Origin: Kribbella soli
Lineage (GTDB): Bacteria > Actinomycetota > Actinomycetes > Propionibacteriales > Kribbellaceae
Direction of reading: 5' to 3'
DNA: 64,000 nucleotides
Assembly: GCF_004331345.1 (NCBI RefSeq)
Contig: NZ_SJJZ01000002.1
Coordinates: forward strand, 1,674,001-1,738,000
A program made the translations under genes and the position numbers. Shown piece after piece: positions 1 to 64,000 of the stretch (its first letter is position 1; every line of letters begins with the position of its first letter). The notes beneath the pieces are model-generated. The model worked only from the letters and a program-made list of their open reading frames with translations. It did no database searches and had not been told where the DNA came from.

Positions 1-2
1 AC

Positions 3-440
3 AAGGCGCTGGCGAAGTACCGCGGGATCAGCACGATCTTCGTCGACGGACGGGTGCTCACGGGCGCCGTCACTTCGGTCATCAGCGGCAACCGCCCGCT
101 CGACGACATGAAGGCGCAGAAGCTCCGCTACGCCGGGTACGACGGACGCCTCGCCGACCTGCAGACCGGGATGCCGGCGTCCTTGATGCCGCTCGTCAGC
201 GACAACTGGACGAACGTGTTCACCTGGCAGGGCGTCGGCCCGATGCCCGAGAACGAGAAGACCAAGCTGCACGACATCGTGGTCGCCGCGCACCACGCCG
301 GCTACAAGGTCCGCTTCTGGGCCACCCCCGACGTACCGGGCACCGCCCGCGAGGCCCTGTGGCGCGAACTCGTCGCCGCCAACGTCGACTACATCAACAC
401 CGACGATCTGCACGGCTTGGAGGACTTCCTCCGGGGCTAA
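3..440 (+). CDS. PI-PLC/GDPD-like phosphodiesterase, C-terminal part
   Basis: The reading frame is open from base 3, so the start lies outside the window and only the last 145 codons are present. The segment WTNVFTWQGVGPMP and the ending NVDYINTDDLHGLEDFL resemble the C-terminal half of the AIM6-like branch of the phosphatidylinositol-specific phospholipase C/glycerophosphodiester phosphodiesterase superfamily. There the end of the TIM barrel carries a conserved Trp/Thr-Asp pattern. The N-terminal catalytic histidines are off the window, so activity cannot be judged. The TAA stop overlaps the TAG stop of the convergent ligase gene in a shared CTAA. Confidence 0.6.
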   Translation, partial: KALAKYRGISTIFVDGRVLTGAVTSVISGNRPLDDMKAQKLRYAGYDGRLADLQTGMPASLMPLVSDNWTNVFTWQGVGPMPENEKTKLHDIVVAAHHAGYKVRFWATPDVPGTAREALWRELVAANVDYINTDDLHGLEDFLRG

Positions 441-1492
441 GGCTTGATCTCCGTGAGGGTGACTACGTCGTCGCCCTCACGGAATGCCTTCCGCTGTTTG
501 ATCGCACCGTTGCCCTCGCGCAGCGACCGTTCGACGCCGTCGCGCACCAGCTCTACGGCGTCGAGCATCTGCAATGCCGGATCGACGTACCGCAGGAGCT
601 GCCCGATCGCCTCGGCCATCGGCATCGCCTCCGCGGTCAGGACGTCGAGGCCCCGCGCGGTGAGCCCGTCCCGGGCAGCCAACCAGTAGGCGGCCCGGAG
701 TACCTCAGGCTCCAGTGTCGGGCCTCGTCCGCCGTCCTCCAGCGCGGTAAGCACGATGGCGCGGATCAGTGTCGCGATCAGGACCGTTTCGTCCACCGTC
801 AGCGGGATATCGCTGACCCGCACCTCTACCGTCGGCAGGTGCGACGACGGCCGGATGTCCCAGTAGACCATTCGCTCGTCGATCAACGTGCCGGCCGCCA
901 GATGCATGGCCACCAGCGCGTCGTAGTGCTCGACCGACTCCAGGTACGGCGGCGGGCCGGCGCTCGGCCACCGCGTCGTCATCAGCCAACGCCAACTCGC
1001 AAATCCGGTGTCCTGGTCGAGGTAGATCGGTGAGTTGGCACTGAGAGCGAGCAGCACCGGCAACCACGGACGCAGATAGTTGCTGACCTTGGTGGCAGTC
1101 TCCCTGTCCGGCACACCCACGTGGACGTGACAACCGCACACGCCTTGCTCTCGCGCCAGTAGGCCCCACTCACGGGCCAGCTCCTGGTACCGCGGCTTCC
1201 TCGTGATCGACTGCGCGGCGCGTCCGTGCGGAGGCACTGCGATGGCCAGCAACCGGGCGCCTTCCCCTGCGGCGGCGGAGGCCAGCTGGGAGCGCATCCG
1301 GAGCAGGTGGCCGCGGAGCTCGTCCGCCGTCGTACAGACCGGCGTGTTGATCTCCACCATCGCTCTGGTCAGTTCGAGCGCGACGTCCAGCTCTCCGGCC
1401 TCCGCGACCACAGCTTTGCTGCGTGGCAGGGGATCACCGGTGGCGGACACGAGGAGTAGCTCTTCTTCTACTCCGACGGACGGAAGCCTCAC
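437..1492 (-). CDS. carboxylate-amine ligase, YbdK/GCS2 family
   Basis: A 351-residue ATP-dependent carboxylate-amine ligase of the glutamate-cysteine ligase type 2 family. Visible features are the N-terminal GVEEELLLV motif, where family members keep metal-binding glutamates, the HVHVGVPD motif near residue 120, and the late VEVRVSDIP strand. The length is close to the usual 360-380. Members of this family have weak glutamate-cysteine ligase activity, but the physiological substrate is generally unknown. In an actinomycete that would use mycothiol rather than glutathione, a role outside glutathione synthesis is likely. The start is GTG at 1492, leaving only 41 bases to the divergent kinase gene. 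Confidence 0.85.
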   Translation of the reverse strand: MRLPSVGVEEELLLVSATGDPLPRSKAVVAEAGELDVALELTRAMVEINTPVCTTADELRGHLLRMRSQLASAAAGEGARLLAIAVPPHGRAAQSITRKPRYQELAREWGLLAREQGVCGCHVHVGVPDRETATKVSNYLRPWLPVLLALSANSPIYLDQDTGFASWRWLMTTRWPSAGPPPYLESVEHYDALVAMHLAAGTLIDERMVYWDIRPSSHLPTVEVRVSDIPLTVDETVLIATLIRAIVLTALEDGGRGPTLEPEVLRAAYWLAARDGLTARGLDVLTAEAMPMAEAIGQLLRYVDPALQMLDAVELVRDGVERSLREGNGAIKQRKAFREGDDVVTLTEIKP

Positions 1493-1520
1493 CCTGGACC
1501 GGTACCCGCTCGCTAACGGC

Positions 1521-1526
1521 TAGAGT
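1521..1526 (+). promoter_or_regulatory. -10 box of a leaderless promoter
   Basis: TAGAGT fits the actinobacterial -10 consensus TANNNT and lies 7 nt before the GTG at 1534. The transcript would begin at or next to the start codon. No Shine-Dalgarno sequence is present, which agrees with leaderless initiation. Confidence 0.55.
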
Positions 1527-1533
1527 CTCCCGC

Positions 1534-2271
1534 GTGAGTTTGCCTGTTGTTACTGCCACCCGGTACGTGCTGCCGCTGCGTGAGGGCGGGTCGTTGCCCG
1601 GTGTTGTCGAGGGCAACGATCTCGGCACGTACGTGATCAAGTTCCACGGCGCCGGGCAGGGCCCGAAGGCGCTGGTCGCCGAGGTGATCGTCGGTGAGCT
1701 GTTCCGCCGCCTCGACCTGCGGGTGCCGGAGCTGAAGCTGATCGAGCTCGACCCGGCGATCGGCAAGTCCGAACCGGACTTCGAGATCCAGGAACTGCTG
1801 ATCCGCAGCGCCGGGCTGAACCTCGCCGTCGACTTCCTGCCGGGCTCCTTCGGGTACGACGGATCGGCCGGCAACCCCGGTGACGACGCGATGGCCCGGA
1901 TCCTCTGGCTGGACGCGTTCGTCGCCAACGTGGACCGGTCGTGGCGGAACACGAACATGCTGGTCTGGCACAAGAACCTGTGGCTGATCGACCACGGGGC
2001 CGCGCTGTACTTCCACCACTCGTGGATGCCGGCGGAGAAGTTCGCTTCGCTGCCGTACGACGCCTCCGACCACGTCTTCTCCGTTGCGATACCTGGTGTG
2101 GCGAAGGTGGATGCCGAGCTGGCTGCCGCGATCACGCCGGAGCTCTTGACCGAGGTGATCGGGCTGGTGCCGGACGAGTGGCTCGGTGAAGGCGACCGGG
2201 AGCGGTACCTGGGTCACCTGCTGGCGCGGTTGGAGAACCGGGCCGCATGGGTGCCGGGAGGTGCGCTGTGA
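1534..2271 (+). CDS. HipA-like kinase family protein
   Basis: A 245-residue protein related to the HipA/phosphatidylinositol-kinase-like fold. The N-terminal half has a strand-rich part with KFHGAGQGPKALVAEVIVGEL. The catalytic-looking part has DAFVANVDRSWRNTNML and LIDHGAALYF, which resemble the HipA catalytic Asp/Asn and metal-binding Asp motifs. At 245 residues it lacks the extra domains of the 440-residue E. coli toxin HipA. GTG at 1534 is chosen because the leaderless -10 is 7 nt upstream and similarity begins there; longer in-frame starts run through that promoter. It overlaps the next gene by GTGA, so the two are translationally coupled. The substrate is unknown. Confidence 0.75.
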   Translation: MSLPVVTATRYVLPLREGGSLPGVVEGNDLGTYVIKFHGAGQGPKALVAEVIVGELFRRLDLRVPELKLIELDPAIGKSEPDFEIQELLIRSAGLNLAVDFLPGSFGYDGSAGNPGDDAMARILWLDAFVANVDRSWRNTNMLVWHKNLWLIDHGAALYFHHSWMPAEKFASLPYDASDHVFSVAIPGVAKVDAELAAAITPELLTEVIGLVPDEWLGEGDRERYLGHLLARLENRAAWVPGGAL

Positions 2272-2642
2272 AGCCCTTCGACTACGTGATCCTGCGGGCC
2301 GCGCCGCGCATTCAGCGGGGTGAGTTCATCAACGTGGGCGCAGTGCTCTACTGCCGGGCGCTGGACTACCTGGGTGCTGGCTGGGATGTGAATCCGGAAC
2401 GTCTCAAGGCTTTGGACCCTGCAGTCGACGTCGACGTCGTATGTGCGTCACTGGATCAGATTCGAGCGATCTGTGCAGGTGACGCCGCGGGAGGGCCGGC
2501 AGCGGGCACCACGATCAGCGAGCGCTTCCGGTGGCTCGCGGCGCCGCGCAGTACCGTCGTACATCCCAGCCCGATCCACAGCGGGATCACTGAGGACCCC
2601 GCTGCGGATCTGGAGCGGTTGCTCGACTCCTTCGTTCGTTAG
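2268..2642 (+). CDS. DUF3037 domain protein
   Basis: A 124-residue protein with the DUF3037 signature: an N-terminal [21 protein letters not shown] segment, then [10 protein letters not shown], and a short C-terminal helix. The start is the GTG at 2268 inside the kinase stop codon (GTGA). A strong ribosome site (GGGAGGT) lies about 6 nt upstream, inside the kinase gene. DUF3037 proteins are typically encoded directly after a HipA-like kinase, as here, so the pair probably works together, perhaps as kinase and partner or substrate. No enzymatic residues are evident. The stop overlaps the pgm stop on the other strand (TTAG). Confidence 0.8.
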
Positions 2643-4264
2643 GCCTCGAGCGCCGTCGACACGACGTCGCGGGCCTGCTCGAAAACCTGCTCCAGGTGCT
2701 CGGCGCCCTTGAACGACTCGCCGTAGATCTTGTAGAGGTCCTCGGTGCCCGACGGGCGGGCCGCGAACCACGCCGACTCGGTGGTGACCTTCAGCCCACC
2801 GATCGCCGCGTCGTTGCCAGGAGCGTGAGTGAGCCGGTCCACGATCGGCTCACCGGCCAGCTCGGTCGCTGTGACCGCGTCTGCCGACAGCGCGGCCAGC
2901 TTGGCCTTCTGCTCGCGGGTGGCCGGTGCGTCGACCCGCGAGTACGCCGACGCACCGAAACGCTCCACCAGCTTGGCGTGGGCCAGTGACGGCGTCTCAC
3001 CGGTTACTGCGGTGATCTCACTCGCCAGCAACGCCAGCAGGATCCCGTCCTTGTCCGTGGTCCACACCGTGCCGTCGAAACGCAGGAAGCTCGCGCCGGC
3101 CGACTCCTCTCCCCCGAAGCCGACCGAGCCGTCCACCAGACCAGGCACGAACCATTTGAAGCCGACCGGTACCTCCCACAGCCGCCGGCCGAGGTCCGCG
3201 ACCACACGGTCGATCAGCGACGACGAGACCAGTGTCTTGCCTACAGCGACGTCCGGGCCCCACTGGCGGTTGCTGAACAGGTAGGAGATCGCGACGGCCA
3301 GGTAGTGGTTCGGGTTCATCAGTCCCGCATCCGGCGTGACGATGCCGTGCCGGTCCGCGTCCGCGTCGTTCCCGGTCGCCACGTCGTACTTGTCCCGCTG
3401 CGCAACCAGCGAGGCCATCGCGTACGGCGAGGAGCAGTCCATCCGGATCTTGCCGTCGTGGTCCAGCGTCATGAACGACCAGGCCGGGTCGACGCGCGGG
3501 TTCACCACGGTCAGGTCGAGGTCGTGCCGTTCGGCGATCGCGGCCCAGTAGTCCACGCTGGCACCGCCGAGCGGGTCGGCTCCGATCTTCACGCCGGCGT
3601 CGCGGATCGCCGCCAGGTTCAGCACCGACGGCAGGTCGTCGACGTAGTGCCCGACGAAGTCGTAGTTCCCTGCCTCCTCACGGGCCTGCTCGAACGACTT
3701 GCGACGTACCTCACGGTTGTCGCCGGCGATCAGCTGGTTGGCGCGGTCCGCGATCCACTTGGTCGCGTCGGAGTCGGCAGGGCCGCCGTGCGGCGGGTTG
3801 TACTTGATGCCACCGTCGCGTGGCGGGTTGTGCGACGGCGTGATGACGATGCCGTCCGCGTCGGCTCCCGCGCCGCGGTTGAGCCGCAGGATCGCGTGCG
3901 ACACCGCCGGCGTCGGCGTGAGCCTGTCGGCGCTGTCCACGAGCGTCTGGACGTCGTTACCTGCCAGCACCTCGAGCACAGTGCGCCAGGCCGGCTCCGA
4001 GAGGCCGTGGCTGTCCCGGCCGACGAGCAGCGGACCCGACGTACCCTGGCCGGCCCGGTACTCGCAGATCGCCTGCGTGATCGCCAGGATGTGCGCCTCG
4101 TTGAAGGCGCTGTCGAGGCTCGCGCCGCGATGGCCCGACGTACCGAAGACCACCCTCTGGGCCGGGTTGTCCACGTCCGGGGTGAGGTCGCCGTACGCCG
4201 CCAGCATGGCGCCGACGTCGACGAGGTCCTCGGGCTGTGCTGGCTGGCCTGCGCGTGGATGCAT
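2639..4264 (-). CDS. pgm: phosphoglucomutase (alpha-D-glucose phosphate-specific)
   Basis: A 541-residue phosphohexomutase converting glucose-1-phosphate and glucose-6-phosphate through a glucose-1,6-bisphosphate intermediate, in the cytosol. The catalytic phosphoserine is in TPSHNPP (Ser144), the metal-binding loop is [10 protein letters not shown], the sugar-binding loop is GGEESAGAS, and the phosphate-binding [10 protein letters not shown] is near the C-terminus. The length matches the bacterial Pgm type (about 546). ATG at 4264 is chosen because it begins the family-typical HPRAGQPAQ segment; a TTG six codons upstream is less likely. It probably supplies glucose-1-phosphate for glycogen, trehalose and cell-envelope sugars. 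Confidence 0.93.
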
Positions 4265-4287
4265 GACCACATGCAACCACAAGACGG

Positions 4288-5763
4288 TCAGCCGCTGTAC
4301 GGCGTGAGCAACTGGTCGACGGGCGCGTAGTCGTCGGTCAGCACCGGGGCATCGCCGACGAAGCTGTCCGGCCGGTCGAGGACGCTCATCGACGGTTCCA
4401 GGTGGCCCATGATCGCCGGTACGTCGATCGGTTTATCGGACGCCGCCACCACGAAGTTGCCGCCGCTGTGGCCGGACAGTTCGTCCTTGCGCGCGATCAC
4501 CGCGACGTACGGGAACACCGCCTGCGCCGTCTTGATCTCGGCCTTCGCGAACTTGGCAGCGCCGTAGTCGATGACGTTGATCAGGTAGAGCCCGTCCGGT
4601 CGCAGCACTCGTCGTACGTCGGCCACCAGCTCGCGCGTGGTGAGGTGCCAGGGCACGGACAGCCCACTGAACGCGTCCATCAGGACCAGGTCTCGGCTGT
4701 CTGTCTGCTCGTCACGTACGCCGAGGCGGCCGTCCTGCACTGTGACCGCCAGATCCGGTCCGGTCTGCACGCCGAGCTCCCGCTTGTCGAGCTCCACCAC
4801 AGCTTTATCGATCTCGTAGACCTGGTGCTGGCTGCCGGGCCTCGTCGCCGTCACGTACCGCGTCATGGTCAGACCGCCACCGCCGACGTGCAGTGCGTTC
4901 AGCGGCCGTCCCTCGGCCCAGGTGCCGTTGATGGCGGCCGCGAAGCTCTTGATGTACTCGAACTCCAGGTAGGTCGGATCCTTGAGGTCGACGTACGAGT
5001 GCCGCGCCTGGTCGAGGTACAGCGTCCGCCCGCTCTCCCGGTTCGGGTCAGCGACGACACGAGCACAGTGGTACGCCGTCTCGACCTCACAGGGCCGTGG
5101 CGCGACGAGGGTCAGTGTGGCGCCGACGACCGCGAGAGCGACCGGCTTCACCGCTGCCTGCACACCACGCAACAAGAAGGTCAGTGCGGCTCCCACGACC
5201 ACCAGTGCGGCGCCCAGAGTCAGGACGATCGTGCTGATCGGGACCGTCGCCACGAACACGAACCCGGTCAGCACAGTGCCGACGATGCCGCCGACCGTGG
5301 CGTATGCGGACAGCCGGCCGACAACGGTACCGGTCTGCGCCAGCGAGTCCAGCCGGAGCTTCGTCACCATCGGCGTGACGGCCGCCAGGAGCGACGCGGG
5401 CGCGAACAGCGTGACGGCGAGGACCAGGAACACCAGTTCGCTCGCGCCTCCCCGGAGCGCTTCACCCGTCCAGCGAACCACCGGGAGAATCAGCATCACC
5501 AGCGCCCCGCCGAGCAGGAACAGCGGGCCGAGCGTCCGCTGCGGCGGCGCAACATCCGCGAACCGCCCACCGAGCGCCGCACCGGTCGCGATCGCCGCCA
5601 ATGCGACTCCGATGACCGCGGTGTTCGTCTCCAGCGTCAGGCCGATGTACGGCGCCACCAGCCGAAGCGAGACGAGCTCCAGCACCATGACGGCGGCCGA
5701 ACTCCCGAACGCCAGCGCAATCGCCAGCTTCTGACCAACCGGCCCACCCTCACCCATGTGCAC
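4288..5763 (-). CDS. fused MFS-type membrane / spermidine-synthase-like protein
   Basis: A 491-residue two-part protein. Residues about 8-210 form seven or more hydrophobic helices like a truncated MFS transporter. Residues about 225-490 are a Rossmann methyltransferase-like polyamine-synthase domain with [12 protein letters not shown] (cofactor loop), [10 protein letters not shown] and [11 protein letters not shown]. Such fusions are widespread in Actinobacteria, and their aminopropyl-transfer activity is mostly untested. GTG at 5763 is favoured because a TAGGGT -10 box lies 7 nt upstream, the leaderless arrangement seen elsewhere in this window; ATG at 5757 is the alternative. It lies 23 bases from pgm on the same strand. 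Confidence 0.8.
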
Positions 5764-5770
5764 CCACGTA

Positions 5771-5776
5771 ACCCTA
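5771..5776 (-). promoter_or_regulatory. -10 box of a leaderless promoter (minus strand)
   Basis: TAGGGT on the minus strand sits 7 nt before GTG 5763, in the 21-base space after the MmcQ-like gene. It would give the MFS/spermidine-synthase-like gene its own start of transcription even if the genes upstream read through. Confidence 0.5.
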
Positions 5777-5784
5777 TAGAACGG

Positions 5785-6141
5785 TCAGACCTCGTCGAGG
5801 CGGGCGATCAGGGTCTTCGGGGCGATCTGGCGGTACGCCGTCTCGACCAGGTCCTCGAAGTGGCCCCAGTCCACGTCGACATCCAGGTATACGCCGAGCC
5901 AGCCGCGGTGCCCGACGTACGGCGGCCGGTAGAAGTGGTCGGGGTGCTCCGCGACCAGCGACTCCTGCACACCAGGTGGCGCCGCCATCCACACACCGAG
6001 GCGGTCGTCATGGTGGTGGTCGGCGTACATCACGAAGGTCTTCTTGTCGCGGACGAACCAGGTCGGCTCGCCATGACTCGGCCGCTCGGTCACATCGGGC
6101 AGTGCGAGGCACAGGCTGCGTACGCGTTCCAGAACGTCCAT
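5785..6141 (-). CDS. MmcQ/YjbR family protein
   Basis: A 118-residue protein of the MmcQ/YjbR (CyaY-like fold) family. It starts with MDVLERVRSLCLALPDVTE and the family-typical ERPSHGEPTWFVRDKKTFVMY. It ends with the conserved aromatic and Asp cluster around YLDVDVDWGHFEDLVETAYR. Relatives are called DNA-binding by structural analogy, but a molecular function has not been established. It begins 4 bases after the response regulator gene, so it is likely in the same transcript. Confidence 0.85.
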   Translation of the reverse strand: MDVLERVRSLCLALPDVTERPSHGEPTWFVRDKKTFVMYADHHHDDRLGVWMAAPPGVQESLVAEHPDHFYRPPYVGHRGWLGVYLDVDVDWGHFEDLVETAYRQIAPKTLIARLDEV

Positions 6142-6145
6142 CTGC

Positions 6146-6811
6146 CTAGTGTCGCGGACCAGGGATCACTACACCTGCCTCGTACGCATAAACGACCGCC
6201 TGTGCACGGTCACGCAGGTCCAGCTTGGTCAGGATGTTGCTGACATGCGTCTTCACGGTCTGCTCGGCCAGCACCAGTTCGTCGGCGATCTGCCGGTTGG
6301 ACAGTCCACGTGCGACAAGCCGCAGTACGTCGGTCTCACGCGGCGTCAGGCCGACCGGTGTGGCCGATACGACAGGCTGCGCACGGGCGAAGTCCTCCAC
6401 CAGTCGCCGGGTAACAGACGGCGCTAGCAGCGCGTCACCAGCTGCAACGACCCGTACTGCTGCCGCTAGCTCGTCCGGAGTGGAGTGCTTCAGCAAGAAC
6501 CCGCTCGCACCAGCGCGGAGCGCCGCGTACACGTAGTCGTCCAGGTCGAACGTCGTCAGCATCACGACCCGCGGCGGCTGGCCAGGTGTCGAGTCGGCGA
6601 GGATGCGCTGGGTTGCGGCGAGCCCGTCGAGCACTGGCATCCGGACGTCCATGAGGATCACGTCCGGCGTCAGCTCGGCGGCCAGCTCGACTGCCTGGGC
6701 ACCGTCGCCTGCTTGTCCGACCACCTCGATGTCGGGCTGCGCGTCGAGCAGCGCGCTGAACCCGGCCCGCACCATCTCCTGGTCGTCAACCACCAAGACC
6801 GTGATCACCAC
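6146..6811 (-). CDS. NarL/LuxR-type response regulator
   Basis: A 221-residue two-component regulator. The receiver domain (about 1-120) has acidic residues D9/D10, phospho-acceptor D55 in ILMDVRMP, T in MLTTFD and the conserved Lys in FLLKHSTP. A LuxR-type helix-turn-helix follows (LTPRETDVLRLVARGLSNRQ, then QTVKTHVSNILTKL). Its start overlaps the end of the histidine kinase gene by 26 bases, so the pair is translationally coupled and cognate. The likely target is its own operon, which also contains a membrane protein, a common autoregulated arrangement in actinomycetes. Confidence 0.93.
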   Translation of the reverse strand: MVITVLVVDDQEMVRAGFSALLDAQPDIEVVGQAGDGAQAVELAAELTPDVILMDVRMPVLDGLAATQRILADSTPGQPPRVVMLTTFDLDDYVYAALRAGASGFLLKHSTPDELAAAVRVVAAGDALLAPSVTRRLVEDFARAQPVVSATPVGLTPRETDVLRLVARGLSNRQIADELVLAEQTVKTHVSNILTKLDLRDRAQAVVYAYEAGVVIPGPRH

Positions 6812-7970
6812 CCGCCACCTCCTCCCTGACCGGAATGAACGCCTGCACCAGATAACCGCCTTCCGGGGTCGGACCGGCCGCTACGGTCCCGTCGACGAGC
6901 GCCACCCGCTCCCGCATACCAGTCAGTCCATGGCCGCTTCCTGGCGCCGGTACGACAGGCCGCGGCGGCTTCTCGTTCTGCACGATCACTTCCAGCTCGC
7001 CCGCAGTACGCCGTACCGCGACCTCCACGGCCGCGTGCAGTGCGTGCCGCACCGCGTTACTCAGCCCCTCCTGAACGACCCGGTACGCCGTGAGCTCGGT
7101 AGCAGGGTCCAACCCGGTCGGCACGTCACCAACGAGCCGCACATCTGCTCCGGCCCGCTGAGTGCTCTCCACGAGCTCAGCCACCTGCTCCAGTCCCGGC
7201 TGCGGTCCTGTCTGCGGTTGCTCGACCGGCTCGCGCAGCAGCCGCAGTACGCGACGCATCTCGGTCAGCGAAGCCCGCGCCTCGTCCGCAATGCCCGTGA
7301 ACTCCTCACGTACGGCGTCCGATACGTCGGGCAGCCGGTGTGGCGCACTGTCCGCGCGGACCACCACCACGGACAGGTGGTGTGCCACGACGTCGTGCAG
7401 CTCGCGGGCGATCCTGGTCCGCTCCTGCAGCCGCTCCCGTTCGGCACGCTCGGCCTTGCTGATCGTCTCTTGCTCGACAAGTCGACGGTTCGTGTCGGCC
7501 CGCGAGCGGAGGAGGTCGCCGACCACCACCGCTACGGCCGACAGCACGGCCATGGTGATCAGACCGAGCCAGCTGCCCCGGTCTGGTGCCAGTGCGACCG
7601 CAACGACGCCCAGCGCCTGGGTCGCCACCCACCAGCCGACCAGTTCCCGTCGACCGAGTCCACGCGCGCCTGCGATCGCAATGACGAACGAGTGCCCGAA
7701 CGCTGCCGTCGTACCCCACGGCCAGGGTTCGCTCGAACTGATTGGAGTCGTGAGCGCAGCCGTGACAGCAGTGGTCACGAGCGAGACCACCACCGCCGCC
7801 CGCGGCCGCAACCACGACAGGCCGAGGGACAGCGCCCGTGCCATCGCCAGGGCCAGCACAGCCGCGATCGGTACGTCGTAGTGCTGTGCGAAATCCATGA
7901 GCGTCAGCACCAGCAGCGCTGCGACGCCCACCCCGGCGAACCAACTCCGCCGCCTCATCGGTATCTGCAC
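6786..7970 (-). CDS. sensor histidine kinase (HisKA_3 / DesK-type)
   Basis: A 394-residue membrane kinase. The N-terminus has about five to six hydrophobic helices (roughly 12-175). The dimerisation/phosphoacceptor helix holds the histidine in RIARELHDVVAHHLS (about residue 200). An HATPase_c domain follows with the N-box QEGLSNAVRHA and G-box GSGHGLTGMRERVALVDG. There is no large extracellular sensor loop, so the signal is probably membrane-derived or comes from the membrane protein encoded just upstream. The gap to that gene is 13 bases and the overlap with the regulator gene is 26. Confidence 0.92.
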   Translation of the reverse strand: MQIPMRRRSWFAGVGVAALLVLTLMDFAQHYDVPIAAVLALAMARALSLGLSWLRPRAAVVVSLVTTAVTAALTTPISSSEPWPWGTTAAFGHSFVIAIAGARGLGRRELVGWWVATQALGVVAVALAPDRGSWLGLITMAVLSAVAVVVGDLLRSRADTNRRLVEQETISKAERAERERLQERTRIARELHDVVAHHLSVVVVRADSAPHRLPDVSDAVREEFTGIADEARASLTEMRRVLRLLREPVEQPQTGPQPGLEQVAELVESTQRAGADVRLVGDVPTGLDPATELTAYRVVQEGLSNAVRHALHAAVEVAVRRTAGELEVIVQNEKPPRPVVPAPGSGHGLTGMRERVALVDGTVAAGPTPEGGYLVQAFIPVREEVAGGDHGLGG

Positions 7971-7983
7971 GGTTGGACCTTAC

Positions 7984-8544
7984 TCACAGCTGCTGCAGCC
8001 ACGACCAGAAGAACGCCAGGCTGCCGGCCGCCAGCACGATAGTTGCTGGAAGCACCCATCTGCGCGTCCCCTGCACCAGGAGCGTGTGCAGTGCCGCGAT
8101 GCCGCGCAGCGCGAACAGGAACACAAGAATGCACGGTACGGCGATCACACCGTGCGCCACCCACGCTCCAGCTCGCGTCGGCCCACCCCACGTCCCCGGC
8201 TGAACCGGACCGTGCTCGACGAATCCCCAGAACGGCCCGCGGACCACGGCCACCACCATCAGCAGCATCACGAACCAGCTCGTCAGTCCGAGCACCGCGC
8301 TGAGCAACCCGTACCCGAAGGTTCGGGCGTTGCTCATCGGCTGCTTCACACCACGCACGCCGAGGCGGCGCCAACGCCTCGCTGCGGTCTCCTCTTCGCC
8401 CAGCATCGCGTCCGCCATCGTCTGTACGCCGACCGGCGCCAGCAACGCGTCGTACACCAGTGAACTGCCCAGGCGCCTGAGCCAGTGGCTCTTGTGATCG
8501 CGGCCCTCGCTGTGTGCCGCGGGGTGGGTGAGTACGTCCGTCAT
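7984..8544 (-). CDS. membrane protein of unknown function, two-component operon
   Basis: A 186-residue protein with four hydrophobic segments (about residues 75-100, 120-140, 150-165 and 170-183) after a basic and charged N-terminal third. I do not recognise a family. Start ATG 8544 is chosen over several upstream alternatives because a GAGGAG ribosome site lies 6 nt before it. It is the first gene of the run leading into the kinase and regulator, so it may be the sensor partner or a target of the pair, like membrane proteins next to envelope-stress systems. It faces the lipoprotein gene across a 223-base regulatory region. Confidence 0.7.
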   Translation of the reverse strand: MTDVLTHPAAHSEGRDHKSHWLRRLGSSLVYDALLAPVGVQTMADAMLGEEETAARRWRRLGVRGVKQPMSNARTFGYGLLSAVLGLTSWFVMLLMVVAVVRGPFWGFVEHGPVQPGTWGGPTRAGAWVAHGVIAVPCILVFLFALRGIAALHTLLVQGTRRWVLPATIVLAAGSLAFFWSWLQQL

Positions 8545-8652
8545 CGTCATCTCCTCGGTCTCAACTCTTGAGATCGAGGCTAGGAATTCTCGGCGGCCGG
8601 CACCTCCAGCCGCGGAGCCAATCCGGGACCAGTACCCCGGTAGGGGGTGGTC

Positions 8653-8668
8653 TGTGACCCAGGTCACA
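8653..8668. promoter_or_regulatory. CRP-like operator, TGTGA-N6-TCACA
   Basis: A perfect palindrome (TGTGACCCAGGTCACA) that matches the cAMP receptor protein consensus TGTGA-N6-TCACA used by Crp of enterics and Mycobacterium. It sits in the 223-base region between the two-component operon (start 8544) and the lipoprotein gene (start 8768), about 100 bases from each. It could control either or both. Nothing else was recognised in this intergenic stretch. Confidence 0.55.
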
Positions 8669-8767
8669 GTGACCACGATGCGTGTCGCGGCGTTACACGG
8701 TCAGTGCCGAACGGTGTGCTACGCCGTCGGCGCGAGCGGTGAGTCCAACAGGAGGTACTCGGACACC

Positions 8768-9307
8768 ATGCGCATGCGGAACCTGGCTGTGACCGCCACG
8801 CTGACCCCGGTTTTGCTGCTTCCCGGCTGCGGCACCGAAGCCGACAGCAATGTCGCCGCGGCGGCTCCGGCGGCGCACAAGGCGGCCCGGACCACGACCA
8901 CCGACGAGGCGGTCGGCTCCGACGACCCCGTACTGAACGCGTACTACTCGTACCGCGCCGCGCTCGACGTGATGATGCGCAGCGGCGGCGGCAAGACCAA
9001 GCAGCTGGAGCCGGTGATGACGCCGGCGATGTTCCAGGCGATCGGCGCGCAGGCGAAGTACTTCCGGACCCACAAGCTGCGCAACACCGGCAACACCAAG
9101 GTGCTCTGGGCGAAGCGCACCCTGGCGGCGAACGGCGTCATCGTCAGCGCGTGCTACGACACCTCCGCGGCCCGCACCGTCAACATCCGCGGTCGCGGCG
9201 TACTCCCGAACACCACCCCGACCCGCTGGCTCGACCAGATGCGCGTCGTCAACCAGCAGTCCGCCTGGATCGTCGACGGCGGCACCACCACCCCGAACGC
9301 CTGCTGA
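8768..9307 (+). CDS. secreted lipoprotein, function unknown
   Basis: A 179-residue protein with a short lipoprotein signal peptide: basic MRMRN, a hydrophobic stretch, and lipobox LLPGC with the lipid-modified Cys near residue 21. An Ala/Thr-rich linker follows, then a compact domain with NAYYSYRAALDVM and SAWIVDGGTT. That domain resembles the NTF2-like fold in general shape, but the family is not recognised. A GGAGG-like site lies about 14 nt before ATG 8768, longer than usual, so the start is not certain. The likely location is the outer face of the membrane. A CRP-like operator lies about 100 bases upstream. Confidence 0.7.
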   Translation: MRMRNLAVTATLTPVLLLPGCGTEADSNVAAAAPAAHKAARTTTTDEAVGSDDPVLNAYYSYRAALDVMMRSGGGKTKQLEPVMTPAMFQAIGAQAKYFRTHKLRNTGNTKVLWAKRTLAANGVIVSACYDTSAARTVNIRGRGVLPNTTPTRWLDQMRVVNQQSAWIVDGGTTTPNAC

Positions 9308-9448
9308 ACCCCTCGACCTCTCCCCCAACGCCTCCTGCACACCTCGGGTTTGTGGCAGTGGGATCACGATTGCGCGGCCCCCGGATTCTCCTGCGCAGGC
9401 GCGGGCAGACTCACTGACAAGTGCCGGAACAGGTCGAGGGGTCCACCG

Positions 9449-9937
9449 ATGATCGACACGAGTATTGGGCGTTGGCTGCCGTTTCTCGGCCGCCGCCGTA
9501 CACCGGAATCGCTGCGGCCACGCGGTACGAGCTCCCGGGTCAGCAGGCTCGCGGCGCAGTACGACGCCGAGGTCGACGCAGCCCTGCAACGCCTGTGGCC
9601 GAAGGCGCGGATCTACCACGACCGCGAGTTCACCCGGGACCGCGCTGACTTCCTGCTGGTGGTCCGCGGCCGCGGCGTGATGATCGAGACCAAGGTCAAG
9701 AGCGACCCCGGCCTGTTCCGCGGCTCGACCCTCCCGCCGCTGCTGGACCGGCTGCAGCGCGACGGCCGGCGTCTCGTCGTACTCGTGAACCAGGGCGACC
9801 CCACGCCGGCCCGCGACCTGATCAGCACCAAGCTCGGCGACAAGGGCCGCATCGTGGTCTGGTCCGGCCCACACGACGACACCGAACTCCGCCAGGCCGT
9901 CGAGTCCCTCCTCCAACAAACCACCCGCCACGCCTGA
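9449..9937 (+). CDS. PD-(D/E)XK-like nuclease-fold protein
   Basis: A 162-residue protein with a restriction-endonuclease-like core. An N-terminal helix (YDAEVDAALQRLW) is followed by RADFLLVVRGRGVMIETKVK, which has the spacing of the D...(E)xK catalytic motif, and a later strand RRLVVLVNQGD. The family is not recognised beyond the fold, and there is no helicase or methylase neighbour, so neither a repair nor a defence role can be assigned. ATG 9449 has a GAGGGG ribosome site 7 nt upstream. A hairpin follows directly after its stop. Confidence 0.6.
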   Translation: MIDTSIGRWLPFLGRRRTPESLRPRGTSSRVSRLAAQYDAEVDAALQRLWPKARIYHDREFTRDRADFLLVVRGRGVMIETKVKSDPGLFRGSTLPPLLDRLQRDGRRLVVLVNQGDPTPARDLISTKLGDKGRIVVWSGPHDDTELRQAVESLLQQTTRHA

Positions 9938-9965
9938 CCCCAGGCCCCGCGTTGGAGGCCTGGGG
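9938..9965. terminator. bidirectional hairpin terminator
   Basis: Nine-base perfect inverted repeat (CCCCAGGCC ... GGCCTGGGG) with a 10-base loop, filling the gap between convergent stops at 9937 and 9973. There is no T-tract, as is common for terminators in high-GC actinomycetes. Confidence 0.65.
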
Positions 9966-9972
9966 CAGACAG

Positions 9973-10524
9973 TCAGGCGTTCTTGATCGCCGAGACCTCG
10001 AGCTCCAGCGTGACCTTCTCGCTGACCAGTACGCCGCCGCCCTCGAGCGCCGCGTTCCAGCTGACGCCGAAGTCCTTGCGGTTGATCACGACCGAGCCCT
10101 CCAGCCCGAGCCGCTGGTTGCCGAACGGGTCGGTCGCCGTCCCGGTGTACTCGAAGGTGACGTCGACGGACTTGGTGACGCCGCGGATCGACAGGTCGCC
10201 GGTGACCACGAACTCGGCGTCGCCGGCCGCCTTGACCGCGGTCGACACGAAGGTGATCTCCGGGTTCTCGTCCATCGCGAGGAAGTCGTTGCCGCGCAGG
10301 TGCTCGTCGCGCTGGCTGTTGCGGGTGTTGATGCTCTTCGCCTGGATCGTCACCTTCCCGGACGAGTTCGCCGGGTTCTCGCCGTCGATGTGGAACGAGC
10401 CCTCGAACTCGTCGAACGCGCCCCGAACCTTGGTCACCATCGCATGCCGGGCACTGAAGCCGATCCGGGTGTGGGAGGCGTCGAGGGTGTAATCACCGCT
10501 GAGGGCGGCGTACTCGCTGGACAT
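9973..10524 (-). CDS. YceI family protein
   Basis: A 183-residue lipocalin-like YceI protein. It has the family signatures GDYTLDASHTRIGFSARHAMVTKVRG, the paired LRGNDFLAMDENPEITF segment and the closing strand motif NRKDFGVSWN. Family members bind isoprenoid or other amphiphilic molecules. This one has no signal peptide, so it should act in the cytosol, like most actinobacterial homologues. A strong GGAGG ribosome site precedes the ATG. Upstream (10540-10580) is an AT-rich stretch with two GATAGT copies 15-16 bases apart, which looks like a promoter with a repressor site. Confidence 0.92.
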   Translation of the reverse strand: MSSEYAALSGDYTLDASHTRIGFSARHAMVTKVRGAFDEFEGSFHIDGENPANSSGKVTIQAKSINTRNSQRDEHLRGNDFLAMDENPEITFVSTAVKAAGDAEFVVTGDLSIRGVTKSVDVTFEYTGTATDPFGNQRLGLEGSVVINRKDFGVSWNAALEGGGVLVSEKVTLELEVSAIKNA

Positions 10525-10542
10525 CGCGGATTCCTCCAGAAA

Positions 10543-10575
10543 GATAGTTGAAGTTTAGATAGTAAAGAGTTCACC
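10543..10575 (-). promoter_or_regulatory. AT-rich promoter/operator region of the YceI-like gene
   Basis: This stretch is far more AT-rich than its surroundings and holds two direct copies of GATAGT and, on the minus strand, TACTAT and TAAACT as possible -10 boxes. MarR-type regulators often control yceI genes in actinomycetes through similar AT-rich sites. No such regulator is encoded next to it. The rest of 10576-10749 shows no feature apart from the ribosome site of the next gene. Confidence 0.4.
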
Positions 10576-10749
10576 CTTAACGCTCAGAAGTCCACCCCAC
10601 ACCCAACGTGTCCGAGTCGTGGACTCGATGGTGGCCAGGAAGTGGACAGACCGACGGACTGACAGTTGCCTACGGCAACGGAGTTAACCGGTTGCGCCGG
10701 GACGGGCCGGGCTTGTCTCATGGGTGGTCGAAAGATCGGAGGATCGACC

Positions 10750-11238
10750 GTGGAACCGCTCAGCGCCGACGACATCAGGCGCTCGTTCGTCAATTCGTCC
10801 AAGAGCCAGATCAAGGCGATGGCGCTGCCGCCGAAGTTCACCGAGCTGCCCTGGGAGTCGCTGGACTTCCTCGGCTGGCGCGACGGCAAGGCGCCGAACC
10901 GTGGCTACGTCGTCGTACGGCGGGACAGCGGCGTCACCGGGATCGCGGTGAGCACCCAGACGTCGGGCGCCGCGCGCCGGTTCGCCGGCCTGTGCGACCT
11001 GTGCAACACCGCGCATCACGTCAGCGACGTCGCGCTGTTCGTGGCCCGGCGAGCGGGTTCGGCCGGGCGGGAGGGGAACACGGTCGGGATGTACATCTGC
11101 GCCGACCTGGCCTGCTCGCTGTACATCCGCGGCCTGAAGGACCTCGACCTGCCGCAGGGCGAAACCGTCACCCCGGACGTCCGGGCGAAACGCCTCGCGA
11201 CGCGCCTGGAAAGTTTCGTGCAGCGCGTCCTCGCCTGA
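10750..11238 (+). CDS. FusB/FBP-like elongation factor G-binding protein
   Basis: A 162-residue protein with an N-terminal helical part (PLSADDIRRSFVN) and a C-terminal treble-clef zinc finger. The visible zinc ligands are CDLCNTAHHV and ICADLACSLYIRG. This is the FBP C-terminal domain found in FusB/FusC-type proteins, which release ribosome-bound EF-G and can protect against fusidic acid. In actinomycetes the natural role is probably ribosome rescue or translation tuning; resistance is not shown. The start is GTG 10750 with a GGAGGA site 7 nt upstream; an ATG at 10720 lacks one. Confidence 0.8.
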   Translation: MEPLSADDIRRSFVNSSKSQIKAMALPPKFTELPWESLDFLGWRDGKAPNRGYVVVRRDSGVTGIAVSTQTSGAARRFAGLCDLCNTAHHVSDVALFVARRAGSAGREGNTVGMYICADLACSLYIRGLKDLDLPQGETVTPDVRAKRLATRLESFVQRVLA

Positions 11239-11300
11239 CGTCGACACCCCCTAGGCTGGTGGTGCACAATCGGCCCTCGGAGAGCACCAGGGAGAGCGCG

Positions 11301-11555
11301 ATGACCGAGTTCCGGATCACTCACGAGATCCACCAGACGCACCCGGACATTCGCGAGCGGCTCACGGCCACCACGATCGAGGCGATCAACGAGTCCAGCG
11401 CCCGTTCCGCCGAGGACGCGGCCCGGGTCCTGCGCCACAAGCTCGGCGAGATCGGCGTCCAGATGAGCGACGACGCCTGCCTGTCCGCGATCGAACGCAT
11501 CCGCTCCGGCAAACAACTCCGCTTCGAAATCGAACCCCTCCCCGACGAAGACTGA
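11301..11555 (+). CDS. small conserved hypothetical protein
   Basis: An 84-residue soluble protein with no membrane segment or Cys pair. It has a helix-rich pattern (AINESSARSAEDAARVLRHK, SDDACLSAIERIRSGK) and an acidic tail. No family is recognised. ATG 11301 has a GGGAGAG ribosome site 5 nt upstream. It is a single-gene unit, 62 bases after the FusB-like gene and followed by a stem-loop. Confidence 0.6.
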   Translation: MTEFRITHEIHQTHPDIRERLTATTIEAINESSARSAEDAARVLRHKLGEIGVQMSDDACLSAIERIRSGKQLRFEIEPLPDED

Positions 11556-11583
11556 GCCGCACGACCAGCGGATATCCACTCAG

Positions 11584-11626
11584 CTGGAGGGTCGCCCACT
11601 CGAAATCTCAGGGGGCAACCCTCCAG
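11584..11626 (+). terminator. stem-loop between the small gene and pyrE
   Basis: Arms CTGGAGGGT and ACCCTCCAG pair over 9 bp, extended by 4 more bp (GCCC/GGGC) after one mismatch. It lies 28 bases after the stop at 11555 and upstream of the pyrE -10 box. It therefore most likely ends the upstream transcript rather than attenuating pyrE. Confidence 0.5.
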
Positions 11627-11661
11627 ACCGACGGGCAACCCGGCGGAGGTCGGGTGGCAGG

Positions 11662-11667
11662 TAGGGT
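11662..11667 (+). promoter_or_regulatory. -10 box of a leaderless promoter for pyrE
   Basis: TAGGGT lies 6 nt before the GTG start at 11674, and no Shine-Dalgarno sequence is in the usual place. This supports both the start codon and leaderless transcription. Confidence 0.55.
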
Positions 11668-11673
11668 GCGGGC

Positions 11674-12198
11674 GTGGAGCTTGCTGAGTTGGGGCGTCGG
11701 GTACATGCGACCGCACATCTGACCGGGGAGTTCCTGCTCCGGTCCGGGCAGACGACGACGGAGTACTTCGACAAGTACCGGTTCGAGGCCGACCCGGTGC
11801 TGCTGGACGAGGTGACCGCGGCGATGGTCCCGCTGATCCCGGAAGGCACCGAGGTGCTGGCCGGTCTGGAGATGGGCGGCATCCCGGTGGTCACCGCGCT
11901 CGGGCGGCACACCGGCCTGCCCTGCGCGTTCGTCCGTAAAGAGGCGAAGCCCTACGGCACCTGCCGGCTGGCCGAGGGCGCCGAGACCAAGGGTCGCCGG
12001 GTCACGATCGTCGAGGACGTCGTCACGACGGGTGGCCAGATCGTCCTGTCCACCAACGAACTCCGCGCCCTGGGCGCCACGATCACCGACGCCCTCTGCG
12101 TCATCAACCGCAACGCCACCACGCCGGACCCACTCACCGAAGCCGGCCTGACCCTCCACGCCCTGCTCACGCCGGAACACCTCATCCCAAGGACCTGA
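11674..12198 (+). CDS. pyrE: orotate phosphoribosyltransferase
   Basis: A 174-residue cytosolic enzyme joining orotate to PRPP to make OMP, the fifth step of de novo UMP synthesis. It shows the type I PRTase fold with the PRPP-binding loop VTIVEDVVTTGGQ, the flexible catalytic loop around RKEAKPYGT and the early YFDKYRFEADP segment. It is short compared with the E. coli enzyme (213), but typical for the compact actinobacterial form. It starts with GTG and appears leaderless. No other pyrimidine genes are nearby. Confidence 0.9.
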   Translation: MELAELGRRVHATAHLTGEFLLRSGQTTTEYFDKYRFEADPVLLDEVTAAMVPLIPEGTEVLAGLEMGGIPVVTALGRHTGLPCAFVRKEAKPYGTCRLAEGAETKGRRVTIVEDVVTTGGQIVLSTNELRALGATITDALCVINRNATTPDPLTEAGLTLHALLTPEHLIPRT

Positions 12199-12288
12199 CC
12201 GACACACACCCAGGCACCGGCTCGGCCCACCTACCCCGAGCCCGCCCACCCGCTCGAGGACACGCCGCGCCAAGCACCTTGACCGGGC

Positions 12289-13518
12289 TCAGCCGGCCTT
12301 GCGCTGGTCCTCAGGGAGGAGCCGACGGAAGTCGTCGGACGAGATGATCGGCACGTTGAACTCGCGGGCCGCGCGGGCCTTGACCGACAGGCTGTCCACG
12401 TCGGCGGCGACCAGGAACGTCGTATCCGGGCGCACCGCCTCCTGAGGTATGAACCCGGCCGCGACTGCCCGGTCCCACCACACCTCTCGCGGCACCACCA
12501 TGTCGCCGGTGAACACCAGGGTGCTCCCCGGCGGATACCTCCGAGCGCCAGGACGATCGGGTACGACGTACCGCCCGGCGCTCGCGCGAAGCAGCGCCTC
12601 GTCGACGTCGGACGCGCGCTGCCCGAGCATCACCGCGACCTGGTCGAGATCGCTGCGCTGATCGGATGAGATCTCGCCGGTCCCCCACGACGCAGTGGCC
12701 AGCGCAGACACGTACCACCGATGGAGGTGGTCGACCTGCGGGCGGGTCATGCCCAGCTCGGTTGCCACCTGCACCAGCTGGTCAGCGTCGGCCGCCGTGA
12801 TCTCACGGTTGGCGAGGATCGTGTCGAGCAGTACGAGATACGAGTCGGCCTGCGGCGGCTCCGGGACGCGTGGCAACTGGTCGACAAGTCGGCTCATCCA
12901 GCCGTGTCTGCCACCGGCATGCACCGGTCGCACGGTCGGCGCGACGTTCGTCCCCGGGAGGTCCGGCCAGGGCAACCGCCGCACCTCTTCGTAGGCCCAC
13001 TGCCAGGGTGGCGGCGCCGCGAAAGCGCCCAGATACTGTGCGAACAGCTCTGCCGTCGCGCGGGTGTCCGCCAGCGCCGAGTGCCAGCCCTCGATCGAGA
13101 TCCCGGCCGCCGCGCAACAGGCGCCGAGCGTCCGCTTGGCACCGGGATGCAGGTATCCGGCCAGCGCCATCGTGCACATCGACCGCTCGGTGATCAGCGG
13201 AACAGTGACACCGAGCCGCGCGAACTCGGCCCGCAGGAAGCCGAGATCGAACTCGACGTTGTGCCCGACAACCATCCGTCCGGCGAGCAGCTCCCCCAAC
13301 TGCCGTGCGATGTCCCGGAACTCCGGCGCCGCCAGCACGTCGGCGGTGAGGATCCCGTGGATGTGCTGCGGGCCCAGGTCGCGTTGGGGATTCAGCAACG
13401 TCACCCACTCGCGCTCGACCCGCCCGCGCGCGTCCAGCAGCACGACGGCGATCTCGATGACCCGATGCCGATGGGTCGGCAGTAGACCGGTCGTCTCGGT
13501 GTCGATAACCGCGTACAT
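12289..13518 (-). CDS. DnaQ-type 3'-5' exonuclease with C-terminal BRCT domain
   Basis: A 409-residue protein. Residues 1-170 are a DEDD exonuclease: Exo I YAVIDTETTGL, Exo II VGHNVEFDLGFLRAEF, Exo III HSALADTRATAELF. A middle helical segment (about 215-310) resembles a TerB-like or linker region. Residues about 330-405 form a BRCT domain (GSTLVFTGDMVVPRE, then FLVAADVDSLSVKA). Such exonuclease-BRCT proteins are probably repair nucleases rather than the replicative epsilon subunit. ATG 13518 is preceded by GGAGGAGG; the upstream in-frame codons are not needed. Confidence 0.88.
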   Translation of the reverse strand: MYAVIDTETTGLLPTHRHRVIEIAVVLLDARGRVEREWVTLLNPQRDLGPQHIHGILTADVLAAPEFRDIARQLGELLAGRMVVGHNVEFDLGFLRAEFARLGVTVPLITERSMCTMALAGYLHPGAKRTLGACCAAAGISIEGWHSALADTRATAELFAQYLGAFAAPPPWQWAYEEVRRLPWPDLPGTNVAPTVRPVHAGGRHGWMSRLVDQLPRVPEPPQADSYLVLLDTILANREITAADADQLVQVATELGMTRPQVDHLHRWYVSALATASWGTGEISSDQRSDLDQVAVMLGQRASDVDEALLRASAGRYVVPDRPGARRYPPGSTLVFTGDMVVPREVWWDRAVAAGFIPQEAVRPDTTFLVAADVDSLSVKARAAREFNVPIISSDDFRRLLPEDQRKAG

Positions 13519-13587
13519 CCAGGCCTCCTCCGGCTCGCTGACCGACTGAGACAACCCAATCACACGGCGCCGACAGTTTTGGTTCCG

Positions 13588-14223
13588 TCAGGTATCGGAC
13601 GGAATGTCGACCTCGATCTCCTCGCCCAGCCGCGCTCCGTGCGCCAGCTGGAGTTCATCGCCACTCCAGAACCGCCCCGGGTCGTACCAGTTGAGCTTCC
13701 GCCCGCGCAGCAACCCCATCTCCTCGTACGTCACCGCGACCACCTCGGCGCAGTACGCCGACTCCAGCTCGAGCTCACGCGATCCGCGACGAATCGCCGG
13801 CACCCGCCCGCGCACCCATCGCGATGCGAGCCGGGCGGTCGACGGGAACGGCGTACCGTCCAGGCGAGCGACGGTCCGCAGTACTGCGTCCTCCATCTCC
13901 CGAGTGACGGGGTGATCGAGCTGCCGCAGCCAGGCCCGTTGACCGTACTTGCGCGCCCACACCAGCACCGAGTCGCGCAGATTGTGCAACTGCGCACCAC
14001 GCTGGTGCTGGCCGGTCCACATGTCCGGGAGCGAGCGACCCAGTTCCGCGTGCCACATCAGCGGCGGGAGGTCCTCGACGACGACCGCCATACCGACGTG
14101 GTTGACGGGGCTGTTGGTGGTCAACTGGATGGCACGGTCCGCGGCGCTTCCGCCGCGGAACAGCCAAATGTCACCTGTTCGTGTCAGTTCCGTAGCGTCA
14201 TCCAGTGCAATCCGGCTGTTCAC
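13588..14223 (-). CDS. permuted NlpC/P60 (YiiX-like) cysteine-hydrolase-fold protein
   Basis: A 211-residue protein with the order of motifs of the permuted papain-like families. TGDIWLFRGGSAADRAIQ and the histidine in NHVGMAVV come first, and the nucleophile-position cysteine (SAYCAEVVAVTYEEMG, about residue 170) comes late. This matches the YiiX/YebB-like (DUF830) group, whose members act on lipids or peptide bonds. No signal peptide is seen, so it is probably cytosolic. The start is GTG 14223, leaderless from a -10 box 6 nt upstream that it shares with the divergent small gene. Confidence 0.65.
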   Translation of the reverse strand: MNSRIALDDATELTRTGDIWLFRGGSAADRAIQLTTNSPVNHVGMAVVVEDLPPLMWHAELGRSLPDMWTGQHQRGAQLHNLRDSVLVWARKYGQRAWLRQLDHPVTREMEDAVLRTVARLDGTPFPSTARLASRWVRGRVPAIRRGSRELELESAYCAEVVAVTYEEMGLLRGRKLNWYDPGRFWSGDELQLAHGARLGEEIEVDIPSDT

Positions 14224-14228
14224 GTCGC

Positions 14229-14235
14229 TAGGTTA
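14229..14235. promoter_or_regulatory. overlapping bidirectional -10 element (TAGGTTA)
   Basis: The 18-base space between divergent start codons (GTG 14223 on minus, ATG 14242 on plus) contains TAGGTTA. It reads as TAGGTT on the plus strand (7 nt before ATG) and TAACCT on the minus strand (6 nt before GTG). Both fit TANNNT, so a single 7-bp element can serve two leaderless transcripts in opposite directions. Confidence 0.65.
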
Positions 14236-14241
14236 GTCGTC

Positions 14242-14397
14242 ATGAAGGTATGGAAGGTGGTAGGGCTTGCGGGACTCGTCGGCGTCGCAGCGACGGGAGT
14301 CGTGATCGCACGGGGCGAGCGGAAGCGCCGTGCGTACACGCCGGAAGAGGTCCGCGATCGCCTCAAGACCCGGGTCAAGGAAGCAGCCAACGCCTGA
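14242..14397 (+). CDS. small single-span membrane protein
   Basis: A 51-residue protein with one hydrophobic helix (about 5-23), then a basic stretch GERKRRAY and an amphipathic tail with the pattern TPEEVRDRLKTRVKEA. The topology is probably N-out/C-in. It has no known family name but a typical coding pattern and a well-placed leaderless -10. It diverges from the hydrolase-like gene with which it shares promoter bases. Confidence 0.6.
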   Translation: MKVWKVVGLAGLVGVAATGVVIARGERKRRAYTPEEVRDRLKTRVKEAANA

Positions 14398-14410
14398 CCC
14401 GGACGACGAT

Positions 14411-14473
14411 CGGCCGGGCAGTCGTGGTGCGCCGTAGCTCGGTGGTACGGCGCCGTCCACGTCTGCCCGGCCG
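14411..14473. terminator. nested inverted repeats between convergent genes
   Basis: Outer arms CGGCCGGGCAG (14411-14421) and CTGCCCGGCCG (14463-14473) pair perfectly over 11 bp. Inside, GCGCCGTA (14429-14436) pairs with TACGGCGC (14446-14453), and GTGG with CCAC. The structure fills most of the 96 bases between stops at 14397 and 14494 and should act as a two-way terminator. Confidence 0.6.
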
Positions 14474-14493
14474 TAGTCGTTGCAACACCCAAC

Positions 14494-14985
14494 TTAAAGG
14501 TTGTGCAAGGCAACCTGTTCCAGGCGGCCGACGGTGATGGTCGCAGTCTGGTAGGTGCAGTACGGCTGCCGCCTCCGGTCGGTCGGCGACCCCGGGTTCA
14601 GCAGCCGGATCCCACCCGGGCCGGTGGTGTCCCACGGGATGTGACTGTGCCCGAACACCAACAGATCAACCCCCGGGTACGCCGCCGCGCAGCGTTCTTC
14701 GCGCCCCTTGGACGAGCCGGTCTCGTGCACCACGGCGACCGACAACCCGTCGAGTGTCACCCGAGCAACCTCGGGCAGTCGCGCCCGCAGCTCGGGTCCG
14801 TCGTTGTTGCCCCAGCACCCGACCAGCCGGGCCGCGCGAGACTCCAACTCGTCCAGCAGCCCGACGCTCACCCAGTCGCCCGCATGGATGACCACGTCGG
14901 CGGCATCGACCGCGTCCCAGACCGGCGCGGGCAACTTCTTCGCCCGCACCGGCAGATGAGTGTCCGAGATCAGCAGGAGCCGCAT
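14494..14985 (-). CDS. YfcE/MJ0936-type metallophosphoesterase
   Basis: A 163-residue calcineurin-like phosphodiesterase. The metal ligands are visible in order: SDTHLP (D and H), HAGDW, GNND, the histidine in VVHETG, and FGHSHIP. The size and motif order fit the small YfcE/MJ0936 group, which hydrolyse phosphodiesters in vitro, with unknown natural substrate. The start is ATG 14985, 11 bases after the epimerase-like gene on the same strand, so the two are likely cotranscribed. Confidence 0.87.
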   Translation of the reverse strand: MRLLLISDTHLPVRAKKLPAPVWDAVDAADVVIHAGDWVSVGLLDELESRAARLVGCWGNNDGPELRARLPEVARVTLDGLSVAVVHETGSSKGREERCAAAYPGVDLLVFGHSHIPWDTTGPGGIRLLNPGSPTDRRRQPYCTYQTATITVGRLEQVALHNL

Positions 14986-14996
14986 GCGCCCACTCT

Positions 14997-15986
14997 CTAT
15001 GCCTTCAGTGCCGCCAGCAACTCCTTCTCCCTGGCCGGGCTGAGGCCTGCCTTGCGCTCGCGGTCCAGGCCGAGCTCGCGCTCCCAGGCGAGGGTGTCCT
15101 CGACGAACTCCCGGCGGGACCGGTGGGTGAGGCCGGCCGCGGCCGCCGCCGCGCAACTGCGGGACGACCAGCCCTCGTAGCCCGGCTCGGTCAGCCACAT
15201 CGCCAACGAGTCCGGCCCCATGTACTGCTCGACCTTCTGCTCCTCGAGCCACTCCCGCGGCGCGAGCACCACCGGCCCGGTGTGACCGCCGACCTCGCGC
15301 ATCAACTCGATCCACTCGCCGAACGGCACCACCGGTCCGAACGTGTCGAACGTCCCTGTGCGCCCCTCGGTCGCGTTGTCCAGCAGCCATCCGGCGAGGT
15401 CCCGTACGTCGATCACCGCCGTCGCCAGCTCGGGCGTGTCGGGCACCAGCAACGGCTCCTCGGGCGCCCGCGCCGCCCGCGCGACCCACGCACCCGCGCG
15501 ATCGCTGCGGTCCCCAGGCCCGCCGATCAGCCCGGCGCGCGCGATCACCAGCCGATCCCCGACCGCCTCACGCGATGCGAGCTCACACGCGACCTTCGCC
15601 TCGCCGTACAGCTCCCGATCGGCCACGTCGTCCGCGGTCGGCTCCCGCAGCGCCGCGGTCTCGTCCGCGCCGGGCGTGTCGTACTTCTCGTACGCGTTGC
15701 ACGAGGACACGTACGTCCAGTGCTTGGCGCGGGCACCGAACGCGGCCAGCGCGCCCTTCACGAAACCCGGCTGCCACGAGACCTCGAACACCGCGTCCCA
15801 GTCCTGTGCAGGCACTGCGTCGTACGCGTCCGGATTACTGCGATCGGCCGCGACCAGCGTTGCGCCGTCGGCGATCGTGCCGCTCTCGCCACGGGCCACA
15901 CAGGTCACCGAGTGGCCGCGCGCGATCGCCTGCGTCGCGATCTCCCGACCGAGCCACGCCGTACCGCCGAGGATCAGAATCTCCAT
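14997..15986 (-). CDS. NAD-dependent epimerase/dehydratase family protein
   Basis: A 329-residue extended short-chain dehydrogenase-like protein. It has an N-terminal nucleotide loop [13 protein letters not shown] and a [12 protein letters not shown] segment in the place of the catalytic Ser/Tyr region. [11 protein letters not shown] supplies the YxxxK motif (Tyr and Lys present), and a substrate-side domain carries [10 protein letters not shown]. It resembles actinobacterial reductases with SDR-type nucleotide binding. The substrate is unknown. ATG 15986 starts at the Rossmann strand; the codons upstream are not conserved-looking. Confidence 0.82.
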
Positions 15987-16176
15987 GCGGGCCAGCCAAT
16001 CAGGCCCGGCCGACAATTCCCAGGCACCTCTGCCGAGGGCAGAAACTCCCGTGCGTGATTCGTTGCCCTCGTCACGTCACCGTAATCGACGTCCCCTTGC
16101 CAGGCAGGCGATCCAGGAGGACTGTCGAACCAGCAAGACGCCCAGGGGTGGGTGTCTGTGGAAACAGGGGGAAGGT

Positions 16177-16488
16177 ATGGCTGGATTCGTTCAGATCATC
16201 GAGTACCGGACGTCGAAGCCGGACGAGGTCGCGGCACTGTTGGCGGACTACCAAGCGAAACGCGAGGCCGAGGCCGAGGGGCCGACCCCGAGCCGCGGCA
16301 TGAGCTGCGCCGACCGTGACGAGCCGGGGCGCTACTTCTCGATCATCGAGTTCGACTCGTACGAGGAGGCGATGGAGAACTCGCAGCGCGCCGACACCAC
16401 CGAGTTCGCCGAGCAGATGATGGCGCTGTGCGACGGGCCCAGCAAGTTCTACAACCTCGACCAGATGGCTCTGATGGAGTACCGCTGA
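16177..16488 (+). CDS. small conserved protein, dimeric alpha-beta barrel-like
   Basis: A 103-residue protein with the alternating pattern of a ferredoxin-like (ABM/dimeric barrel) fold: strand FVQIIEYRTSKPDEVAALL, strand RYFSIIEFDSYEEAMENSQ, and a closing helix. The cysteine in SCADRD is isolated. The function is unknown. A purine-rich GGGGGAAGG site precedes ATG 16177. The 190 bases upstream (15987-16176) hold the divergent starts and nothing else I recognise. Confidence 0.6.
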   Translation: MAGFVQIIEYRTSKPDEVAALLADYQAKREAEAEGPTPSRGMSCADRDEPGRYFSIIEFDSYEEAMENSQRADTTEFAEQMMALCDGPSKFYNLDQMALMEYR

Positions 16489-16494
16489 TCCTCA

Positions 16495-16534
16495 GGTACG
16501 GCGTACGCCGGCTCGCCCGGGCGTACGCCGTACC
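16495..16534. terminator. strong hairpin terminator
   Basis: Perfect 15-bp arms (GGTACGGCGTACGCC at 16495-16509 and its complement at 16520-16534) with a 10-base loop, starting 7 bases after the stop at 16488 and facing the convergent gene ending at 16586. There is no T-tract. Confidence 0.7.
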
Positions 16535-16585
16535 GAGGTGACCGATGCCGGGAGGGGGGTCAGCCGGCACCGGTGGATCGGGATC

Positions 16586-16972
16586 TCAGCGGTACGACGA
16601 CCTGGTGGACGGCGGCGCGGCGCCGTACGACCCGAGGTCGCGGTCGGAGTGCAGCGGGTCGGGGTCCTGTGGCTCGGGCGCGGAGTGCAGATCCGGCCAC
16701 GGCCGGGGCGGGAGGGACTCGCGGGGCGGCAGCTGGAGGTCGGGATCGGGACCCTTTTCGGGGTCGAGCCACTCGACCGTCGTGGCCCCGCCGTGCCCGT
16801 GGATCGCGACGACGGAGTCGATACCGTCCCAGACGGTCGTGGTCGGGTAGTCGCCGTACCAGCGGAGCGCGACCGAGCCGTCGGTGAACTGCACACCCTC
16901 GGCGACGGGTCCGGTGCCGCTGACACCGGAGACATCTTGATGACGGATCAGCCGGAAGCGACGGGAGCTCAT
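16586..16972 (-). CDS. hypothetical protein
   Basis: A 128-residue protein. The N-terminal 80 residues form a compact strand-rich domain (RRFRLIRHQDVSGVSGTG, then VQFTDGSVALRWYGDYPTTT and VVAIHGHGGATTVEWLD). The C-terminal 45 residues are Pro/Asp-rich and look disordered. The N-terminal domain is of a type often seen as a small stand-alone protein in actinomycetes, without assigned function. The start ATG 16972 overlaps the TGA of the gene before it (ATGA), so translation is coupled. Confidence 0.6.
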   Translation of the reverse strand: MSSRRFRLIRHQDVSGVSGTGPVAEGVQFTDGSVALRWYGDYPTTTVWDGIDSVVAIHGHGGATTVEWLDPEKGPDPDLQLPPRESLPPRPWPDLHSAPEPQDPDPLHSDRDLGSYGAAPPSTRSSYR

Positions 16973-17214
16973 TTCGGCGTTACCTCCCACAGCCGCTCCC
17001 CCGGCAGCTTCCGTTCCGGTCCTGGATCGTGGTCCGGAACCGGGTCACTGGTCACCCGCAACCCGGCGAACCTGCGCGACATGGCCGCGGCGTACCGCTC
17101 GGCCAGCTCTGCTTCGGCCCGGTAGTCGGCGACCACATGGTCCCCGAACCAGACTCGCACCCGACGACGCTCCACCCGGACCGCGGCCGGGTGCGGATCA
17201 CCACCGTCGGACAT
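16969..17214 (-). CDS. hypothetical protein, coupled to the next gene
   Basis: An 81-residue protein with a strand pair RRRVRVWFGDHVVADYRAEAE, then a helix and a proline-rich charged tail. No family is recognised. It is the first gene of a two-gene unit with the protein ending at 16586. The 182 bases upstream (17215-17396) hold a short T-run at 17360 and GC-rich dyads but no convincing gene. Confidence 0.5.
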   Translation of the reverse strand: MSDGGDPHPAAVRVERRRVRVWFGDHVVADYRAEAELAERYAAAMSRRFAGLRVTSDPVPDHDPGPERKLPGERLWEVTPK

Positions 17215-17396
17215 CTCAATACACCCGGCGCCCACTCGAGCCGGATCCCATCAGCGACCTCGCATGACAACCCTTCACGGCAATCACTTCCACTTCCCTG
17301 TGGGGATGGGTTCACAGGTAGTGACGGACCACCGGAGCGATCATGACGCGAGTTGGAAGAAAGTTTTTTGGGCCTGCCCGGGAGGGGCCGGCGCGG

Positions 17397-18224
17397 TCAG
17401 CTCTTGACCGCGCCGGCGATTCCTTCGACGAAAGTGCGCTGCAGGAACAGAAAGACGACCACGATCGGTACGACGCTGATGCAGGCAGCCGCGGCCAGGC
17501 CGGTCCAGTCGGTGGTGTCCTGACCGTAGAACCCGTACATCCCGACACCGAGCGTCCGCAGGTCCGGGTTGCCGAGAGTGAACACCAGCGGGATGAAGAA
17601 CGCGTTCCACGCGCCGATGAAGTTCAGCAGCGCGACCGTGCCGATGACAGGCTTGGCGAGCGGCAGCATGACCTGCCAGTACGTGCGCAGGTACCCGGCG
17701 CCGTCCATCCGCGCCGCCTCCTCCAGCTCCTTCGGGATCCCACTGAAGAAGCCCATGAAGAGCAGCACGGGTACGACGAGCGCCGGCCCCGCCTGGGCCA
17801 GCGCCGCGCCGAGCAGCCCGTTGCCGAGGCCGAGACCGTTCACCAGGACGAACGTCGGGATGATCGTGTACCCGTGCGGGATGAACATGGTCGCGACCAG
17901 TACCGCGACCAGCACCTTCTTCCCGGGCAGCCCGGGCCGCGACAACGCATACCCGGCCGCCGACGCGACCAGCAGTACCAGGACGACGACCGCGATCGAG
18001 AACGTCACGGTGTTCGCCGTGTAGGTACTGAACTTCGCCGTCGTCCACGCCCGCCGGAAATTGTCCAGAGTGGCGTGGTCGGGCAGCAGCGAGAGGCCGC
18101 CGAGCAGCATCTCCTTCGGCGTCTTGAACGCGGCCGAGATCATCCAGACGAACGGATACACCCAGACCAGGCACAGCGGGACGAGCAGCAGGTGCCAGAC
18201 GTTGCGCCGCAGCAGCCGGTTCAC
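17397..18224 (-). CDS. carbohydrate ABC transporter permease (MalG-type)
   Basis: A 275-residue inner-membrane permease with six hydrophobic helices. It has the EAA loop that contacts the ATPase (ELEEAARMDGAGYLRTYWQVMLP, about 180-200) and the family-typical start YPFVWMISAAFKTPKE. The GTG at 18224 overlaps the TGA of the upstream permease (GTGA). It is the last gene of the IclR-SBP-permease-permease unit. No ATPase gene is present, so a shared MsiK-like ATPase encoded elsewhere is the likely energy source. Confidence 0.92.
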   Translation of the reverse strand: MNRLLRRNVWHLLLVPLCLVWVYPFVWMISAAFKTPKEMLLGGLSLLPDHATLDNFRRAWTTAKFSTYTANTVTFSIAVVVLVLLVASAAGYALSRPGLPGKKVLVAVLVATMFIPHGYTIIPTFVLVNGLGLGNGLLGAALAQAGPALVVPVLLFMGFFSGIPKELEEAARMDGAGYLRTYWQVMLPLAKPVIGTVALLNFIGAWNAFFIPLVFTLGNPDLRTLGVGMYGFYGQDTTDWTGLAAAACISVVPIVVVFLFLQRTFVEGIAGAVKS

Positions 18225-19177
18225 GAGCCCACCCGCCGCCGCATGAAGGGTGCCTGAAGCAACGTCACGACCAGCGTCAGCAGGCCGAACACCACACCGG
18301 CCGCCGACGCGAACCCGTACCGCGGCGCCTGCAACGACGGGTCGAACGCATACCGATAGATGTACGTCGGTACGACGTCCGTCGCGTAATCCGGTCCGCC
18401 TTCGGTCACCGCCCGCACCAGGTCGAACGTGTTCAGGCTGCGCTGGAACACGAGCAGCAGGATGACGATCGCGATCGGCATGACGACCGGCAACGTGACG
18501 AACCGCAGCGACCGCCAGAACCCGGCGCCGTCGATCGCGGCCGCCTCCTGCAGGTCCTTCGGCACGGTCTGCAGTGCCGCGAGCCAGTAGATCAAGGTGA
18601 TCCCGAACCCCTTCCAGACGTCGATCGAGAGCAGGGTCGGCAGCGCGATCGACGTACTGCCGAGGAAGTTGACCGGTTGGTCGATCAGCCCGGAGTCGAG
18701 CAGGATCCGGTTCACCAGGCCGCCGGCCGGGTCGAGCAGGATCGCGATCACGATGCCGATCACGGCGGTCGTCGCCACGACCGGCAGGAACAGCACGAGC
18801 CGGTACAGGTTGCGGAACCGCAGCCAGGAGTTGTTGAGCAGGATCGCCAGGACCAGCGCGAGCGGCAGCTCGACGAAGATCGCGGCCAGCGAAAACACGA
18901 AGGAGTGCCAGAACGCCCGCCAGAAAGCGTCTGACGCCAGAACCTCGCGGAAGTTGGCCAGCCCGACCCAGTCGGCCGGCGAGCCCACCCCGTCCCAGTC
19001 GAAGAACGCGTACCACCAGCTCGCGATCATCGGCCAGACCGTGAACCCGCCGAAGAGCAGTACCAAGGGGATCAGGAACACGTAGCTCCACAGATGCCTG
19101 CGGAACGCGCCCCGCCCCCGGCGCGGGCGTTCCGGGACCGGCGCCTTCCGGACCACGCGCTCGATCGTCGTCGTCAT
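18221..19177 (-). CDS. sugar ABC transporter permease (MalF/UgpA-type)
   Basis: A 318-residue permease with a basic N-terminal tail, six transmembrane helices and the EAA motif QEAAAIDGAGFWRSLRFVTLP. It pairs with the MalG-type protein encoded next to it to form the import channel. The ATG at 19177 has GGAGG 8 nt upstream, and only a few bases separate it from the SBP gene. The substrate is probably a sugar or sugar acid, judged from the DapA-like and enolase-superfamily genes divergently encoded beyond IclR. Confidence 0.93.
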   Translation of the reverse strand: MTTTIERVVRKAPVPERPRRGRGAFRRHLWSYVFLIPLVLLFGGFTVWPMIASWWYAFFDWDGVGSPADWVGLANFREVLASDAFWRAFWHSFVFSLAAIFVELPLALVLAILLNNSWLRFRNLYRLVLFLPVVATTAVIGIVIAILLDPAGGLVNRILLDSGLIDQPVNFLGSTSIALPTLLSIDVWKGFGITLIYWLAALQTVPKDLQEAAAIDGAGFWRSLRFVTLPVVMPIAIVILLLVFQRSLNTFDLVRAVTEGGPDYATDVVPTYIYRYAFDPSLQAPRYGFASAAGVVFGLLTLVVTLLQAPFMRRRVGS

Positions 19178-19181
19178 CCGG

Positions 19182-20630
19182 TCAGCCTCCCGGCGTGAAG
19201 TCCTTCAACGGGTCCCAGCCCGCGAAGGTCAGATCCTTGGCCGACCCTTCCTGCCCCTTCGCGGCCAGATCGGCCGACGTCTTGTCCAGGAAGGTCTGCA
19301 GGTCCTTGTCCAGCTGCGCGGCGGCCGGGGCGAACGGCTGGTTCTTCACGATCGAACTGACCGCGGCGTCGGTGTACTTCAGGTCCGGCTTCGCCGCGAG
19401 CGCCTGGGTGATCGCCTGACCGCCCTTGCTCGCCAGTGCCGGGTTCGGCGCACGGCGCAGGGTCTCCGCGGCCACCTTCAGGATCGCGGCCTGGTCCGGG
19501 TTCTTCTCCGCTTCGGCCTTCCAGGCCCCTTCGAGCGCGGTCAGCGTGCCGAACTTCTGGTAGTACGCCTTGTGGAAGGCGTCCGACGCGAGAAAGTCCA
19601 TCACCTTCCAGCTCTCCGCCTTGTGCGCGGACTGCGACGACATCGACCACAGCGGGCTGAACGACTTGTTCCGCGCCAGGTAGGCGCCCCGCCCGGCGGC
19701 CGGCACCGGCAGTCCGGTGATGCCGAGTTTGATCTCCGGCGACAGCTTCCGAACCTCGGCCACGTGCCACGGCGGGGTCGGATACATCGCGAGCTTGCCG
19801 GCCGCGAACTCCTTGAACGCGCGGCTGCCGTCCCAGCTCTCCCAGCCCGGCATCATCACCTTGGCGGCCTGCATCCGCCGGTGCAGCTCGACGGCCTCGA
19901 CCAGCCCCGGGCTCGACGTCGCGGGCTTACCGGTACGGAAGTCGATGCCGCTGGCCGCAACGGAGTACGGAACGGCAGTGCCGGCGAGCATCTCGGCCGC
20001 GGGTGCCTTGGCCGCGGTCGGCGCATACCCGAAGTACTTGCCGTGGCCGTCGGCGGTGATCTTGGCCGCCATCCGCTCGAGGTCGGCCCAGGTCTTCGGC
20101 GGGCCGTCGAAACCGGACTTCTTCAACAGGTCCTCGTTGTAGAGGAAGACCCGCAGCGACGACCACGGCCCCCACACCAGCGGGAGGCTCATCAGTTTGC
20201 CGTCCCGGTGCAGGCCGGACGTGGCCGGATCCATGCTCCCCTCGGGGAACCGCTTCAGGAACTCCGGCGTGACGAACTCGTCCAGCGGCGCTACCCAGCC
20301 ACGCGCGGCCATCCGATCCATGCCGTCGTCCTGGGCCCGGAACACATCTGGTGCGCGGTTCTGCTGGAACATCAGCTCGACGGCGTTCAGCTGCTGGTCG
20401 GACGGATTCTCCACCACCTTGACCGCGATACCGGGGTTGGCCTTCTCGAACTCGTCGAACTGCTGCCGGTAGAACTCGCTCGCGCCGGGCGGGTCCGGGA
20501 CGAGGGCCACGGTGACGGTGACCTTGTCGGCGGCGCTGCCCGAGTCGGAGCTGCCGCCGACAAGGTTGCACCCCGACAGGGCGAGCGCCACCGCGCAGGT
20601 GAGCACGGTGAGGGCAGGGCGGATCTTCAT
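19182..20630 (-). CDS. extracellular sugar-binding lipoprotein of ABC importer
   Basis: A 482-residue family-1 solute-binding protein. The signal peptide ends in lipobox ALSGC (Cys about residue 21), followed by a Ser/Gly-rich linker. The bilobed domain starts with VTVTVALVPDPPGASEF and carries WADLERMAAKI and FKEFAAGKLAMYP, typical of sugar binders. It hands substrate to the two permeases. Its ATG (20630) overlaps the TGA of the IclR gene (ATGA), so the regulator and importer are one operon. Confidence 0.92.
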   Translation of the reverse strand: MKIRPALTVLTCAVALALSGCNLVGGSSDSGSAADKVTVTVALVPDPPGASEFYRQQFDEFEKANPGIAVKVVENPSDQQLNAVELMFQQNRAPDVFRAQDDGMDRMAARGWVAPLDEFVTPEFLKRFPEGSMDPATSGLHRDGKLMSLPLVWGPWSSLRVFLYNEDLLKKSGFDGPPKTWADLERMAAKITADGHGKYFGYAPTAAKAPAAEMLAGTAVPYSVAASGIDFRTGKPATSSPGLVEAVELHRRMQAAKVMMPGWESWDGSRAFKEFAAGKLAMYPTPPWHVAEVRKLSPEIKLGITGLPVPAAGRGAYLARNKSFSPLWSMSSQSAHKAESWKVMDFLASDAFHKAYYQKFGTLTALEGAWKAEAEKNPDQAAILKVAAETLRRAPNPALASKGGQAITQALAAKPDLKYTDAAVSSIVKNQPFAPAAAQLDKDLQTFLDKTSADLAAKGQEGSAKDLTFAGWDPLKDFTPGG

Positions 20631-21439
20631 GATCGGCTCCGTTGGTCGAGGCGCCCAGGTGGCGCCGTGAGCTGGGGATCGGTGGGGCCGTGGTGGCCCA
20701 GGTGCGAGTTGATGGCGTCGGCGGTCTCCACCACCAGGCGGGACAGTTCGTGCTCCCGGGTGGCGAGGTCGACGGCGCTGGACGGGCCGGACAGTGAGAG
20801 GGCGCCGACGACGTGGCCGGAGCGGTCGCGGAGTGGGGCGGCCAGGCACGATCGGCTGAGCGAGAGTTCCTCGGTTTCGGTCGAGTAGCCCTGCCAGGCC
20901 ACCTGGTCGATCGCCGCGTCGAGGAGGTCGTGGTCGGTGATGGTGCGTGGCGTGTACCGCTCGAGCTCCCCCAGCAACGCGCGGCGGTCGTCGACACCGA
21001 GCAGCAGGCATTTGCCGAGCGCGGTGGCGTGCAGTGGGTTCCGCCGCCCGGTGAGCGAGAACGCCCTGGGCGCCAGCCGTCCCTCGAAGTTGCACAGGTA
21101 GTAGGCCTCGTGCCCCCGCCGTACGGCGACATTCGCGCCGAGCCCGGTCGCCGCGGCGAGTGATTGGGCCGGCTGGCGGGCCGCGTGGTGCACGGGATGA
21201 CCGTTCACGGCCACGCCGGCCAGGGTGATCAGCTCGGCGCCGAGACGGTACTGACCGTCGGCGTCGCGCTCGACGAAAGCGGCCGACTCGAGGGTGCTGA
21301 GCAGCCGCGACGCGGTGGACTGGCGAAGGCCGGCCAGGTTCGCGACCTCCGTGACCCGCAGGCTCCCGGTCACCGCAAAGGCACGCAGTACGGCGACAGC
21401 ACGCTCGACGCTGCGGTTCGACCCTGCCTCCGGCGCCAC
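20627..21439 (-). CDS. IclR family transcriptional regulator
   Basis: A 270-residue regulator. The N-terminal winged helix spans about 8-65 (SVERAVAVLRAFAVTG, then LRQSTASRLLSTLE). The C-terminal effector domain has GRRNPLHATALGKCLL and SCLAAPLRDRSGHVVGALSLSG. GTG 21439 is chosen because AGGAG lies 5 nt upstream; another GTG two codons earlier overlaps that site. It heads the ABC operon and faces the DapA-like operon across 101 bases, so it probably controls both. A paralogue lies at 24905-25714. Confidence 0.92.
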   Translation of the reverse strand: MAPEAGSNRSVERAVAVLRAFAVTGSLRVTEVANLAGLRQSTASRLLSTLESAAFVERDADGQYRLGAELITLAGVAVNGHPVHHAARQPAQSLAAATGLGANVAVRRGHEAYYLCNFEGRLAPRAFSLTGRRNPLHATALGKCLLLGVDDRRALLGELERYTPRTITDHDLLDAAIDQVAWQGYSTETEELSLSRSCLAAPLRDRSGHVVGALSLSGPSSAVDLATREHELSRLVVETADAINSHLGHHGPTDPQLTAPPGRLDQRSRS

Positions 21440-21473
21440 GGGCACTCCTGGGTTTCGACGGTGAATGATGGAC

Positions 21474-21483
21474 GGATACATCC
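21474..21483. promoter_or_regulatory. small dyad in divergent control region, possible IclR site
   Basis: GGATACATCC has inverted GGAT/ATCC halves 2 bases apart and lies midway between the IclR start (21439) and the DapA-like start (21541). IclR proteins usually bind short palindromes in such regions. The match is short and no second copy fixes it, so the assignment is tentative. Confidence 0.3.
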
Positions 21484-21540
21484 ACTATGTGGCAGCCTTA
21501 CGCACATGATGGATCTCGTCAAGCATCTATCGGATGCCGA

Positions 21541-22476
21541 ATGCTGAACACTGAGAGTCCGCCCACCGTCGAGGGACTGGTTCCGATCCTGGCCACGCCG
21601 TTCGGCCCGGACGGCAGCCTCGATCTGCCCGGTCTGCGCCGCCTGACCGAGTTCCAGCTCGCGAGCGGCGTGCACGGAGTCGCCGTCCTCGGGATGGCCA
21701 GCGAGGCGTTCGCGCTGACCGCCGACGAGCGCCGCCTGGTCACGCGCGAGGCGGTCCGCGTGGTCGCGAACGCCGTACCGGTGGTCGTCGGGGTGGCGGC
21801 GACGTCGACGGTGACGGCTGTCGAGCAGGCCGCGGAGGCAGCGGCCGCCGGCGCCACCGCGGTGATGGTGCTGCCGCCGTACATGGTTCTGCCGAGCCCG
21901 GCGCAGTTGCCCGCGTTCTATGCGGAGGTCGCCGCGGTCGGGATCGAGGTGATGGTGCAGGACGCGCCAGGAGTCACAGGCGTGGCCATGTCGCCGCTGC
22001 AGATCGCGGAGCTCGCGACCGTGCCGGGCGTCACCTCGGTCAAGGTCGAGGCCCCGCCGACCGCACCCAAGGTCGCAGCCGTCGTCGACCGGATCTCACA
22101 GCCCGGCTTCGTGGTCCTCGGTGGGCAGAACGCGCAGTTCCTTCTCGACGAACTCGCCGCCGGCGCAGTCGGCACGATGCCCGCCTGCGAGATCCCGGAT
22201 CTCCTCGCTCCGGTGGTCAACGACTGGCGCGCCGGGCGGTACGACGACGCGCGCGCACGGTTCGACCTGCTGCTACCGCTGCTCGTCTACGGGCTCCAGT
22301 CCGGGATCGCCTGGGCCGTGCACAAGGAAGTCCTGGTCTCCCGCGGCCTGATCGATCACGCCACGGTCCGGGTGCCGGCGCGTGCCCTCGACGCTCGCGC
22401 GAAGGCAGGCCTGACCGCGATACTCGACCGGCTGGACCTTCCTGCTGCATCCGCTCCGTTGACCGGGATCCACTGA
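21541..22476 (+). CDS. DapA-family aldolase/dehydratase
   Basis: A 311-residue TIM-barrel protein of the dihydrodipicolinate synthase superfamily. It has LVPILATPFGPDGSLDL at the start, the tyrosine segment MVLPPYMVLP, and the Schiff-base lysine in TSVKVEAPP (about residue 165). True DapA normally has other active-site residues and a GTTGE loop; here that loop reads LGMASEAFAL. It is therefore more likely a sugar-acid dehydratase or aldolase (keto-deoxy-aldonate type). It is coupled to the enolase-superfamily gene (TGATG). Confidence 0.85.
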   Translation: MLNTESPPTVEGLVPILATPFGPDGSLDLPGLRRLTEFQLASGVHGVAVLGMASEAFALTADERRLVTREAVRVVANAVPVVVGVAATSTVTAVEQAAEAAAAGATAVMVLPPYMVLPSPAQLPAFYAEVAAVGIEVMVQDAPGVTGVAMSPLQIAELATVPGVTSVKVEAPPTAPKVAAVVDRISQPGFVVLGGQNAQFLLDELAAGAVGTMPACEIPDLLAPVVNDWRAGRYDDARARFDLLLPLLVYGLQSGIAWAVHKEVLVSRGLIDHATVRVPARALDARAKAGLTAILDRLDLPAASAPLTGIH

Positions 22477-23594
22477 TGCCTACGATCACCGACGTACAGG
22501 TCTTTCCGCTGGCGCTCGCAGAGCCACGCAGCTACAGCACGAAACCGCCTTGGCCGAGCATCTACGGCTCAGCGCGCGAGGCCTTGCTCGTACGACTCAC
22601 CGCCGACGACGGGTCGATCGGCTGGGGTGAAGCGCTCGCACCGGTCGCTCCGGAAGTGCCGGCGAAGATCATCGAACTCCTGCTGAAGCCCGCGTTGCTA
22701 GGCGCCGATCCGACCCGGGTCCGGCCGCTCGTCGCCGCGCTGCGGGCGCTGATGCGCGAACGCGGTCACCTCGGCGGGCATCAGGGCGACGCGATCGCCG
22801 CGATCGACGTGGCGTTGTGGGACCTGGCCGGACGGATCGCCGGCGTACCGGTGCATCAACTGCTCGGCGGTGCTCAGCGTGACGTCGTGCCGACGTACGT
22901 GTCCGGTCTTCAGGGCAAGAAGGACAGCGAGCGGGTCGCGTATGCCAGGGACTGGGTGGACCAGGGTGTGCGGCAGGTGAAGATCGGGCTCGGGTACGGC
23001 GTACGCGAGGACCTGGCCACGGTCGAGGCTCTGCGGGCGGTGCATGACGACCTGCAGATCGCGATCGACGTGCACGGTGTGTACGACGTACCTCAGGCTG
23101 TGCGGCTCGGGCGTGGACTCGACGAACTGGGCGCGTGGTTCTTCGAGGCGCCGGTCGGGTTCGAGGACGTGACCGGGCATGCGGAGCTCGCGGGCCGGAT
23201 CGACACTCCGGTGGCGATCGGGGAGAGTCTGCGGCATCGGCAGGAGTTCCGTCCGTGGCTGGAAGGGCGGGCCGCGGCCATTCTGCAGCCTGACGTCGGG
23301 CGGACCGGGATCACCGAGACCATCGACCTCGCGGCGGTGGCCGAGACCTGGTTCGTGCCGTTGGCGCCGCACCACTCCTCCGGGCTCGGCGTCGTCATGG
23401 CCGCCAGCATCCATGCGTCCGCGGCGATCGGGAACCTCGTCGCGTACGAGTTCCATCCGACGCTCTTCGACCCGGTGAACGTCGTACTGACGACACCGCT
23501 CGAGCGCGGCCACCTCGGGTTCGCGGTGCCGACCGGGCCGGGGCTGGGCGTGGAGGTCGACGAGGACGCCGTACGCGCGGCGTGCATCAAGTGA
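22476..23594 (+). CDS. mandelate racemase/muconate lactonizing enzyme family protein
   Basis: A 372-residue enolase-superfamily enzyme. It has an N-terminal capping domain and a barrel with the expected metal ligands Asp (IAIDVHG), Glu (WFFEAPVG) and Glu (AIGESLRH). A lysine is in RQVKIGLG and a histidine pair in LAPHHSSG. Only the second lysine of the usual KxK is present. By context it probably dehydrates a sugar acid imported by the ABC system, whose product the DapA-like enzyme would process. It is coupled at both ends (TGATG and GTGA). Confidence 0.87.
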   Translation: MPTITDVQVFPLALAEPRSYSTKPPWPSIYGSAREALLVRLTADDGSIGWGEALAPVAPEVPAKIIELLLKPALLGADPTRVRPLVAALRALMRERGHLGGHQGDAIAAIDVALWDLAGRIAGVPVHQLLGGAQRDVVPTYVSGLQGKKDSERVAYARDWVDQGVRQVKIGLGYGVREDLATVEALRAVHDDLQIAIDVHGVYDVPQAVRLGRGLDELGAWFFEAPVGFEDVTGHAELAGRIDTPVAIGESLRHRQEFRPWLEGRAAAILQPDVGRTGITETIDLAAVAETWFVPLAPHHSSGLGVVMAASIHASAAIGNLVAYEFHPTLFDPVNVVLTTPLERGHLGFAVPTGPGLGVEVDEDAVRAACIK

Positions 23595-24355
23595 CTGCTG
23601 ATCCGGCCGCGGCCGGGCGAGGGGCCACCCGCCGGGCGCTCGTGATCGGGGCGACGACGCCGATCGGGGCCGCGATCCTAGCGGCGCTAGCGGCCGACGG
23701 CTGCCGGGTCGCGGGAGTGTCGCTGGAGGACGATCCGGTCGACGGCCTCGACCTCCGGCTGACGGCGGACTGCTCGGATCCCACGGCAGCGACCGAGGTG
23801 GTCGATCGGGTCGCGGCGGAGTTCGGCGGTCTGGACGTACTGGTGACGGCGGCCGGGCGGATGCCGCTCGTGCCGGCGCATCGGACCAGCGACGTGCAGT
23901 GGCGCGACGCCTTGTCGAACACACTCGACACCGTCTTCTTCCCTGTGCGGGCCGCTCTGCCGCACTTGGTGGCCAGCGATGCGGGCGCGATCGTCGCGGT
24001 CTCGTCCGTGAACACGTTGGTGGCCGCGCCATGGGCTGCGGCGTACACGGCCGCCAAGGGTGGAGTGGATGCGCTCGTTCGTCAGCTCGCGGTCGAGTAT
24101 GCGAACCGTGGGGTGCGGGTGAACGCCGTCGCGCCCGGGATGGTCGGTGGCGAGAAGTTGCCGGATGCATCCACCGGGTATCCGCTGGGCCGCACCATCC
24201 AGGCTCGCGAGGTCGCGGACGCGGTCGCGTTCCTTGCCGGGCCGCGCGCCTCCGCGATCACCGGCGTGGTTCTGCCGGTCGATGGTGGGCTGTCCGTGCT
24301 GTCGCCTGCGGTGGTCGGGCGGGCCGATCTCCAGGCGAGACTGCAGGCCGACTGA
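23591..24355 (+). CDS. SDR family oxidoreductase
   Basis: A 254-residue classical short-chain dehydrogenase with an N-terminal nucleotide-binding region (LVIGATTPIGAAILAALA, a variant of TGxxxGxG), catalytic Ser in VAVSSVNT, YTAAKGG (YxxxK) and the closing GVVLPVDGG. It is probably an NAD(P)-dependent polyol or sugar-acid dehydrogenase in the same pathway as its neighbours. It overlaps the preceding gene by GTGA and the following one by one base of TGATG. Confidence 0.9.
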   Translation: MTADPAAAGRGATRRALVIGATTPIGAAILAALAADGCRVAGVSLEDDPVDGLDLRLTADCSDPTAATEVVDRVAAEFGGLDVLVTAAGRMPLVPAHRTSDVQWRDALSNTLDTVFFPVRAALPHLVASDAGAIVAVSSVNTLVAAPWAAAYTAAKGGVDALVRQLAVEYANRGVRVNAVAPGMVGGEKLPDASTGYPLGRTIQAREVADAVAFLAGPRASAITGVVLPVDGGLSVLSPAVVGRADLQARLQAD

Positions 24356-24969
24356 TGGAGCTCACGGGCCGTACGGCGATTCTCTATCGGTGGCTCGACT
24401 GGCCGCTGCGGTTGGCGCTCGTCTCCGTGCTGTGGATCCTAGGCGTTGTGGCGGGCGCTGTCGTGGTTGGGATCGCGCCTTCGACTCTCGCTGCTCATCG
24501 AGTGATCTCGACATCTTTCGATGCGCCCGTCTGGTCGACGTTCTGGTCCGGGTGGCGCGAGTGGCTCGTGCGTGGACAGGTGGTCCTAGGGTTGCCGTTG
24601 GCAACGGTATGGGTGTTGGGGTTCTATCTCACGGTGGCGCGTCAGACCGTGATGGCGGTGCCGTTGTCCCTTGTTCTATTGGGGTATCTGGTCACGCTGT
24701 GGCTGCTCCCAGCCGTCGCGGTCGCCGCCGAGTCCCGCCGTACGACGGAAATCTGGCTCCTCACGATCCACGTCGCGTGGCGTCGTCCCGTCGTACCCGT
24801 GGCCGCTGCGATCGTGCTGCTCGCGGCCGGCGTGGGCGCGTGGTACGTCGTACCGGCAGCGCTCCTGTTCGGTCCAGCGGCGGCTGCGCTGGGTGCGGTG
24901 CTGGTCAGCTCACGGCTGCTGACGCGTGGTACCCCAGACCTGACGAGATCTGGTCAGCCTGTTCGATGA
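24355..24969 (+). CDS. DUF624 (YesL-like) membrane protein
   Basis: A 204-residue membrane protein with about five hydrophobic helices. Its opening (LYRWLDWPLRLALVSVLWIL, then GIAPSTLAAHRV) is typical of YesL/DUF624 proteins. These are regularly encoded inside carbohydrate ABC-importer operons, with unknown function. It is last in the DapA-like operon. Its final 65 bases overlap the convergent second IclR gene, an unusually long 3' overlap. Confidence 0.8.
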   Translation: MELTGRTAILYRWLDWPLRLALVSVLWILGVVAGAVVVGIAPSTLAAHRVISTSFDAPVWSTFWSGWREWLVRGQVVLGLPLATVWVLGFYLTVARQTVMAVPLSLVLLGYLVTLWLLPAVAVAAESRRTTEIWLLTIHVAWRRPVVPVAAAIVLLAAGVGAWYVVPAALLFGPAAAALGAVLVSSRLLTRGTPDLTRSGQPVR

Positions 24970-25714
24970 CCTGCATGGCGAGCGACTCCTCCCGGGCGGC
25001 GAGGTCCATCGCCGACAGTGGGCCGGAGACGGAGAGGGCGGCGACGATCGCGCCGGTCCGGTCGCGTACGGGCGCGGCGAGGCAGGCACGGCCGAACGCC
25101 AGCTCCTCCACCTCGAGGGCGTACCCGCGCTCGCGGACCTCGCGGAGGAGCTTGTCGAGCGCGGTGTGATCGGTCACGGTGTGCGGGGTGTAGCGCGCCA
25201 GGTCGTCGCCGAGCAGGTCCTTCAGCTCCGCCTTCGGGAGCTCGCTGATCAGGGCCTTGCCCATCGCGGTCGCATGCAGGGGCCCACGCCGGCCTACCAA
25301 CGTGGACGATCGGCCGGCGGCGCGGCCCTCGAAGTGGCACAGGTAGAACAGCTCGGCGCCGCGGCGCTCGGCGACGTTCGCGCCGAGGTTCAGGTCGGCG
25401 GCCAGGTTCTGCGCCACCTGACGGGACTGCTGGTGAACCGGCAGCTCGTTCAGGCCGATGCCGGCCAGGGTGATCACCTTCGGGCCGATCCCGTACAGCC
25501 CACTGCGCTGGTCGTACGCCAGGAACCCCAGCGCCACCAACGCCCCCACCAACCGCGACACCGTCGACTGCCCCAGCCCCGTCGCCTCCACCAACTCCGA
25601 CACCCGCCGCTGCGGATGCGCCTCGGTGAACTCCGACAACAACGACAAGGCCCGCTCGACACTCTGCGTCCCCGGCCCCGCCTCCCGACCGACCGCACGC
25701 GCCACGGAACTCAC
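24905..25714 (-). CDS. second IclR family transcriptional regulator
   Basis: A 269-residue IclR protein clearly paralogous to the one at 20627-21439. They share TQSVERALSLLSEF-type helices, QSTVSRLV, LYGIGPKVITLAG, LGANVAERRG and GRRGPLHATAMGKAL. GTG 25714 is used, and a GTG three codons on has a GAGAGG-type site, so the start may be slightly shorter. Its 3' end overlaps DUF624. The 192-base region upstream (25715-25906) holds TGAATTATGGTTCCC, a partial GAA-N6-TTC dyad that could be its operator, and no gene. Confidence 0.9.
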   Translation of the reverse strand: MSSVARAVGREAGPGTQSVERALSLLSEFTEAHPQRRVSELVEATGLGQSTVSRLVGALVALGFLAYDQRSGLYGIGPKVITLAGIGLNELPVHQQSRQVAQNLAADLNLGANVAERRGAELFYLCHFEGRAAGRSSTLVGRRGPLHATAMGKALISELPKAELKDLLGDDLARYTPHTVTDHTALDKLLREVRERGYALEVEELAFGRACLAAPVRDRTGAIVAALSVSGPLSAMDLAAREESLAMQVIEQADQISSGLGYHASAAVS

Positions 25715-25906
25715 CTCTCACCCTGAATTATGGTTCCCTCATCCGTATCGTAGATCCCCACACCCCCACGACCCCACCAAACACCCCGAGCACCGCCGGA
25801 TCCCCGGCAACTCGACAGGTAGTACACCAACGAGACACCGTACGCACGCACACGTTCACGCCCACGTGCACTACCCCACCACCAACACCCCCTGTCGAGC
25901 TGCACG

Positions 25907-26383
25907 TCAACTGATGATCCAGCTCCGCCAGGTGTCGATGTCCTCGACGTCGGGGGTAATCGGCGGGTCGAAGGTGTGCGTGCCGGCACCGGGAAGGTGG
26001 GCCGACACCAACGTGTCGAGGTTATGGACGAGCAGCACAGGTACGTCGGGGCGCGCGGTGACGAGATCGCCGAAGATCGCCGTGGTCTCGCGCAGCTGCC
26101 ACTCCTCGTCCTTCGTGCCGACGAGCCAGATACTGAGATCGATGGGGTACCGATCGATCGCCTGGATCTCGTCCGGTTCCGGATCTACGACGGCGAACCC
26201 GTTCGGACGGACCCGCACAGCCACCGTCCCCGCTGCGGTCCGCGTCGTGCGCCGGAACAGGCGTTCGTCGTCCTTCAGGTCGGCATCCACGACAGGTTCC
26301 AGCTCGAGTACGTCGGCCAACCACTCGGCCACCTCTGCAACAGAATCACCCGCAGCCACGAAAACGTTGTCGCTCGTCGACAT
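25907..26383 (-). CDS. probable immunity protein for the upstream nuclease toxin
   Basis: A 158-residue acidic soluble protein of alternating helices and strands (VAEVAEWLADVLELEPVVDA, VAVRVRPNGFAVVDPEP, VPVLLVHNLDTLVSAHLPG). No family is recognised. ATG 26383 overlaps the toxin stop (TGATG) and has AAGGAG 5 nt upstream. This ensures cotranslation with the toxin, as with CDI and other polymorphic toxin-immunity pairs. Immunity function is inferred from position, size and acidity only. Confidence 0.55.
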   Translation of the reverse strand: MSTSDNVFVAAGDSVAEVAEWLADVLELEPVVDADLKDDERLFRRTTRTAAGTVAVRVRPNGFAVVDPEPDEIQAIDRYPIDLSIWLVGTKDEEWQLRETTAIFGDLVTARPDVPVLLVHNLDTLVSAHLPGAGTHTFDPPITPDVEDIDTWRSWIIS

Positions 26384-27729
26384 CACCGCTCCTTCCTGAA
26401 GGTGACCATTCGCCCGTCACCGAGAATGACATGAACTACCGCATCGACGGACTTGCCGGGCTGGCCGCACGCCTTCCGGAATCCCCGCAGGGCCGCCGCC
26501 TCGTCCAGATCGACCTTCCGGCCGTCGATGAAGACCTCGCCTGCGGCGCCGACCTGGTCGCAGGCTTCGTTGATATTGCGCTTCACCGATGACAACGAAG
26601 CCCGATCCAAGGTCTTGAACTCGACAACTACCCCGTCCGCGGATCCGTTCCTGCGCAGGGTCGCGTCCGGGTTCTTCTGCTTGTGGATCGTGTGGTTCTC
26701 CGGACGAGCGTCAACGCGCCAGCCCTGCAGCTCAAGGAAATCCGCGAGCTCGCGCTCCTTCGGCACGAAGCGGTTCGCAGGGTCTTGCACTCCCGGTGCG
26801 AAGTCACGGCCGATCGGGCGCAGATCCAAAGCAGGATCGAAGTCCAGGTCCTTTGTTGGGAGGTCTGGGAGGTCGATGTCGACGATGAGTGGGGGGGGGG
26901 GGGGGTGCTCGGGGTAGTCGAAGGTGGCTTCGATGTGGTCTGTGGTGATGGTGAGGGTGGCGTGTTGCCATTGCTGGTCTTCGGCGTCGGCCATGGAGTC
27001 GAGGAGGAGCTGCACGGCTTCGGTGAGGTCGGTTTCGATCTCGAAGTCGCGGGTGAGGCGCTCGGCGCGCTTCTCCTCTTCCTTCTCGTCCGGTTCTTCG
27101 AACTCGGGAGCCTCGTCGGACTCCGGTGCGAATTCGAAGTCGCGGGTGAGGCGGTCCGCGCGTTTCTGCTCTTCCTTCTTGTCGGGTTCTTCGAAGATCA
27201 CCTCGCCGGTTTCGGTGACCGTGATTTCGAGTTCCAGGAGGTTTTCGTCGTCGCGTTCCTGGTCGTCCTCGTCCTTCTCGTGGGCCTTGCGGTATTTCTC
27301 GAAGGCCTTGCGGGCGACCGTGACCAGCGGCGGCTCGTTGTCCTCAGCAACTTCCAGGTCGTCGTACGTCGCGGTGAGACGTCTCGTGCGGACCTGGACG
27401 TCACCGGTGCCGCTGGTCGACTTGTTGCGGTCCGCGGAGTCGGACGAAGGGCGATTGGTCGACGGTCCCGCCGTACCGACCAGGCCCTCGGCCCAGCCGC
27501 GTGCTTTCGGCGGCGCCATCGACAGGAAGTGCGCAGCTGCTTCACACGCACGCGCCGCGGCGTCGAGCTGCTGTGCGGCGACCGTTGCCTGACCGCGGGA
27601 TGCGATCAGCGCTACCTGTGCGTTCTCCCGGCAGCGCGCCGCCGTACGCAGGAGTTGGTCGACGACGCGGGGGATCTCGTCGAAGCAGTCGACCAGGCCG
27701 CGGGCAACCCGCTGCAGCTCGGACGGCAC
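26383..27729 (-). CDS. modular toxin with C-terminal CDI-type PD-(D/E)XK nuclease
   Basis: A 448-residue protein. An N-terminal helical domain (1-90) resembles small WXG/LXG-like export domains. Next come a Ser/Thr-rich linker, a very acidic middle with two copies of a 31-residue repeat (FEEPD-KEE-KRA-RLTRDFE) and a Pro run (275-279). The C-terminal nuclease spans about 321-448: FVPKERELADFLE, Asp355 in NPDATLRR and Glu370-x-Lys372 in VVVEFKT. This matches CdiA-CT tRNase-type toxins. It starts with GTG 27729, 16 bases after the small helical protein gene, and no good ribosome site is seen. A 15-base homopolymer lies just before the nuclease domain. Confidence 0.72.
   Translation of the reverse strand: MPSELQRVARGLVDCFDEIPRVVDQLLRTAARCRENAQVALIASRGQATVAAQQLDAAARACEAAAHFLSMAPPKARGWAEGLVGTAGPSTNRPSSDSADRNKSTSGTGDVQVRTRRLTATYDDLEVAEDNEPPLVTVARKAFEKYRKAHEKDEDDQERDDENLLELEITVTETGEVIFEEPDKKEEQKRADRLTRDFEFAPESDEAPEFEEPDEKEEEKRAERLTRDFEIETDLTEAVQLLLDSMADAEDQQWQHATLTITTDHIEATFDYPEHPPPPPLIVDIDLPDLPTKDLDFDPALDLRPIGRDFAPGVQDPANRFVPKERELADFLELQGWRVDARPENHTIHKQKNPDATLRRNGSADGVVVEFKTLDRASLSSVKRNINEACDQVGAAGEVFIDGRKVDLDEAAALRGFRKACGQPGKSVDAVVHVILGDGRMVTFRKER
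26891..26905. repeat. 15-base G tract (poly-C in the toxin coding strand)
   Basis: An uninterrupted run of 15 G on the plus strand encodes Pro codons 275-279 of the toxin. It is the longest single-base run I noticed in the window. Slippage by one base would remove the nuclease domain and could switch the toxin on or off. Confidence 0.85.
27042..27195. repeat. two 61-bp direct repeats in the toxin gene
   Basis: Copies at 27042-27102 and 27135-27195 are about 85% alike and in frame (93 bases or 31 codons apart). They encode the charged repeat with RLTRDFE at its end. Recombination between them would remove one unit without a frameshift. Confidence 0.75.
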
Positions 27730-27745
27730 CTTGATGACTCGAGCG

Positions 27746-28006
27746 TCAGATCTGGTCGGCGTAGTTCTTGCAGCCGGCGGACGCGATCTCCAGCGCCTCG
27801 GCAGCCTGTTCGACGGCCTTGCTCGCGGCCTCCAGGATCTCGGTGATGTCGCGGTCGATGCCGGTGGCGGTCCCCGCGATCAGGCTCTCCACCAACTGAC
27901 TGTGCTGCGTGAACCGGAGCTTGAACCCGGCCAGGCCACCCGCTGCCTGCTTGGCCTCCATGGAGACCTGGTGCAGCTGTTCCTTGAGCCGCAGTACGTC
28001 GGACAC
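27746..28006 (-). CDS. small helical protein, WXG100-like size
   Basis: An 86-residue, almost entirely helical protein without Trp-X-Gly. It has two amphipathic helices (MSDVLRLKEQLHQVSMEAKQ and ITEILEAASKAVEQAAEALEI) joined by a short loop. The size and helix-turn-helix shape resemble WXG100/ESAT-6-like secreted partners or DUF6244-type proteins. The start is GTG 28006, 18 bases after the membrane protein gene. Its position between an FtsK ATPase operon and a toxin suggests a secretion partner or chaperone. Confidence 0.6.
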   Translation of the reverse strand: MSDVLRLKEQLHQVSMEAKQAAGGLAGFKLRFTQHSQLVESLIAGTATGIDRDITEILEAASKAVEQAAEALEIASAGCKNYADQI

Positions 28007-28024
28007 CTCAACCCACTCCCAAAT

Positions 28025-28702
28025 CTAGTTGCGCTTCTTCGGCAGCACGATCGCCGTACCCGCCACGACGACCGGGACCACGATCCCGAGCCACCACGGC
28101 AGACCGGCCGACATCGCGACGACGACGATCACCGCACCGCTCCAGCCCCACCAGCGCGCGCCGGGCAGCCGTGGCAGTCCGAGCACTCGCGACGCGGCCA
28201 GCATCGTGACGGCGGCGATCGCCGCAGCCTCGACACCGGCCAGGAACGATCCGCTGAGCACCCACACCAGCACGAACCCGACCAGCGCCAGGACCGCGCT
28301 GATGGTACGCCGCTTGCGCTGCTCCTGGAGCGCCCGGGCCGTCGTCCGCAGTTCCTCCAGTTGGTCGACCGACTCGGCGAGCTGCTTGGTGATCCGCTCG
28401 GCGACCGTCTCGATGTCGTTGAGCGCGCGGATCTCTGGCAGCGAGTGGTTCGCCCGCTTCCCCTCCGCGGGGAGCCCGGCCCGCTGCAGACTCTCCGCTG
28501 CCTTGTCGGCGAGCGAGTTCAGCCGCGTCTGCAGCTTCCGTCCTCGCTCGGCCATCGCATCAGCCTCGGCGGCCGCGGTCGCCTCGGCCTTCGACTTGTG
28601 CGCCGTCACCCGGTCCTGTGCCTGCTGCGCGTCGGCGCGCGCCATCGCGACCGTCCGCAGCGCGCGGACGTACTCGGACCACTCCTGCTCCACAGTCTTC
28701 AT
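28025..28702 (-). CDS. coiled-coil membrane protein
   Basis: A 225-residue protein. Residues about 1-130 are a long charged helix pair predicted to form coiled coil (EWSEYVRALRTVAMARADAQ and later KQLAESVDQLEELRTTARAL). Residues about 140-220 contain four hydrophobic segments, ending in a basic KKRN tail. No family is recognised. The ATG overlaps the end of the FtsK gene (ATGA at 28699-28702). It could be the membrane component that works with the ATPase. Confidence 0.65.
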   Translation of the reverse strand: MKTVEQEWSEYVRALRTVAMARADAQQAQDRVTAHKSKAEATAAAEADAMAERGRKLQTRLNSLADKAAESLQRAGLPAEGKRANHSLPEIRALNDIETVAERITKQLAESVDQLEELRTTARALQEQRKRRTISAVLALVGFVLVWVLSGSFLAGVEAAAIAAVTMLAASRVLGLPRLPGARWWGWSGAVIVVVAMSAGLPWWLGIVVPVVVAGTAIVLPKKRN

Positions 28703-31437
28703 CGACGTACCAGCTCCACCGCGCGATCTACCTCGTCCGACCGCAGCGCGGCGAACGGTACGACGACCTGTGCCTCAGGATGCAGCCCGTCCCACAGCAA
28801 GGCCCGATGCGGTTCGGAGGCCCATCGCACCAGCGGACCCGCCACTGCGCGTACGCCGTCCTGAGGGTGCCGGAGGAACAGGTGGGTCGCCACGTTCGCC
28901 CGCCCGTACCCGAGCTGCTCGGTGCACACGTGCAGCCGGTTCCACCACCCGAACGTGGTGAGGCCCTGCGCCGGCCCGTCCCGCACGATGTCCTGCAACG
29001 CGTTCGCCGGGCTCTCGAAGAACCCCTCGGCATGCAACTGCATCCGCGGTACGCCGTGGAACCCGAAACCGATCAGGTACGTCCCGCCGGCCTCCCCGTT
29101 CCGCATCGCGTCCCGCAGCGCGAACAGTCGCGGCGCGATGTCGTCGTGCTTGTCCACGGTCTCGACCTCGCACCCGAGCTGCCGCAGCACGTGCACCAGC
29201 GCATCCTTGCCCTCGGCAACGGAAGGCGCCGAGTCCGTACCGTCCACGAAGAGGAACCGCGGCGGTTCCACAGCTGATGCGGCCGTCGACACCGCCAGCC
29301 CGGTCAGTACGCCGAGCGCATCCGGCGGACTGTCGCCCAGCACGAGTACGCCGGCACCGGGCTCCGGCCGTACCTCGACGGAAACCGGCTCCTCCGTCAC
29401 CGCGATCGGCAACCCGGTCCACGGCCGCCCCAACTCGGGCTTCACCGCCGTTGCCGTGTCCGTCAACCGCGCCGGCTCGGCCAGATGGAACACCCGCGGC
29501 GGATGCACCGCCGTACCCGCGCGCGTCCACAGCTCCCGCCGCAGCGAGTCCAGCACGAGCTTGTCCGCGTAGCTCACGAGCACGTGCTGGTTGTCGTCCG
29601 GCGACCCGAAGTTCGCGTTCAGCACCGCCTCACCGCGGAACTGCAGCTCGGCCGCCGCCGTGTTCCCGCTGCGCAGAATCGCCTGCGAATCGGCCGGCGT
29701 CGTTTTCAGCGCGATCCGGTACGGCACCTGTCCGAAGATCGAGTCCCGCCGCGTCGACAGCCGCTTCACGCCTTCGATCGTCTGCGTCGCCAGTACGACG
29801 TGAACGCCGTACGCGCGTCCCAGCCGGACCAACCGCTCGAGCAGCTTGGCCGCCTCGTCCGCCAACTCGTCGTCGTCCTCGAGCAGCACCTGGAACTCGT
29901 CCAATACGACGAGGATCCGCGGCGGCCGATCCGGACCCGGAGGCAGCTCCGCGATGTCCGCCACATTGCCGTGCGACTTGAAGATCTCGCTGCGCCGCGC
30001 GAGCTCGTCCGACAGATGACGCAGTACGGCGAGACCGAACGCGCGATCGCTATGGACGCCGAGCACGCGGATCTGCGGCAGCCAGTGCGGCCGGTCCGGA
30101 CCGGGCCCGAGCGCCGAGAACTCGACACCGTGCTTGAAGTCGAGCAGGTACATCTCCAGGTCGGCCGGGGAGTAGCGCGCGGCGAGACCGTGGATCAGCA
30201 CGAGCAGGAGGTTCGACTTGCCCTGGCCGACCGCGCCGCCGACGAGCACGTGCGGCAGGGCCGGGTTGCCGCTGCGCAACCGCACCAGCGCCGGCGTGCG
30301 GTCGTCGTACCCGATGACCGTCCCGACCTCGTCTTTGACCGGCTGCCACCAGGTCGAGCGGTCCGGCAGCGTCCTGTCGAAGTCGATGGTCGGGAGTACG
30401 GCGATCTCCGCCTGCTCGGCGATCACGTCACAGATGCCCGCGGCAACGGTCGCGTCGAACGGCGGATCGAGCCGGGCCGGCGGCAGCTGCGCGACCTCGA
30501 CCCGGTCGTTGACGATGGCCACCGGATTGAGGAGATCGAGCAACTGTTTCGAGTCGACGTCGAGCTCGGCCGCCGTCGACGCGTCGTAGTGGACCAGGAA
30601 GCAGATCCCACGCTTACCCGCGGTCGCGGCCAGCCGGAGCAGGTCCCGCTGAGCAAGCGTGTCGATCCCGAACGGGTAGTCGAACAGGACGACGATCCGG
30701 TAGGGATCGGTGACCTGTCCGGTCTCCTTCAGGAGATCTTCGAAGCGCTCGTGCCCGAGCTGCGCCTGCCGGCTCGCGCGCAGCGACGACACGTCGACCA
30801 GGCCGGACAGGACGGTGTGCAGCTGCTCCGCGGTGTGTGTTGCCCTGGGCACCAATTGCGGGTACTTGGTGGTCAGGTGACCGAGGAGCCCCATCATCCC
30901 GGTCAGCTTCGGATCGAACGCGTCGATGCGGAGCCGGAACGGTTCAGCCGCCGCCACGAGCCGCATCGCGACGCTTTGCAGCAGACGGCGCGCGGACTCG
31001 TTGCGGTCGCCGGTGACCTTCCAGCCGTTGGTGCGGAGCAGCGGCGCGACCACCGGCGTACCGGCGTCCAGCTCGCCGACCCGCACGTATGCCGGGACGC
31101 CTGCGCCGACCAGTTGACGCGAACGCCAGCGGGCGTCGTTCGGCGGGATCGACGCCAGGCCCGGTGCGAGCCGGTCCGCGAGCAGCCGCGCTTTGGGCTC
31201 GGCGTCGGACAACGCCTCGGCGGTCTTCGCGTCGACCAGCGACCGCGACTCACGCCGGGCGGTGGCGGTCTGCTCCTGCAGTTGACGATGCAGCTTCACG
31301 GCGCGCTGATGCTCGCCGTACGTCAGCCGCCGTGCGTTGTCCAGCAACTGCCCCAACGCGTGCTGCAAACCGCGGATCCGCGCTTCCAGGAGCTCCGGTG
31401 CGGCCGGTCCCCCGTCAGGCTTCTCCGTCACGAGCAT
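28699..31437 (-). CDS. FtsK/SpoIIIE-type ATPase (EccC-like)
   Basis: A 912-residue protein without obvious membrane helices. An N-terminal coiled coil (about 15-90) is followed by a degenerate ATPase-like region (about 130-330). An intact FtsK/SpoIIIE domain comes next, with Walker A GGAVGQGKSN (about 400-409) and Walker B ILVVLDEF (about 510). A final degenerate module (about 690-900, GVLVLGDSPPDA replacing Walker A) completes it. The several tandem modules recall EccC of type VII secretion. It begins the five-gene run ending with toxin and immunity. ATG 31437 has a GGAAGG site close upstream. Confidence 0.82.
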   Translation of the reverse strand: MLVTEKPDGGPAAPELLEARIRGLQHALGQLLDNARRLTYGEHQRAVKLHRQLQEQTATARRESRSLVDAKTAEALSDAEPKARLLADRLAPGLASIPPNDARWRSRQLVGAGVPAYVRVGELDAGTPVVAPLLRTNGWKVTGDRNESARRLLQSVAMRLVAAAEPFRLRIDAFDPKLTGMMGLLGHLTTKYPQLVPRATHTAEQLHTVLSGLVDVSSLRASRQAQLGHERFEDLLKETGQVTDPYRIVVLFDYPFGIDTLAQRDLLRLAATAGKRGICFLVHYDASTAAELDVDSKQLLDLLNPVAIVNDRVEVAQLPPARLDPPFDATVAAGICDVIAEQAEIAVLPTIDFDRTLPDRSTWWQPVKDEVGTVIGYDDRTPALVRLRSGNPALPHVLVGGAVGQGKSNLLLVLIHGLAARYSPADLEMYLLDFKHGVEFSALGPGPDRPHWLPQIRVLGVHSDRAFGLAVLRHLSDELARRSEIFKSHGNVADIAELPPGPDRPPRILVVLDEFQVLLEDDDELADEAAKLLERLVRLGRAYGVHVVLATQTIEGVKRLSTRRDSIFGQVPYRIALKTTPADSQAILRSGNTAAAELQFRGEAVLNANFGSPDDNQHVLVSYADKLVLDSLRRELWTRAGTAVHPPRVFHLAEPARLTDTATAVKPELGRPWTGLPIAVTEEPVSVEVRPEPGAGVLVLGDSPPDALGVLTGLAVSTAASAVEPPRFLFVDGTDSAPSVAEGKDALVHVLRQLGCEVETVDKHDDIAPRLFALRDAMRNGEAGGTYLIGFGFHGVPRMQLHAEGFFESPANALQDIVRDGPAQGLTTFGWWNRLHVCTEQLGYGRANVATHLFLRHPQDGVRAVAGPLVRWASEPHRALLWDGLHPEAQVVVPFAALRSDEVDRAVELVRR

Positions 31438-31537
31438 CGTCCTTCCACACTTGCCCCGCGACCGTACTCATTGCCTGGTGTAACCATGTCACACCAGTGG
31501 CCCCAGTGGTCACTCCAGGTATCAGTAGTCTCACCTG

Positions 31538-31933
31538 CTAATCAGGAGCGACGATCTCGAGCTCGTAGCCGTCGGTGTTGGAGAGGAAGGCGGCGTAATG
31601 CTGCGGGCCGCCGGCATACGGATGGCGGTCGGCGAACATCAGCGTCCAGCCGTGCTCGGCGGCTTCCGCGACGATGCTGTCGACCTCGGCCCGGCCGGCC
31701 GCGTTCAGCGCCAGGTGGTTCATCCCCGGACGCATCCGGTCGTGCTCGGCGGCCGACATCGCCGGGCTCTGCTCGACGACGACGTAACAGCCGTCCGGGG
31801 CGGTCCAGGTCATCCCGCCCGGCCAGCCGTCACCGTCCTTCCAGCCCAGCCGGTTGAGGACCCAGCCCCAGCTCGTTACCGCCCGGGACAGGTCCGGGAC
31901 CCAGATCTCGATGTGATGCACCGCGGCAGCCAT
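31538..31933 (-). CDS. VOC family (glyoxalase/bleomycin resistance-like) protein
   Basis: A 131-residue vicinal-oxygen-chelate protein with two beta-alpha-beta-beta-beta repeats. The opening AVHHIEIWVPDLSRAVTSWGW supplies His and the late Glu (YELEIVAPD) fits a metal ligand. HLALNA lies in the second repeat, a usual metal-ligand position. The substrate is unknown. ATG 31933 is favoured by the GATAAT box 6 nt upstream. Its stop lies about 100 bases from the start of the FtsK gene; that gap (31438-31537) holds CCAGTGG twice and the weak dyad GGTGT-N9-ACACC. Confidence 0.85.
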   Translation of the reverse strand: MAAAVHHIEIWVPDLSRAVTSWGWVLNRLGWKDGDGWPGGMTWTAPDGCYVVVEQSPAMSAAEHDRMRPGMNHLALNAAGRAEVDSIVAEAAEHGWTLMFADRHPYAGGPQHYAAFLSNTDGYELEIVAPD

Positions 31934-31939
31934 CGGAGC

Positions 31940-31945
31940 ATTATC
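31940..31945 (-). promoter_or_regulatory. possible -10 box of the VOC gene
   Basis: GATAAT on the minus strand ends 6 nt before ATG 31933 and overlaps the TAA stop of the small upstream gene. It is a near-consensus -10 in the leaderless position. Confidence 0.4.
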
Positions 31946-32150
31946 TGTGCTCGGCGTGATGGTGCGACACGGCCGTCGAGATTCCTGCCGCGATCGCGCC
32001 GGAAAGCAGCAGCCAGACCAGTGCGGCGAGCAGCCACGGCCACCACGGCCGGACCTGCGCGGCCTCGGCGACGGCCTTGCCGAACAATCCACCGGCAGGC
32101 GCGAAGACGAGCACGAGCACCAACCGTGCGAACCTCGTCTCCCTGGTCAT
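31941..32150 (-). CDS. small two-helix membrane protein
   Basis: A 69-residue protein with two hydrophobic segments (about 8-25 and 37-58) and a His-rich C-terminal tail (SHHHAEHR). No family is recognised. It is 7 bases upstream of the VOC gene on the same strand. The 118 bases to the divergent nuclease gene hold the promoter of the latter. Confidence 0.5.
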   Translation of the reverse strand: MTRETRFARLVLVLVFAPAGGLFGKAVAEAAQVRPWWPWLLAALVWLLLSGAIAAGISTAVSHHHAEHR

Positions 32151-32231
32151 TTCTTTAGTGTGCGAGACAGCCGCCGACCCTGCAGAAACCTTGGCGTTTC
32201 GCGCCCGGTCATCTTTCTGTCCGTGGGAGGG

Positions 32232-32260
32232 TTTACGGTCTCGGTGACAGACAATAGATC
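32232..32260 (+). promoter_or_regulatory. promoter of the AddB-like/AddA-like operon
   Basis: TTTACG, a 17-base spacer and TAGATC form a near-consensus -35/-10 pair. The -10 ends 8 nt before the GTG at 32269, so the transcript is leaderless or nearly so. Confidence 0.5.
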
Positions 32261-32268
32261 GGGGGTTC

Positions 32269-35200
32269 GTGGTGAGTACCACCCGGATCGAGAGCACGGC
32301 GTACGGCGCCGCGGCTCTGGAGCGCCTGCAAGCCGTCGTCGCGCGGCTCAAGGCCGACGATCCGATGACCCCTGTCACCCTCCTCCTGCCGAACAACCTG
32401 GCCGGCGTGATCGCCCGCCGCCACCTCGCCCGCTCCTCGATCGGTGGTCTGTACCTGGCGACCCTCGAGCGACTGGCCGAGCAGGTCGCCGCCGGGCTCC
32501 TTTCGCCGCGACGTCCCGCGACCCGGCCGATCGTGGCGGCCACCTGGCGTACGGCGCTCGCGAAGGCGCCAGGCATCTTCGACGAGGTCGCCGAGCACCC
32601 CTCGACCATCCAAGCGCTTGCATCCGCCCATCGCGAGCTCCGCGACCTCACCGAACCAGCGCTCGACAAGGTCGCGCACGCGTCCGCGCTCGGCCCCGAT
32701 CTGGTCCGTCTGCATCGGCACGTCACCGCCGAACTGGCCGCGGACTGGTACGACGCGACCGATCTGCTCCGCGCCGCCGCGTCCCGGATCGCGGCCACGC
32801 CTTCAACAGTCGATGAGCTGGGCGCTCTGGTCTTGTATCTCCCGCAAGAGCTGACTCAGTCCGAGGCCGCGTTCGTCGCCGCGCTCGGCGAAGCGGCCGC
32901 CGATCTCACGGTCATCGTCGGACTGACCGACGTACGCCGTGCCGACCGCGCCGTCCGGCGATCGCTCGAACGGATCGGGATCGATCTGCCGACGTCGATC
33001 TCGAAGAACTACCCGGTCGCGACCGAGATCCTCAACGCGTCCGATGCCGACGACGAGGTGCATTGCGTGGTGCGGGACGTCGTCTCGGCGCTGGAGCACA
33101 CGCCGGCGCATCGGATCGCGGTCCTGTACGCCGCAGCCTCGCCGTACGCACGGCTGCTGCACGAGCAGCTGTCGGCCGCGCGCATCGAGGTGAACGGTCC
33201 CGGTACGCGTCCGGTGCACGAGCGCGCGATCGCGCGGACGCTCCTCGAAGTGCTCGCGCTCGTCGACCAGGATCTGCCGCGAGCGGACGTGTTCCGCGCG
33301 TTGGCGAATGCGCCGACACGTGACTTCACCGGCGAACGCATCCCGGTCCCGCAGTGGGAGCGGATGTCGCGGGTGGCCGGGGTGGTGCGTGGAGACGACT
33401 GGGACACGCGACTGGCGCGGTATGCCCAGTCGGAGCGACGGACCGCTGACCAGGAGGAGGCGGCCGAGGATCCACGGCCGGCCGCGGTGCGGCGCGCGCA
33501 GTACAACGCGTCGACGGCCGAGCGGCTGCATACGTTCGCGTCGACGTTGCGGGCGCGGCTGAGTGCTCTTGCGGAGCTTGAAACCTGGTCATCGTTGTCT
33601 GAAGGTGTGCTGCAGCTGTTTCACGATTTGCTCGGGGACTACTCGTCCTTGCCCATCGAGGAGCAGTACGCCGCGGCCGCGGTCGAGGGGTCGTTGAAGG
33701 GGCTGTCCACGCTCGACGAGCTCGGTACGCCGGCGAGTCTCGCGGTGCTGCGCGACGTACTCGATCTCGAACTGCAGCAGTCGCTGCCGCGGGTCGGGAC
33801 GTTCGGGACAGGCGTGCTGGTCGCGCCGCTGTCCGCGAGCGTCGGATTGTCGGCGGACATCGTGTACGTCGTCGGTCTGTCCGAAGACCTGTATCCGGGG
33901 CGGGTCCACGAGGACGCGCTGCTCCCCCATCGGGTGCGTGAGGCGGCTGCGCCGGAGTTGGCGTCGTTCCGGGATCGCCTCGACGAGAAGCAGCGGCATC
34001 TGCTCGTCGCGTTCTCGGCCGGTGCGCGTGTGGTCGCGTCGTTCCCGCGCGGCGATCTGCGACGGTCGTCGCGGCGACTGCCGACGCGCTGGCTGCTCGG
34101 GTCGTTGCGGGAGCTGACAGGTGATCACGCGTTGCCCGCGACGCAATGGGACCGGTACAGCGAGGTGCTGCAGACGTCGGCGTCGTACGCCGGTTCGTTG
34201 ACGACAGCAACGATGCCGGCGACCGAGCAGGAGTGGCAGACGCGTGCGGCGGCAGCGCGACTGTGGGTTCAGGACGGGGTGCTCGTGCGGGCCCGCGAGC
34301 TGCTGCGAGGGCGTGCTTCCGCTGCCTTCACGCGCTTCGACGGGGATTTGTCGGGTGTGTCGGGGCTGCCCGAGTTCGCTGTAGAGGATCGGATTGCGTC
34401 ACCGACGTCGCTGGAGTCGTATGCGACCTGTCCGCACGCGTACTTCGTCGAGCGGCTGCTGCAGGTGGAGCCGTTGGAAGCGCCCGAGGATCTGCTCGTC
34501 ATCTCACCGATCCAGGTCGGGAACCTGATCCACAACAGCCTGGATGCGTTCGTGACGCGACTGGCCGGTTCGCTGCCTGGGTACGGCGAGCCGTGGACGG
34601 AGGATCAGCGAAAGCTGCTGCTGGCGATCGGAGCGGACCTCGCGGAGCAGTTCGAGGCGGAGGGCCTGACCGGGCATCCCCGGCTGTGGCAGCGCGAGCG
34701 GTTACGGATCCTCGGCGACCTGATGGTGCTACTCACCGACGACGATCGCTGGCGGGCGGGTCGTGACGCGAAGGTTGTGGCGAGTGAGCTGACGTTCGGG
34801 TTCGACGGCGAGCCTCCGGTGCAGATCCCGGTGCCGTCCGGGCGGGTGCTGCTGCGCGGATCCGCCGACAAGGTGGACGTCGGGGCGGACGGCACCATCT
34901 ACGTGACGGACGTGAAGACCGGCGGCTTCTCGCGGTACGAGGGCATCGAGGCGGATCCGGTCGCGGGTGGGACGAAGCTGCAGTTGCCCGTGTACGCGTA
35001 CGCGGCCCGCGCGCGGCTGGGCGAACAGTCCACTCCGGTCGAGGCGTCGTACTGGTTCGTCCGGCGCGGCGGCAAACGGATCCCGGTCCCGCTGACCCCC
35101 GAGGTCGAGGCCCGGTACGTCGACACGCTCGACGTGATCGTGTCGTCGATCGCGGCCGGGCACTTCCCGCCGAAGGCTCCCGAGGTGCCGGACTTCCTGT

Positions 35201-35343
35201 GGGTCCAGTGCCCGTACTGCAACCCCGACAGCCTCGGCCACAGCGAGGTCCGGGCGCGTTGGGACCGCAAACGCCACGACCCGGTGCTCGAACGGCTGGT
35301 GCGGCTCATCGACCCGACTGCTCTGGAGGTCGTCGATGAGTGA
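32269..35343 (+). CDS. AddB-like PD-(D/E)XK nuclease subunit
   Basis: A 1024-residue protein like the AddB subunit of AddAB/RecBCD-type enzymes, which resect double-strand breaks. The helicase-like N-terminal part has no Walker A. The C-terminal nuclease domain has SPTSLESYATCPHAYFVERL, the Asp in ADKVD and the active-site YVTDVKTGG. AddB proteins clamp this domain with a four-Cys Fe-S cluster; here Cys721, Cys981 and Cys984 are visible, but the fourth Cys expected 6 residues later is missing. It overlaps the AddA-like gene by 8 bases, so the two are made together. Confidence 0.82.
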   Translation: MVSTTRIESTAYGAAALERLQAVVARLKADDPMTPVTLLLPNNLAGVIARRHLARSSIGGLYLATLERLAEQVAAGLLSPRRPATRPIVAATWRTALAKAPGIFDEVAEHPSTIQALASAHRELRDLTEPALDKVAHASALGPDLVRLHRHVTAELAADWYDATDLLRAAASRIAATPSTVDELGALVLYLPQELTQSEAAFVAALGEAAADLTVIVGLTDVRRADRAVRRSLERIGIDLPTSISKNYPVATEILNASDADDEVHCVVRDVVSALEHTPAHRIAVLYAAASPYARLLHEQLSAARIEVNGPGTRPVHERAIARTLLEVLALVDQDLPRADVFRALANAPTRDFTGERIPVPQWERMSRVAGVVRGDDWDTRLARYAQSERRTADQEEAAEDPRPAAVRRAQYNASTAERLHTFASTLRARLSALAELETWSSLSEGVLQLFHDLLGDYSSLPIEEQYAAAAVEGSLKGLSTLDELGTPASLAVLRDVLDLELQQSLPRVGTFGTGVLVAPLSASVGLSADIVYVVGLSEDLYPGRVHEDALLPHRVREAAAPELASFRDRLDEKQRHLLVAFSAGARVVASFPRGDLRRSSRRLPTRWLLGSLRELTGDHALPATQWDRYSEVLQTSASYAGSLTTATMPATEQEWQTRAAAARLWVQDGVLVRARELLRGRASAAFTRFDGDLSGVSGLPEFAVEDRIASPTSLESYATCPHAYFVERLLQVEPLEAPEDLLVISPIQVGNLIHNSLDAFVTRLAGSLPGYGEPWTEDQRKLLLAIGADLAEQFEAEGLTGHPRLWQRERLRILGDLMVLLTDDDRWRAGRDAKVVASELTFGFDGEPPVQIPVPSGRVLLRGSADKVDVGADGTIYVTDVKTGGFSRYEGIEADPVAGGTKLQLPVYAYAARARLGEQSTPVEASYWFVRRGGKRIPVPLTPEVEARYVDTLDVIVSSIAAGHFPPKAPEVPDFLWVQCPYCNPDSLGHSEVRARWDRKRHDPVLERLVRLIDPTALEVVDE

Positions 35344-38300
35344 GCTGTTGCTCGACGGGGCCGCTCGGGACCGGATCCGCTCGGACACCGACACCACCCT
35401 CTTCGTCGAAGCAGGCGCCGGGTCCGGGAAGACCCATGCGCTGGTCGAGCGGGTCAGCACGCTGGTGCTGCGGGACGGCGTACCGCTGCGAACGATCGCT
35501 GCCGTGACGTTCACCGAGAAGGCAGGAGCGGAGCTTCGGGACCGGCTGCGGGTCGAGTTCGAGAGGGCGCGGAAGAGCGAGGACCGGCAGCTCGCCGACG
35601 CTGCGCTGGACGATCTGGACTCCGCGTCGATCGGCACGCTGCATGCGTTCGCGCAGCAGATCCTGCTTGCGCACCCGATCGAGGCCGGGCTGCCGCCGCT
35701 CATCGACGTACTCGACGAGGTCGGCTCGTCGGTCGCCTTCGAGGAACGCTGGGCCGAGCTGCAGCAGCAACTCCTCGACGACGACTCGATCGCCGAGCCG
35801 CTGCTGCTCGCGATGGCGGTCGGCGTGGAGCTGAAGCATCTCCGATCGCTCGCCCGCCTGTTCGGCAACGACTGGGACCTGATCGCGGATCGGGTTCTGG
35901 TCGAGCCACCGGAGCTGGTCGCGATGCCGGATCTCAGCGGCCTGATCGCCGCGGCCGCGCAGATCGGCACCGCGGCCGAGACCTGCCTGGACCCCGAGGA
36001 CCGGCTGCTGCCGAAGGTCCAGCAGATCCGCGAGCTCGGTCTGACGCTGGACGCGGCGTCCGATCAGGAGACCCAGCTCGCACTGTTGCAGACGTTCCGG
36101 AGCCTGAAGGTAGGCAGGATCGGGCGCAAGGAGAACTGGCCGGACATCGCCAAGGTCCGCGCGGACTGCACCGAGGTCGTCGAGGTCGCCGGATCGCTCG
36201 TCGAGCTGCTCCTCGACGCTTGCCTCCGGCATCTTTCGCACTGGATCGCGGAGCGGGTGCTGGAGTCGGCCGAGCTCCGGCGCGCCGAAGGACGGCTGGA
36301 GTTCCACGATCTGCTCGTGCTCGCGCGCGATCTGCTGCGGCGCGACCCCGAGGTACGCGCGGATCTCCAGGAGCGCTTCGAGCGGTTGCTGCTCGACGAG
36401 TTCCAGGACACCGACCCGATCCAGATCGAGCTCGCAGTGCGGATCGCCGGTGGCGCCGAGGCGGACGCCACCGACTGGCACGACGTCGAGGTCCCGGAGG
36501 GGCGGCTGTTCGTGGTCGGGGACCCGAAGCAGTCCATCTACCGGTTCAGGCGCGCCAACATCGCGACGTACCTGACGGCGCAGCAGCTACTGGGCGAAAC
36601 CGTCGCCCTCACGACGAACTTCCGCACGGTGCCGCCGATCCTGAGCTGGATCAACACCGTCTTCGCAACGCTCATCCAGGCCCACGAGTCCGCCCAGCCG
36701 TCGTACCAGTCCCTCTCCCCCCATCGCACCAACCCAACCTCCGCCGGCCTGGCGACCTCGCGCACTGCCCCCAGCGCCCCGCCGCCCGACGCACCCGTCA
36801 AGGGCGACCAACTCTCGATGTTCGACGAACCCACCCTCTTCGACACGTCCGCGGACTCGGAGGAGCAGGTCAGCGACCTCGCGGCCGTCCTCCCGTTCCG
36901 TCGGCGCGGCGCCGACGTACTGCTCGAGCCACCGCCGGACGAGCCCGAGGACCCATCGGCCGGCCCCGCCGTCACGATCCTCGGCGCCACCCCGCACGAC
37001 GACCTGCCGCGCGCGCAAGCCTCCGTCCTCCGCGAACGCGAAGCCACCGACGTCGCCTCTGTCATCGAGGAAGCGCTCCGCGAGGGCTGGCTGGTGTACG
37101 ACGACCGCGCGGAAGCCTGGCGCCCCGCGGAGGCCGGCGACATCGCCGTACTCGTGCCGGCTCGTACCTCGCTCCCGTTCCTGGAAGACGCCCTCGACCG
37201 CGCCGACATCCCGTACCGCGCGGAAGCCAGCTCCCTCGTCTACCAGACCGCCGAGGTCCGTGACCTGCTCGCCTGCGCCCGCGCGCTGGGCGATCCGAGC
37301 GACCAACTCGCCCTCGTCACCACCCTCCGCTCGCCACTGTTCGGCTGCGGCGACGACGATCTCTACACCTGGAAGCGCAACGGCGGCACGTTCACGCTGA
37401 CCGCCCCGGTGCCCGACCAGCTGCTCACGCACCCGATCGGCGAGGCGATGGAGTGGCTCCGCCGGACGTACTACGCGGCCCGCTGGCTCACCCCCAGCGA
37501 GGTCCTCGCGAAGATCGTCGCCGACCGCCGCATGCTGGAAGTCGCCGCGATCGGCCCCCGCGCCCGCGACGCCTGGCGCCGGATCAGGTTCGTCGTCGAC
37601 CAGGCCCGCGCCTGGTCCGAGGTCGAGCACGGCGGCCTCCGCTCCTACCTCGCCTGGGCCGCCCACCAGGGCGAGGAGACGTCCCGCGTCGCCGAGGCCG
37701 TCCTCCCCGAGACCGACGCCGACGCGGTCCGGGTGATGACAATCCATGCCGCGAAGGGCCTCGAGTTCCCGATCGTCATCCTCTCCGGCATGACCGCCTC
37801 CCCGAACCGCCAGCGCGGCGTCCAGGTCCTGTGGCCGCTTCCCGGCGGCTACGCGGTGAAGCTCAAGGCGTCGGTCCAAACCGAGGACTTCGACCTCGTC
37901 CAACCCGTCGACGAACAGATGGACGACTACGAGCGCCGCCGGCTCCTCTACGTCGCTGCGACGCGCGCCCGCGATCACTTGGTCGTTTCATTGCACCGCT
38001 CCGGCAACCGCCGCCACACGAGCAACGCCGAACTCCTCGCGACCGCCGGCGGCGTCGACGCACCGCACGCCACACTCTTCACAGGCCCGCCGGTCCCTGA
38101 CCGCGAGCCGACCGGCAGCCCTGACGTCACCCCACCGATCTCCCGCACCGAGTGGGAGTCCCGAGCCGCCGCCGCCCAGGCCGCAAGCCGTGCCCGCTCG
38201 GCTCAGTCGGCCTCAGGCCTGGAAGGCACCGGCCCGGAACTCGCCCTCATAGCGCAGTCCGCCCCAACCGCCGAGCTGCCCGTCGACGACGAGGTCTTTG

Positions 38301-38824
38301 CCGCCATCGACCCCGGAACCGCGAAGGGCGCCCGCGACCTCGAGCTCCCACCGTGGTCCAAGGGTCGCTACGGCACCGCGATCGGCCGCGCCGTGCACGC
38401 CGTACTCCAGGTCGTCGACCTCTCCACCGGCGCCGGCCTCGAAGCCGCCGTATCGACACAGTGCCTGGCCGAAGGCGTCCTCGAGTACGCCGACGTAGTC
38501 ACCGCACTCGTCCGTTCGGCGCTCGCGTCCGACGTGGTGAAACGGGCCGCCGCCCGCGAGCACTGGCGCGAGTCGTACGTCGGCACGGTCCAACCCGACG
38601 GCACTGTCCTCGAAGGTTTCGTCGACCTCATCTACCGCGAGGACGACGGCCGCCTCACCATCGTCGACTACAAAACCGACGCCATCCCCGCCGCCGCCCT
38701 GGACAGCCGAGTCGCGTACTACGCACCCCAGCTCCACGCGTACGCCGAGATCCTCCCGAACACGGCCCCGCCCATCCTCCTGTTCCTGAACCCCAGCGGA
38801 GCCATCGAACACCAGGTCCCCTAG
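35336..38824 (+). CDS. AddA-like UvrD/Rep helicase-nuclease
   Basis: A 1162-residue SF1 helicase with Walker A AGAGSGKT (26-33), TFTEKAGAELRDR (motif Ia), LLLDEFQDTDPIQ (motif II), GDPKQSIYRFR (motif III), MTIHAAKGLEFPIV (motif V) and YVAATRARDHLVV (motif VI). A C-terminal PD-(D/E)XK nuclease domain follows (GFVDLIY ... TIVDYKTDAIP). With the AddB-like subunit it should unwind and cut DNA ends. Between motifs III and V lies a low-complexity insert (about 455-575) that carries QLSMFD at 492-497, resembling a sliding-clamp-binding peptide. Confidence 0.9.
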   Translation: MSELLLDGAARDRIRSDTDTTLFVEAGAGSGKTHALVERVSTLVLRDGVPLRTIAAVTFTEKAGAELRDRLRVEFERARKSEDRQLADAALDDLDSASIGTLHAFAQQILLAHPIEAGLPPLIDVLDEVGSSVAFEERWAELQQQLLDDDSIAEPLLLAMAVGVELKHLRSLARLFGNDWDLIADRVLVEPPELVAMPDLSGLIAAAAQIGTAAETCLDPEDRLLPKVQQIRELGLTLDAASDQETQLALLQTFRSLKVGRIGRKENWPDIAKVRADCTEVVEVAGSLVELLLDACLRHLSHWIAERVLESAELRRAEGRLEFHDLLVLARDLLRRDPEVRADLQERFERLLLDEFQDTDPIQIELAVRIAGGAEADATDWHDVEVPEGRLFVVGDPKQSIYRFRRANIATYLTAQQLLGETVALTTNFRTVPPILSWINTVFATLIQAHESAQPSYQSLSPHRTNPTSAGLATSRTAPSAPPPDAPVKGDQLSMFDEPTLFDTSADSEEQVSDLAAVLPFRRRGADVLLEPPPDEPEDPSAGPAVTILGATPHDDLPRAQASVLREREATDVASVIEEALREGWLVYDDRAEAWRPAEAGDIAVLVPARTSLPFLEDALDRADIPYRAEASSLVYQTAEVRDLLACARALGDPSDQLALVTTLRSPLFGCGDDDLYTWKRNGGTFTLTAPVPDQLLTHPIGEAMEWLRRTYYAARWLTPSEVLAKIVADRRMLEVAAIGPRARDAWRRIRFVVDQARAWSEVEHGGLRSYLAWAAHQGEETSRVAEAVLPETDADAVRVMTIHAAKGLEFPIVILSGMTASPNRQRGVQVLWPLPGGYAVKLKASVQTEDFDLVQPVDEQMDDYERRRLLYVAATRARDHLVVSLHRSGNRRHTSNAELLATAGGVDAPHATLFTGPPVPDREPTGSPDVTPPISRTEWESRAAAAQAASRARSAQSASGLEGTGPELALIAQSAPTAELPVDDEVFAAIDPGTAKGARDLELPPWSKGRYGTAIGRAVHAVLQVVDLSTGAGLEAAVSTQCLAEGVLEYADVVTALVRSALASDVVKRAAAREHWRESYVGTVQPDGTVLEGFVDLIYREDDGRLTIVDYKTDAIPAAALDSRVAYYAPQLHAYAEILPNTAPPILLFLNPSGAIEHQVP

Positions 38825-38908
38825 GCAAACCCTGGCCGTCCAGGCAATCGCTGGCCCGTTCAGGCAATCGCCGGTGCTCTAGGCAATCGCTGGTGCCCTA
38901 GGCAACGA
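38823..38908. repeat. four and a half imperfect 19-20 bp tandem repeats
   Basis: Units beginning AGGCAA start at 38823, 38842, 38862, 38881 and 38900 (for example AGGCAATCGCTGGTGCCCT). The array exactly fills the space between the convergent AddA-like and LysE stop codons, both of which lie in a CTAGGCAA copy. It has no strong hairpin. Confidence 0.8.
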
Positions 38909-39539
38909 TCCGAACGGCCAGCACGACGATCACCGCAGCCGACGCCAACGCAGTCACCAGTCGCCCCAGCGGCCCGGTGAGCAACCGCCCGAGCAACGCG
39001 CCACCGCCCGCAAGCAACAGCTGCCAACTCGCCGACGCCACAAACGCCGCCACCACGAACACGATCCGCTCGCCAAGTCCCGCGACACCCGACCCACCAA
39101 GCACGAGCGCCGCGAAGTAGATCACCGTCCACGGGTTCAGCATCGTCATCCCAAGCATCCCGAAGTACGCCGCCCACGCGCCGACCGGCGTCTCCTGCTG
39201 CAGCGCAACGATCCGCCGCTCGCGATACCGCCGTACCGCCTTGGCCGCCCCCATCACCGCGAGCCCGATCAGCACCACAACCGATGCCCACCGCAACGGC
39301 CCGACAACCGGCACCAACAACGGAGCCAAGACCGACCCGGCACCCGCAGCCACCGCCGCGTACCCGCCGTCGGCCGAAGCAACCCCCAACGCCGCAAACG
39401 CCCCGACCCGCAACGAACTCCGCGCCGTTAACGCCACCAAATAGGTCCCGACAGGCCCGACCGGCATAGCAACCCCATACCCAGCCAAAAGCCCCGCGAC
39501 CACAACCCCGATCACAACTGACCGGAGATCGACCCCCAC
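38898..39539 (-). CDS. LysE family translocator
   Basis: A 213-residue inner-membrane exporter of the LysE/RhtB superfamily. It has six hydrophobic helices, an N-terminal GYGVAMPVGPVGTYLVALTA segment where the family keeps Pro-Gly-Pro, and NPWTVIYFAALV in the middle. Family members export amino acids such as lysine, arginine or homoserine; the substrate is not predictable. The start is GTG 39539. The TAG stop lies in the repeat array shared with the convergent AddA-like gene. Confidence 0.88.
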   Translation of the reverse strand: MGVDLRSVVIGVVVAGLLAGYGVAMPVGPVGTYLVALTARSSLRVGAFAALGVASADGGYAAVAAGAGSVLAPLLVPVVGPLRWASVVVLIGLAVMGAAKAVRRYRERRIVALQQETPVGAWAAYFGMLGMTMLNPWTVIYFAALVLGGSGVAGLGERIVFVVAAFVASASWQLLLAGGGALLGRLLTGPLGRLVTALASAAVIVVLAVRIVA

Positions 39540-39622
39540 CCACGACCAACCTGCTGCTGCAGAACCCCAGCCACCAAGGCCAAAGCTCCCACCAGCAACA
39601 CTCCAAAGGTCGTCGTAGTCAT
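39512..39622 (-). CDS. possible 36-residue hydrophobic peptide
   Basis: A short reading frame beginning MTTTTFGVLLVGALALVAG has one hydrophobic helix. It overlaps the start of the LysE gene by 28 bases in another frame. A GGGGGC site precedes the ATG, and CATGAT lies 6 nt upstream as a possible -10. Small membrane peptides upstream of transporters exist, but coding evidence here is weak. Confidence 0.3.
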   Translation of the reverse strand: MTTTTFGVLLVGALALVAGVLQQQVGRGWGSISGQL

Positions 39623-39768
39623 GCCCCCATCATGAGCACCCACCCCGACCCCCTCAACCCAATTACCAGTCGCCGCCCCAACAAGCTCCGCGTAAGCTCC
39701 AGCCCCAGGCCGTCCCGCTCACCAACCGAACTAGCCAGAACGAGATGGTACCCAGCAATCATCGCCAT
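39619..39768 (-). CDS. possible small hypothetical protein
   Basis: A 49-residue frame (MAMIAGYHLVLASS ... GSGWVLMMGA) with a good GGAGGG ribosome site just before ATG 39768. It follows the DUF4291 stop by 46 bases on the same strand. No family is recognised. It is the only plausible content of the 192 bases between DUF4291 and the short peptide above. Confidence 0.3.
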   Translation of the reverse strand: MAMIAGYHLVLASSVGERDGLGLELTRSLLGRRLVIGLRGSGWVLMMGA

Positions 39769-39814
39769 GCCCTCCAGCCCTTCGGTCGTAACCAGACTCC
39801 ACCAGGCCAACGCA

Positions 39815-40435
39815 TCAGCCCGCCAGGTGGGCTCCCGGAGTCGCAGCGACCTTGGCTGCCAGCTCCTCGCTGATCGGGTATGGCCGCTCCGCGGGCAGCT
39901 CCGCCTCAGCCGTACTCCGCGACACCTGAGCGAGATCCCGCACGCGTTGCATCTCCGCGGTGACATCCTCCAGCCGAACGATCCACTCGTTCACATACCG
40001 CCGTACCGCATCGCCCGACAACCCGATCTGGATCGACCGCACCCGAGGCTGCGGCGTGAGCGTCACCGTCTGCTCCGGATCCCACTGAATCCGCACCGGC
40101 GCCCCAGTCAACGACGCCTTCCAAGCCGCCTCGGACTCATGAAACCCCGCCTCGTAATGCGAAAGCACCCCACGCCCCAACGCCCACTCGAACCCTTCAC
40201 GCGAGATGTGAACCCGCAACACCCGAGTCTGCCCCGGCTTCGTCCCCCACCCCGACCGATAAGCCATCCACAAGAACGACGGCTTGATCCAAGTCATCCG
40301 CCCCATCCCAAACGGCTCCACAAACGTCCCCGCCCGCAAGGCAGGCTCCGCGATCTCCGCCGAATACGCCTGATACACAGCCACCGACGCCCCGTCATAC
40401 AACACCCGAACCTGCCGCAACACCCCAGCCTCCAT
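39815..40435 (-). CDS. DUF4291 domain protein
   Basis: A 206-residue protein with the DUF4291 signatures in order: RVLYDGASVAVYQAYSAEIA, GMGRMTWIKPSFLWMAYRSGW, a KPGQTRVLRVHISREGFEWAL segment, VRIQWDPEQ and a closing YVNEWIVRLEDVT helix. The family is widespread but has no established function. ATG 40435 is supported by TAGGGT 6 nt upstream, with a G-run between that could also serve as a ribosome site. Confidence 0.88.
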   Translation of the reverse strand: MEAGVLRQVRVLYDGASVAVYQAYSAEIAEPALRAGTFVEPFGMGRMTWIKPSFLWMAYRSGWGTKPGQTRVLRVHISREGFEWALGRGVLSHYEAGFHESEAAWKASLTGAPVRIQWDPEQTVTLTPQPRVRSIQIGLSGDAVRRYVNEWIVRLEDVTAEMQRVRDLAQVSRSTAEAELPAERPYPISEELAAKVAATPGAHLAG

Positions 40436-40441
40436 CCCCCA

Positions 40442-40447
40442 ACCCTA
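40442..40447 (-). promoter_or_regulatory. -10 box of a leaderless promoter (DUF4291)
   Basis: TAGGGT on the minus strand, 6 nt before ATG 40435, identical in sequence and spacing to the pyrE box. The rest of 40448-40533 holds no feature I recognise. Confidence 0.5.
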
Positions 40448-40640
40448 AAGACCCCAAGGTCCGCCGACGCCCCTACGCACACCTCAACCGCCGCCTCGCC
40501 GAACCGCTGACGGCTTGTTGCACCACTAGCGCCCTACAACCCGCCACTACTGAAACAACCCGCCATCCGAGCCCGACCAACGCATCCAACGCACCGGTCG
40601 ACCACGAACCGCCAACTCCCCTCGCCCACCGCAGGCCAGC

Positions 40641-41013
40641 TCACGACTCCCCGAGGATGACAGCAACCTCCGGCTCGTACGTCGCGACCGCACCGTCGCC
40701 GGCCGGCCAACAGTTCCCGCGACTGGAAGGTCGGCACAACCACAGCCTCGAACCAGACATCGACGGGAGGCGAGAAGTCGGCAACGACATAGGCCTCAGC
40801 CTCGGCCGCCAACAGGCGCTCATCGTCGCCTACTGCCTCGTAGATGAACCTTGCCTCGATGACCGGGGAGATCGGTCGGACTGCCACAGTTCTGAGATTC
40901 GGCGTGACCAGATCCCACAGAGCGCGCTGGACGGACAACAGAACTTCGGTCCGGAACGCGGCAGAGTCTGTTGTCACCTCGGCATCTCCTGCGATGCGAC
41001 GCTCATCAGTCAT
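40641..41013 (-). pseudogene. frameshifted gene downstream of barstar
   Basis: The frame from ATG 41013 encodes about 100 residues of a normal-looking protein (ALWDLVTPNLRTVAVRP, EARFIYEAVGDDERLLAAEA, FEAVVVPTFQSRELLA). It then turns into Arg/Cys/Gly-rich sequence running to 40534. A 4-bp duplication (GGCCGGCC at 40701-40708) explains this: removing one GGCC restores ...LLAGDGAVATYEPEVAVILGES and a stop at 40641, for a 122-residue product. It lies 21 bases after barstar, so it may be a second immunity or accessory gene, now broken or subject to a sequencing error. Confidence 0.6.
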
Positions 41014-41034
41014 CTGGTTCGAATTCGATCAGGT

Positions 41035-41460
41035 CTAGTCGGCACGAACGAGCACGGTGTGGTACGGCACCTCGCCTCCACCCCAGTCCGGACCTAGAGC
41101 AAAGGCTCGCGACCAGTGTCGGCCGATGTCCTCCATCTGACGGAGGTACGTCGGTAGTTCTCCGAGGTCCTCCTTCAACACCTCGCCCGCGTGGTCGACG
41201 ATCGTGAGATACCGCTTCGCAGGCATCCACTCCAGGTCAGTCATACACTCGTCGAACGCCGGCCAGTTCCATCCGAAATACTCCGGCAACATAAATTCCC
41301 TCACGTATTCCTGAAAGAGCGCGTCGAGCGTCCTCATCCGCCGCCCGTCGAAGCGCGTGACCATTCCATCCGCAGACTCGATCGGAGCCAGTAACTGATT
41401 CACGGTCGCCTGTTCGACCTCATGAACCCACGGACCACCAGGACTGGTGAAGTCGATCAT
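41035..41460 (-). CDS. barstar family immunity protein
   Basis: A 141-residue protein with the barstar motif MRTLDALFQEYVREFMLPEYFGWNWPAFDE in its first half, including the conserved Phe-Gly-x-Asn-Trp and following acidic residues that plug the barnase active site. ATG 41460 overlaps the TGA of the Rhs toxin (ATGA), so antidote is made whenever toxin is. A TAGGGT box 7 nt upstream, inside the end of the toxin gene, may give an extra leaderless transcript for immunity alone. Confidence 0.88.
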   Translation of the reverse strand: MIDFTSPGGPWVHEVEQATVNQLLAPIESADGMVTRFDGRRMRTLDALFQEYVREFMLPEYFGWNWPAFDECMTDLEWMPAKRYLTIVDHAGEVLKEDLGELPTYLRQMEDIGRHWSRAFALGPDWGGGEVPYHTVLVRAD

Positions 41461-44400
41461 TCCGTCCACCCTATGAATGTTCGATAATGGTCAGGCGAAT
41501 AGTAAACGGAGCCATCAGATCCAGTCACGATCCGCTCTCCCCCAGGCTTGGGATTCGCAGCCGACGGAACCGTTCCCCACTCGCGATATGTGACTGGCGA
41601 ACCATCACGCCCGGTACGGGGTAAAATCGCGCCGCCGTTCCTCCCGTCGTTCTTGAATATCTTCGGTACAGCCGGACCGAGGATCTCCCCTTGCACGATA
41701 ACACCATCCTTGCGAATACTCTTCATCACAGCGAGCGATTCGTCCGGAATGCCATATGTAGTTAGAACATTGCCGCTCGACGTCTGCCCCATTGACCGAG
41801 CAAGACTATTGCTTCTGGCCCTGCCGAGCGCGGGGAAGCGGCTTGATACGAGGCCGACTGCTACGTCGGCTACTAGTTGGGAACAGTTTCCCTTGAGTAC
41901 GCAGGCTTGGGAGTCGAGGATGCCGGAGGCGCCGGCGGAGATTACGCCGGTGGCTGAGGAGATTTGGAGGAAGATGGGGATTGCGGGGGCGCAGGCTCGG
42001 GCGACTGTGCAGACTACGGCTCCCGTTAGGGCGGCTACGGAGATGTAACCGGAGATGTGGGAGACGTCGGTGAGGGTGCCCTCGATGTCGTCTAGGCCCT
42101 GTAGGTCGGTGGTTTTGAGGGGGTTGCCGCTGGTGTAGGCGTAGGGGTTGGCGGAGCCGGCTTGGTCTGTGGTGAGGAAGGTGCCGGTGGTGGGGTTGTA
42201 CTCGCGTTGGCCCAGGAGGTAGTTGCCGGACGGGAGTTGGAGGCCGCCGATGTAGCCGGGTGTCTGCTGGGTGGTTGGCTTGGTCGGGGTGGGCGGCGCT
42301 GACGGGCCGGCTCGGGTCAGGCCGTAAGGCTCGTAGTTTTGTTGAGCGGGCTTGGCGGCCGTTGCCGTGAGAACTGAACCGTTCGGGGCGGTGGTGAGGG
42401 GAGTCCACGTACTCGGGGTCTGTTGTGCGAGGAGTCCGGAGCCATACAGGTAGCGGGTCGGTCGTGACCCTTCTGTGGTGTTGAGGATTTGGGGTGAGAG
42501 GGGGTCCCAGAGGTAGCGGGTGGTTTGGGGGCCTGTAGTGGAGGTGGCTCGGCGGCCGTCGCCGGTGTGGGTGTAGGTCGTCGTGGCGCCGGCGGTCGTG
42601 GAGGTGGTGGGTTTGCCGGCGGCGGACCAGGTGTAGGTGGTGGTGCCGTCGGAGGTTCGGTTGCCGTCGGGGTCGTAGGTGTAGGCGCGGGTGGTTGGTA
42701 CGTCGAGTGGGTAGTTGGCGGGGGTGGTGAGCGAGGCCTGGAGTTCGTTGGCGGGGCCGTAGAGGGACCAGGTGCTGCTCGTCGGGCGCTTCTCCCAGGT
42801 GCGGTTGCCGTTGGCGTCGTAGTCGTAGCGGATGTAGTCGCTTGCCTCGTCTGTGCACTGGTCAACGCCGTAGCAGGCTGCAGTCAGGCGGTTCAGAGGG
42901 TCGTACGTGTACGACGACTTGCCGGCGACGGAGTCGTCGGAGCGGGTGATGTTGTCGGCGGCGTCGTACACGGAGGTCGTCTTGCGTAGCGGGCGCCCGT
43001 TCTGGGCGACGGTTAGGGACGTGGTGCGGCCGCGGACGTCCAACTGCTCGGTCTTGATCAGCCCGCCCGGTTGGGTCGTGGTGATCGTGCCGCGGGCAGC
43101 GTCGTAGCGATACGAGGCCAGAGGTTTGCCATCAGCTGCCGCGGAGGTCAGACGGTTGCCGGCGTCCCAGGTGTACGACTCGGCGTGGCCGGCTGCCGTC
43201 CGTCCGGTGAGGTTGCCGACGGCATCCCAGCGGTAGGACACGGCACCAGCTGACGTGAGCTGGTCGAAAGCGTCGTATCCGAAGCGGGTGAGGCCCAGGC
43301 CGTCGGTCATCGACGTACGACGGCCTGCGGCGTCCCACGTGTAGCTGACCGTGGGTGTCTTGTCGGAGTACGAGATCCGCAGCGGCGCACCGCGCGCATC
43401 CAAAACAAAGGACGCCGTCTTGCCTGAGGGCAATGTGGTGCGGATCAGGCGGCCGGCCTTGTCGTACGCGAACTTCCAGGTGCGACCGCCGTACGTCGCC
43501 TCAGTTGTCCGGCCCGCGCCGTCGTACGTGAAGGTCTGCGAACGGCCGCTGGCGTCGACGATCCCCGTGACCCGGCCGGATGCGTCGAAGGTCGTGGTGG
43601 CCTCGGGCAACGACGGTCTGGTGACGCCGACCACTGCGCCGGCGTCGTCGTAGCGCAGCTTGGTCGTGCCGCCGCGGGCGTCGACGAGCGTGGATACGCG
43701 ACCTTGCCCGTCGTACGTCTGGCTCGTGGAGACATCAAGCGGCCCATGCTGCGAGAGCGGCTGGTCGTCGTCGTTGTAGGAGACCGTGCTGACGGCACCG
43801 CGCGGTGAGGTCGTCTTGATCGGCCGCCCCCAGCCGTCGTACTCGAGGCGGGTCACCTGACGCAACGGGTCCGTGACTGTCGTCAGATCACCGTCGGCGG
43901 AATACGCGTACCGCACAACACGACCCAAAGCATCGCGAGACGCGGTGACAAGCCCACGTGCGTCGTAGCTCACCGACGAGGTGCGACCGGCGTACACCGT
44001 ACCAATCAGGTTCCCGCGGACGTCATAGGTGTAGGTCGTCCGCCGCCCGAGCGGATCCACCGTCGCGACGACGTCGTTGCGGGTGTTGTAGGTACGTCGG
44101 GTCACACCACCGACCGCGTCGGTCGAGGCGACAACGCGGCCGAGAGCGTCGTACTCGTGCCGGGCGCCATGCCCCAGGCTGTCGAACACCCGGATGAGGT
44201 TGCCCTTGGCATCGTAATGGAACGTGGCCGTGGCGCCGGTCGGATCTGTTTGGCGGATCAGCCAGTTCCGCTCGTACTCGTTGATCCACTTCCCGCCCGT
44301 CGGGTCGGTCATCGTCGACGTACCGCGAATGCCCTCGGTCTCCCACGACCACGTCGACCGACCGCCCTTGCCATCGGTTTGCGCGACGACCCGCCCGTCG

Positions 44401-45572
44401 GCGTCGTACTCCGTCACGTACGCCGGCTTGGCCGCATCCCCCACCGTCTCCGACGTCAGCCGCCCACCGGAGTACTCGTACCGCGTGCGAATCCCACCCG
44501 GCGACGTCACCCCGACCAACCGACCGTCGGCGTACTCGTACCGCACCGTCCGCGGCGCAACGCCCGGCCCCGACAACCGCACCGACGCGATCTGCCCCTG
44601 CTCGTTGTAGTCGTACGACAGCGACCGCCGCCCGTTCGCGACCGCCTGCACCCGCCCCGAGACCCGCCCGATCGTCACCCCTTGACCGTTGCGATCCCGG
44701 ATCGCCTGTAGATCACCGGCCGCCGAGAACTGCATCCGCACCTGGTCGACACTCGTCAGCAGGTACGTCGACCCCGACCGTGCCAGCGTGAACCGCGCGG
44801 CCCCCGGCTCCACGGCGAACCCAGTCCCGCGACGCGTGAACCCGATCTCCCGCCCATCGGACGCCAGGTACCGCGCGCCGGCCGGCGATAGCTCGAGGCG
44901 GTCCGAGTACGACGCCCGCCACCCGGCACCGAGCGTGCCGGTGGATCCGTCGTTCGAGTTGTACGTCCGCGTCACCGCGAGTGGTACGCCGAGCGCCGTC
45001 ACCGAAGCGTCCGTCTCGACCGCGGCCAGCGCGCCTGTCAGGGAGTTGACGGGATCGGACTGCATGGCGAACGGCCCGAAGAACGCCCGCGCCTGTTTGT
45101 CCGGGAGCACGAACCCGGGCGCACCGGCGTAGATCATCACCGAGGCGGACGCCGAACCCTTGCCATTCGTCAAGGAGACGCTCAGCAGGTTCGGCGAGCC
45201 GACGAACTTGCAGTCGAGTGGCACGAAGACCGACCAGCTCAGCGACTGGGTCCGCGCCGGCTTCGGCTTGGGCACGTTCTCGCAGGGCCAGTGGTTGACC
45301 TGCCACGTGCGGGTGTCGGTGATCCGGAGGTAGCAGAGGTCGATCGTCAGGTTGAACGTCCGGGCCTGGAAGGTGAAGGTGAGCCCGGTGCCCGCATGAG
45401 CCATGCCGCCGTCGAGGGCGATCTCGGTGCCGGTGCTCAGGACTTCACCGTTCGCAGAGACGGTCATGTCCGGATGTAGACACGGATACTCGTCCGGCTT
45501 CGCTGCGTACGCGACCGGTGTGAAGGGCAGGAGCAGGACCGCGAGGACGAGCGCAACAAGCCTGTTCCGCAT
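41457..45572 (-). CDS. secreted Rhs-repeat toxin with C-terminal barnase-type RNase
   Basis: A 1371-residue polymorphic toxin. A Sec signal peptide covers 1-23 (basic MRNR, hydrophobic core, AYA). A strand-rich N-terminal region follows, then YD/Rhs repeats (about 195-1130, with many YDA-G/YTYD units). The Rhs core ends at GQREYNPTTGTFLTTDQAG and DLQGLDD. A hydrophobic segment (about 1185-1230) precedes the RNase N1/T1-like domain (about 1280-1371) with Glu1331 (TYREW), Arg1347 (ERIVTG) and His1362 (DHYRTF), the barnase catalytic triad. GGAGG lies 6 nt before the ATG. The last 350 bases are visibly lower in GC than the body. Confidence 0.92.
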   Translation of the reverse strand: MRNRLVALVLAVLLLPFTPVAYAAKPDEYPCLHPDMTVSANGEVLSTGTEIALDGGMAHAGTGLTFTFQARTFNLTIDLCYLRITDTRTWQVNHWPCENVPKPKPARTQSLSWSVFVPLDCKFVGSPNLLSVSLTNGKGSASASVMIYAGAPGFVLPDKQARAFFGPFAMQSDPVNSLTGALAAVETDASVTALGVPLAVTRTYNSNDGSTGTLGAGWRASYSDRLELSPAGARYLASDGREIGFTRRGTGFAVEPGAARFTLARSGSTYLLTSVDQVRMQFSAAGDLQAIRDRNGQGVTIGRVSGRVQAVANGRRSLSYDYNEQGQIASVRLSGPGVAPRTVRYEYADGRLVGVTSPGGIRTRYEYSGGRLTSETVGDAAKPAYVTEYDADGRVVAQTDGKGGRSTWSWETEGIRGTSTMTDPTGGKWINEYERNWLIRQTDPTGATATFHYDAKGNLIRVFDSLGHGARHEYDALGRVVASTDAVGGVTRRTYNTRNDVVATVDPLGRRTTYTYDVRGNLIGTVYAGRTSSVSYDARGLVTASRDALGRVVRYAYSADGDLTTVTDPLRQVTRLEYDGWGRPIKTTSPRGAVSTVSYNDDDQPLSQHGPLDVSTSQTYDGQGRVSTLVDARGGTTKLRYDDAGAVVGVTRPSLPEATTTFDASGRVTGIVDASGRSQTFTYDGAGRTTEATYGGRTWKFAYDKAGRLIRTTLPSGKTASFVLDARGAPLRISYSDKTPTVSYTWDAAGRRTSMTDGLGLTRFGYDAFDQLTSAGAVSYRWDAVGNLTGRTAAGHAESYTWDAGNRLTSAAADGKPLASYRYDAARGTITTTQPGGLIKTEQLDVRGRTTSLTVAQNGRPLRKTTSVYDAADNITRSDDSVAGKSSYTYDPLNRLTAACYGVDQCTDEASDYIRYDYDANGNRTWEKRPTSSTWSLYGPANELQASLTTPANYPLDVPTTRAYTYDPDGNRTSDGTTTYTWSAAGKPTTSTTAGATTTYTHTGDGRRATSTTGPQTTRYLWDPLSPQILNTTEGSRPTRYLYGSGLLAQQTPSTWTPLTTAPNGSVLTATAAKPAQQNYEPYGLTRAGPSAPPTPTKPTTQQTPGYIGGLQLPSGNYLLGQREYNPTTGTFLTTDQAGSANPYAYTSGNPLKTTDLQGLDDIEGTLTDVSHISGYISVAALTGAVVCTVARACAPAIPIFLQISSATGVISAGASGILDSQACVLKGNCSQLVADVAVGLVSSRFPALGRARSNSLARSMGQTSSGNVLTTYGIPDESLAVMKSIRKDGVIVQGEILGPAVPKIFKNDGRNGGAILPRTGRDGSPVTYREWGTVPSAANPKPGGERIVTGSDGSVYYSPDHYRTFIGWTE

Positions 45573-45652
45573 AGTTCGCCTCCGCTCAGTCGTGGCCTTG
45601 TGACAGAGAGTTTACGGAGATTGGCCTGCGAAAAGAGCGGATGGTTACAGGT

Positions 45653-45661
45653 TGTGGATAA
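45653..45661. promoter_or_regulatory. single consensus DnaA box
   Basis: TGTGGATAA (TTATCCACA on the minus strand) matches the bacterial DnaA box exactly. Only one copy is present, so this is not an origin. It lies in the 214-base control region between the Rhs gene and the DUF6308-like gene, where otherwise I see only the ribosome sites. Confidence 0.35.
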
Positions 45662-45786
45662 CGGGCAGTGACTTTGGCGTGCGGGGGGCCGCGGAGTCGC
45701 TACGATCTGCGGAAACAGGTGAGGAACGTTCGAATGATGGTCCGCCCGCTGGCGGGTCTGCCACCACAAGTGTGAGGGTGTGGCTC

Positions 45787-46413
45787 ATGAACATCGGTAC
45801 CCGGAAGATCGTCGTCGACGAGGCGATCGCGCAACTGCGGCTGTACGCCGAGACGAACGGCGCCGTGCTGCAGTACTACGACGGGCTGCCGGGTATGACT
45901 ACCGTCGGTGGCTCCGACCCGAACCAGGTGACGTTCGAGGACCTGGGCAGGATCATGGTGATCGGCGCCGACCTGCGGGTGCTGGACATCCCGTGGCTGC
46001 TCGAGGTGGAAGCCGAGAAGGAGCTCGCGGCGATTCCGGTGGACGCGCGCCTCGAGGACGCGGCGCCGGGGAGTGAACTGTTCGAGGCGGCGATGGCGCT
46101 GGACGACAAGTTCACCGGCCACCGCGGGTTCGGGCACGCGAAGAAGTCGAAGCTGCTGCACCTGAAGCGGCCGTACCTGTACCCGGTGACCGACAGCTTC
46201 ATCCGGATGACCTACGGCTCGGCGTCGGCCGGAGCCGAGTTCCTCAAGGCAGTCCGCGAGGACCTGGTGAACCCGGCCAACGTCCGTGACTTCAAGCTGC
46301 TGCAGGTCCGCCTGACCGCGGAGCCGGCGACCAGCGCCGCCCGTCTGCTCGGCGAGGTGCCGACGCTCCGCCTCCTCGACATCCTCGCCTCCCTGCTGGG
46401 CGAGGCGAAGTAG
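45787..46413 (+). CDS. DUF6308-like protein
   Basis: A 208-residue soluble protein with VTFEDLGRIMVIGADLRVLD, a helical middle and the basic segment GHAKKSKLLHLKRPYLYPVTDSFI, typical of DUF6308-like proteins (a helix-hairpin-helix-type stretch before a conserved Pro-x-x-D). Function is unknown; the HhH-like part hints at nucleic-acid contact. A GAGGGTGTG stretch precedes ATG 45787. It is divergent from the Rhs toxin gene and convergent with the LLM gene. Confidence 0.6.
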   Translation: MNIGTRKIVVDEAIAQLRLYAETNGAVLQYYDGLPGMTTVGGSDPNQVTFEDLGRIMVIGADLRVLDIPWLLEVEAEKELAAIPVDARLEDAAPGSELFEAAMALDDKFTGHRGFGHAKKSKLLHLKRPYLYPVTDSFIRMTYGSASAGAEFLKAVREDLVNPANVRDFKLLQVRLTAEPATSAARLLGEVPTLRLLDILASLLGEAK

Positions 46414-46435
46414 AACCGAGGCGAAGTAGTAGGAC

Positions 46436-47950
46436 CTACAGAACGCCGAGTCGCGCCAACGGCTCGACCAGTTCACGTTCCTCGTAGGACAGGTGCGACA
46501 GCAACGTGTCGTCCAGCAGATCAACGGCCGCTCGCAGACCGTCGATATCACCTGAGCCGTCAACAAGCGCGACCAGCGCTTTGTCGACACCTTCCAGTAC
46601 GTCGTGAATGACCTTGTGCTCCTCCTGCAGCCGGTCCACGACCGGCACCAGGGCAGGGTCGGCGCGACGTAGGTGCGGAAACAGCGAGGCGTCCTCGAGT
46701 GAGTGGTGCGTCGTCACGAGCCGGCAGTACGACTCGCAGTACGTCCCGAGCGTCCAGTTGTTCTGCCGCATCGTCATCGTGTTGATGTGCGACCGCGCCG
46801 CACCAACCCCCAGCGTCCCGGCCGCGACCTGCTCGACCAGATCACGCACCTGGTCGAGCTCAGCACGCAGGTGGTCGTGTACGTCGATCAGATGCTGACC
46901 TGACTGCAGCTGGTACGGCGTGTAGGTCCGGGACGGGTCCTGCGCCGGACCGGTCGGCCGCGCCGACTCATCCAGCAGCTGTACGTCGCTACGTCGTACA
47001 GCAGGAGGTGGAGTCGGTACGACGCTGAACCCACCTGACACCACCGCAGCGGACCGAGGCGCAACGACAGCGCCCGACCGAGCCACCGCAACGGCCTCGC
47101 GCACACCGGCCGCCACCTCAGCGAACCGGCGGATGTCGTCCGGGTTGTCAGAGGCAAGGATGTAGGTGCTCATCCCCTCCCCCAGCGTCAGCTCGGTCAG
47201 CTGGTCGATCCACAGCTCCTCAGGCCCCTGCAGGAACCCGCCACCGCCACTGAAGGCACCGGAGATGTTGTACAGCCGCCGTACCGCAGCAGGGTCCCGC
47301 CCGGCCTCCACAGCGGCCTCGTCGATGGCCTTGTTCATCGCGGCCAGCTCATCCGGTCCGGCGTACCCACTGCTCGGCAGCCAGCCGTCTGCCAGCCGTC
47401 CGGTGAGTGCGAGCATCCGCGGCTTGTACGCACCCAGCCAGATCGACACGTCATGCGCCGGCGCCGGACCGCGCTTCGCACCGGACACCGTGTAGTGCTT
47501 GCCGGCCAGCCGGATGCCACCGCCACCAGGTGTCCAGACCTCGCGCATGATCGCGATGGCCTCTTCCAGCGCGGCAATGCTCTGTCCGGTGGTCAGCCGC
47601 GGCCCGCCGTTCGCTGCGACCGCGTCGAGGAACCCTCCGGCGCCCAGGCCGAGCTCGACCCGCCCGCCGGTGATCAGGTCCAGCGTCGCGACGCTGCGCG
47701 CCAGGACGACCGGGTGCCGGAGCGGCAGGTTGGCGACGTTGGTGGTGACCTTCACCCGCTCGGTCTGGGCTGCGACGACGGACAGCAGCGTCCACGCGTC
47801 CATCAGCCGCGGCTGGTACGGATGGTCCTGGAAGCTCACCAGGTCCAGGCCGACCTGCTCGGTCAGCTGGGCCATCGCGATCACGCGGTCCGGGGTGTCG
47901 ACCGCGGGGGTCAGGAACGTGCCGAAGACCAGCTCGTGGCCGTAATCCAT
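46436..47950 (-). CDS. LLM-type flavin oxidoreductase fused to hemerythrin domain
   Basis: A 504-residue fusion. Residues 1-290 are a luciferase-like F420/FMN-dependent barrel (GTFLTPAVDTPDRVIAMAQL, RVELGLGAGGFLDAV, ADGWLPSSGYAGPDEL). A Pro/Ser-rich linker (about 295-345) leads to a four-helix hemerythrin domain. Its iron ligands are visible in HDHLRAEL, TTHHSLEDASLFPHL, EEHKVIHDVLEG and SHLSYEERELVEPL. The fusion could link flavin or F420 redox chemistry to oxygen or NO sensing at the di-iron site. A consensus promoter lies 31-60 bases upstream. Confidence 0.9.
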   Translation of the reverse strand: MDYGHELVFGTFLTPAVDTPDRVIAMAQLTEQVGLDLVSFQDHPYQPRLMDAWTLLSVVAAQTERVKVTTNVANLPLRHPVVLARSVATLDLITGGRVELGLGAGGFLDAVAANGGPRLTTGQSIAALEEAIAIMREVWTPGGGGIRLAGKHYTVSGAKRGPAPAHDVSIWLGAYKPRMLALTGRLADGWLPSSGYAGPDELAAMNKAIDEAAVEAGRDPAAVRRLYNISGAFSGGGGFLQGPEELWIDQLTELTLGEGMSTYILASDNPDDIRRFAEVAAGVREAVAVARSGAVVAPRSAAVVSGGFSVVPTPPPAVRRSDVQLLDESARPTGPAQDPSRTYTPYQLQSGQHLIDVHDHLRAELDQVRDLVEQVAAGTLGVGAARSHINTMTMRQNNWTLGTYCESYCRLVTTHHSLEDASLFPHLRRADPALVPVVDRLQEEHKVIHDVLEGVDKALVALVDGSGDIDGLRAAVDLLDDTLLSHLSYEERELVEPLARLGVL

Positions 47951-47981
47951 GATTCACCTTCTCGAAGTGGGTTCGGGAGCA

Positions 47982-48010
47982 AAACTACTTCGATAGACGA
48001 ATAATCTCAA
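47982..48010 (-). promoter_or_regulatory. consensus promoter of the LLM-hemerythrin gene
   Basis: On the minus strand, TTGAGA (48005-48010) and TAGTTT (47982-47987) are separated by exactly 17 bases. This is the best -35/-10 pair in the window. The predicted transcript has a 5' leader of about 25 nt with a GAAGG ribosome site. Confidence 0.65.
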
Positions 48011-48021
48011 CTACAGAACAT

Positions 48022-51000
48022 CTACTGCCGGACGAGCAACCCGAACGCCTCGGCCGGACTCAAACCTTCGCCGCGCCTGTACGCCGCCTGATACGCATCC
48101 GGACCCAGCGCACCCGAGGCCGCAGCGACCGCCCGGGCGAGATCCTCCGCCTCGGTCGAGGCCAACAGATAGCTCTCGGTGGCCCGCGTCGCGGCCGAGC
48201 TCCCCAGCAGGGTCGCAGCGAGGGTCTTGTCCGGGTGCGAGCCCGCGATCCCCTCCAGCGCCCAGCACATGCCGCGCAGCGAGTCGAACTCCTCCGAGAC
48301 CCGGAAGGCCTCCATGTGCAGCTCCAACGCATCGCCCGGCCGGCCCTGGAGCTCCCTGACGAACCCGAGCTCCTCCAGGACGATCGACAGATACAGCACC
48401 GATTCCGTCTGCAAGCGGGCGGCGTCGATCAACGCCTGCAACCGCTCCGAGGCCTCGTCCAAAGCGCCAGTACGACGGGCCGCGAAGCCGAGTACCAACT
48501 CCGCGAGGGCCTGCGACGCGCGTTGCCCTTGCTCGGTCGCCAGCCGCAGCGCACGCTCACCGTACGCCCGGGCCGACTCGTAGTGTCCTCTCCGGATCGC
48601 CGTCCACCCGAGCATGCCCAACGCGTTGGCGACCTCAGGCCACAGCCCGATCTCCTCCGCAGCCGCGGCGCCTTCGAGGTGCAGCCGCTCCGCCTCGTCG
48701 AAGTCACCGACAAGCTCGGCGTGCGCCCCGAACCAGCCCGTCGCCTGCAGCACACCCCACCTGTCCCCCAGCGACCGGAAAATCGCGATGCTCTGACACG
48801 CGTCGTCGTACAAGGCCGGCAGATCCGCCCGTACATGCGCATGCTTCGCGCGCGCAGCCAGCACGGCCGCCACGCCCCACTGGTTCCCGTCGGCCTCGAA
48901 GGTCTTCAGGGCTTGGTCGAGCATCGACAGGCATGCTGAGAGGTCACCGACATCGCTGGCGGCATGGGCGATCCACCACAGCCCCATGGCATCGGCGCTG
49001 TCCAGCCAACGGTCCCGCTCCGCGGGAGCGTCAGGGTGCCCGAGCAGGTACATGAACCCGGCCCGCCACACCCCAGCCCGAGCAGACCCCTGCACAGTGT
49101 CCAGAGACCGCATGGCCTCCACATGCCGACCACGCAGGAACCAGTACCAGGACAGCGCATCCACAAGCCGTTCAGCGAGGTCCAGCTGTCCCGTGGTCAC
49201 CGCACGATCCAGTGCGGTCCGGAAGTTGGCGGAGTCCTCGTCCAGCAACTGCAGCCACCTACTCTGCTCGTCACCGAACAGCCCCGGCCGCGCCGCCTCA
49301 GCCAGCGACACGTAGTAGGACAGGTGCCGCTGACGAGACGACTCCAGCTCACCCGACACCCGCAGCTTCTCGACGCAGTACGCCGCCACTGACTCGAGCA
49401 ACCGGAAGCGACCGCCATCGACCGGTACGACGAGCGACCGGTCGACCAACCGCACCAGCACATCCAGTACGTCGTCCTCACCGCACACAGCCGCCGCAGC
49501 GTCCGCCGTACAGCCATCCGCATGTACGGCGAGCTGCCGCAGTACTGATTGCTCCGAAGGGGCAAGCAGCTCCCAGCTCCAGTCGATCATCGCGTGCAAT
49601 GTCTGCTGTCGTGGCGCAGCACCGCGGTGCCCTGTCGCCAGCAACCGGAAGCGGTCGTCCAGCCGTGCTACGAGCCCACGTACGCCGAGCGCTCGTACTC
49701 GCGTCGCAGCGAGCTCCAACGCGAGCGGGATCCCGTCCAGCCGCCTGCACAGTACGGCGACATCAGCAACGGTCTCGTCCGTCAGGGCGAAGCCACGTGA
49801 CGCGGCCGCCGCACGTGTCACGAACAGCTGCGCCGCACTGCACTCGCCAACCTCCTCAACGCCCGCCGACACAGGCGGCACCGACAAGGGCGGAACACTC
49901 CACACCACTTCACCAGCCAGGCCCAGCGGCTCGCGGCTCGTTGCCAGCACCCGTAGACCCGGAGCCGTGGCCAGCAAGCGGTCCGTCAGTGCGGCGACCT
50001 CCTCGACAATCTGTTCGCAGTTGTCCAGCACCAGCAGCCGGGAACCCATCACTGACGCCAACCGATCGACCACAGGTGTGCCCTCGGTGTCGCGGAGGTC
50101 CAGAGCAGCCTGCACTGCGTCAGTGAGCGAGTTGGCGACCGACAACGCGTCAGGAGTCACGGCAGCCAGCTCGACCAGCACGACACCGTCCGCGAACCGG
50201 TCGGCAACATCAGCCGCGGCCGCCAGCGCCAGGCGAGTCTTGCCGACGCCTCCCGGACCAGTCAGCGTGACTAACCGTGATGTGCCCAAACAGGCACCTA
50301 TGTCGGCCAACGCATCGGTGCGACCGATCAACTCAGTCAGCTGAGCGGGAAGGTTGCTCCGTGCGTGCGGCAGCTCCTGAGCGAGGATCGACTGCTGCAG
50401 CGCCACCAGCTCCGGGCTGGGATCCAGACCGAGGTCCTCCAACAGCAGCTGCCGTAGCTCATCAAAACTCTCGAGTGCCTCGGACTGCCTTCCGGAACGG
50501 TAGAGCGCCTTCATGTGCGCCGCACGGAGCCCCTCACGCAGCGGGTGCGCCTTCACGAACCCGGCGAGGTCCACGACAGGTAGATCGGCCTGTTCGAGAG
50601 CAGTGAGCCGCAGGTCGGTCAGCCGGGCTACAGCTGTCTCGACAAACGCGTCGTCCGCAAAGTCGGCGTACGCGGGACCGCGCCACAACACCAGCGCCTC
50701 GTCGACCGAGCCGGCGGACAGCAGTTCACCGAACTGCAGAGCGTCGTACGTCCCAGCAGAAACCACCAGCGAGTAGCCGGCCGGACCGGACTGCACCAGC
50801 GAGCGGCTGCCGGGCTCTGCGTCCTCAAAAGCCCGCCGTAGTTGAGAAACCTTCGCGGACAGCGTCCCGGACGGGTTACCGGGCAGTTCCGATCCCCAGA
50901 GGTCGTCGATGAGTCGGTCCGCGGGCACAGGTCGGCCCTCGTGCACCAGCAGGTCTGCCAGCAGCGCACGCACCTTGAGCCCCTGGATGACCACGGGCGT

Positions 51001-51048
51001 CCCCGCGTCCGTCCACGCCGTCACTGGTCCCAGTACCCCGAAGCGCAT
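48022..51048 (-). CDS. SARP/AfsR-type transcriptional regulator
   Basis: A 1008-residue regulator. A winged-helix DNA-binding domain (about 1-90, MRFGVLGPVTAWTDAG) is followed by a BTAD domain (about 95-240, EALVLWRGPAYADFADDAF, REGLRAAHMKALYRSGRQ). An NB-ARC ATPase has Walker A GPGGVGKTRLA (about 264-275) and LLVLDNCEQ. A winged region and a long TPR-like tail run to the end. Such proteins control secondary metabolism or nearby oxidoreductase genes; the FMN-reductase operon lies divergently. It is leaderless: TAAGGT lies 6 nt before the ATG, next to an inverted repeat. Confidence 0.93.
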   Translation of the reverse strand: MRFGVLGPVTAWTDAGTPVVIQGLKVRALLADLLVHEGRPVPADRLIDDLWGSELPGNPSGTLSAKVSQLRRAFEDAEPGSRSLVQSGPAGYSLVVSAGTYDALQFGELLSAGSVDEALVLWRGPAYADFADDAFVETAVARLTDLRLTALEQADLPVVDLAGFVKAHPLREGLRAAHMKALYRSGRQSEALESFDELRQLLLEDLGLDPSPELVALQQSILAQELPHARSNLPAQLTELIGRTDALADIGACLGTSRLVTLTGPGGVGKTRLALAAAADVADRFADGVVLVELAAVTPDALSVANSLTDAVQAALDLRDTEGTPVVDRLASVMGSRLLVLDNCEQIVEEVAALTDRLLATAPGLRVLATSREPLGLAGEVVWSVPPLSVPPVSAGVEEVGECSAAQLFVTRAAAASRGFALTDETVADVAVLCRRLDGIPLALELAATRVRALGVRGLVARLDDRFRLLATGHRGAAPRQQTLHAMIDWSWELLAPSEQSVLRQLAVHADGCTADAAAAVCGEDDVLDVLVRLVDRSLVVPVDGGRFRLLESVAAYCVEKLRVSGELESSRQRHLSYYVSLAEAARPGLFGDEQSRWLQLLDEDSANFRTALDRAVTTGQLDLAERLVDALSWYWFLRGRHVEAMRSLDTVQGSARAGVWRAGFMYLLGHPDAPAERDRWLDSADAMGLWWIAHAASDVGDLSACLSMLDQALKTFEADGNQWGVAAVLAARAKHAHVRADLPALYDDACQSIAIFRSLGDRWGVLQATGWFGAHAELVGDFDEAERLHLEGAAAAEEIGLWPEVANALGMLGWTAIRRGHYESARAYGERALRLATEQGQRASQALAELVLGFAARRTGALDEASERLQALIDAARLQTESVLYLSIVLEELGFVRELQGRPGDALELHMEAFRVSEEFDSLRGMCWALEGIAGSHPDKTLAATLLGSSAATRATESYLLASTEAEDLARAVAAASGALGPDAYQAAYRRGEGLSPAEAFGLLVRQ

Positions 51049-51054
51049 GACGGC

Positions 51055-51086
51055 ACCTTATTCCGGTCTGCCAGAAAGGACCGGAA
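51055..51086 (-). promoter_or_regulatory. leaderless promoter with adjoining operator-like inverted repeat
   Basis: TAAGGT (51055-51060, minus strand) lies 6 nt before the SARP start. Directly upstream, TTCCGGTC (51061-51068) and GACCGGAA (51079-51086) form a perfect 8-bp inverted repeat over the spacer and -35 position. A protein bound there would block the promoter. Confidence 0.55.
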
Positions 51087-51140
51087 AGAAACCGTAAACC
51101 CGTTCCAGCAGAGTCTGTGTCAGACGGAAGGAGGATGCAG

Positions 51141-51704
51141 ATGCGACTGGCAGTGATCATCGGCAGCACCCGGCGAGGCCGGTTCGGACCGACCGTGGCG
51201 CACTGGCTCGCAGAGCAGGCAGCCAAGCAGTTCGAGGTCGACCTGGTCGACCTGGCAGCTGCGAACCTGCCGACCACGCTGCCCGACGCGGACGACGAGA
51301 CACCGCAAGAGGTCGCCGTACTGAGCAGCAGGCTGGCAGCCGCGGATGCGTTCGCCATTGTCACGCCGGAGATCAACTGCAGCTTTCCGGCCACGCTGAA
51401 GACCGCACTGGACTGGTACTACGAGGAGTGGCACGCCAAGCCGGTAGCGATCGTCAGCTACGGCCGGGAGAGCGGCGGCTGCCACGCCACCGCGCAACTG
51501 CGGCAGGTCTTCACAGAACTCCAAGCGATCACGATTCGCAATACCGTCGCACTGCCCTGCTACTGGGAGCAGTTCACCGCCGATGGCGGCTGGCCACGGT
51601 CTTCCGCCGGCTACGAGGCAACCGCCAAACTCATGCTCGACCAGCTGGTCTGGTGGGCCGAAGCGCTTCAGGACGCGCGCACGAAGCGTCCGTACCAACC
51701 CTGA
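51141..51704 (+). CDS. NADPH-dependent FMN reductase family protein
   Basis: A 187-residue flavodoxin-fold reductase with the phosphate loop IIGSTRRGRFGPTVAHW, an INCSFPATLKTALDWYYEEW flavin-contact segment and SYGRESGGCHA. Such enzymes reduce FMN, quinones, azo or nitro compounds with NAD(P)H. ATG 51141 is preferred over ATG 51135 because GAAGGAGG sits 6 nt before it. It is followed after 12 bases by the reductase gene and is divergent from SARP, which may regulate it. Confidence 0.9.
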   Translation: MRLAVIIGSTRRGRFGPTVAHWLAEQAAKQFEVDLVDLAAANLPTTLPDADDETPQEVAVLSSRLAAADAFAIVTPEINCSFPATLKTALDWYYEEWHAKPVAIVSYGRESGGCHATAQLRQVFTELQAITIRNTVALPCYWEQFTADGGWPRSSAGYEATAKLMLDQLVWWAEALQDARTKRPYQP

Positions 51705-51716
51705 GAGGAAAGACCC

Positions 51717-52256
51717 ATGAGGAAGCTGATCGAATCCACGTTCGTCACCCTGAACGGCGTCATCGACGAGCCGCAGAACTGGAGCCCGCCGTACTGGGAC
51801 GAGGAGCACATGGCCTACAACCAGTCGCTGATGGAAGGCGTCGAGGGACAGGTGCTCGGCCGGCTCACCTACGAGGGCTTCGCGGACGCGTGGCTGTCAC
51901 GGGCCGGCGACCCGTTCGCCGACATCTTCAACGCGATGCCGAAGTGGGTCGCGTCCCGCACGGTCACCGAGTGGAAGTGGAACGCACAGCCGCTCGAGGG
52001 CGACGCGGCCGAGGCCGTCCGCAAGCTCAAGGAGTCCGAGGGCGGCGACCTGATCAAGTACGGCACCGGGTCGTTCTCGAAGACGCTGCTGGAGAACAAG
52101 CTCGTCGACGAGTACCACTTCTGGATCTTCCCGGTGGTCGCCGAGGGCGCAACCATGTTCCAGGGCACCGGCATCGACATCACCCACCTCGAGCTGCTCG
52201 GCACGACGACCTTCAAGTCCGGCATCGTCGTCCACAAGCTCGCACCGAAGGCCTGA
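51717..52256 (+). CDS. RibD C-terminal/dihydrofolate reductase-like protein
   Basis: A 179-residue reductase-fold protein of the RibD_C family. It has ESTFVTLNGVIDEPQNW, QVLGRLTYEGFADAW and GDLIKYGTGSFSKTLLENKLVDEY, followed by the strand FWIFPVVAEGATMFQG. These proteins bind NADPH, but rarely act as true DHFR; the substrate is unknown. GAGAGGAA precedes ATG 51717. Its last codons (LAPKA and stop) lie in a 20-base sequence that is repeated after the next gene. Confidence 0.88.
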   Translation: MRKLIESTFVTLNGVIDEPQNWSPPYWDEEHMAYNQSLMEGVEGQVLGRLTYEGFADAWLSRAGDPFADIFNAMPKWVASRTVTEWKWNAQPLEGDAAEAVRKLKESEGGDLIKYGTGSFSKTLLENKLVDEYHFWIFPVVAEGATMFQGTGIDITHLELLGTTTFKSGIVVHKLAPKA

Positions 52257-52258
52257 CC
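52239..52258. repeat. 20-bp direct repeat, copy 1
   Basis: CTCGCACCGAAGGCCTGACC covers the end of the reductase gene, including its stop. An exact copy at 53118-53137 lies just after the next gene. Confidence 0.85.
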
Positions 52259-52267
52259 CATCTGCGG

Positions 52268-52290
52268 CCGGTACGTCGACGACGTACCGG
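52268..52290. terminator. 23-base palindrome after the reductase gene
   Basis: Arms CCGGTACGTCG and CGACGTACCGG are perfect complements with one central base. It lies 12 bases after the stop at 52256 and before the next same-strand gene, so it is a likely terminator or partial terminator. Confidence 0.55.
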
Positions 52291-52324
52291 TCGCGAGGTC
52301 ACACAACGAACCTGGAGACAGCCG

Positions 52325-53116
52325 ATGACCGAGCTCAACGCGGAACGTACCCGGCGAGCGATCGTCGAACACACCCGCCGGCTGGCGGAGTCGGCCGCCG
52401 CCGCCGGACCTGACGCCGTCGTGCCGACGGCCCCGAAGTGGACCGTCGCCGACCTGGTCGAGCACGTGGGCCAGACCCACAACTGGATCGCGGAGATCAT
52501 CGAGCGGCGCATCACCGACCCCGCCCAGCTACCCATGGAGGTGGCCGTGCTCCCTGCCGACCCGCGCGAATGGCCGACCTGGCTGTCGGAGTCCGCGCAG
52601 CGCGTCGCGACCGCGTGCTCCGACGACGCACTCGACGCGCCGGTGTTCAACGCCTCGGGCGACGAGCGCTCCGGGACACAGTTCTGGATGACCAGCGCCC
52701 TCAACGAGTCGGTCGTCCACGGCGTCGACGCGGCCACCGCGGCGGACCGGCCGGCCGACATCGACGCCGATGTCGCCGCCGCACTCATCAGCAACCACCT
52801 CACGATGCTCACCTCCCCGACGTGGGAGCTGCGGCGGACCGAGTCCGCGCACGCCATCCGGGGCACCGGGCAAACACTGCAGTGGCTGGCTACCGACACC
52901 GGTGCCTGGTTCGTGGAACGGCGCCCTGAGGGGGCGACGTGGCGGCCCGAAACCCAGCAGGCCGATGTGACGGTGAGCGGCCCGGCGCAATCGTTGCTCC
53001 TGACCTTGACCCGCCGACGCCCGCTCGCCGACCGCGCGGCGACCGGCATCACCGTCGACGGCGACCTCGACCTCGCCCAGCACTGGCTCGACAACACCGG
53101 CCACGACAGCGACTGA
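52325..53116 (+). CDS. maleylpyruvate isomerase-like, mycothiol-type DinB-fold enzyme
   Basis: A 263-residue protein of the maleylpyruvate isomerase family mycothiol-dependent enzymes. The N-terminal four-helix domain has WTVADLVEHVGQTHNWIAEII (metal His) and a second His in NESVVHGVDAA. The C-terminal SCP2-like domain ends with TGITVDGDLDLAQHW. It probably uses mycothiol as cofactor in an isomerase or transfer reaction. The ATG has GGAGAC about 7 nt upstream. It is flanked by 20-bp direct repeats. Confidence 0.88.
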   Translation: MTELNAERTRRAIVEHTRRLAESAAAAGPDAVVPTAPKWTVADLVEHVGQTHNWIAEIIERRITDPAQLPMEVAVLPADPREWPTWLSESAQRVATACSDDALDAPVFNASGDERSGTQFWMTSALNESVVHGVDAATAADRPADIDADVAAALISNHLTMLTSPTWELRRTESAHAIRGTGQTLQWLATDTGAWFVERRPEGATWRPETQQADVTVSGPAQSLLLTLTRRRPLADRAATGITVDGDLDLAQHWLDNTGHDSD

Positions 53117-53117
53117 A

Positions 53118-53137
53118 CTCGCACCGAAGGCCTGACC
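53118..53137. repeat. 20-bp direct repeat, copy 2
   Basis: Exact copy of 52239-52258, beginning two bases after the stop of the mycothiol-type enzyme. It is a stranded copy of the reductase gene end (codons for LAPKA and stop) and has no role of its own. Confidence 0.85.
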
Positions 53138-53149
53138 TCGGTCATGTAT

Positions 53150-53183
53150 CCGGCCGGTCACCCGCAGCAGGGTGGCCGGCCGG
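53150..53183 (+). terminator. strong hairpin terminator
   Basis: Arms of 14 bases (CCGGCCGGTCACCC and GGGTGGCCGGCCGG, one G-T pair) enclose a 6-base loop, 33 bases after the stop at 53116. The remaining bases to 53320 hold only the promoter region of the next gene. Confidence 0.65.
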
Positions 53184-53320
53184 AGGCTTGTTCGCGCGAG
53201 CCCGTGGGTACCGGTCGGGGCCATGGGGGATGAGGCGGCGCTGGGGACCGTCTGTCAGGGATCCACGCGATCGGCCGATGCGGATCGCGGATCCACACGT
53301 GCGATCTGACTGGAGTTCTG

Positions 53321-53890
53321 ATGGGTACCGTCCTGACCATCGTGATCATCGTCGTGGTGCTGCTCGCGGCAGCGGCGTTGTTCTACCTGTACCAGCGCAG
53401 ACGCTCCGACGAGCTGCAACAGCGGTTCGGCCCGGAGTACGAGCGCACTGTCGAGGAGTCGGGGGATCGTCGCAGCGCCGAGCGTGAGCTGCGTGGGCGG
53501 GAACGCCGCGTGTCGCGGCTGGACATCACGCCGTTGAGCCGTGAGTCCGCCCAGACCTACCGCGCCGAGTGGGCCGAAGTGCAACAGAGCTTCGTCGACC
53601 GTCCTGCCGGAGCAGTCACCGACGCGGACCGGCTGGTGCTGCGGATGATGCGCGAGGCCGGCTACCCGGTCGACGAGTTCGACCAGCGGGCCGACGACGT
53701 GTCCGTCGAGCACCCCGACGTCGCCATGCATTACCGCGAGGCACACCGGATCGCCGTTGCGCAGGCACGCGGCGACGCCGATACCGAGGACCTGCGGCAC
53801 GCGGTCACGGCGTACCGCCAGCTGGTCGACGCCCTGCTGGACGACAGCGAGAACGCACCCCGCCATACGAACACCAAGGAGCAAGCATGA
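53321..53890 (+). CDS. membrane-anchored paralogue of the following gene
   Basis: A 189-residue protein with an N-terminal membrane anchor (about 4-24), a charged linker (about 26-75) and a helical domain (about 80-180). That domain has TYRAEWAEVQQSFVDRPAGAV and TEDLRHAVTAYRQLVDALL. The same domain, much more degenerate in the anchor region, is encoded by the next gene. The function is unknown. GGAG precedes ATG 53321, and its stop overlaps the next start (ATGA). Confidence 0.65.
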   Translation: MGTVLTIVIIVVVLLAAAALFYLYQRRRSDELQQRFGPEYERTVEESGDRRSAERELRGRERRVSRLDITPLSRESAQTYRAEWAEVQQSFVDRPAGAVTDADRLVLRMMREAGYPVDEFDQRADDVSVEHPDVAMHYREAHRIAVAQARGDADTEDLRHAVTAYRQLVDALLDDSENAPRHTNTKEQA

Positions 53891-54369
53891 CCACGCCCGA
53901 CCGTCGCGACGTCTCTCTGGACGACGACCGCACGCTGGACCACGACGACCTCGAGACCGATCCCGACCTCGCCGGCAACCGCGGCCTCGGCCTGGACGTC
54001 GACCGTACGACGGACGAACCGAACGGCCGTACCAGGGCGGCTGATGACCTGAACGGCCCTACGACGACGACCGATGAGCCGAACGGCCGTACGGCCGTGG
54101 ACGATGAGCCGTTGGTGGCCGAGGACTCGGCTGTCGACTACCGCGCCCGCTGGGAGGTCGTCCAGCAAGGATTCGTGGACGACCCGCGCAACGCCGTCAG
54201 CGAGGCCGACAAGCTCGTCGACGACGTGCTCAAGCACCTGGCGGACGGCTTCGACCGCCAGCACCAGGGCCTCGAGCAGCAGTGGTCGAGCGGCGAGCCG
54301 TCGACCGAGGATCTCCGCTCGGCGCTGCAGCGGTACCGCGCGTTCTTCCAGCGCCTGCTGACGTTGTGA
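53887..54369 (+). CDS. soluble helical-domain protein with Asn-Gly-Arg repeats
   Basis: A 160-residue protein. The acidic N-terminal half contains repeats of the kind DEPNGRT (about residues 42-70, three clear copies and one degenerate). The C-terminal half is the domain DYRARWEVVQQGFVDDPRNA, SEADKLVDDVLKHLADGF and TEDLRSALQRYRAFFQRLL, which also occurs in the previous gene and in many actinomycetes without a known role. It is coupled to the membrane-anchored paralogue. A long palindrome follows. Confidence 0.65.
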   Translation: MTTPDRRDVSLDDDRTLDHDDLETDPDLAGNRGLGLDVDRTTDEPNGRTRAADDLNGPTTTTDEPNGRTAVDDEPLVAEDSAVDYRARWEVVQQGFVDDPRNAVSEADKLVDDVLKHLADGFDRQHQGLEQQWSSGEPSTEDLRSALQRYRAFFQRLLTL

Positions 54370-54383
54370 CGTTGTGAGCAGAG

Positions 54384-54419
54384 CCCGGCGGCCGGTACGA
54401 CGTCGTACCGGCCGCCGGG
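54384..54419. terminator. 36-bp perfect palindrome terminator
   Basis: CCCGGCGGCCGGTACGAC is followed directly by its exact complement (18-bp arms, no spacer). It sits 14 bases after the stop at 54369 and 10 before the convergent stop at 54430, and should terminate both ways. Confidence 0.75.
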
Positions 54420-54429
54420 CGTTCGTTGC

Positions 54430-55788
54430 CTAGGGCGCGATGTTCTGGTTCAGGTGGAACACGTTGTCCGGGTCGTACTTGCGCTTGACCTCGGCCAGCC
54501 GGTCGTAGTTCTGCCGGTAGTTGTCGCGGATCCGGCCTTGGTCGTCGTCGGCCATGAAGTTGATGTACCCGCCCGCCTCGGAGTGCGGAGAGACATCGTC
54601 GTAGTACGACCGCACCCACTCGATCCCGGCCTCGTTGTCGGCCGGGTCCGGCCACATGCCGGCGATCACGGTCGCGAAGTTCGCGTCCCGGTAGGCGAAC
54701 GCGGTCGCGTCCGGCGTCACCCGGTGGCAGGCGCCGTTGATCGGGTAGATGTGCACGGTCGAGTTCACCGCCGGCAGACCGGGCGCGTGCCGCACGTGCG
54801 CCTGGATCGCCTCGTCGGTCAGCTCGGTGACGAAGTTCGCCTTCCAGTAGTGCTGCAGGCCGGGCGGCACGAGCGCGTCGAAGGCGCTGTTCAGTGCCGG
54901 GTACGGCATCGGCCCGACGTGCTCGGCCATCACCGGCGCGAATTCGCGGAACTTCGAGATCTGCGTCTCGCCCTCGTCGAGGTCGCCGGCCCAGCAGCCG
55001 ACGATCGCCGCGAACGGCTCGCCGTGCCGGTTCTCCGGGATGAACGGCAGCGGCGGCGCGATCTGGAACGCCGGGAACCCACCGAGCTGCTCGGGCGCGT
55101 CCTTGATCAGTTCCCGGAATCCCGACAGTACGGCGACCGCGTCGGACATCTCGAAGAACATCGGGCCGCCGTAGATCGTCGACACCGGCGCCAGCCGGAA
55201 CTCGAGCGCGGTCACCACACCGAAGTTGCCGCCACCGCCGCGCAACGCCCAGAACAGGTCCTCGTTCTCCTTCTCGCTCGCGATCAGGAACTGCCCGTCC
55301 GCGGTCACCACGTCGGCCGACACCAGGTTGTCGCACGACAGCCCGAGGCCCCGGTCGAGGTACCCGATCCCGCCGCCGAGGGTCAGCCCGCCGACGCCGG
55401 TGGTCGAGATGATCCCGCCGGTCGTGGCCAGCCCGAACGCATGCGTGGCCGCGTTGAAGTCGCCCCACGTCGCGCCGCCGCCGGCCCGCGCCGTCCGGTT
55501 CACCGGGTCGACCCGGACGTTGCGCATCCCGCTCAGATCGATGACGAGCCCGTCGTCGACCGTGCCGAACCCCGGCACACTGTGCCCGCCGCCGCGGACC
55601 GCGAGCTCGAGTTCGTTCGTCCGTGCGTAGTCGATCGCCGCCATGACGTCACCGGCGTTCTCGCACCGGACGATCGCCTGCGGCCGCTTGTCGTGCATCG
55701 CATTGTTGACCTTGCGCGCCTCGTCGTACCCCTCGTCGCCCGGCGTGAAGACCTGTCCGCGCGTGCGTTCTCTCAAATCGTCGATCAT
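54430..55788 (-). CDS. FAD-linked oxidase (berberine-bridge/PCMH type)
   Basis: A 452-residue flavoprotein. The FAD-binding PCMH domain has RGGGHSVPGFGTVDDGLVID, whose His is the usual 8-alpha attachment point, and GLSCDNLVSADVV, whose Cys fits a second covalent FAD link. The BBE domain ends with YRQNYDRLAEVKRKYDPDN and NLNQNIAP-like sequence. It probably oxidises a sugar, alcohol or phenolic and reduces oxygen. No signal peptide is seen. ATG 55788 has GGGGAG 7 nt upstream. The 201 bases before it, to the GntR stop, hold only a small GCCGG-TGAG-CCGGC dyad. Confidence 0.9.
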   Translation of the reverse strand: MIDDLRERTRGQVFTPGDEGYDEARKVNNAMHDKRPQAIVRCENAGDVMAAIDYARTNELELAVRGGGHSVPGFGTVDDGLVIDLSGMRNVRVDPVNRTARAGGGATWGDFNAATHAFGLATTGGIISTTGVGGLTLGGGIGYLDRGLGLSCDNLVSADVVTADGQFLIASEKENEDLFWALRGGGGNFGVVTALEFRLAPVSTIYGGPMFFEMSDAVAVLSGFRELIKDAPEQLGGFPAFQIAPPLPFIPENRHGEPFAAIVGCWAGDLDEGETQISKFREFAPVMAEHVGPMPYPALNSAFDALVPPGLQHYWKANFVTELTDEAIQAHVRHAPGLPAVNSTVHIYPINGACHRVTPDATAFAYRDANFATVIAGMWPDPADNEAGIEWVRSYYDDVSPHSEAGGYINFMADDDQGRIRDNYRQNYDRLAEVKRKYDPDNVFHLNQNIAP

Positions 55789-55989
55789 TGTCCGCTCCCC
55801 GAACCACTGTCGCCCTGTCGCAGAGCGGCGCGCGCGTGCAGAACGCACACAACGCACCGCGCAGACCGGTCGTCGCCGGTGAGCCGGCGCGAGACTTCAC
55901 CCCAGAGAGCGCCCGACCCCCGACGGGCAGCCGGCCCTCCCCCAGACCTACCCGTTCCTCCCCGACCTTCCCAAGCAGGACTGTTTTCG

Positions 55990-56655
55990 TCAATCCCCAG
56001 ACAGAGTGCTGAGCAAGCGGCCCTGAGCCTGCTCGAGGTGGTAGGCCAGGTGATCGGCCGCGGCCGACGAGTCACCCTGCTGGATCGCCTCGAGGATCGC
56101 CGCGTGTTCTTCGGCGACCGTGGTCGGCGCGGCCTTGCGGTGCGCCTGGTACTGGCCCATGGTCAGGTGCACCTCGCCGATGATCAGCTCGTGCATCCGG
56201 GTCAGCCGGCGGCTGCCGACCGCGGCCACCAACGCCGTGTGGAACGCGATGTCCGCCTCGACCTGGTTCTCGAACAGCCGGTCGCGCGCCGCGTACTCGA
56301 TCGCGACCTGCGCCCGGGCGGCGTCGGCCGGCACCTCGCCGGTCGCCGCCAGCGCGGACACCGCCGCCTTCTCGATCGTCATCCGGCTGAAGAACAGGTC
56401 CCGGATCTCGGCCTCGTCGAGCACCGGAACGACCGCTGTCTTGTGCGCCGTACGCCGCAACAGGCCGAGCGCGGTCAGCCGCTCGAGCGCTGCCTTCGCG
56501 GTCGGCCGGGCCACGTTGTACTCCGTGGCGAGCCGGACCTCGGTGAGCTTCTCCCCCTGCGGGATCTCACCGTTCACGATCCGCTTGCGGATCGACTCGT
56601 AGAGCGCGTCGGTCAGCGAGGACGGCCCGAGCTCAAGACGCGCTTCGGTACTCAC
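55990..56655 (-). CDS. GntR family regulator with FCD domain
   Basis: A 221-residue repressor-type regulator. The winged-helix N-terminus (about 12-75) has LYESIRKRIVNGEIPQGEKL and NVARPTAKAALERLTALGLL. The all-helical FCD ligand domain has EADIAFHTALV and later His residues for a metal site. FCD members respond to sugar acids and other carboxylates. GTG 56655 has GGAGGGGG 5 nt upstream. It is the last gene of the GHL6-ABC operon (43 bases after the dehydrogenase), so it probably controls that operon. Confidence 0.9.
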   Translation of the reverse strand: MSTEARLELGPSSLTDALYESIRKRIVNGEIPQGEKLTEVRLATEYNVARPTAKAALERLTALGLLRRTAHKTAVVPVLDEAEIRDLFFSRMTIEKAAVSALAATGEVPADAARAQVAIEYAARDRLFENQVEADIAFHTALVAAVGSRRLTRMHELIIGEVHLTMGQYQAHRKAAPTTVAEEHAAILEAIQQGDSSAAADHLAYHLEQAQGRLLSTLSGD

Positions 56656-56698
56656 AGCACCCCCTCCAACAACGAACTGGTCTGGCAAGTGTACTGGC

Positions 56699-57613
56699 CT
56701 AGTAACCCGCGGCCTTGTCCACCACGTTCCGCAACGGCTCGCCGCCGACGAAACGGCGGATGTTGTCCGCGACGATCTCCTGGTGCCGCCGGACGGTGCC
56801 GTCGCTGGTGGCGCCGTTGTGCGGCGTGACGACGACGTTCGGCAGCGACCAGAACGGGCTGTCCGGCGGCAGCGGCTCCACCCCGTGCGCGTCCAGGCCG
56901 GCGCCCGCGATCTGCCTGGTCCGCACCGCCTCCAGGAGCGCCTCGTCGTCGGCGATCCCGCCGCGCGAGATGCAGATGAAGTACGCCGTCGGCTTCATCC
57001 GCGCGAACGCGTCCCGCCCGAACACACCGACCGTCGAGGGCGTCCGCGGTGTCGTCACCACGACGAAGTCCGACTCCGCGAGCAACCGGTCGAGATCGCA
57101 CAGTTCGTCGACATTCGGCGACGGCTGCCCAGGACGCCGCCGTACGCCGAGAACTCGCATGTGGAACGCCTTCGCCTTCAACGCGAGATCGAGGCCGGAG
57201 TTGCCAAGACCGTAGATACCCACGGTCCGGCCGGCCAACTCGCCGTGGCGGTAGTGGTCCCAGCGGTGCTCGGCCTGCGCGCGCATCCACCGCGGTACGT
57301 CGCGATTGAGCATCAGCATCAGCAGGATCGAGTGCTCGGCGAGCGAGATCCCGCCGTTGCCGGCGCTCGACGTGAGGACGACCGGCGACGCCAGCATCCC
57401 GGGCGTGAGGTCGGCGTCGACACCGGCCGACGGACTGTGCACCCAGCGCAGCCGCGGTGCCTTCACCAGCACCTCCGGCGGCACGCGACCGACCACTCCC
57501 TCCATCTCAGCGAAGACGTCCGAGGCGTCGTCCAGCGCGTCGACGAAGCGCACCGCCACCTCCCCCGCCGCCTCGACGTACACCGGCGATTCCTTGCCTA
57601 CTACAACGATCAT
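56699..57613 (-). CDS. D-2-hydroxyacid dehydrogenase
   Basis: A 304-residue NAD-dependent dehydrogenase with Rossmann motif GIYGLGNSGLDLAL (about 140-153). The catalytic set is present: Arg in ISRGGIADDEALL, acidic residue region GLDAHGVEPLPP and His in VVVTPHNGA. It would interconvert 2-hydroxy and 2-keto acids such as glyoxylate/glycolate or hydroxypyruvate/glycerate. Its ATG overlaps the stop of the permease gene (TGATG). With the GarR-like reductase upstream it suggests that three-carbon sugar-acid intermediates are handled. Confidence 0.9.
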   Translation of the reverse strand: MIVVVGKESPVYVEAAGEVAVRFVDALDDASDVFAEMEGVVGRVPPEVLVKAPRLRWVHSPSAGVDADLTPGMLASPVVLTSSAGNGGISLAEHSILLMLMLNRDVPRWMRAQAEHRWDHYRHGELAGRTVGIYGLGNSGLDLALKAKAFHMRVLGVRRRPGQPSPNVDELCDLDRLLAESDFVVVTTPRTPSTVGVFGRDAFARMKPTAYFICISRGGIADDEALLEAVRTRQIAGAGLDAHGVEPLPPDSPFWSLPNVVVTPHNGATSDGTVRRHQEIVADNIRRFVGGEPLRNVVDKAAGY

Positions 57614-58491
57614 CACTTCAGTCCCGTCGTCGCGATACCGCGGATCAGGTACTTCTGGGCCACGGCGAAGAAGATCAGGATCGGGACCAGCGACAGCAAC
57701 GACATGGCGAACAGCATGCCCACCCCACTCTGGGTCTCGGAGTCGACCATCGAGTTCAGCGCCACCGGCACGGTGAACGCCTGCGTCCTGGTCAGGTAGA
57801 TCAACGGTACGAAGAAATCGTTCCAGGTCCAGATGAAGGTGAAGATCGTGGTCGTCACCAGCGCCGGTCGCATCAGCGGCAGCACGACGTACCAGAAGGT
57901 CAGGAACGGGCCGGCGCCGTCGATCCAGGCCGCCCGGTCGAGCTCGCGCGGCAGCGTCCGGATGAACTGGACCATCAGGAAGACGAAGAACGCGTCGGTG
58001 GCCAGGAACTTCGGGATCAGCAGCGGCCAGTACGTGTTCACCAGGCCGAGCTGCGAGAAGAAGATGTACTGCGGAATGACGAGCACGTGGAACGGCAGCA
58101 TCACCGAGGCGAGCGTGATCGCGAAGTACACCTTCCGCATCCGGAACTGCAGCCGGGCCAGCGCGTACGCCGTCAGCGAGCAGGAGAACAGGTTGCCGAC
58201 GATCGAGGCGATCGTCACCACCAGCGAGTTCACGAAGAACACCGAGAACGGCCGGTTCAGCGCGTGCCAGCCGTCCTTGAAGTTCTGGAACGTCCACTCG
58301 GACGGGATGATGCCCGGTTCGGTCAGGATCTTTTCAGGCGGTTTGAACGCGCTCACCACCATCCACACCAGTGGATAGATCATGAACGCCACGAACACCA
58401 GGAGCCCGGTGTGCTTGAGAACGGCCCGGAGCCGCCGCTGCCGGGCCGGCGCCGGGCTGCTGATCACTTTTCCTGCGGTCAGACTCACCAT
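57613..58491 (-). CDS. carbohydrate ABC transporter permease (MalG-type), second system
   Basis: A 292-residue permease with six hydrophobic helices, the opening YPLVWMVVSAFKPPEKIL and the EAA-loop counterpart RELDRAAWIDGAGPFLTFW. It is coupled by TGATG on both sides. It is the second channel half of the GHL6-linked importer, not closely similar to the system at 17-20 kb. No ATPase gene is in the cluster. Confidence 0.92.
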   Translation of the reverse strand: MVSLTAGKVISSPAPARQRRLRAVLKHTGLLVFVAFMIYPLVWMVVSAFKPPEKILTEPGIIPSEWTFQNFKDGWHALNRPFSVFFVNSLVVTIASIVGNLFSCSLTAYALARLQFRMRKVYFAITLASVMLPFHVLVIPQYIFFSQLGLVNTYWPLLIPKFLATDAFFVFLMVQFIRTLPRELDRAAWIDGAGPFLTFWYVVLPLMRPALVTTTIFTFIWTWNDFFVPLIYLTRTQAFTVPVALNSMVDSETQSGVGMLFAMSLLSLVPILIFFAVAQKYLIRGIATTGLK

Positions 58492-59390
58492 CAGCTGTCT
58501 CCGTAGAAGACCCAGTACTTCGAGACCAGGAAATGCAGCGCCGTCACCACGGCGATCGCGACCATCAGCACCCAGGCGAGTGCGGACGCGTAGCCCATGT
58601 CGAAGGCGACGAACCCCTGCTGGTACACGTACAGCGTGTAGAACAGCGTCGAGTTCGCCGGACCGCCCGTACCACCGCTGATGATGTGCGCCTGGGTGAA
58701 GGTCTGGAACGCGCCGATCGTCTGCAGGATCAGGTTGAAGAAGATGATCGGCGTGAGCAGCGGCACCGTCACGTGCGTGAACTGCCGCCAGACACCCGCG
58801 CCGTCGACGCGGGCCGCCTCGTACAGCTCGTCCGGGATCTGCCGCAGGCCCGCCAGGAAGATCACCATCGGCGACCCGAAGGTCCACACGTTCAGCACGA
58901 TCAGCGTCGCCAACGCCGTCCGCGGGTTCTGCAACCAACTCTCGCCGTGGACCCCGATCAGCGCCAGCCCCTTGTTGATCAGACCTTCGTCACCGAAAAT
59001 CTCCCGCCACAGGATCGCGATCGCCACCGAAGACCCCAGTAGTGACGGCAGGTAGAACGCGCTGCGGTAGAACGCCAGCCCACTCAGGCCGCGGTCGAGG
59101 ATCAGCGCGAGCAGCAAGGCGAAGGCGAGCTGCAGCGGCACCGACACCAGCACGTAGATCAGGGTCACGCGGACCGAGGCCCAGAACTGGTCGTCGTGGA
59201 TCATCCGCTGGAAGTTCTCCAACCCGGTCCACTCCGGCGGATTGAGGATGTCGTAGTTCGTGAACGCCAGATACAGCGACGCGAGCAACGGCACCGCGGT
59301 GATGAGCAGGAACCCCAACTGCCAGGGGATCAGGAAAACGTGTGCCGCCCGCCCCTGGCGATTGAGGTAGAACCTCGAGCGGGACGTCAT
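58491..59390 (-). CDS. sugar ABC transporter permease (MalF-type), second system
   Basis: A 299-residue permease with a short basic N-terminus, six hydrophobic helices (first PWQLGFLLITAVPLLASLYLA) and the EAA loop ELYEAARVDGAGVWRQFTHV. It pairs with the MalG-type protein that follows. Its ATG overlaps the SBP stop (ATGA). The gene runs in one direction with the putative hydrolases upstream, so the imported sugar is probably their product. Confidence 0.92.
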   Translation of the reverse strand: MTSRSRFYLNRQGRAAHVFLIPWQLGFLLITAVPLLASLYLAFTNYDILNPPEWTGLENFQRMIHDDQFWASVRVTLIYVLVSVPLQLAFALLLALILDRGLSGLAFYRSAFYLPSLLGSSVAIAILWREIFGDEGLINKGLALIGVHGESWLQNPRTALATLIVLNVWTFGSPMVIFLAGLRQIPDELYEAARVDGAGVWRQFTHVTVPLLTPIIFFNLILQTIGAFQTFTQAHIISGGTGGPANSTLFYTLYVYQQGFVAFDMGYASALAWVLMVAIAVVTALHFLVSKYWVFYGDS

Positions 59391-60685
59391 GCGGCCCGCT
59401 TGATCCCGGCGCCGATCTCGTCGACCAGCTTCTGAGCGCCGGCCGGCACCGCCGTCTTGCCCAGCGCGATCTCCTCGCAGATCCGGGCCATCGTGGTCCG
59501 CCAGGTGCTCGACCCGGGCGGCGCCTCGTACCGCGGCTTCCGCTCGGCCGCACGTTCCTTCGCGACCACCGCGAGCATCTCCTTCTCGTCCGGGCTCGCG
59601 AACGCGGCAGCCTGCTCGGCGACCTTCGGGTTCGTCGGCGCGCCCATGGTGAGCCGGACCGTCTTCAGCATCTCGGCGTTGTTCACGTTGTAGTCGAGGA
59701 CCTTGCCGGCCGCCTCGAGGTTGCCGTCGTCGATCCGCTGGTAGATCGCCATCCGCGGGAAGTACAGGTACTTGTGCCCGGCCGGCGCGCCCGCGGCGAT
59801 CGGGGCCGCCCGCAGCCGGAACTTCTCCTTCGGGAACATCTTCGCGTCGTCGATGATGTGATTGGAGTTGCCGAAGTTCACCAGGACCTTCTTCCCCACC
59901 TGAGCCCAGTCCGGACCCATCCCCTCCTGCTCGCTCAGTGACAACGCACCGCCGGCCTTGCGCAGCTTCTCCCACCAGTCGAGCCAGCTGCCCAGACCGT
60001 CCGCCGTGAACCCGACCTGACCGTCCTGGGTCCACAGCTGCTCACCCCGCTGCCGCAGCCAGGCCTCGAAGGTGAGGTCGTGGTCGGGCGCGTACGGCGT
60101 ACCCTTGCGCTTCCCGGGATTGTTCTTGCTGTAGGCAACGAGGAGCTCGGCCAGGCTGTCCCAGGTCCAGCCCGGCCCCTCGACCGGAACGGTCACGCCG
60201 TCGGCCTTGGCGACGGTCTCGTTGTAGCGGATCACCGGAGTGAAGATGCCGAACGGCAGCGTGTTGAGCTGCCCGTCGAGCTTGAAGGTCTCCAGGTCTT
60301 CCTTGCTGTAGTCGTCCCATTTCAGCGTGGGGATGTCGTCGAGCTTCCGGTACAGCTTGCTCTTGTGGTACGTCATCACCTGCGGCGACGCGATCCAGAA
60401 GATGTCCGGTACGTCGCGGGCCGCGATCTGCGTCGTCATCCGTTCCTGGAAGGCGGTGTAGTCGGCGAACTCCGGCTCGATCGTGATCGCCGGGTTCGCC
60501 GTACTGAACTGCTTCAGGGCCTTGGTGTAGTTCTGCTGACGGATGTTGTTGCCCCACCACGCGTACCGCAGGGTGACGTCCCCGCCACCGCCCGACGGTC
60601 CGCCGCCGCTCCCGCCGCAGCCGGCGACCGCGGCCGCCGCGAGCCCCGTGCCCAGTGACACCTTGAGAAATCCTCGCCGATCCAT
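59387..60685 (-). CDS. extracellular sugar-binding lipoprotein, second system
   Basis: A 432-residue solute-binding protein. The signal has a twin-arginine start (MDRRGFLKVS) and lipobox AGC (Cys about 23), so it is probably exported folded through Tat and lipid-anchored. A Gly-rich linker is followed by the binding domain (VTLRYAWWGNNIRQQNYTKA, then WTWDSLAELLVAYSK). ATG 60685 with AGGAGA 6 nt upstream is preferred over a start six codons earlier. It is the receptor of the GHL6-linked importer. Confidence 0.92.
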   Translation of the reverse strand: MDRRGFLKVSLGTGLAAAAVAGCGGSGGGPSGGGGDVTLRYAWWGNNIRQQNYTKALKQFSTANPAITIEPEFADYTAFQERMTTQIAARDVPDIFWIASPQVMTYHKSKLYRKLDDIPTLKWDDYSKEDLETFKLDGQLNTLPFGIFTPVIRYNETVAKADGVTVPVEGPGWTWDSLAELLVAYSKNNPGKRKGTPYAPDHDLTFEAWLRQRGEQLWTQDGQVGFTADGLGSWLDWWEKLRKAGGALSLSEQEGMGPDWAQVGKKVLVNFGNSNHIIDDAKMFPKEKFRLRAAPIAAGAPAGHKYLYFPRMAIYQRIDDGNLEAAGKVLDYNVNNAEMLKTVRLTMGAPTNPKVAEQAAAFASPDEKEMLAVVAKERAAERKPRYEAPPGSSTWRTTMARICEEIALGKTAVPAGAQKLVDEIGAGIKRAA

Positions 60686-60695
60686 CTCGTTCTCC

Positions 60696-62516
60696 TCACA
60701 CACAGACGAGTACGTCGAACAATCCGATCTCCGGCACCTGCACCCACCCGTCGCTCACCTGCAGGCGCTCCTGCGCCACCAACGCCCGCACCTCGCGTAC
60801 GCCGGCCGGCACCCGCAACCGGGCCGGCCCGATCCGTACGGGTGGAGCGAATCGCTGGTCGGTGTCCCCCGATCTGTTCAGCAGATGCACGACGAACCCC
60901 GCCGCCGACCGCCCCACCACGATCTCGACCTGCTCCGGCAGGTCCGTCTGCACCGCTCCGCCCACCTGATCCACGAACAGATCGCGATGAACGCTCAATC
61001 CCACCTCTCGGTAGGCCCGTCCGATGGTCCACGGGAAGAGCACCACGTTGCCCTGCTTGACCATCCCGGGACGGTCGAGCAGCACGTGTCCGTGGCACTT
61101 CTCCGGTGGGCCGTACGGCGCTCTCGACAGGGCTCGTAGCGCGACCTCGGCGTCGGACGGTGCCTCGACGACCTCGAAGGTCCCGAACACCGGGACACCA
61201 CCCTCGAGGTGCAGCGACCGCACCTCCGCCTCGGTCTCGTACCGGGCAAGCGGCCTGATCGGGAGCGCCGGCACCGTTGTGGTGCCGGTGGCAACTACCG
61301 CTCCGTCGTACGTGCCGAGGTCGACCGGCCCGAGGTCCGGCAGCACGACCACCTGATAGCGACTCAAGTCGACGTCGGCGAGACGGTGTTCGGGAAGGAC
61401 GTCGAATGGCACGTGGCGTTGCAGAAGCGCCAGGTACAAGCCTTCGAACTCCGCCCGCGAGCGCTCCGACCTGACCAGAAGGGTCTGCGCGGCCGGTACC
61501 AGGTCGCGATAGACCTCCGAGTGGTCACGGTGGAACCGCGTGAGCCGGGACGCGACGTCCAGGCAGGCGTACGGCGTGGTCTCCGGCGTCCCCATGATGT
61601 ACGTCGACGGGTTGGCGCCGCGGGCGATCGCCTGCACCAGGTACTGCGCGAAGTGATGCGGATCCTCACTGGCCATCCGGTACGGCATGTCCACGAAGCC
61701 CACCGAGTTGGTCAGCACCGGGACCGTGGGACGGAAGGTCTTCGCCGCGCTCACGCTCTCGCTGGTTCGGTGATGCCACAACCGCCGGCCGACCGCGTTG
61801 TTCGCCTCGTGGAACACGATGTCCGCCTGATCACCGAGGACCAACGGTGCCTCTGGACGTCGAGCCGCCAGGTGATCCCGGATCCTCCCGGTGAGATCGG
61901 CCAGCACGTCCTTCGAGAACCGTTGCCAGTCCGCATACCCGGGTGAGTCACGGTCGTCCGGCAGCGGACCGTCGTACCGCTCCTGACATGCCACGCAGTG
62001 GCAGACCCCGTGGTAGACGCGGCTGTAGTCGACCTCGTTGAACGACATCCAGTTGCAGAAGAAGCCGTCCAGCGGATACCGATCGAGCACCTCGTCGAGG
62101 ACCTCGAACAGCTTCACCTGGTAGTAGTCACCACTCGGGCACACACTCGTCAGCCCGTTGTAGACCTGCCGCGCCCCGGTCGGTCCGACGAAGCACCAGT
62201 CCGGATGCGCCTCCGCCCGCCGATGGTCGATCTTGGAGAAATCCATCCGCCCCATCACGCGGATGCCGCGCCGCGCCGCTGCCTTCACCGCGTCACCGAC
62301 CAGGTCTCCGGACGGCCGCTCCGCCAGATACGGGTTGCGCGTCTGGAACTCCAGATCGGTCGGGTAGTTCGACAGGATCCCGCCGACGCTCAGCAACCAG
62401 GTGTCCGCACCGAACTCCTCCAGGTAGTCCAGCACCGACTCGACGTCCAGCCCCGCGTCGATCTCGCGCAGGTTGGTCTGGAACATCCGGAACGGGTCCT
62501 GCCACCAGAGCCTCAT
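60696..62516 (-). CDS. putative glycoside hydrolase, GHL6-like
   Basis: A 606-residue protein. The N-terminal barrel (about 1-350) resembles the hypothetical glycosyl hydrolase 6 (GHL6) group: WWQDPFRMFQTNLREIDAG, the RVMGRMDFSKIDHR strand, DGFFCNWMSFNEVDYSRVY (candidate acid residues) and CHCVACQERYDG with a Cys cluster. It is followed by a beta-galactosidase-trimerisation-like region (about 360-460) and a strand domain. There is no signal peptide, so it should act on imported oligosaccharide in the cytosol. The activity of GHL6 proteins is not established. Its start overlaps the GarR-like stop (ATGA). Confidence 0.7.
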   Translation of the reverse strand: MRLWWQDPFRMFQTNLREIDAGLDVESVLDYLEEFGADTWLLSVGGILSNYPTDLEFQTRNPYLAERPSGDLVGDAVKAAARRGIRVMGRMDFSKIDHRRAEAHPDWCFVGPTGARQVYNGLTSVCPSGDYYQVKLFEVLDEVLDRYPLDGFFCNWMSFNEVDYSRVYHGVCHCVACQERYDGPLPDDRDSPGYADWQRFSKDVLADLTGRIRDHLAARRPEAPLVLGDQADIVFHEANNAVGRRLWHHRTSESVSAAKTFRPTVPVLTNSVGFVDMPYRMASEDPHHFAQYLVQAIARGANPSTYIMGTPETTPYACLDVASRLTRFHRDHSEVYRDLVPAAQTLLVRSERSRAEFEGLYLALLQRHVPFDVLPEHRLADVDLSRYQVVVLPDLGPVDLGTYDGAVVATGTTTVPALPIRPLARYETEAEVRSLHLEGGVPVFGTFEVVEAPSDAEVALRALSRAPYGPPEKCHGHVLLDRPGMVKQGNVVLFPWTIGRAYREVGLSVHRDLFVDQVGGAVQTDLPEQVEIVVGRSAAGFVVHLLNRSGDTDQRFAPPVRIGPARLRVPAGVREVRALVAQERLQVSDGWVQVPEIGLFDVLVCV

Positions 62517-63361
62517 GAGTGCTCCCGGCGCAACGTCCGGTACAGCGCGGAGTGGTCCAGCTCCCCGTCCCCGTCCGCGATGGCAGCGTTCATCAACTGC
62601 TGCGTCGCGGCGGTGTTCGGCAGCGCCAGATCCAGTTCGGCCGCGGCCTGAGCGGCGAGCCCGAGGTCCTTACGGTGCAGCCGGAGCCGGAACCCCGGCT
62701 CGAAGGCCTCGTTGACCATCCGCTCGCCGTGCACCTCGAGAATGCGTGAGCTCGCGAACCCGCCCATCAGCGCCCGCCGTACGACGGCCGGATCCGCGCC
62801 GGCCCGTTCCGCGAACAGCAGTCCCTCGGCCACCGCTTCGATGGTCAGCCCGACGATGATCTGGTTCGCGACCTTCGCGGTCTGCCCGGCACCGGGACCG
62901 CCGATCAGCGTGACGTTCTTCCCGAGGACGTCGAAGATCGGCCGCGCCCGCTCGAACACCTCCGGCCGGCCGCCGACCATGATCGTCAACGTCCCGTCCC
63001 GCGCACCGAGCTCGCCACCGGACACCGGTGCGTCCAGGTAGTCGCAGCCCAATTTGTCGATCAGCTGTGCGAAACCGATGGTGGCGGTCGGCGAGATCGA
63101 GCTCATGTCGATCACCAATGACTCTGCCCGCAGCCCCTCGGCGGCTCCGCCCGGCGCGAACAACGCCGCCTCGACGTCCGGGGTGTCCGGCACCATCAGG
63201 ATCACGACCTCGGACCGCTCGGCCACCTCCTTGGCCGACGCACACACGTGTGCCGCGAGGTCGGTCCGGCCGCGATACACAGACAGTTCGTGGCCGGCAG
63301 CAATCAAGTTGTCCGCCATCGGACGGCCCATCACTCCGAGCCCGATGAACCCGATCCTCAT
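62513..63361 (-). CDS. 2-hydroxy-3-oxopropionate reductase-like (GarR/GlxR type)
   Basis: A 282-residue beta-hydroxyacid dehydrogenase with the N-terminal GFIGLGVMGRPMADNL dinucleotide loop, the substrate segment DAPVSGGELGARDGTL and the catalytic Lys in GAGQTAKVANQI. GarR converts tartronate semialdehyde to glycerate in glucarate, galactarate and glyoxylate metabolism. Here the operon context points to a sugar-acid or modified-sugar route, although related members act on other substrates. It overlaps both neighbours by ATGA. Confidence 0.87.
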   Translation of the reverse strand: MRIGFIGLGVMGRPMADNLIAAGHELSVYRGRTDLAAHVCASAKEVAERSEVVILMVPDTPDVEAALFAPGGAAEGLRAESLVIDMSSISPTATIGFAQLIDKLGCDYLDAPVSGGELGARDGTLTIMVGGRPEVFERARPIFDVLGKNVTLIGGPGAGQTAKVANQIIVGLTIEAVAEGLLFAERAGADPAVVRRALMGGFASSRILEVHGERMVNEAFEPGFRLRLHRKDLGLAAQAAAELDLALPNTAATQQLMNAAIADGDGELDHSALYRTLRREHS

Positions 63362-64000
63362 GGCCGGCTCCAATCGACGTGCACGACCTCGAGCAGCCCG
63401 GCGGTCGGAATCACGATCTCGGCCCGCCCGTCCACGACTGTCGGCTCCAGGTCCACCCCGGCCACCAGCAGCCGGACCTTCGGCCGATCCGTCGGTACGG
63501 CGATCGACACGGTCTGCGGCGGCAACGGGAGCGTCTCCCGGATCGCCCCTCGCATCGCCATCGGATTCGTGAGGTTGACCAACGCAACGGCGACTTCGTG
63601 CTCGCCCCGATGGACCGCGATGTCCACCAGCCCCGCGCCGTCGACCGTCACCTCGGGCGTCTTGCCGAGCGCCCAGGAGACCGCGTTCCCGATCAGTCGG
63701 CCATGGTCGGACTGCAACGCCTCCCAGAAGATCGCTCCGAGGTCGAACGGGAAGTAGACCGTCCGGCCGCCCTGGGCGTTCTCGGTGCAGATCACCGCGG
63801 GCTTGTCCGGAGCTTCTCGCTGGTAGACCTCTTCCATCGGCAGGTCCGGGAAGTCCGGGATGAACCGGAACGGCGTCACCGCATCCGACTCGACCCCGAT
63901 GATGTGGGTGCCACCGATGATCCGGGTCGTACCCTCGAAGCCGGCGTTCAACGGATGCGCGTCGGTCAACGCGATGTAGTTGTTCTGCACCGGCCGGCTC
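63358..64000 (-). CDS. C-terminal part of a second putative glycoside hydrolase
   Basis: The frame stays open to the right edge of the window (codons before the GTG at 63990 read S-R-P), so the start is missing and 214 codons are seen. The visible part has a glutamine-amidotransferase-like/trimerisation segment (RIIGGTHIIGVESD, PAVICTENAQGGRTVYFPFDLG, LIGNAVSWALGK) and a C-terminal strand domain. The pattern resembles the C-terminal half of GHL6/beta-galactosidase-like proteins, as in the neighbour at 60696. It is coupled to the GarR-like gene. Confidence 0.6.
   Translation of the reverse strand, partial: SRPVQNNYIALTDAHPLNAGFEGTTRIIGGTHIIGVESDAVTPFRFIPDFPDLPMEEVYQREAPDKPAVICTENAQGGRTVYFPFDLGAIFWEALQSDHGRLIGNAVSWALGKTPEVTVDGAGLVDIAVHRGEHEVAVALVNLTNPMAMRGAIRETLPLPPQTVSIAVPTDRPKVRLLVAGVDLEPTVVDGRAEIVIPTAGLLEVVHVDWSRP

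Follow-up and report, generated by a model that had tools for sequence, protein, structure and literature searches.

Organization of the operon

The 64,000-nucleotide window from Kribbella soli ends in an eight-gene operon (55990-64000), recognized from open reading frames and Pfam matches and lying entirely on the minus strand, with the gene order GHL6a, GarR, GHL6b, binding protein, two permeases, 2HADH, and FCD regulator.

63358..64000, minus strand: GHL6a, C-terminal part in the window (whole protein 692 residues, to 65436 in window numbering)
62513..63373, minus strand: GarR, tartronate-semialdehyde reductase (β-hydroxyacid dehydrogenase); Pfam NAD_binding_2/11, TIGR01505 passed
60696..62516, minus strand: GHL6b, 606 residues, predicted GH151-like fold with N155 replacing the GH151 nucleophile; Pfam GHL6 and structure model
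59387..60703, minus strand: solute-binding protein (SBP_bac_8/1) with a Tat-like signal; Pfam
58491..59390, minus strand: ABC permease 1; Pfam, nearest NCBIfam models UgpA/MalF, below cut-offs
57613..58494, minus strand: ABC permease 2; Pfam, nearest NCBIfam models GlcU/UgpE/MalG, below cut-offs
56699..57616, minus strand: D-isomer 2-hydroxyacid dehydrogenase (2HADH); Pfam 2-Hacid_dh_C, 169.9 bits
55990..56688, minus strand: GntR/FCD transcriptional regulator, the last gene of the operon; Pfam

With the listed starts, neighboring genes overlap by 4, 8, or 16 nt, apart from a 10-nt gap between 2HADH and the FCD gene; for permease 2, an ATG one codon further in is the likelier start. An earlier note on this DNA had described eight tightly overlapped genes including a GarR-like reductase, a 2-hydroxyacid dehydrogenase, and an FCD regulator, all of which were found here, the latter three each by a Pfam family match. 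The note had also advised obtaining the part beyond 64000, and reading this region completed the second GHL6 protein (692 residues, L004:8359-10437), which heads the operon.

Past the end of the window, a divergent hydroxypyruvate-isomerase-like gene (Hyi, L004:10518-11315) shares its 80-bp promoter region with GHL6a and belongs to the unit as its ninth gene. The near-palindrome TTGTTAGACAA, located between GHL6a and Hyi, is the sole match to TTGTYWRACAA in the 8.8-Mb genome and is kept in all 10 aligned Kribbella intergenic regions. A FAD oxidase gene (54430-55788) also adjoins the operon. Its synteny extends to 10 of the 12 other regions from the same genus, but it had no match in the five regions from other families and was left out of the unit; a 38% homologue is present in L060.

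Fold and Catalytic Site of the GHL6 Proteins

Both GHL6 proteins exceed the curated cut-off of 35 bits for Pfam GHL6 (PF14871), with scores of 60 bits for GHL6a and 116.6 bits for GHL6b, and no export signal was seen on the latter. The predicted structures (pLDDT 88.9 for GHL6a and 95.0 for GHL6b) have the same best structural match, 6TVK, with Z 30.3 over 626 residues for GHL6a (next match Z 23.6) and Z 32.0 over 559 aligned residues with an r.m.s. deviation of 3.4 for GHL6b (next match Z 24.2). Profile searches also matched 6TVK (E 6.8e-23 and 2e-30, respectively), whereas GHL6b as a lone phmmer query against PDB chains gave no match at E up to 1. According to the models, the fold of both proteins is the three-domain GH151 fold. 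It is shared over its full length with the GH151 α-L-fucosidases (ALfuk2 of Paenibacillus thiaminolyticus, PDB 6TVK; Mfuc3; Blon_0346), at 16–18% identity by structure and with a common GHL6 Pfam domain, as reported for Mfuc3. The GH42 β-galactosidases likewise have the same barrel and trimerization domain, GHL6a passing the GH42 trimerization model PF08532 and GHL6b having a conserved CxCxxC, but the GH42 barrel model PF02449 was missed (GHL6b 18.6 bits, below 21) and the structural scores lie below that of 6TVK.

The catalytic site differs from that of the fucosidases. The 6TVK nucleophile, Asp154 at the end of strand 4, aligns with Asn168 in GHL6a and Asn155 in GHL6b, and strand 3 has an R-x-D motif rather than Y-x-S. 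This combination of Asn and R-x-D was found in 94 of 94 aligned sequences. Of eight further readable actinomycete GHL6 sequences, the four with Asn carry R-x-D and the four with Asp lack it, so Asn and R-x-D occur together; a profile-guided alignment shows the GHL6 protein of L201 to be N-type. An acid is located at the end of strand 6 (Asp261 in GHL6a and Glu237 in GHL6b), the column against the general acid/base of 6TVK, Glu235 on strand 6, being gapped in three of the four Asp-type rows, and conserved Arg or Lys residues are found on the strands of the barrel or following them (Arg90 and Arg280 in GHL6b; Arg100, Arg265, Lys305, and Lys332 in GHL6a). The earlier note would have abandoned its proposal if the barrel lacked catalytic acids; the GH151 nucleophile is indeed absent, but conserved acids persist on strands 3 and 6.

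To our knowledge, the branch of this operon has no member with known activity or substrate. GHL6 had been regarded in the earlier note as a family without known activity, whose first substrate this operon could reveal. Neither statement holds for GHL6 as a whole, because the Pfam family also spans GH151 α-L-fucosidases: the active α-L-fucosidase Mfuc3 is described with a GHL6 (pfam14871) match (PMC4723247) and has since been reclassified to GH151 (PMC10154630). The notion that all GHL6 proteins are without known activity is thus corrected, and the statement applies to the branch without the GH151 nucleophile, not GHL6 in general.

Putative Enzymes of Three-carbon Acid Metabolism and the Importer

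The operon GarR scores 351.3 bits against the tartronate-semialdehyde reductase model TIGR01505 (equivalog cut-off 340.75), and the genome contains one further GarR over this cut-off, at C2:2532198, adjoining a glycerate kinase; two PF02595 glycerate kinases are present in the genome. Three of six GarR proteins tested pass TIGR01505, with those of Pedobacter, Paenibacillus, and Actinotalea failing. By family, 2HADH would be of the hydroxypyruvate/glyoxylate reductase type, an assignment at the family level only: its best NCBIfam match is D-2-hydroxyacid dehydrogenase (189.6 bits, cut-off 400), and none of five 2HADH proteins tested reached the cut-off of a named NCBIfam model. The Hyi protein scores 213.7 bits against the hydroxypyruvate isomerase model TIGR03234, below the equivalog cut-off of 353.45, yet this is its best NCBIfam match.

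L-Threonate use was considered because the Hyi homologues of Agrobacterium and Sphingobium pass the 2-oxo-tetronate isomerase model (the former also TIGR03234, at 371.1 bits; the latter the 2-oxo-tetronate model only). It was set aside as less probable, since none of the six GarR proteins reached the threonate dehydrogenase cut-off, half of them pass the tartronate-semialdehyde model, and neither OtnK nor OtnC was among the annotated neighbors.

Actinomycete CUT1 carbohydrate importers may use a shared MsiK ATPase. The same arrangement is seen here, in agreement with the importer lacking its ATPase in the earlier note: the operon encodes a binding protein (Tat-like signal PF10518, 17.8 bits, below the cut-off of 22.7) and two permeases with no ATPase gene, and the five MalK-type ATPase domains over cut-off in the genome are all sited elsewhere.

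Linkage in Other Bacteria

Linkage was counted within 10 kb at 71 GHL6b loci from several phyla, each spanning at least 9 kb. GarR or 2HADH was found at 61 of the 71 loci and both at 45, compared with 0 of 18 random actinomycete control regions. Regions around other GHL6 proteins had either gene in 3 of 20 cases, and all three hold GHL6a orthologues (85–87% identity). By genus-like label, GarR or 2HADH was present in 32 of 36, the four with neither being Pseudonocardia, a Firmicutes bin, Planctomycetota, and Opitutaceae. Glycerate kinase was found at 11 of the 71 loci, the other 60 giving no match with two queries. Hyi is present at 28 of 32 loci having a GHL6a orthologue versus 2 of 27 GHL6b loci without GHL6a, whereas GarR and 2HADH occur also at the latter, a pattern suggesting that GHL6a and GHL6b free different acid forms or act on different linkages. 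Carbohydrate-type importers are found at many GHL6 loci.

On rhizobial plasmids, GHL6a is accompanied by importer genes, GarR, and either Hyi or otnI; 2HADH was not annotated in three such rhizobial-type clusters. A Sphingobium plasmid cluster encodes GHL6a, GHL6b, glxR, hydroxypyruvate isomerase, D-glycerate 2-kinase, L-lactate permease, and hydroxypyruvate reductase, and in Ruania (L073) GarR, Hyi, 2HADH, and glycerate kinase occur together. The GHL6 proteins of Sphingobium and Pedobacter start with export signals (read by eye), and a lactate permease lies in the GHL6 cluster of both, at these two loci only; in these organisms the acid seems to be set free outside the cytoplasm. Neither GarR nor 2HADH was found at L150, which has a GHL6a relative at 43% identity, or among the annotated neighbors in Marinovum, Shinella, Novosphingobium, and, for the GHL6c branch, R. 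leguminosarum and Sinorhizobium; the GHL6c branch adjoins malate synthase and not the C3 module.

Proposed Pathway and Alternative Explanations

We propose, with about an even chance of being right, that the locus acts as a single regulon in the use of an external compound, a glycoside or oligosaccharide bearing a C3 acid, and that GHL6a and GHL6b free this acid at the hydroxypyruvate, tartronate semialdehyde, or glycerate level. The binding protein and permeases would import the compound with energy from a MalK/MsiK-type ATPase encoded outside the operon, and GHL6a and GHL6b would cleave it in the cytoplasm through an altered GH151 site, in which strand 3 carries R-x-D, strand 4 Asn, and strand 6 an acid. 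The Hyi-type isomerase would interconvert hydroxypyruvate and tartronate semialdehyde. Their reduction by GarR and 2HADH would give D-glycerate, which would enter glycolysis through a glycerate kinase whose gene lies outside the operon. The FCD protein would sense a pathway acid and bind TTGTTAGACAA. The earlier note had read the two dehydrogenases as pointing to a three-carbon aldehyde acid, and an operon for glycan or glycoside use with a C3 oxo-acid outlet is supported: the C3 idea gains strength from the conserved association with genes for GarR, 2HADH, Hyi, and glycerate kinases. In distant bacteria, comparable clusters suggest that a similar compound is used. No glycan bearing a fitting C3 acid was found, and a literature search, in which subscription journals lay mostly outside coverage, gave no recognizable study of such a GHL6 operon.

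The C3 acid could instead derive from a sugar acid processed by enzymes coded elsewhere. Galactarate and glucarate use ends with GarR and then glycerate kinase, and in an acidic-glycan operon GHL6a and GHL6b would free a uronic or aldaric acid, to be oxidized, dehydrated, and split elsewhere into pyruvate and tartronate semialdehyde, with GarR completing a garD-garL-garR-garK route. A mannonate dehydratase at L115 (passing NF003027), between 2HADH and GHL6b, and MR_MLE sugar-acid-dehydratase-like genes near GHL6 in L049, L143, and L176, with further annotated cases in L182 and L183, are consistent with this. However, mannonate dehydratase had no match at any other locus by tblastn, MR_MLE was found in 3 of 80 main loci (L078, L106, and L110) against 1 of 18 random regions, and the route requires neither Hyi nor 2HADH. 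Moreover, the operator pattern is single in the genome, so it would not co-control enzymes elsewhere. We regard this explanation as unlikely; a uronate route was set aside and the uronate substrate of the earlier note has little support, as no uronate-use gene recurs in the compared neighborhoods. Within the C3-acid reading, L-glycerate could be the product, passing to tartronate semialdehyde by GarR, to hydroxypyruvate by Hyi, and to D-glycerate by 2HADH before glycerate kinase, in a redox-neutral inversion. This is the sole scheme that requires all four enzymes jointly, as in Sphingobium and Ruania, but the absence of Hyi at 25 of 27 GHL6b loci without GHL6a and of annotated 2HADH in the three rhizobial-type clusters makes it decidedly improbable.

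Two other explanations concern the GHL6 proteins themselves. Were they GH151 α-L-fucosidases, as their common top match to 6TVK by structure and profile could imply, the dehydrogenases would act on lactaldehyde or glyceraldehyde in the breakdown of fucose or L-galactose. L115 and L114 have GH29 fucosidase genes close to GHL6, and α-L-fucosidase and GH95 genes are annotated near GHL6c in L182, but the replacement of the nucleophile by Asn in all 94 aligned sequences, its pairing with R-x-D, and the lack of any fucose-pathway gene among the recurring annotated neighbors leave this with hardly any likelihood. Alternatively, the two proteins could be something other than hydrolases, the reshaped barrel converting an acidic sugar directly into hydroxypyruvate or tartronate semialdehyde in a lyase, retro-aldol, or isomerase step. 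The lost nucleophile, the conserved Arg and Lys residues, and module enzymes that, judged by family, act on 2-oxo or 3-oxo acids are compatible with such a step, but the full GH151/GH42 domain set, including the trimerization domain of GHL6a, is retained and carbohydrate-type importers occur at many loci, and we consider it very unlikely.

Returning to cleavage of a C3-acid glycoside, the operon now gives a testable prediction, comprising an enzyme branch, a C3-acid product class, a single-site regulator that could report the inducer, and the natural cases of Sphingobium and Pedobacter. If it is true, soil and rhizosphere would hold an acid-bearing glycoside that has been overlooked, and the glycosidase site would differ from the one in fucosidases with the same fold. 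A broader and more doubtful possibility is that the N-type GHL6 proteins form a new family cleaving glycosides, in which strand 3 has taken over the catalytic carboxylate from strand 4, and that they have in common the release of small oxo- or hydroxy-acids (C3 for GHL6a and GHL6b, perhaps glyoxylate for GHL6c) from widespread and so far unrecognized acid-bearing glycosides eaten across several phyla.

Comparison with Known Glycerate Routes

The known routes to glycerate comprise garR-garK and the hyi-glxR-glxK of glyoxylate use, and the GHL6 module employs the same families (GarR, Hyi, and glycerate kinase). Allantoin or glyoxylate use, considered for hyi-glxR-glxK, was rejected, as no glyoxylate carboligase was present among the annotated neighbors. 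The module differs from these routes, as it does from the GH151 fucosidases, in tying GHL6 proteins to C3-acid enzymes; an importer is also joined, GarD and GarL are likewise missing from the annotated neighbors, and the operon GarR is separate from the second copy in the genome, which is the one adjoining a glycerate kinase.

Organization and Conservation of the Operon

All eight genes lie at 55990-64000 on the minus strand, and profile searches place them in the families claimed in the earlier note: a GHL6 protein (GHL6a), a tartronate-semialdehyde-reductase-type protein (GarR), a second, 606-residue GHL6 protein (GHL6b), a solute-binding protein (SBP), two permeases, a D-isomer 2-hydroxyacid dehydrogenase (2HADH) and a GntR/FCD regulator (FCD). 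The window end cuts GHL6a; once the stretch past it is added, GHL6a is a protein of 692 residues encoded by the first gene of the operon. With starts as listed, neighbouring genes share 4, 8 or 16 nt, and a gap of 10 nt separates the regulator gene from the one ahead of it. The top NCBIfam match of the divergent gene upstream, named Hyi here, is hydroxypyruvate isomerase (213.7 bits, under the cut-off of 353). A BBE-like FAD oxidase gene (54430-55788; top NCBIfam matches of BagK/FevA1 types, far under cut-off) lies beside the operon, and 10 of the 12 further same-genus regions have it in that position.

Matches to GHL6b (E up to 1e-3) were found in 32 of the 196 genomes of the order, many of these matches being other GHL6 branches. 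Comparison of 17 fetched regions with the own region by tblastn revealed all nine genes intact in 9 of the 12 other same-genus regions; the SBP gene of L039 is in two pieces, L042 gave no Hyi hit and L038 neither a GarR nor a Hyi hit. All nine genes are present, in a changed arrangement, in L048 from another family, and parts of the set are present in four more distant regions. Reduced operons in three further Kribbella genomes (L145, L153, and L154) comprise GHL6a, 2HADH and FCD in every case and GarR and Hyi in two each, with no hits for GHL6b or the importer.

The aligned GHL6a-Hyi intergenic regions of 10 same-genus members share a conserved block that contains the near-palindrome, as either TTGTTAGACAA or TTGTCAGACAA, and a site is also present in the three same-genus regions outside that alignment. 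The pattern TTGTYWRACAA occurs once in the 8,785,001-base genome, at the GHL6a-Hyi site (listed on both strands), and the reversed pattern, as a control, at three sites. The looser TTGTYNRACAA was found in 1 of 18 random regions and at 22 of 80 GHL6b loci, where most sites adjoin GHL6a, Hyi, GHL6b, SBP or FCD genes of Kribbella, Nonomuraea, Nocardiopsis and relatives, Occultella, Saccharopolyspora, Kineococcus, Phytoactinopolyspora, and Microbacterium. We infer that FCD binds this near-palindrome.

Linkage to Candidate Three-carbon Acid Genes

Scanning 84,980 species genomes turned up 210 GHL6b relatives, and 80 loci among these were retained. For the 71 loci of at least 9 kb, the counts are 52 with GarR, 54 with 2HADH, 61 with at least one of these two and 45 with the two together; Hyi is present in 31, and a glycerate kinase in 11. 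GarR or 2HADH was found in 0 of 18 random 20-kb regions, a control taken from actinomycetes alone where the GHL6b loci span more phyla, and around 3 of 20 of the order's other GHL6 proteins, those three being the reduced operons. The 59 loci of at least 15 kb fall under 36 labels (mostly genera, a few higher-rank bins, with Occultella twice for two locus kinds), and 32 of these have GarR or 2HADH; neither was found in Pseudonocardia, a Firmicutes bin, Planctomycetota, and Opitutaceae. The linkage extends to Clostridiales, Pedobacter, Segetibacter, Paenibacillus, Devosia, Inquilinus, and Chloroflexi, the Clostridiales locus being composed as follows.

L125 (Clostridiales): 2HADH, GHL6b, GarR, MFS_2 transporter, AraC, MOFRL glycerate kinase, GH2

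Hyi accompanies GHL6a, occurring in 28/32 loci with a GHL6a orthologue (at least 38% identity) versus 2/27 without, or 14/17 versus 1/19 by label; the corresponding counts for 2HADH are 30/32 and 16/27 loci. Neither reductase was found in L150, which has a GHL6a relative of 43% identity. The conserved linkage of GarR, 2HADH, Hyi and glycerate kinase lends strong comparative support to the proposal of a three-carbon acid outlet. The observation of the earlier note is confirmed, and its interpretation is supported in part.

In annotated plasmid records of Agrobacterium tumefaciens, Rhizobium bangladeshense, and Martelella mediterranea, GHL6a occurs together with ABC importer genes, with otnI or hyi, and with 2-hydroxy-3-oxopropionate reductase. 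By annotation, a Rhizobium acidisoli plasmid has GHL6b, GarR and a carbohydrate importer, the genes for a D-2-hydroxyacid dehydrogenase and for an MR_MLE protein being on the opposite strand. Exceptions to the linkage, besides L150, are the Marinovum, Shinella, and Novosphingobium loci and the loci of a third GHL6 branch (GHL6c) in R. leguminosarum and Sinorhizobium, where annotation gives no GarR. A plasmid cluster of ∼14 kb in Sphingobium sp. TomTYG74 combines GHL6a, GHL6b, glxR, hydroxypyruvate isomerase, D-glycerate 2-kinase, L-lactate permease, and hydroxypyruvate reductase.

The Sphingobium and Pedobacter GHL6 proteins have N-terminal signals that by eye resemble those of the Tat or Sec type, and a lactate permease lies inside both clusters (41% identity between the two). 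We read these two loci as releasing a small acid outside the cytoplasm, which is then taken up. Segetibacter GHL6b also has a signal, and no lactate permease hit was obtained there. Beside GHL6b in Sphingobium and Pedobacter (L178:23115-24182 and L129:8824-9864) is an apparently exported protein of ∼350 residues (30% identity), beta-propeller-like by eye, and the Shinella annotation places a PD40-domain protein close to a GHL6-like one.

Fold and Catalytic Site of the GHL6 Proteins

The AlphaFold2 models of GHL6a and GHL6b are good (pLDDT 88.9 and 95.0, respectively), and in structure comparisons, Foldseek included, the top full-length match of both is the GH151 fucosidase structure 6TVK (Z 30.3 for GHL6a and 32.0 for GHL6b, against 23.6 and 24.2 for the chains ranked next). 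In profile alignments, residue 183 of the 6TVK chain aligns with N168 of GHL6a and N155 of GHL6b. This residue is D154 once a 29-residue tag is subtracted (computed from a chain length of 689 and a range of 1-660), and a review names D154 as the GH151 nucleophile and E235 as the acid/base (PMC10154630). Across 94 sequences, many closely related (24 GHL6a, 51 GHL6b, and 19 from other GHL6 regions), the nucleophile position is Asn and R-x-D is found on strand 3 in all 94, and 93 carry an acid, a candidate counterpart of E235, at the strand-6 position.

Ten further GHL6 loci came from a phylum search, the site being readable in eight: four have R-x-D with Asn, versus four with Asp, as in 6TVK, and without R-x-D. 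Thus, Pfam GHL6 (PF14871) comprises at least two site types, a GH151-like D-type and the N-type of this operon, with both changes coupled. With three D-type proteins as the root, the tree unites GHL6b and one new sequence, L195, in a single clade (support 0.98) and nests GHL6a with the other N-type proteins. The D-type proteins of other actinomycetes (L192, L193, L194, and L197), with Asp at the nucleophile position and without R-x-D, may be true GH151 enzymes.

To describe GHL6 as a family without known activity, as had been done, is too broad, because Mfuc3, a GH151 fucosidase from functional screening, is reported to match pfam14871 (PMC4723247). Other authors note that GH151 acts poorly on fucosylated substrates and express doubts about the family (PMC8395109). 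No publication on an N-type GHL6 operon was found in the literature searched.

Proposed Pathway

The substrate would be imported and cleaved with release of a three-carbon acid, which would be converted to D-glycerate; the candidate product is an acid at the level of hydroxypyruvate, tartronate semialdehyde or glycerate. Importers near GHL6a or GHL6b are of carbohydrate type at many loci, and no known glycan was matched to release of such an acid. The tartronate-semialdehyde reductase model is passed by GarR of the window, a Clostridiales bin and Sphingobium, and not reached by that of Paenibacillus, Pedobacter, and Actinotalea (336 versus 341 bits in Actinotalea). No 2HADH protein tested reached the cut-off of any named enzyme, and for the isomerase both hydroxypyruvate isomerase and 2-oxo-tetronate isomerase are possible identities; the glycerate kinases are firmly assigned at family level.

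The genome encodes two PF02595 glycerate kinases, one of them near a second tartronate-semialdehyde reductase, so the pathway is completable and the operon GarR looks like a dedicated copy. This second reductase lies ∼2 kb from the kinase, and the pair (G000:C2:2532198-2535954) probably serves a housekeeping glyoxylate route.

Malate synthase is present in 8 of the 20 regions around other GHL6 proteins, ∼3 kb away in L147. In Kribbella, GHL6c (∼30% identity to GHL6a) is followed by malate synthase A (L138:9715-13312, with a gap of 10 nt in L138), a pair also found in L135, L136, L137, L139, L140, and L148. As malate synthase A adjoins, glyoxylate is hinted at as the GHL6c product. Carbohydrate-type permease genes lie near these pairs.
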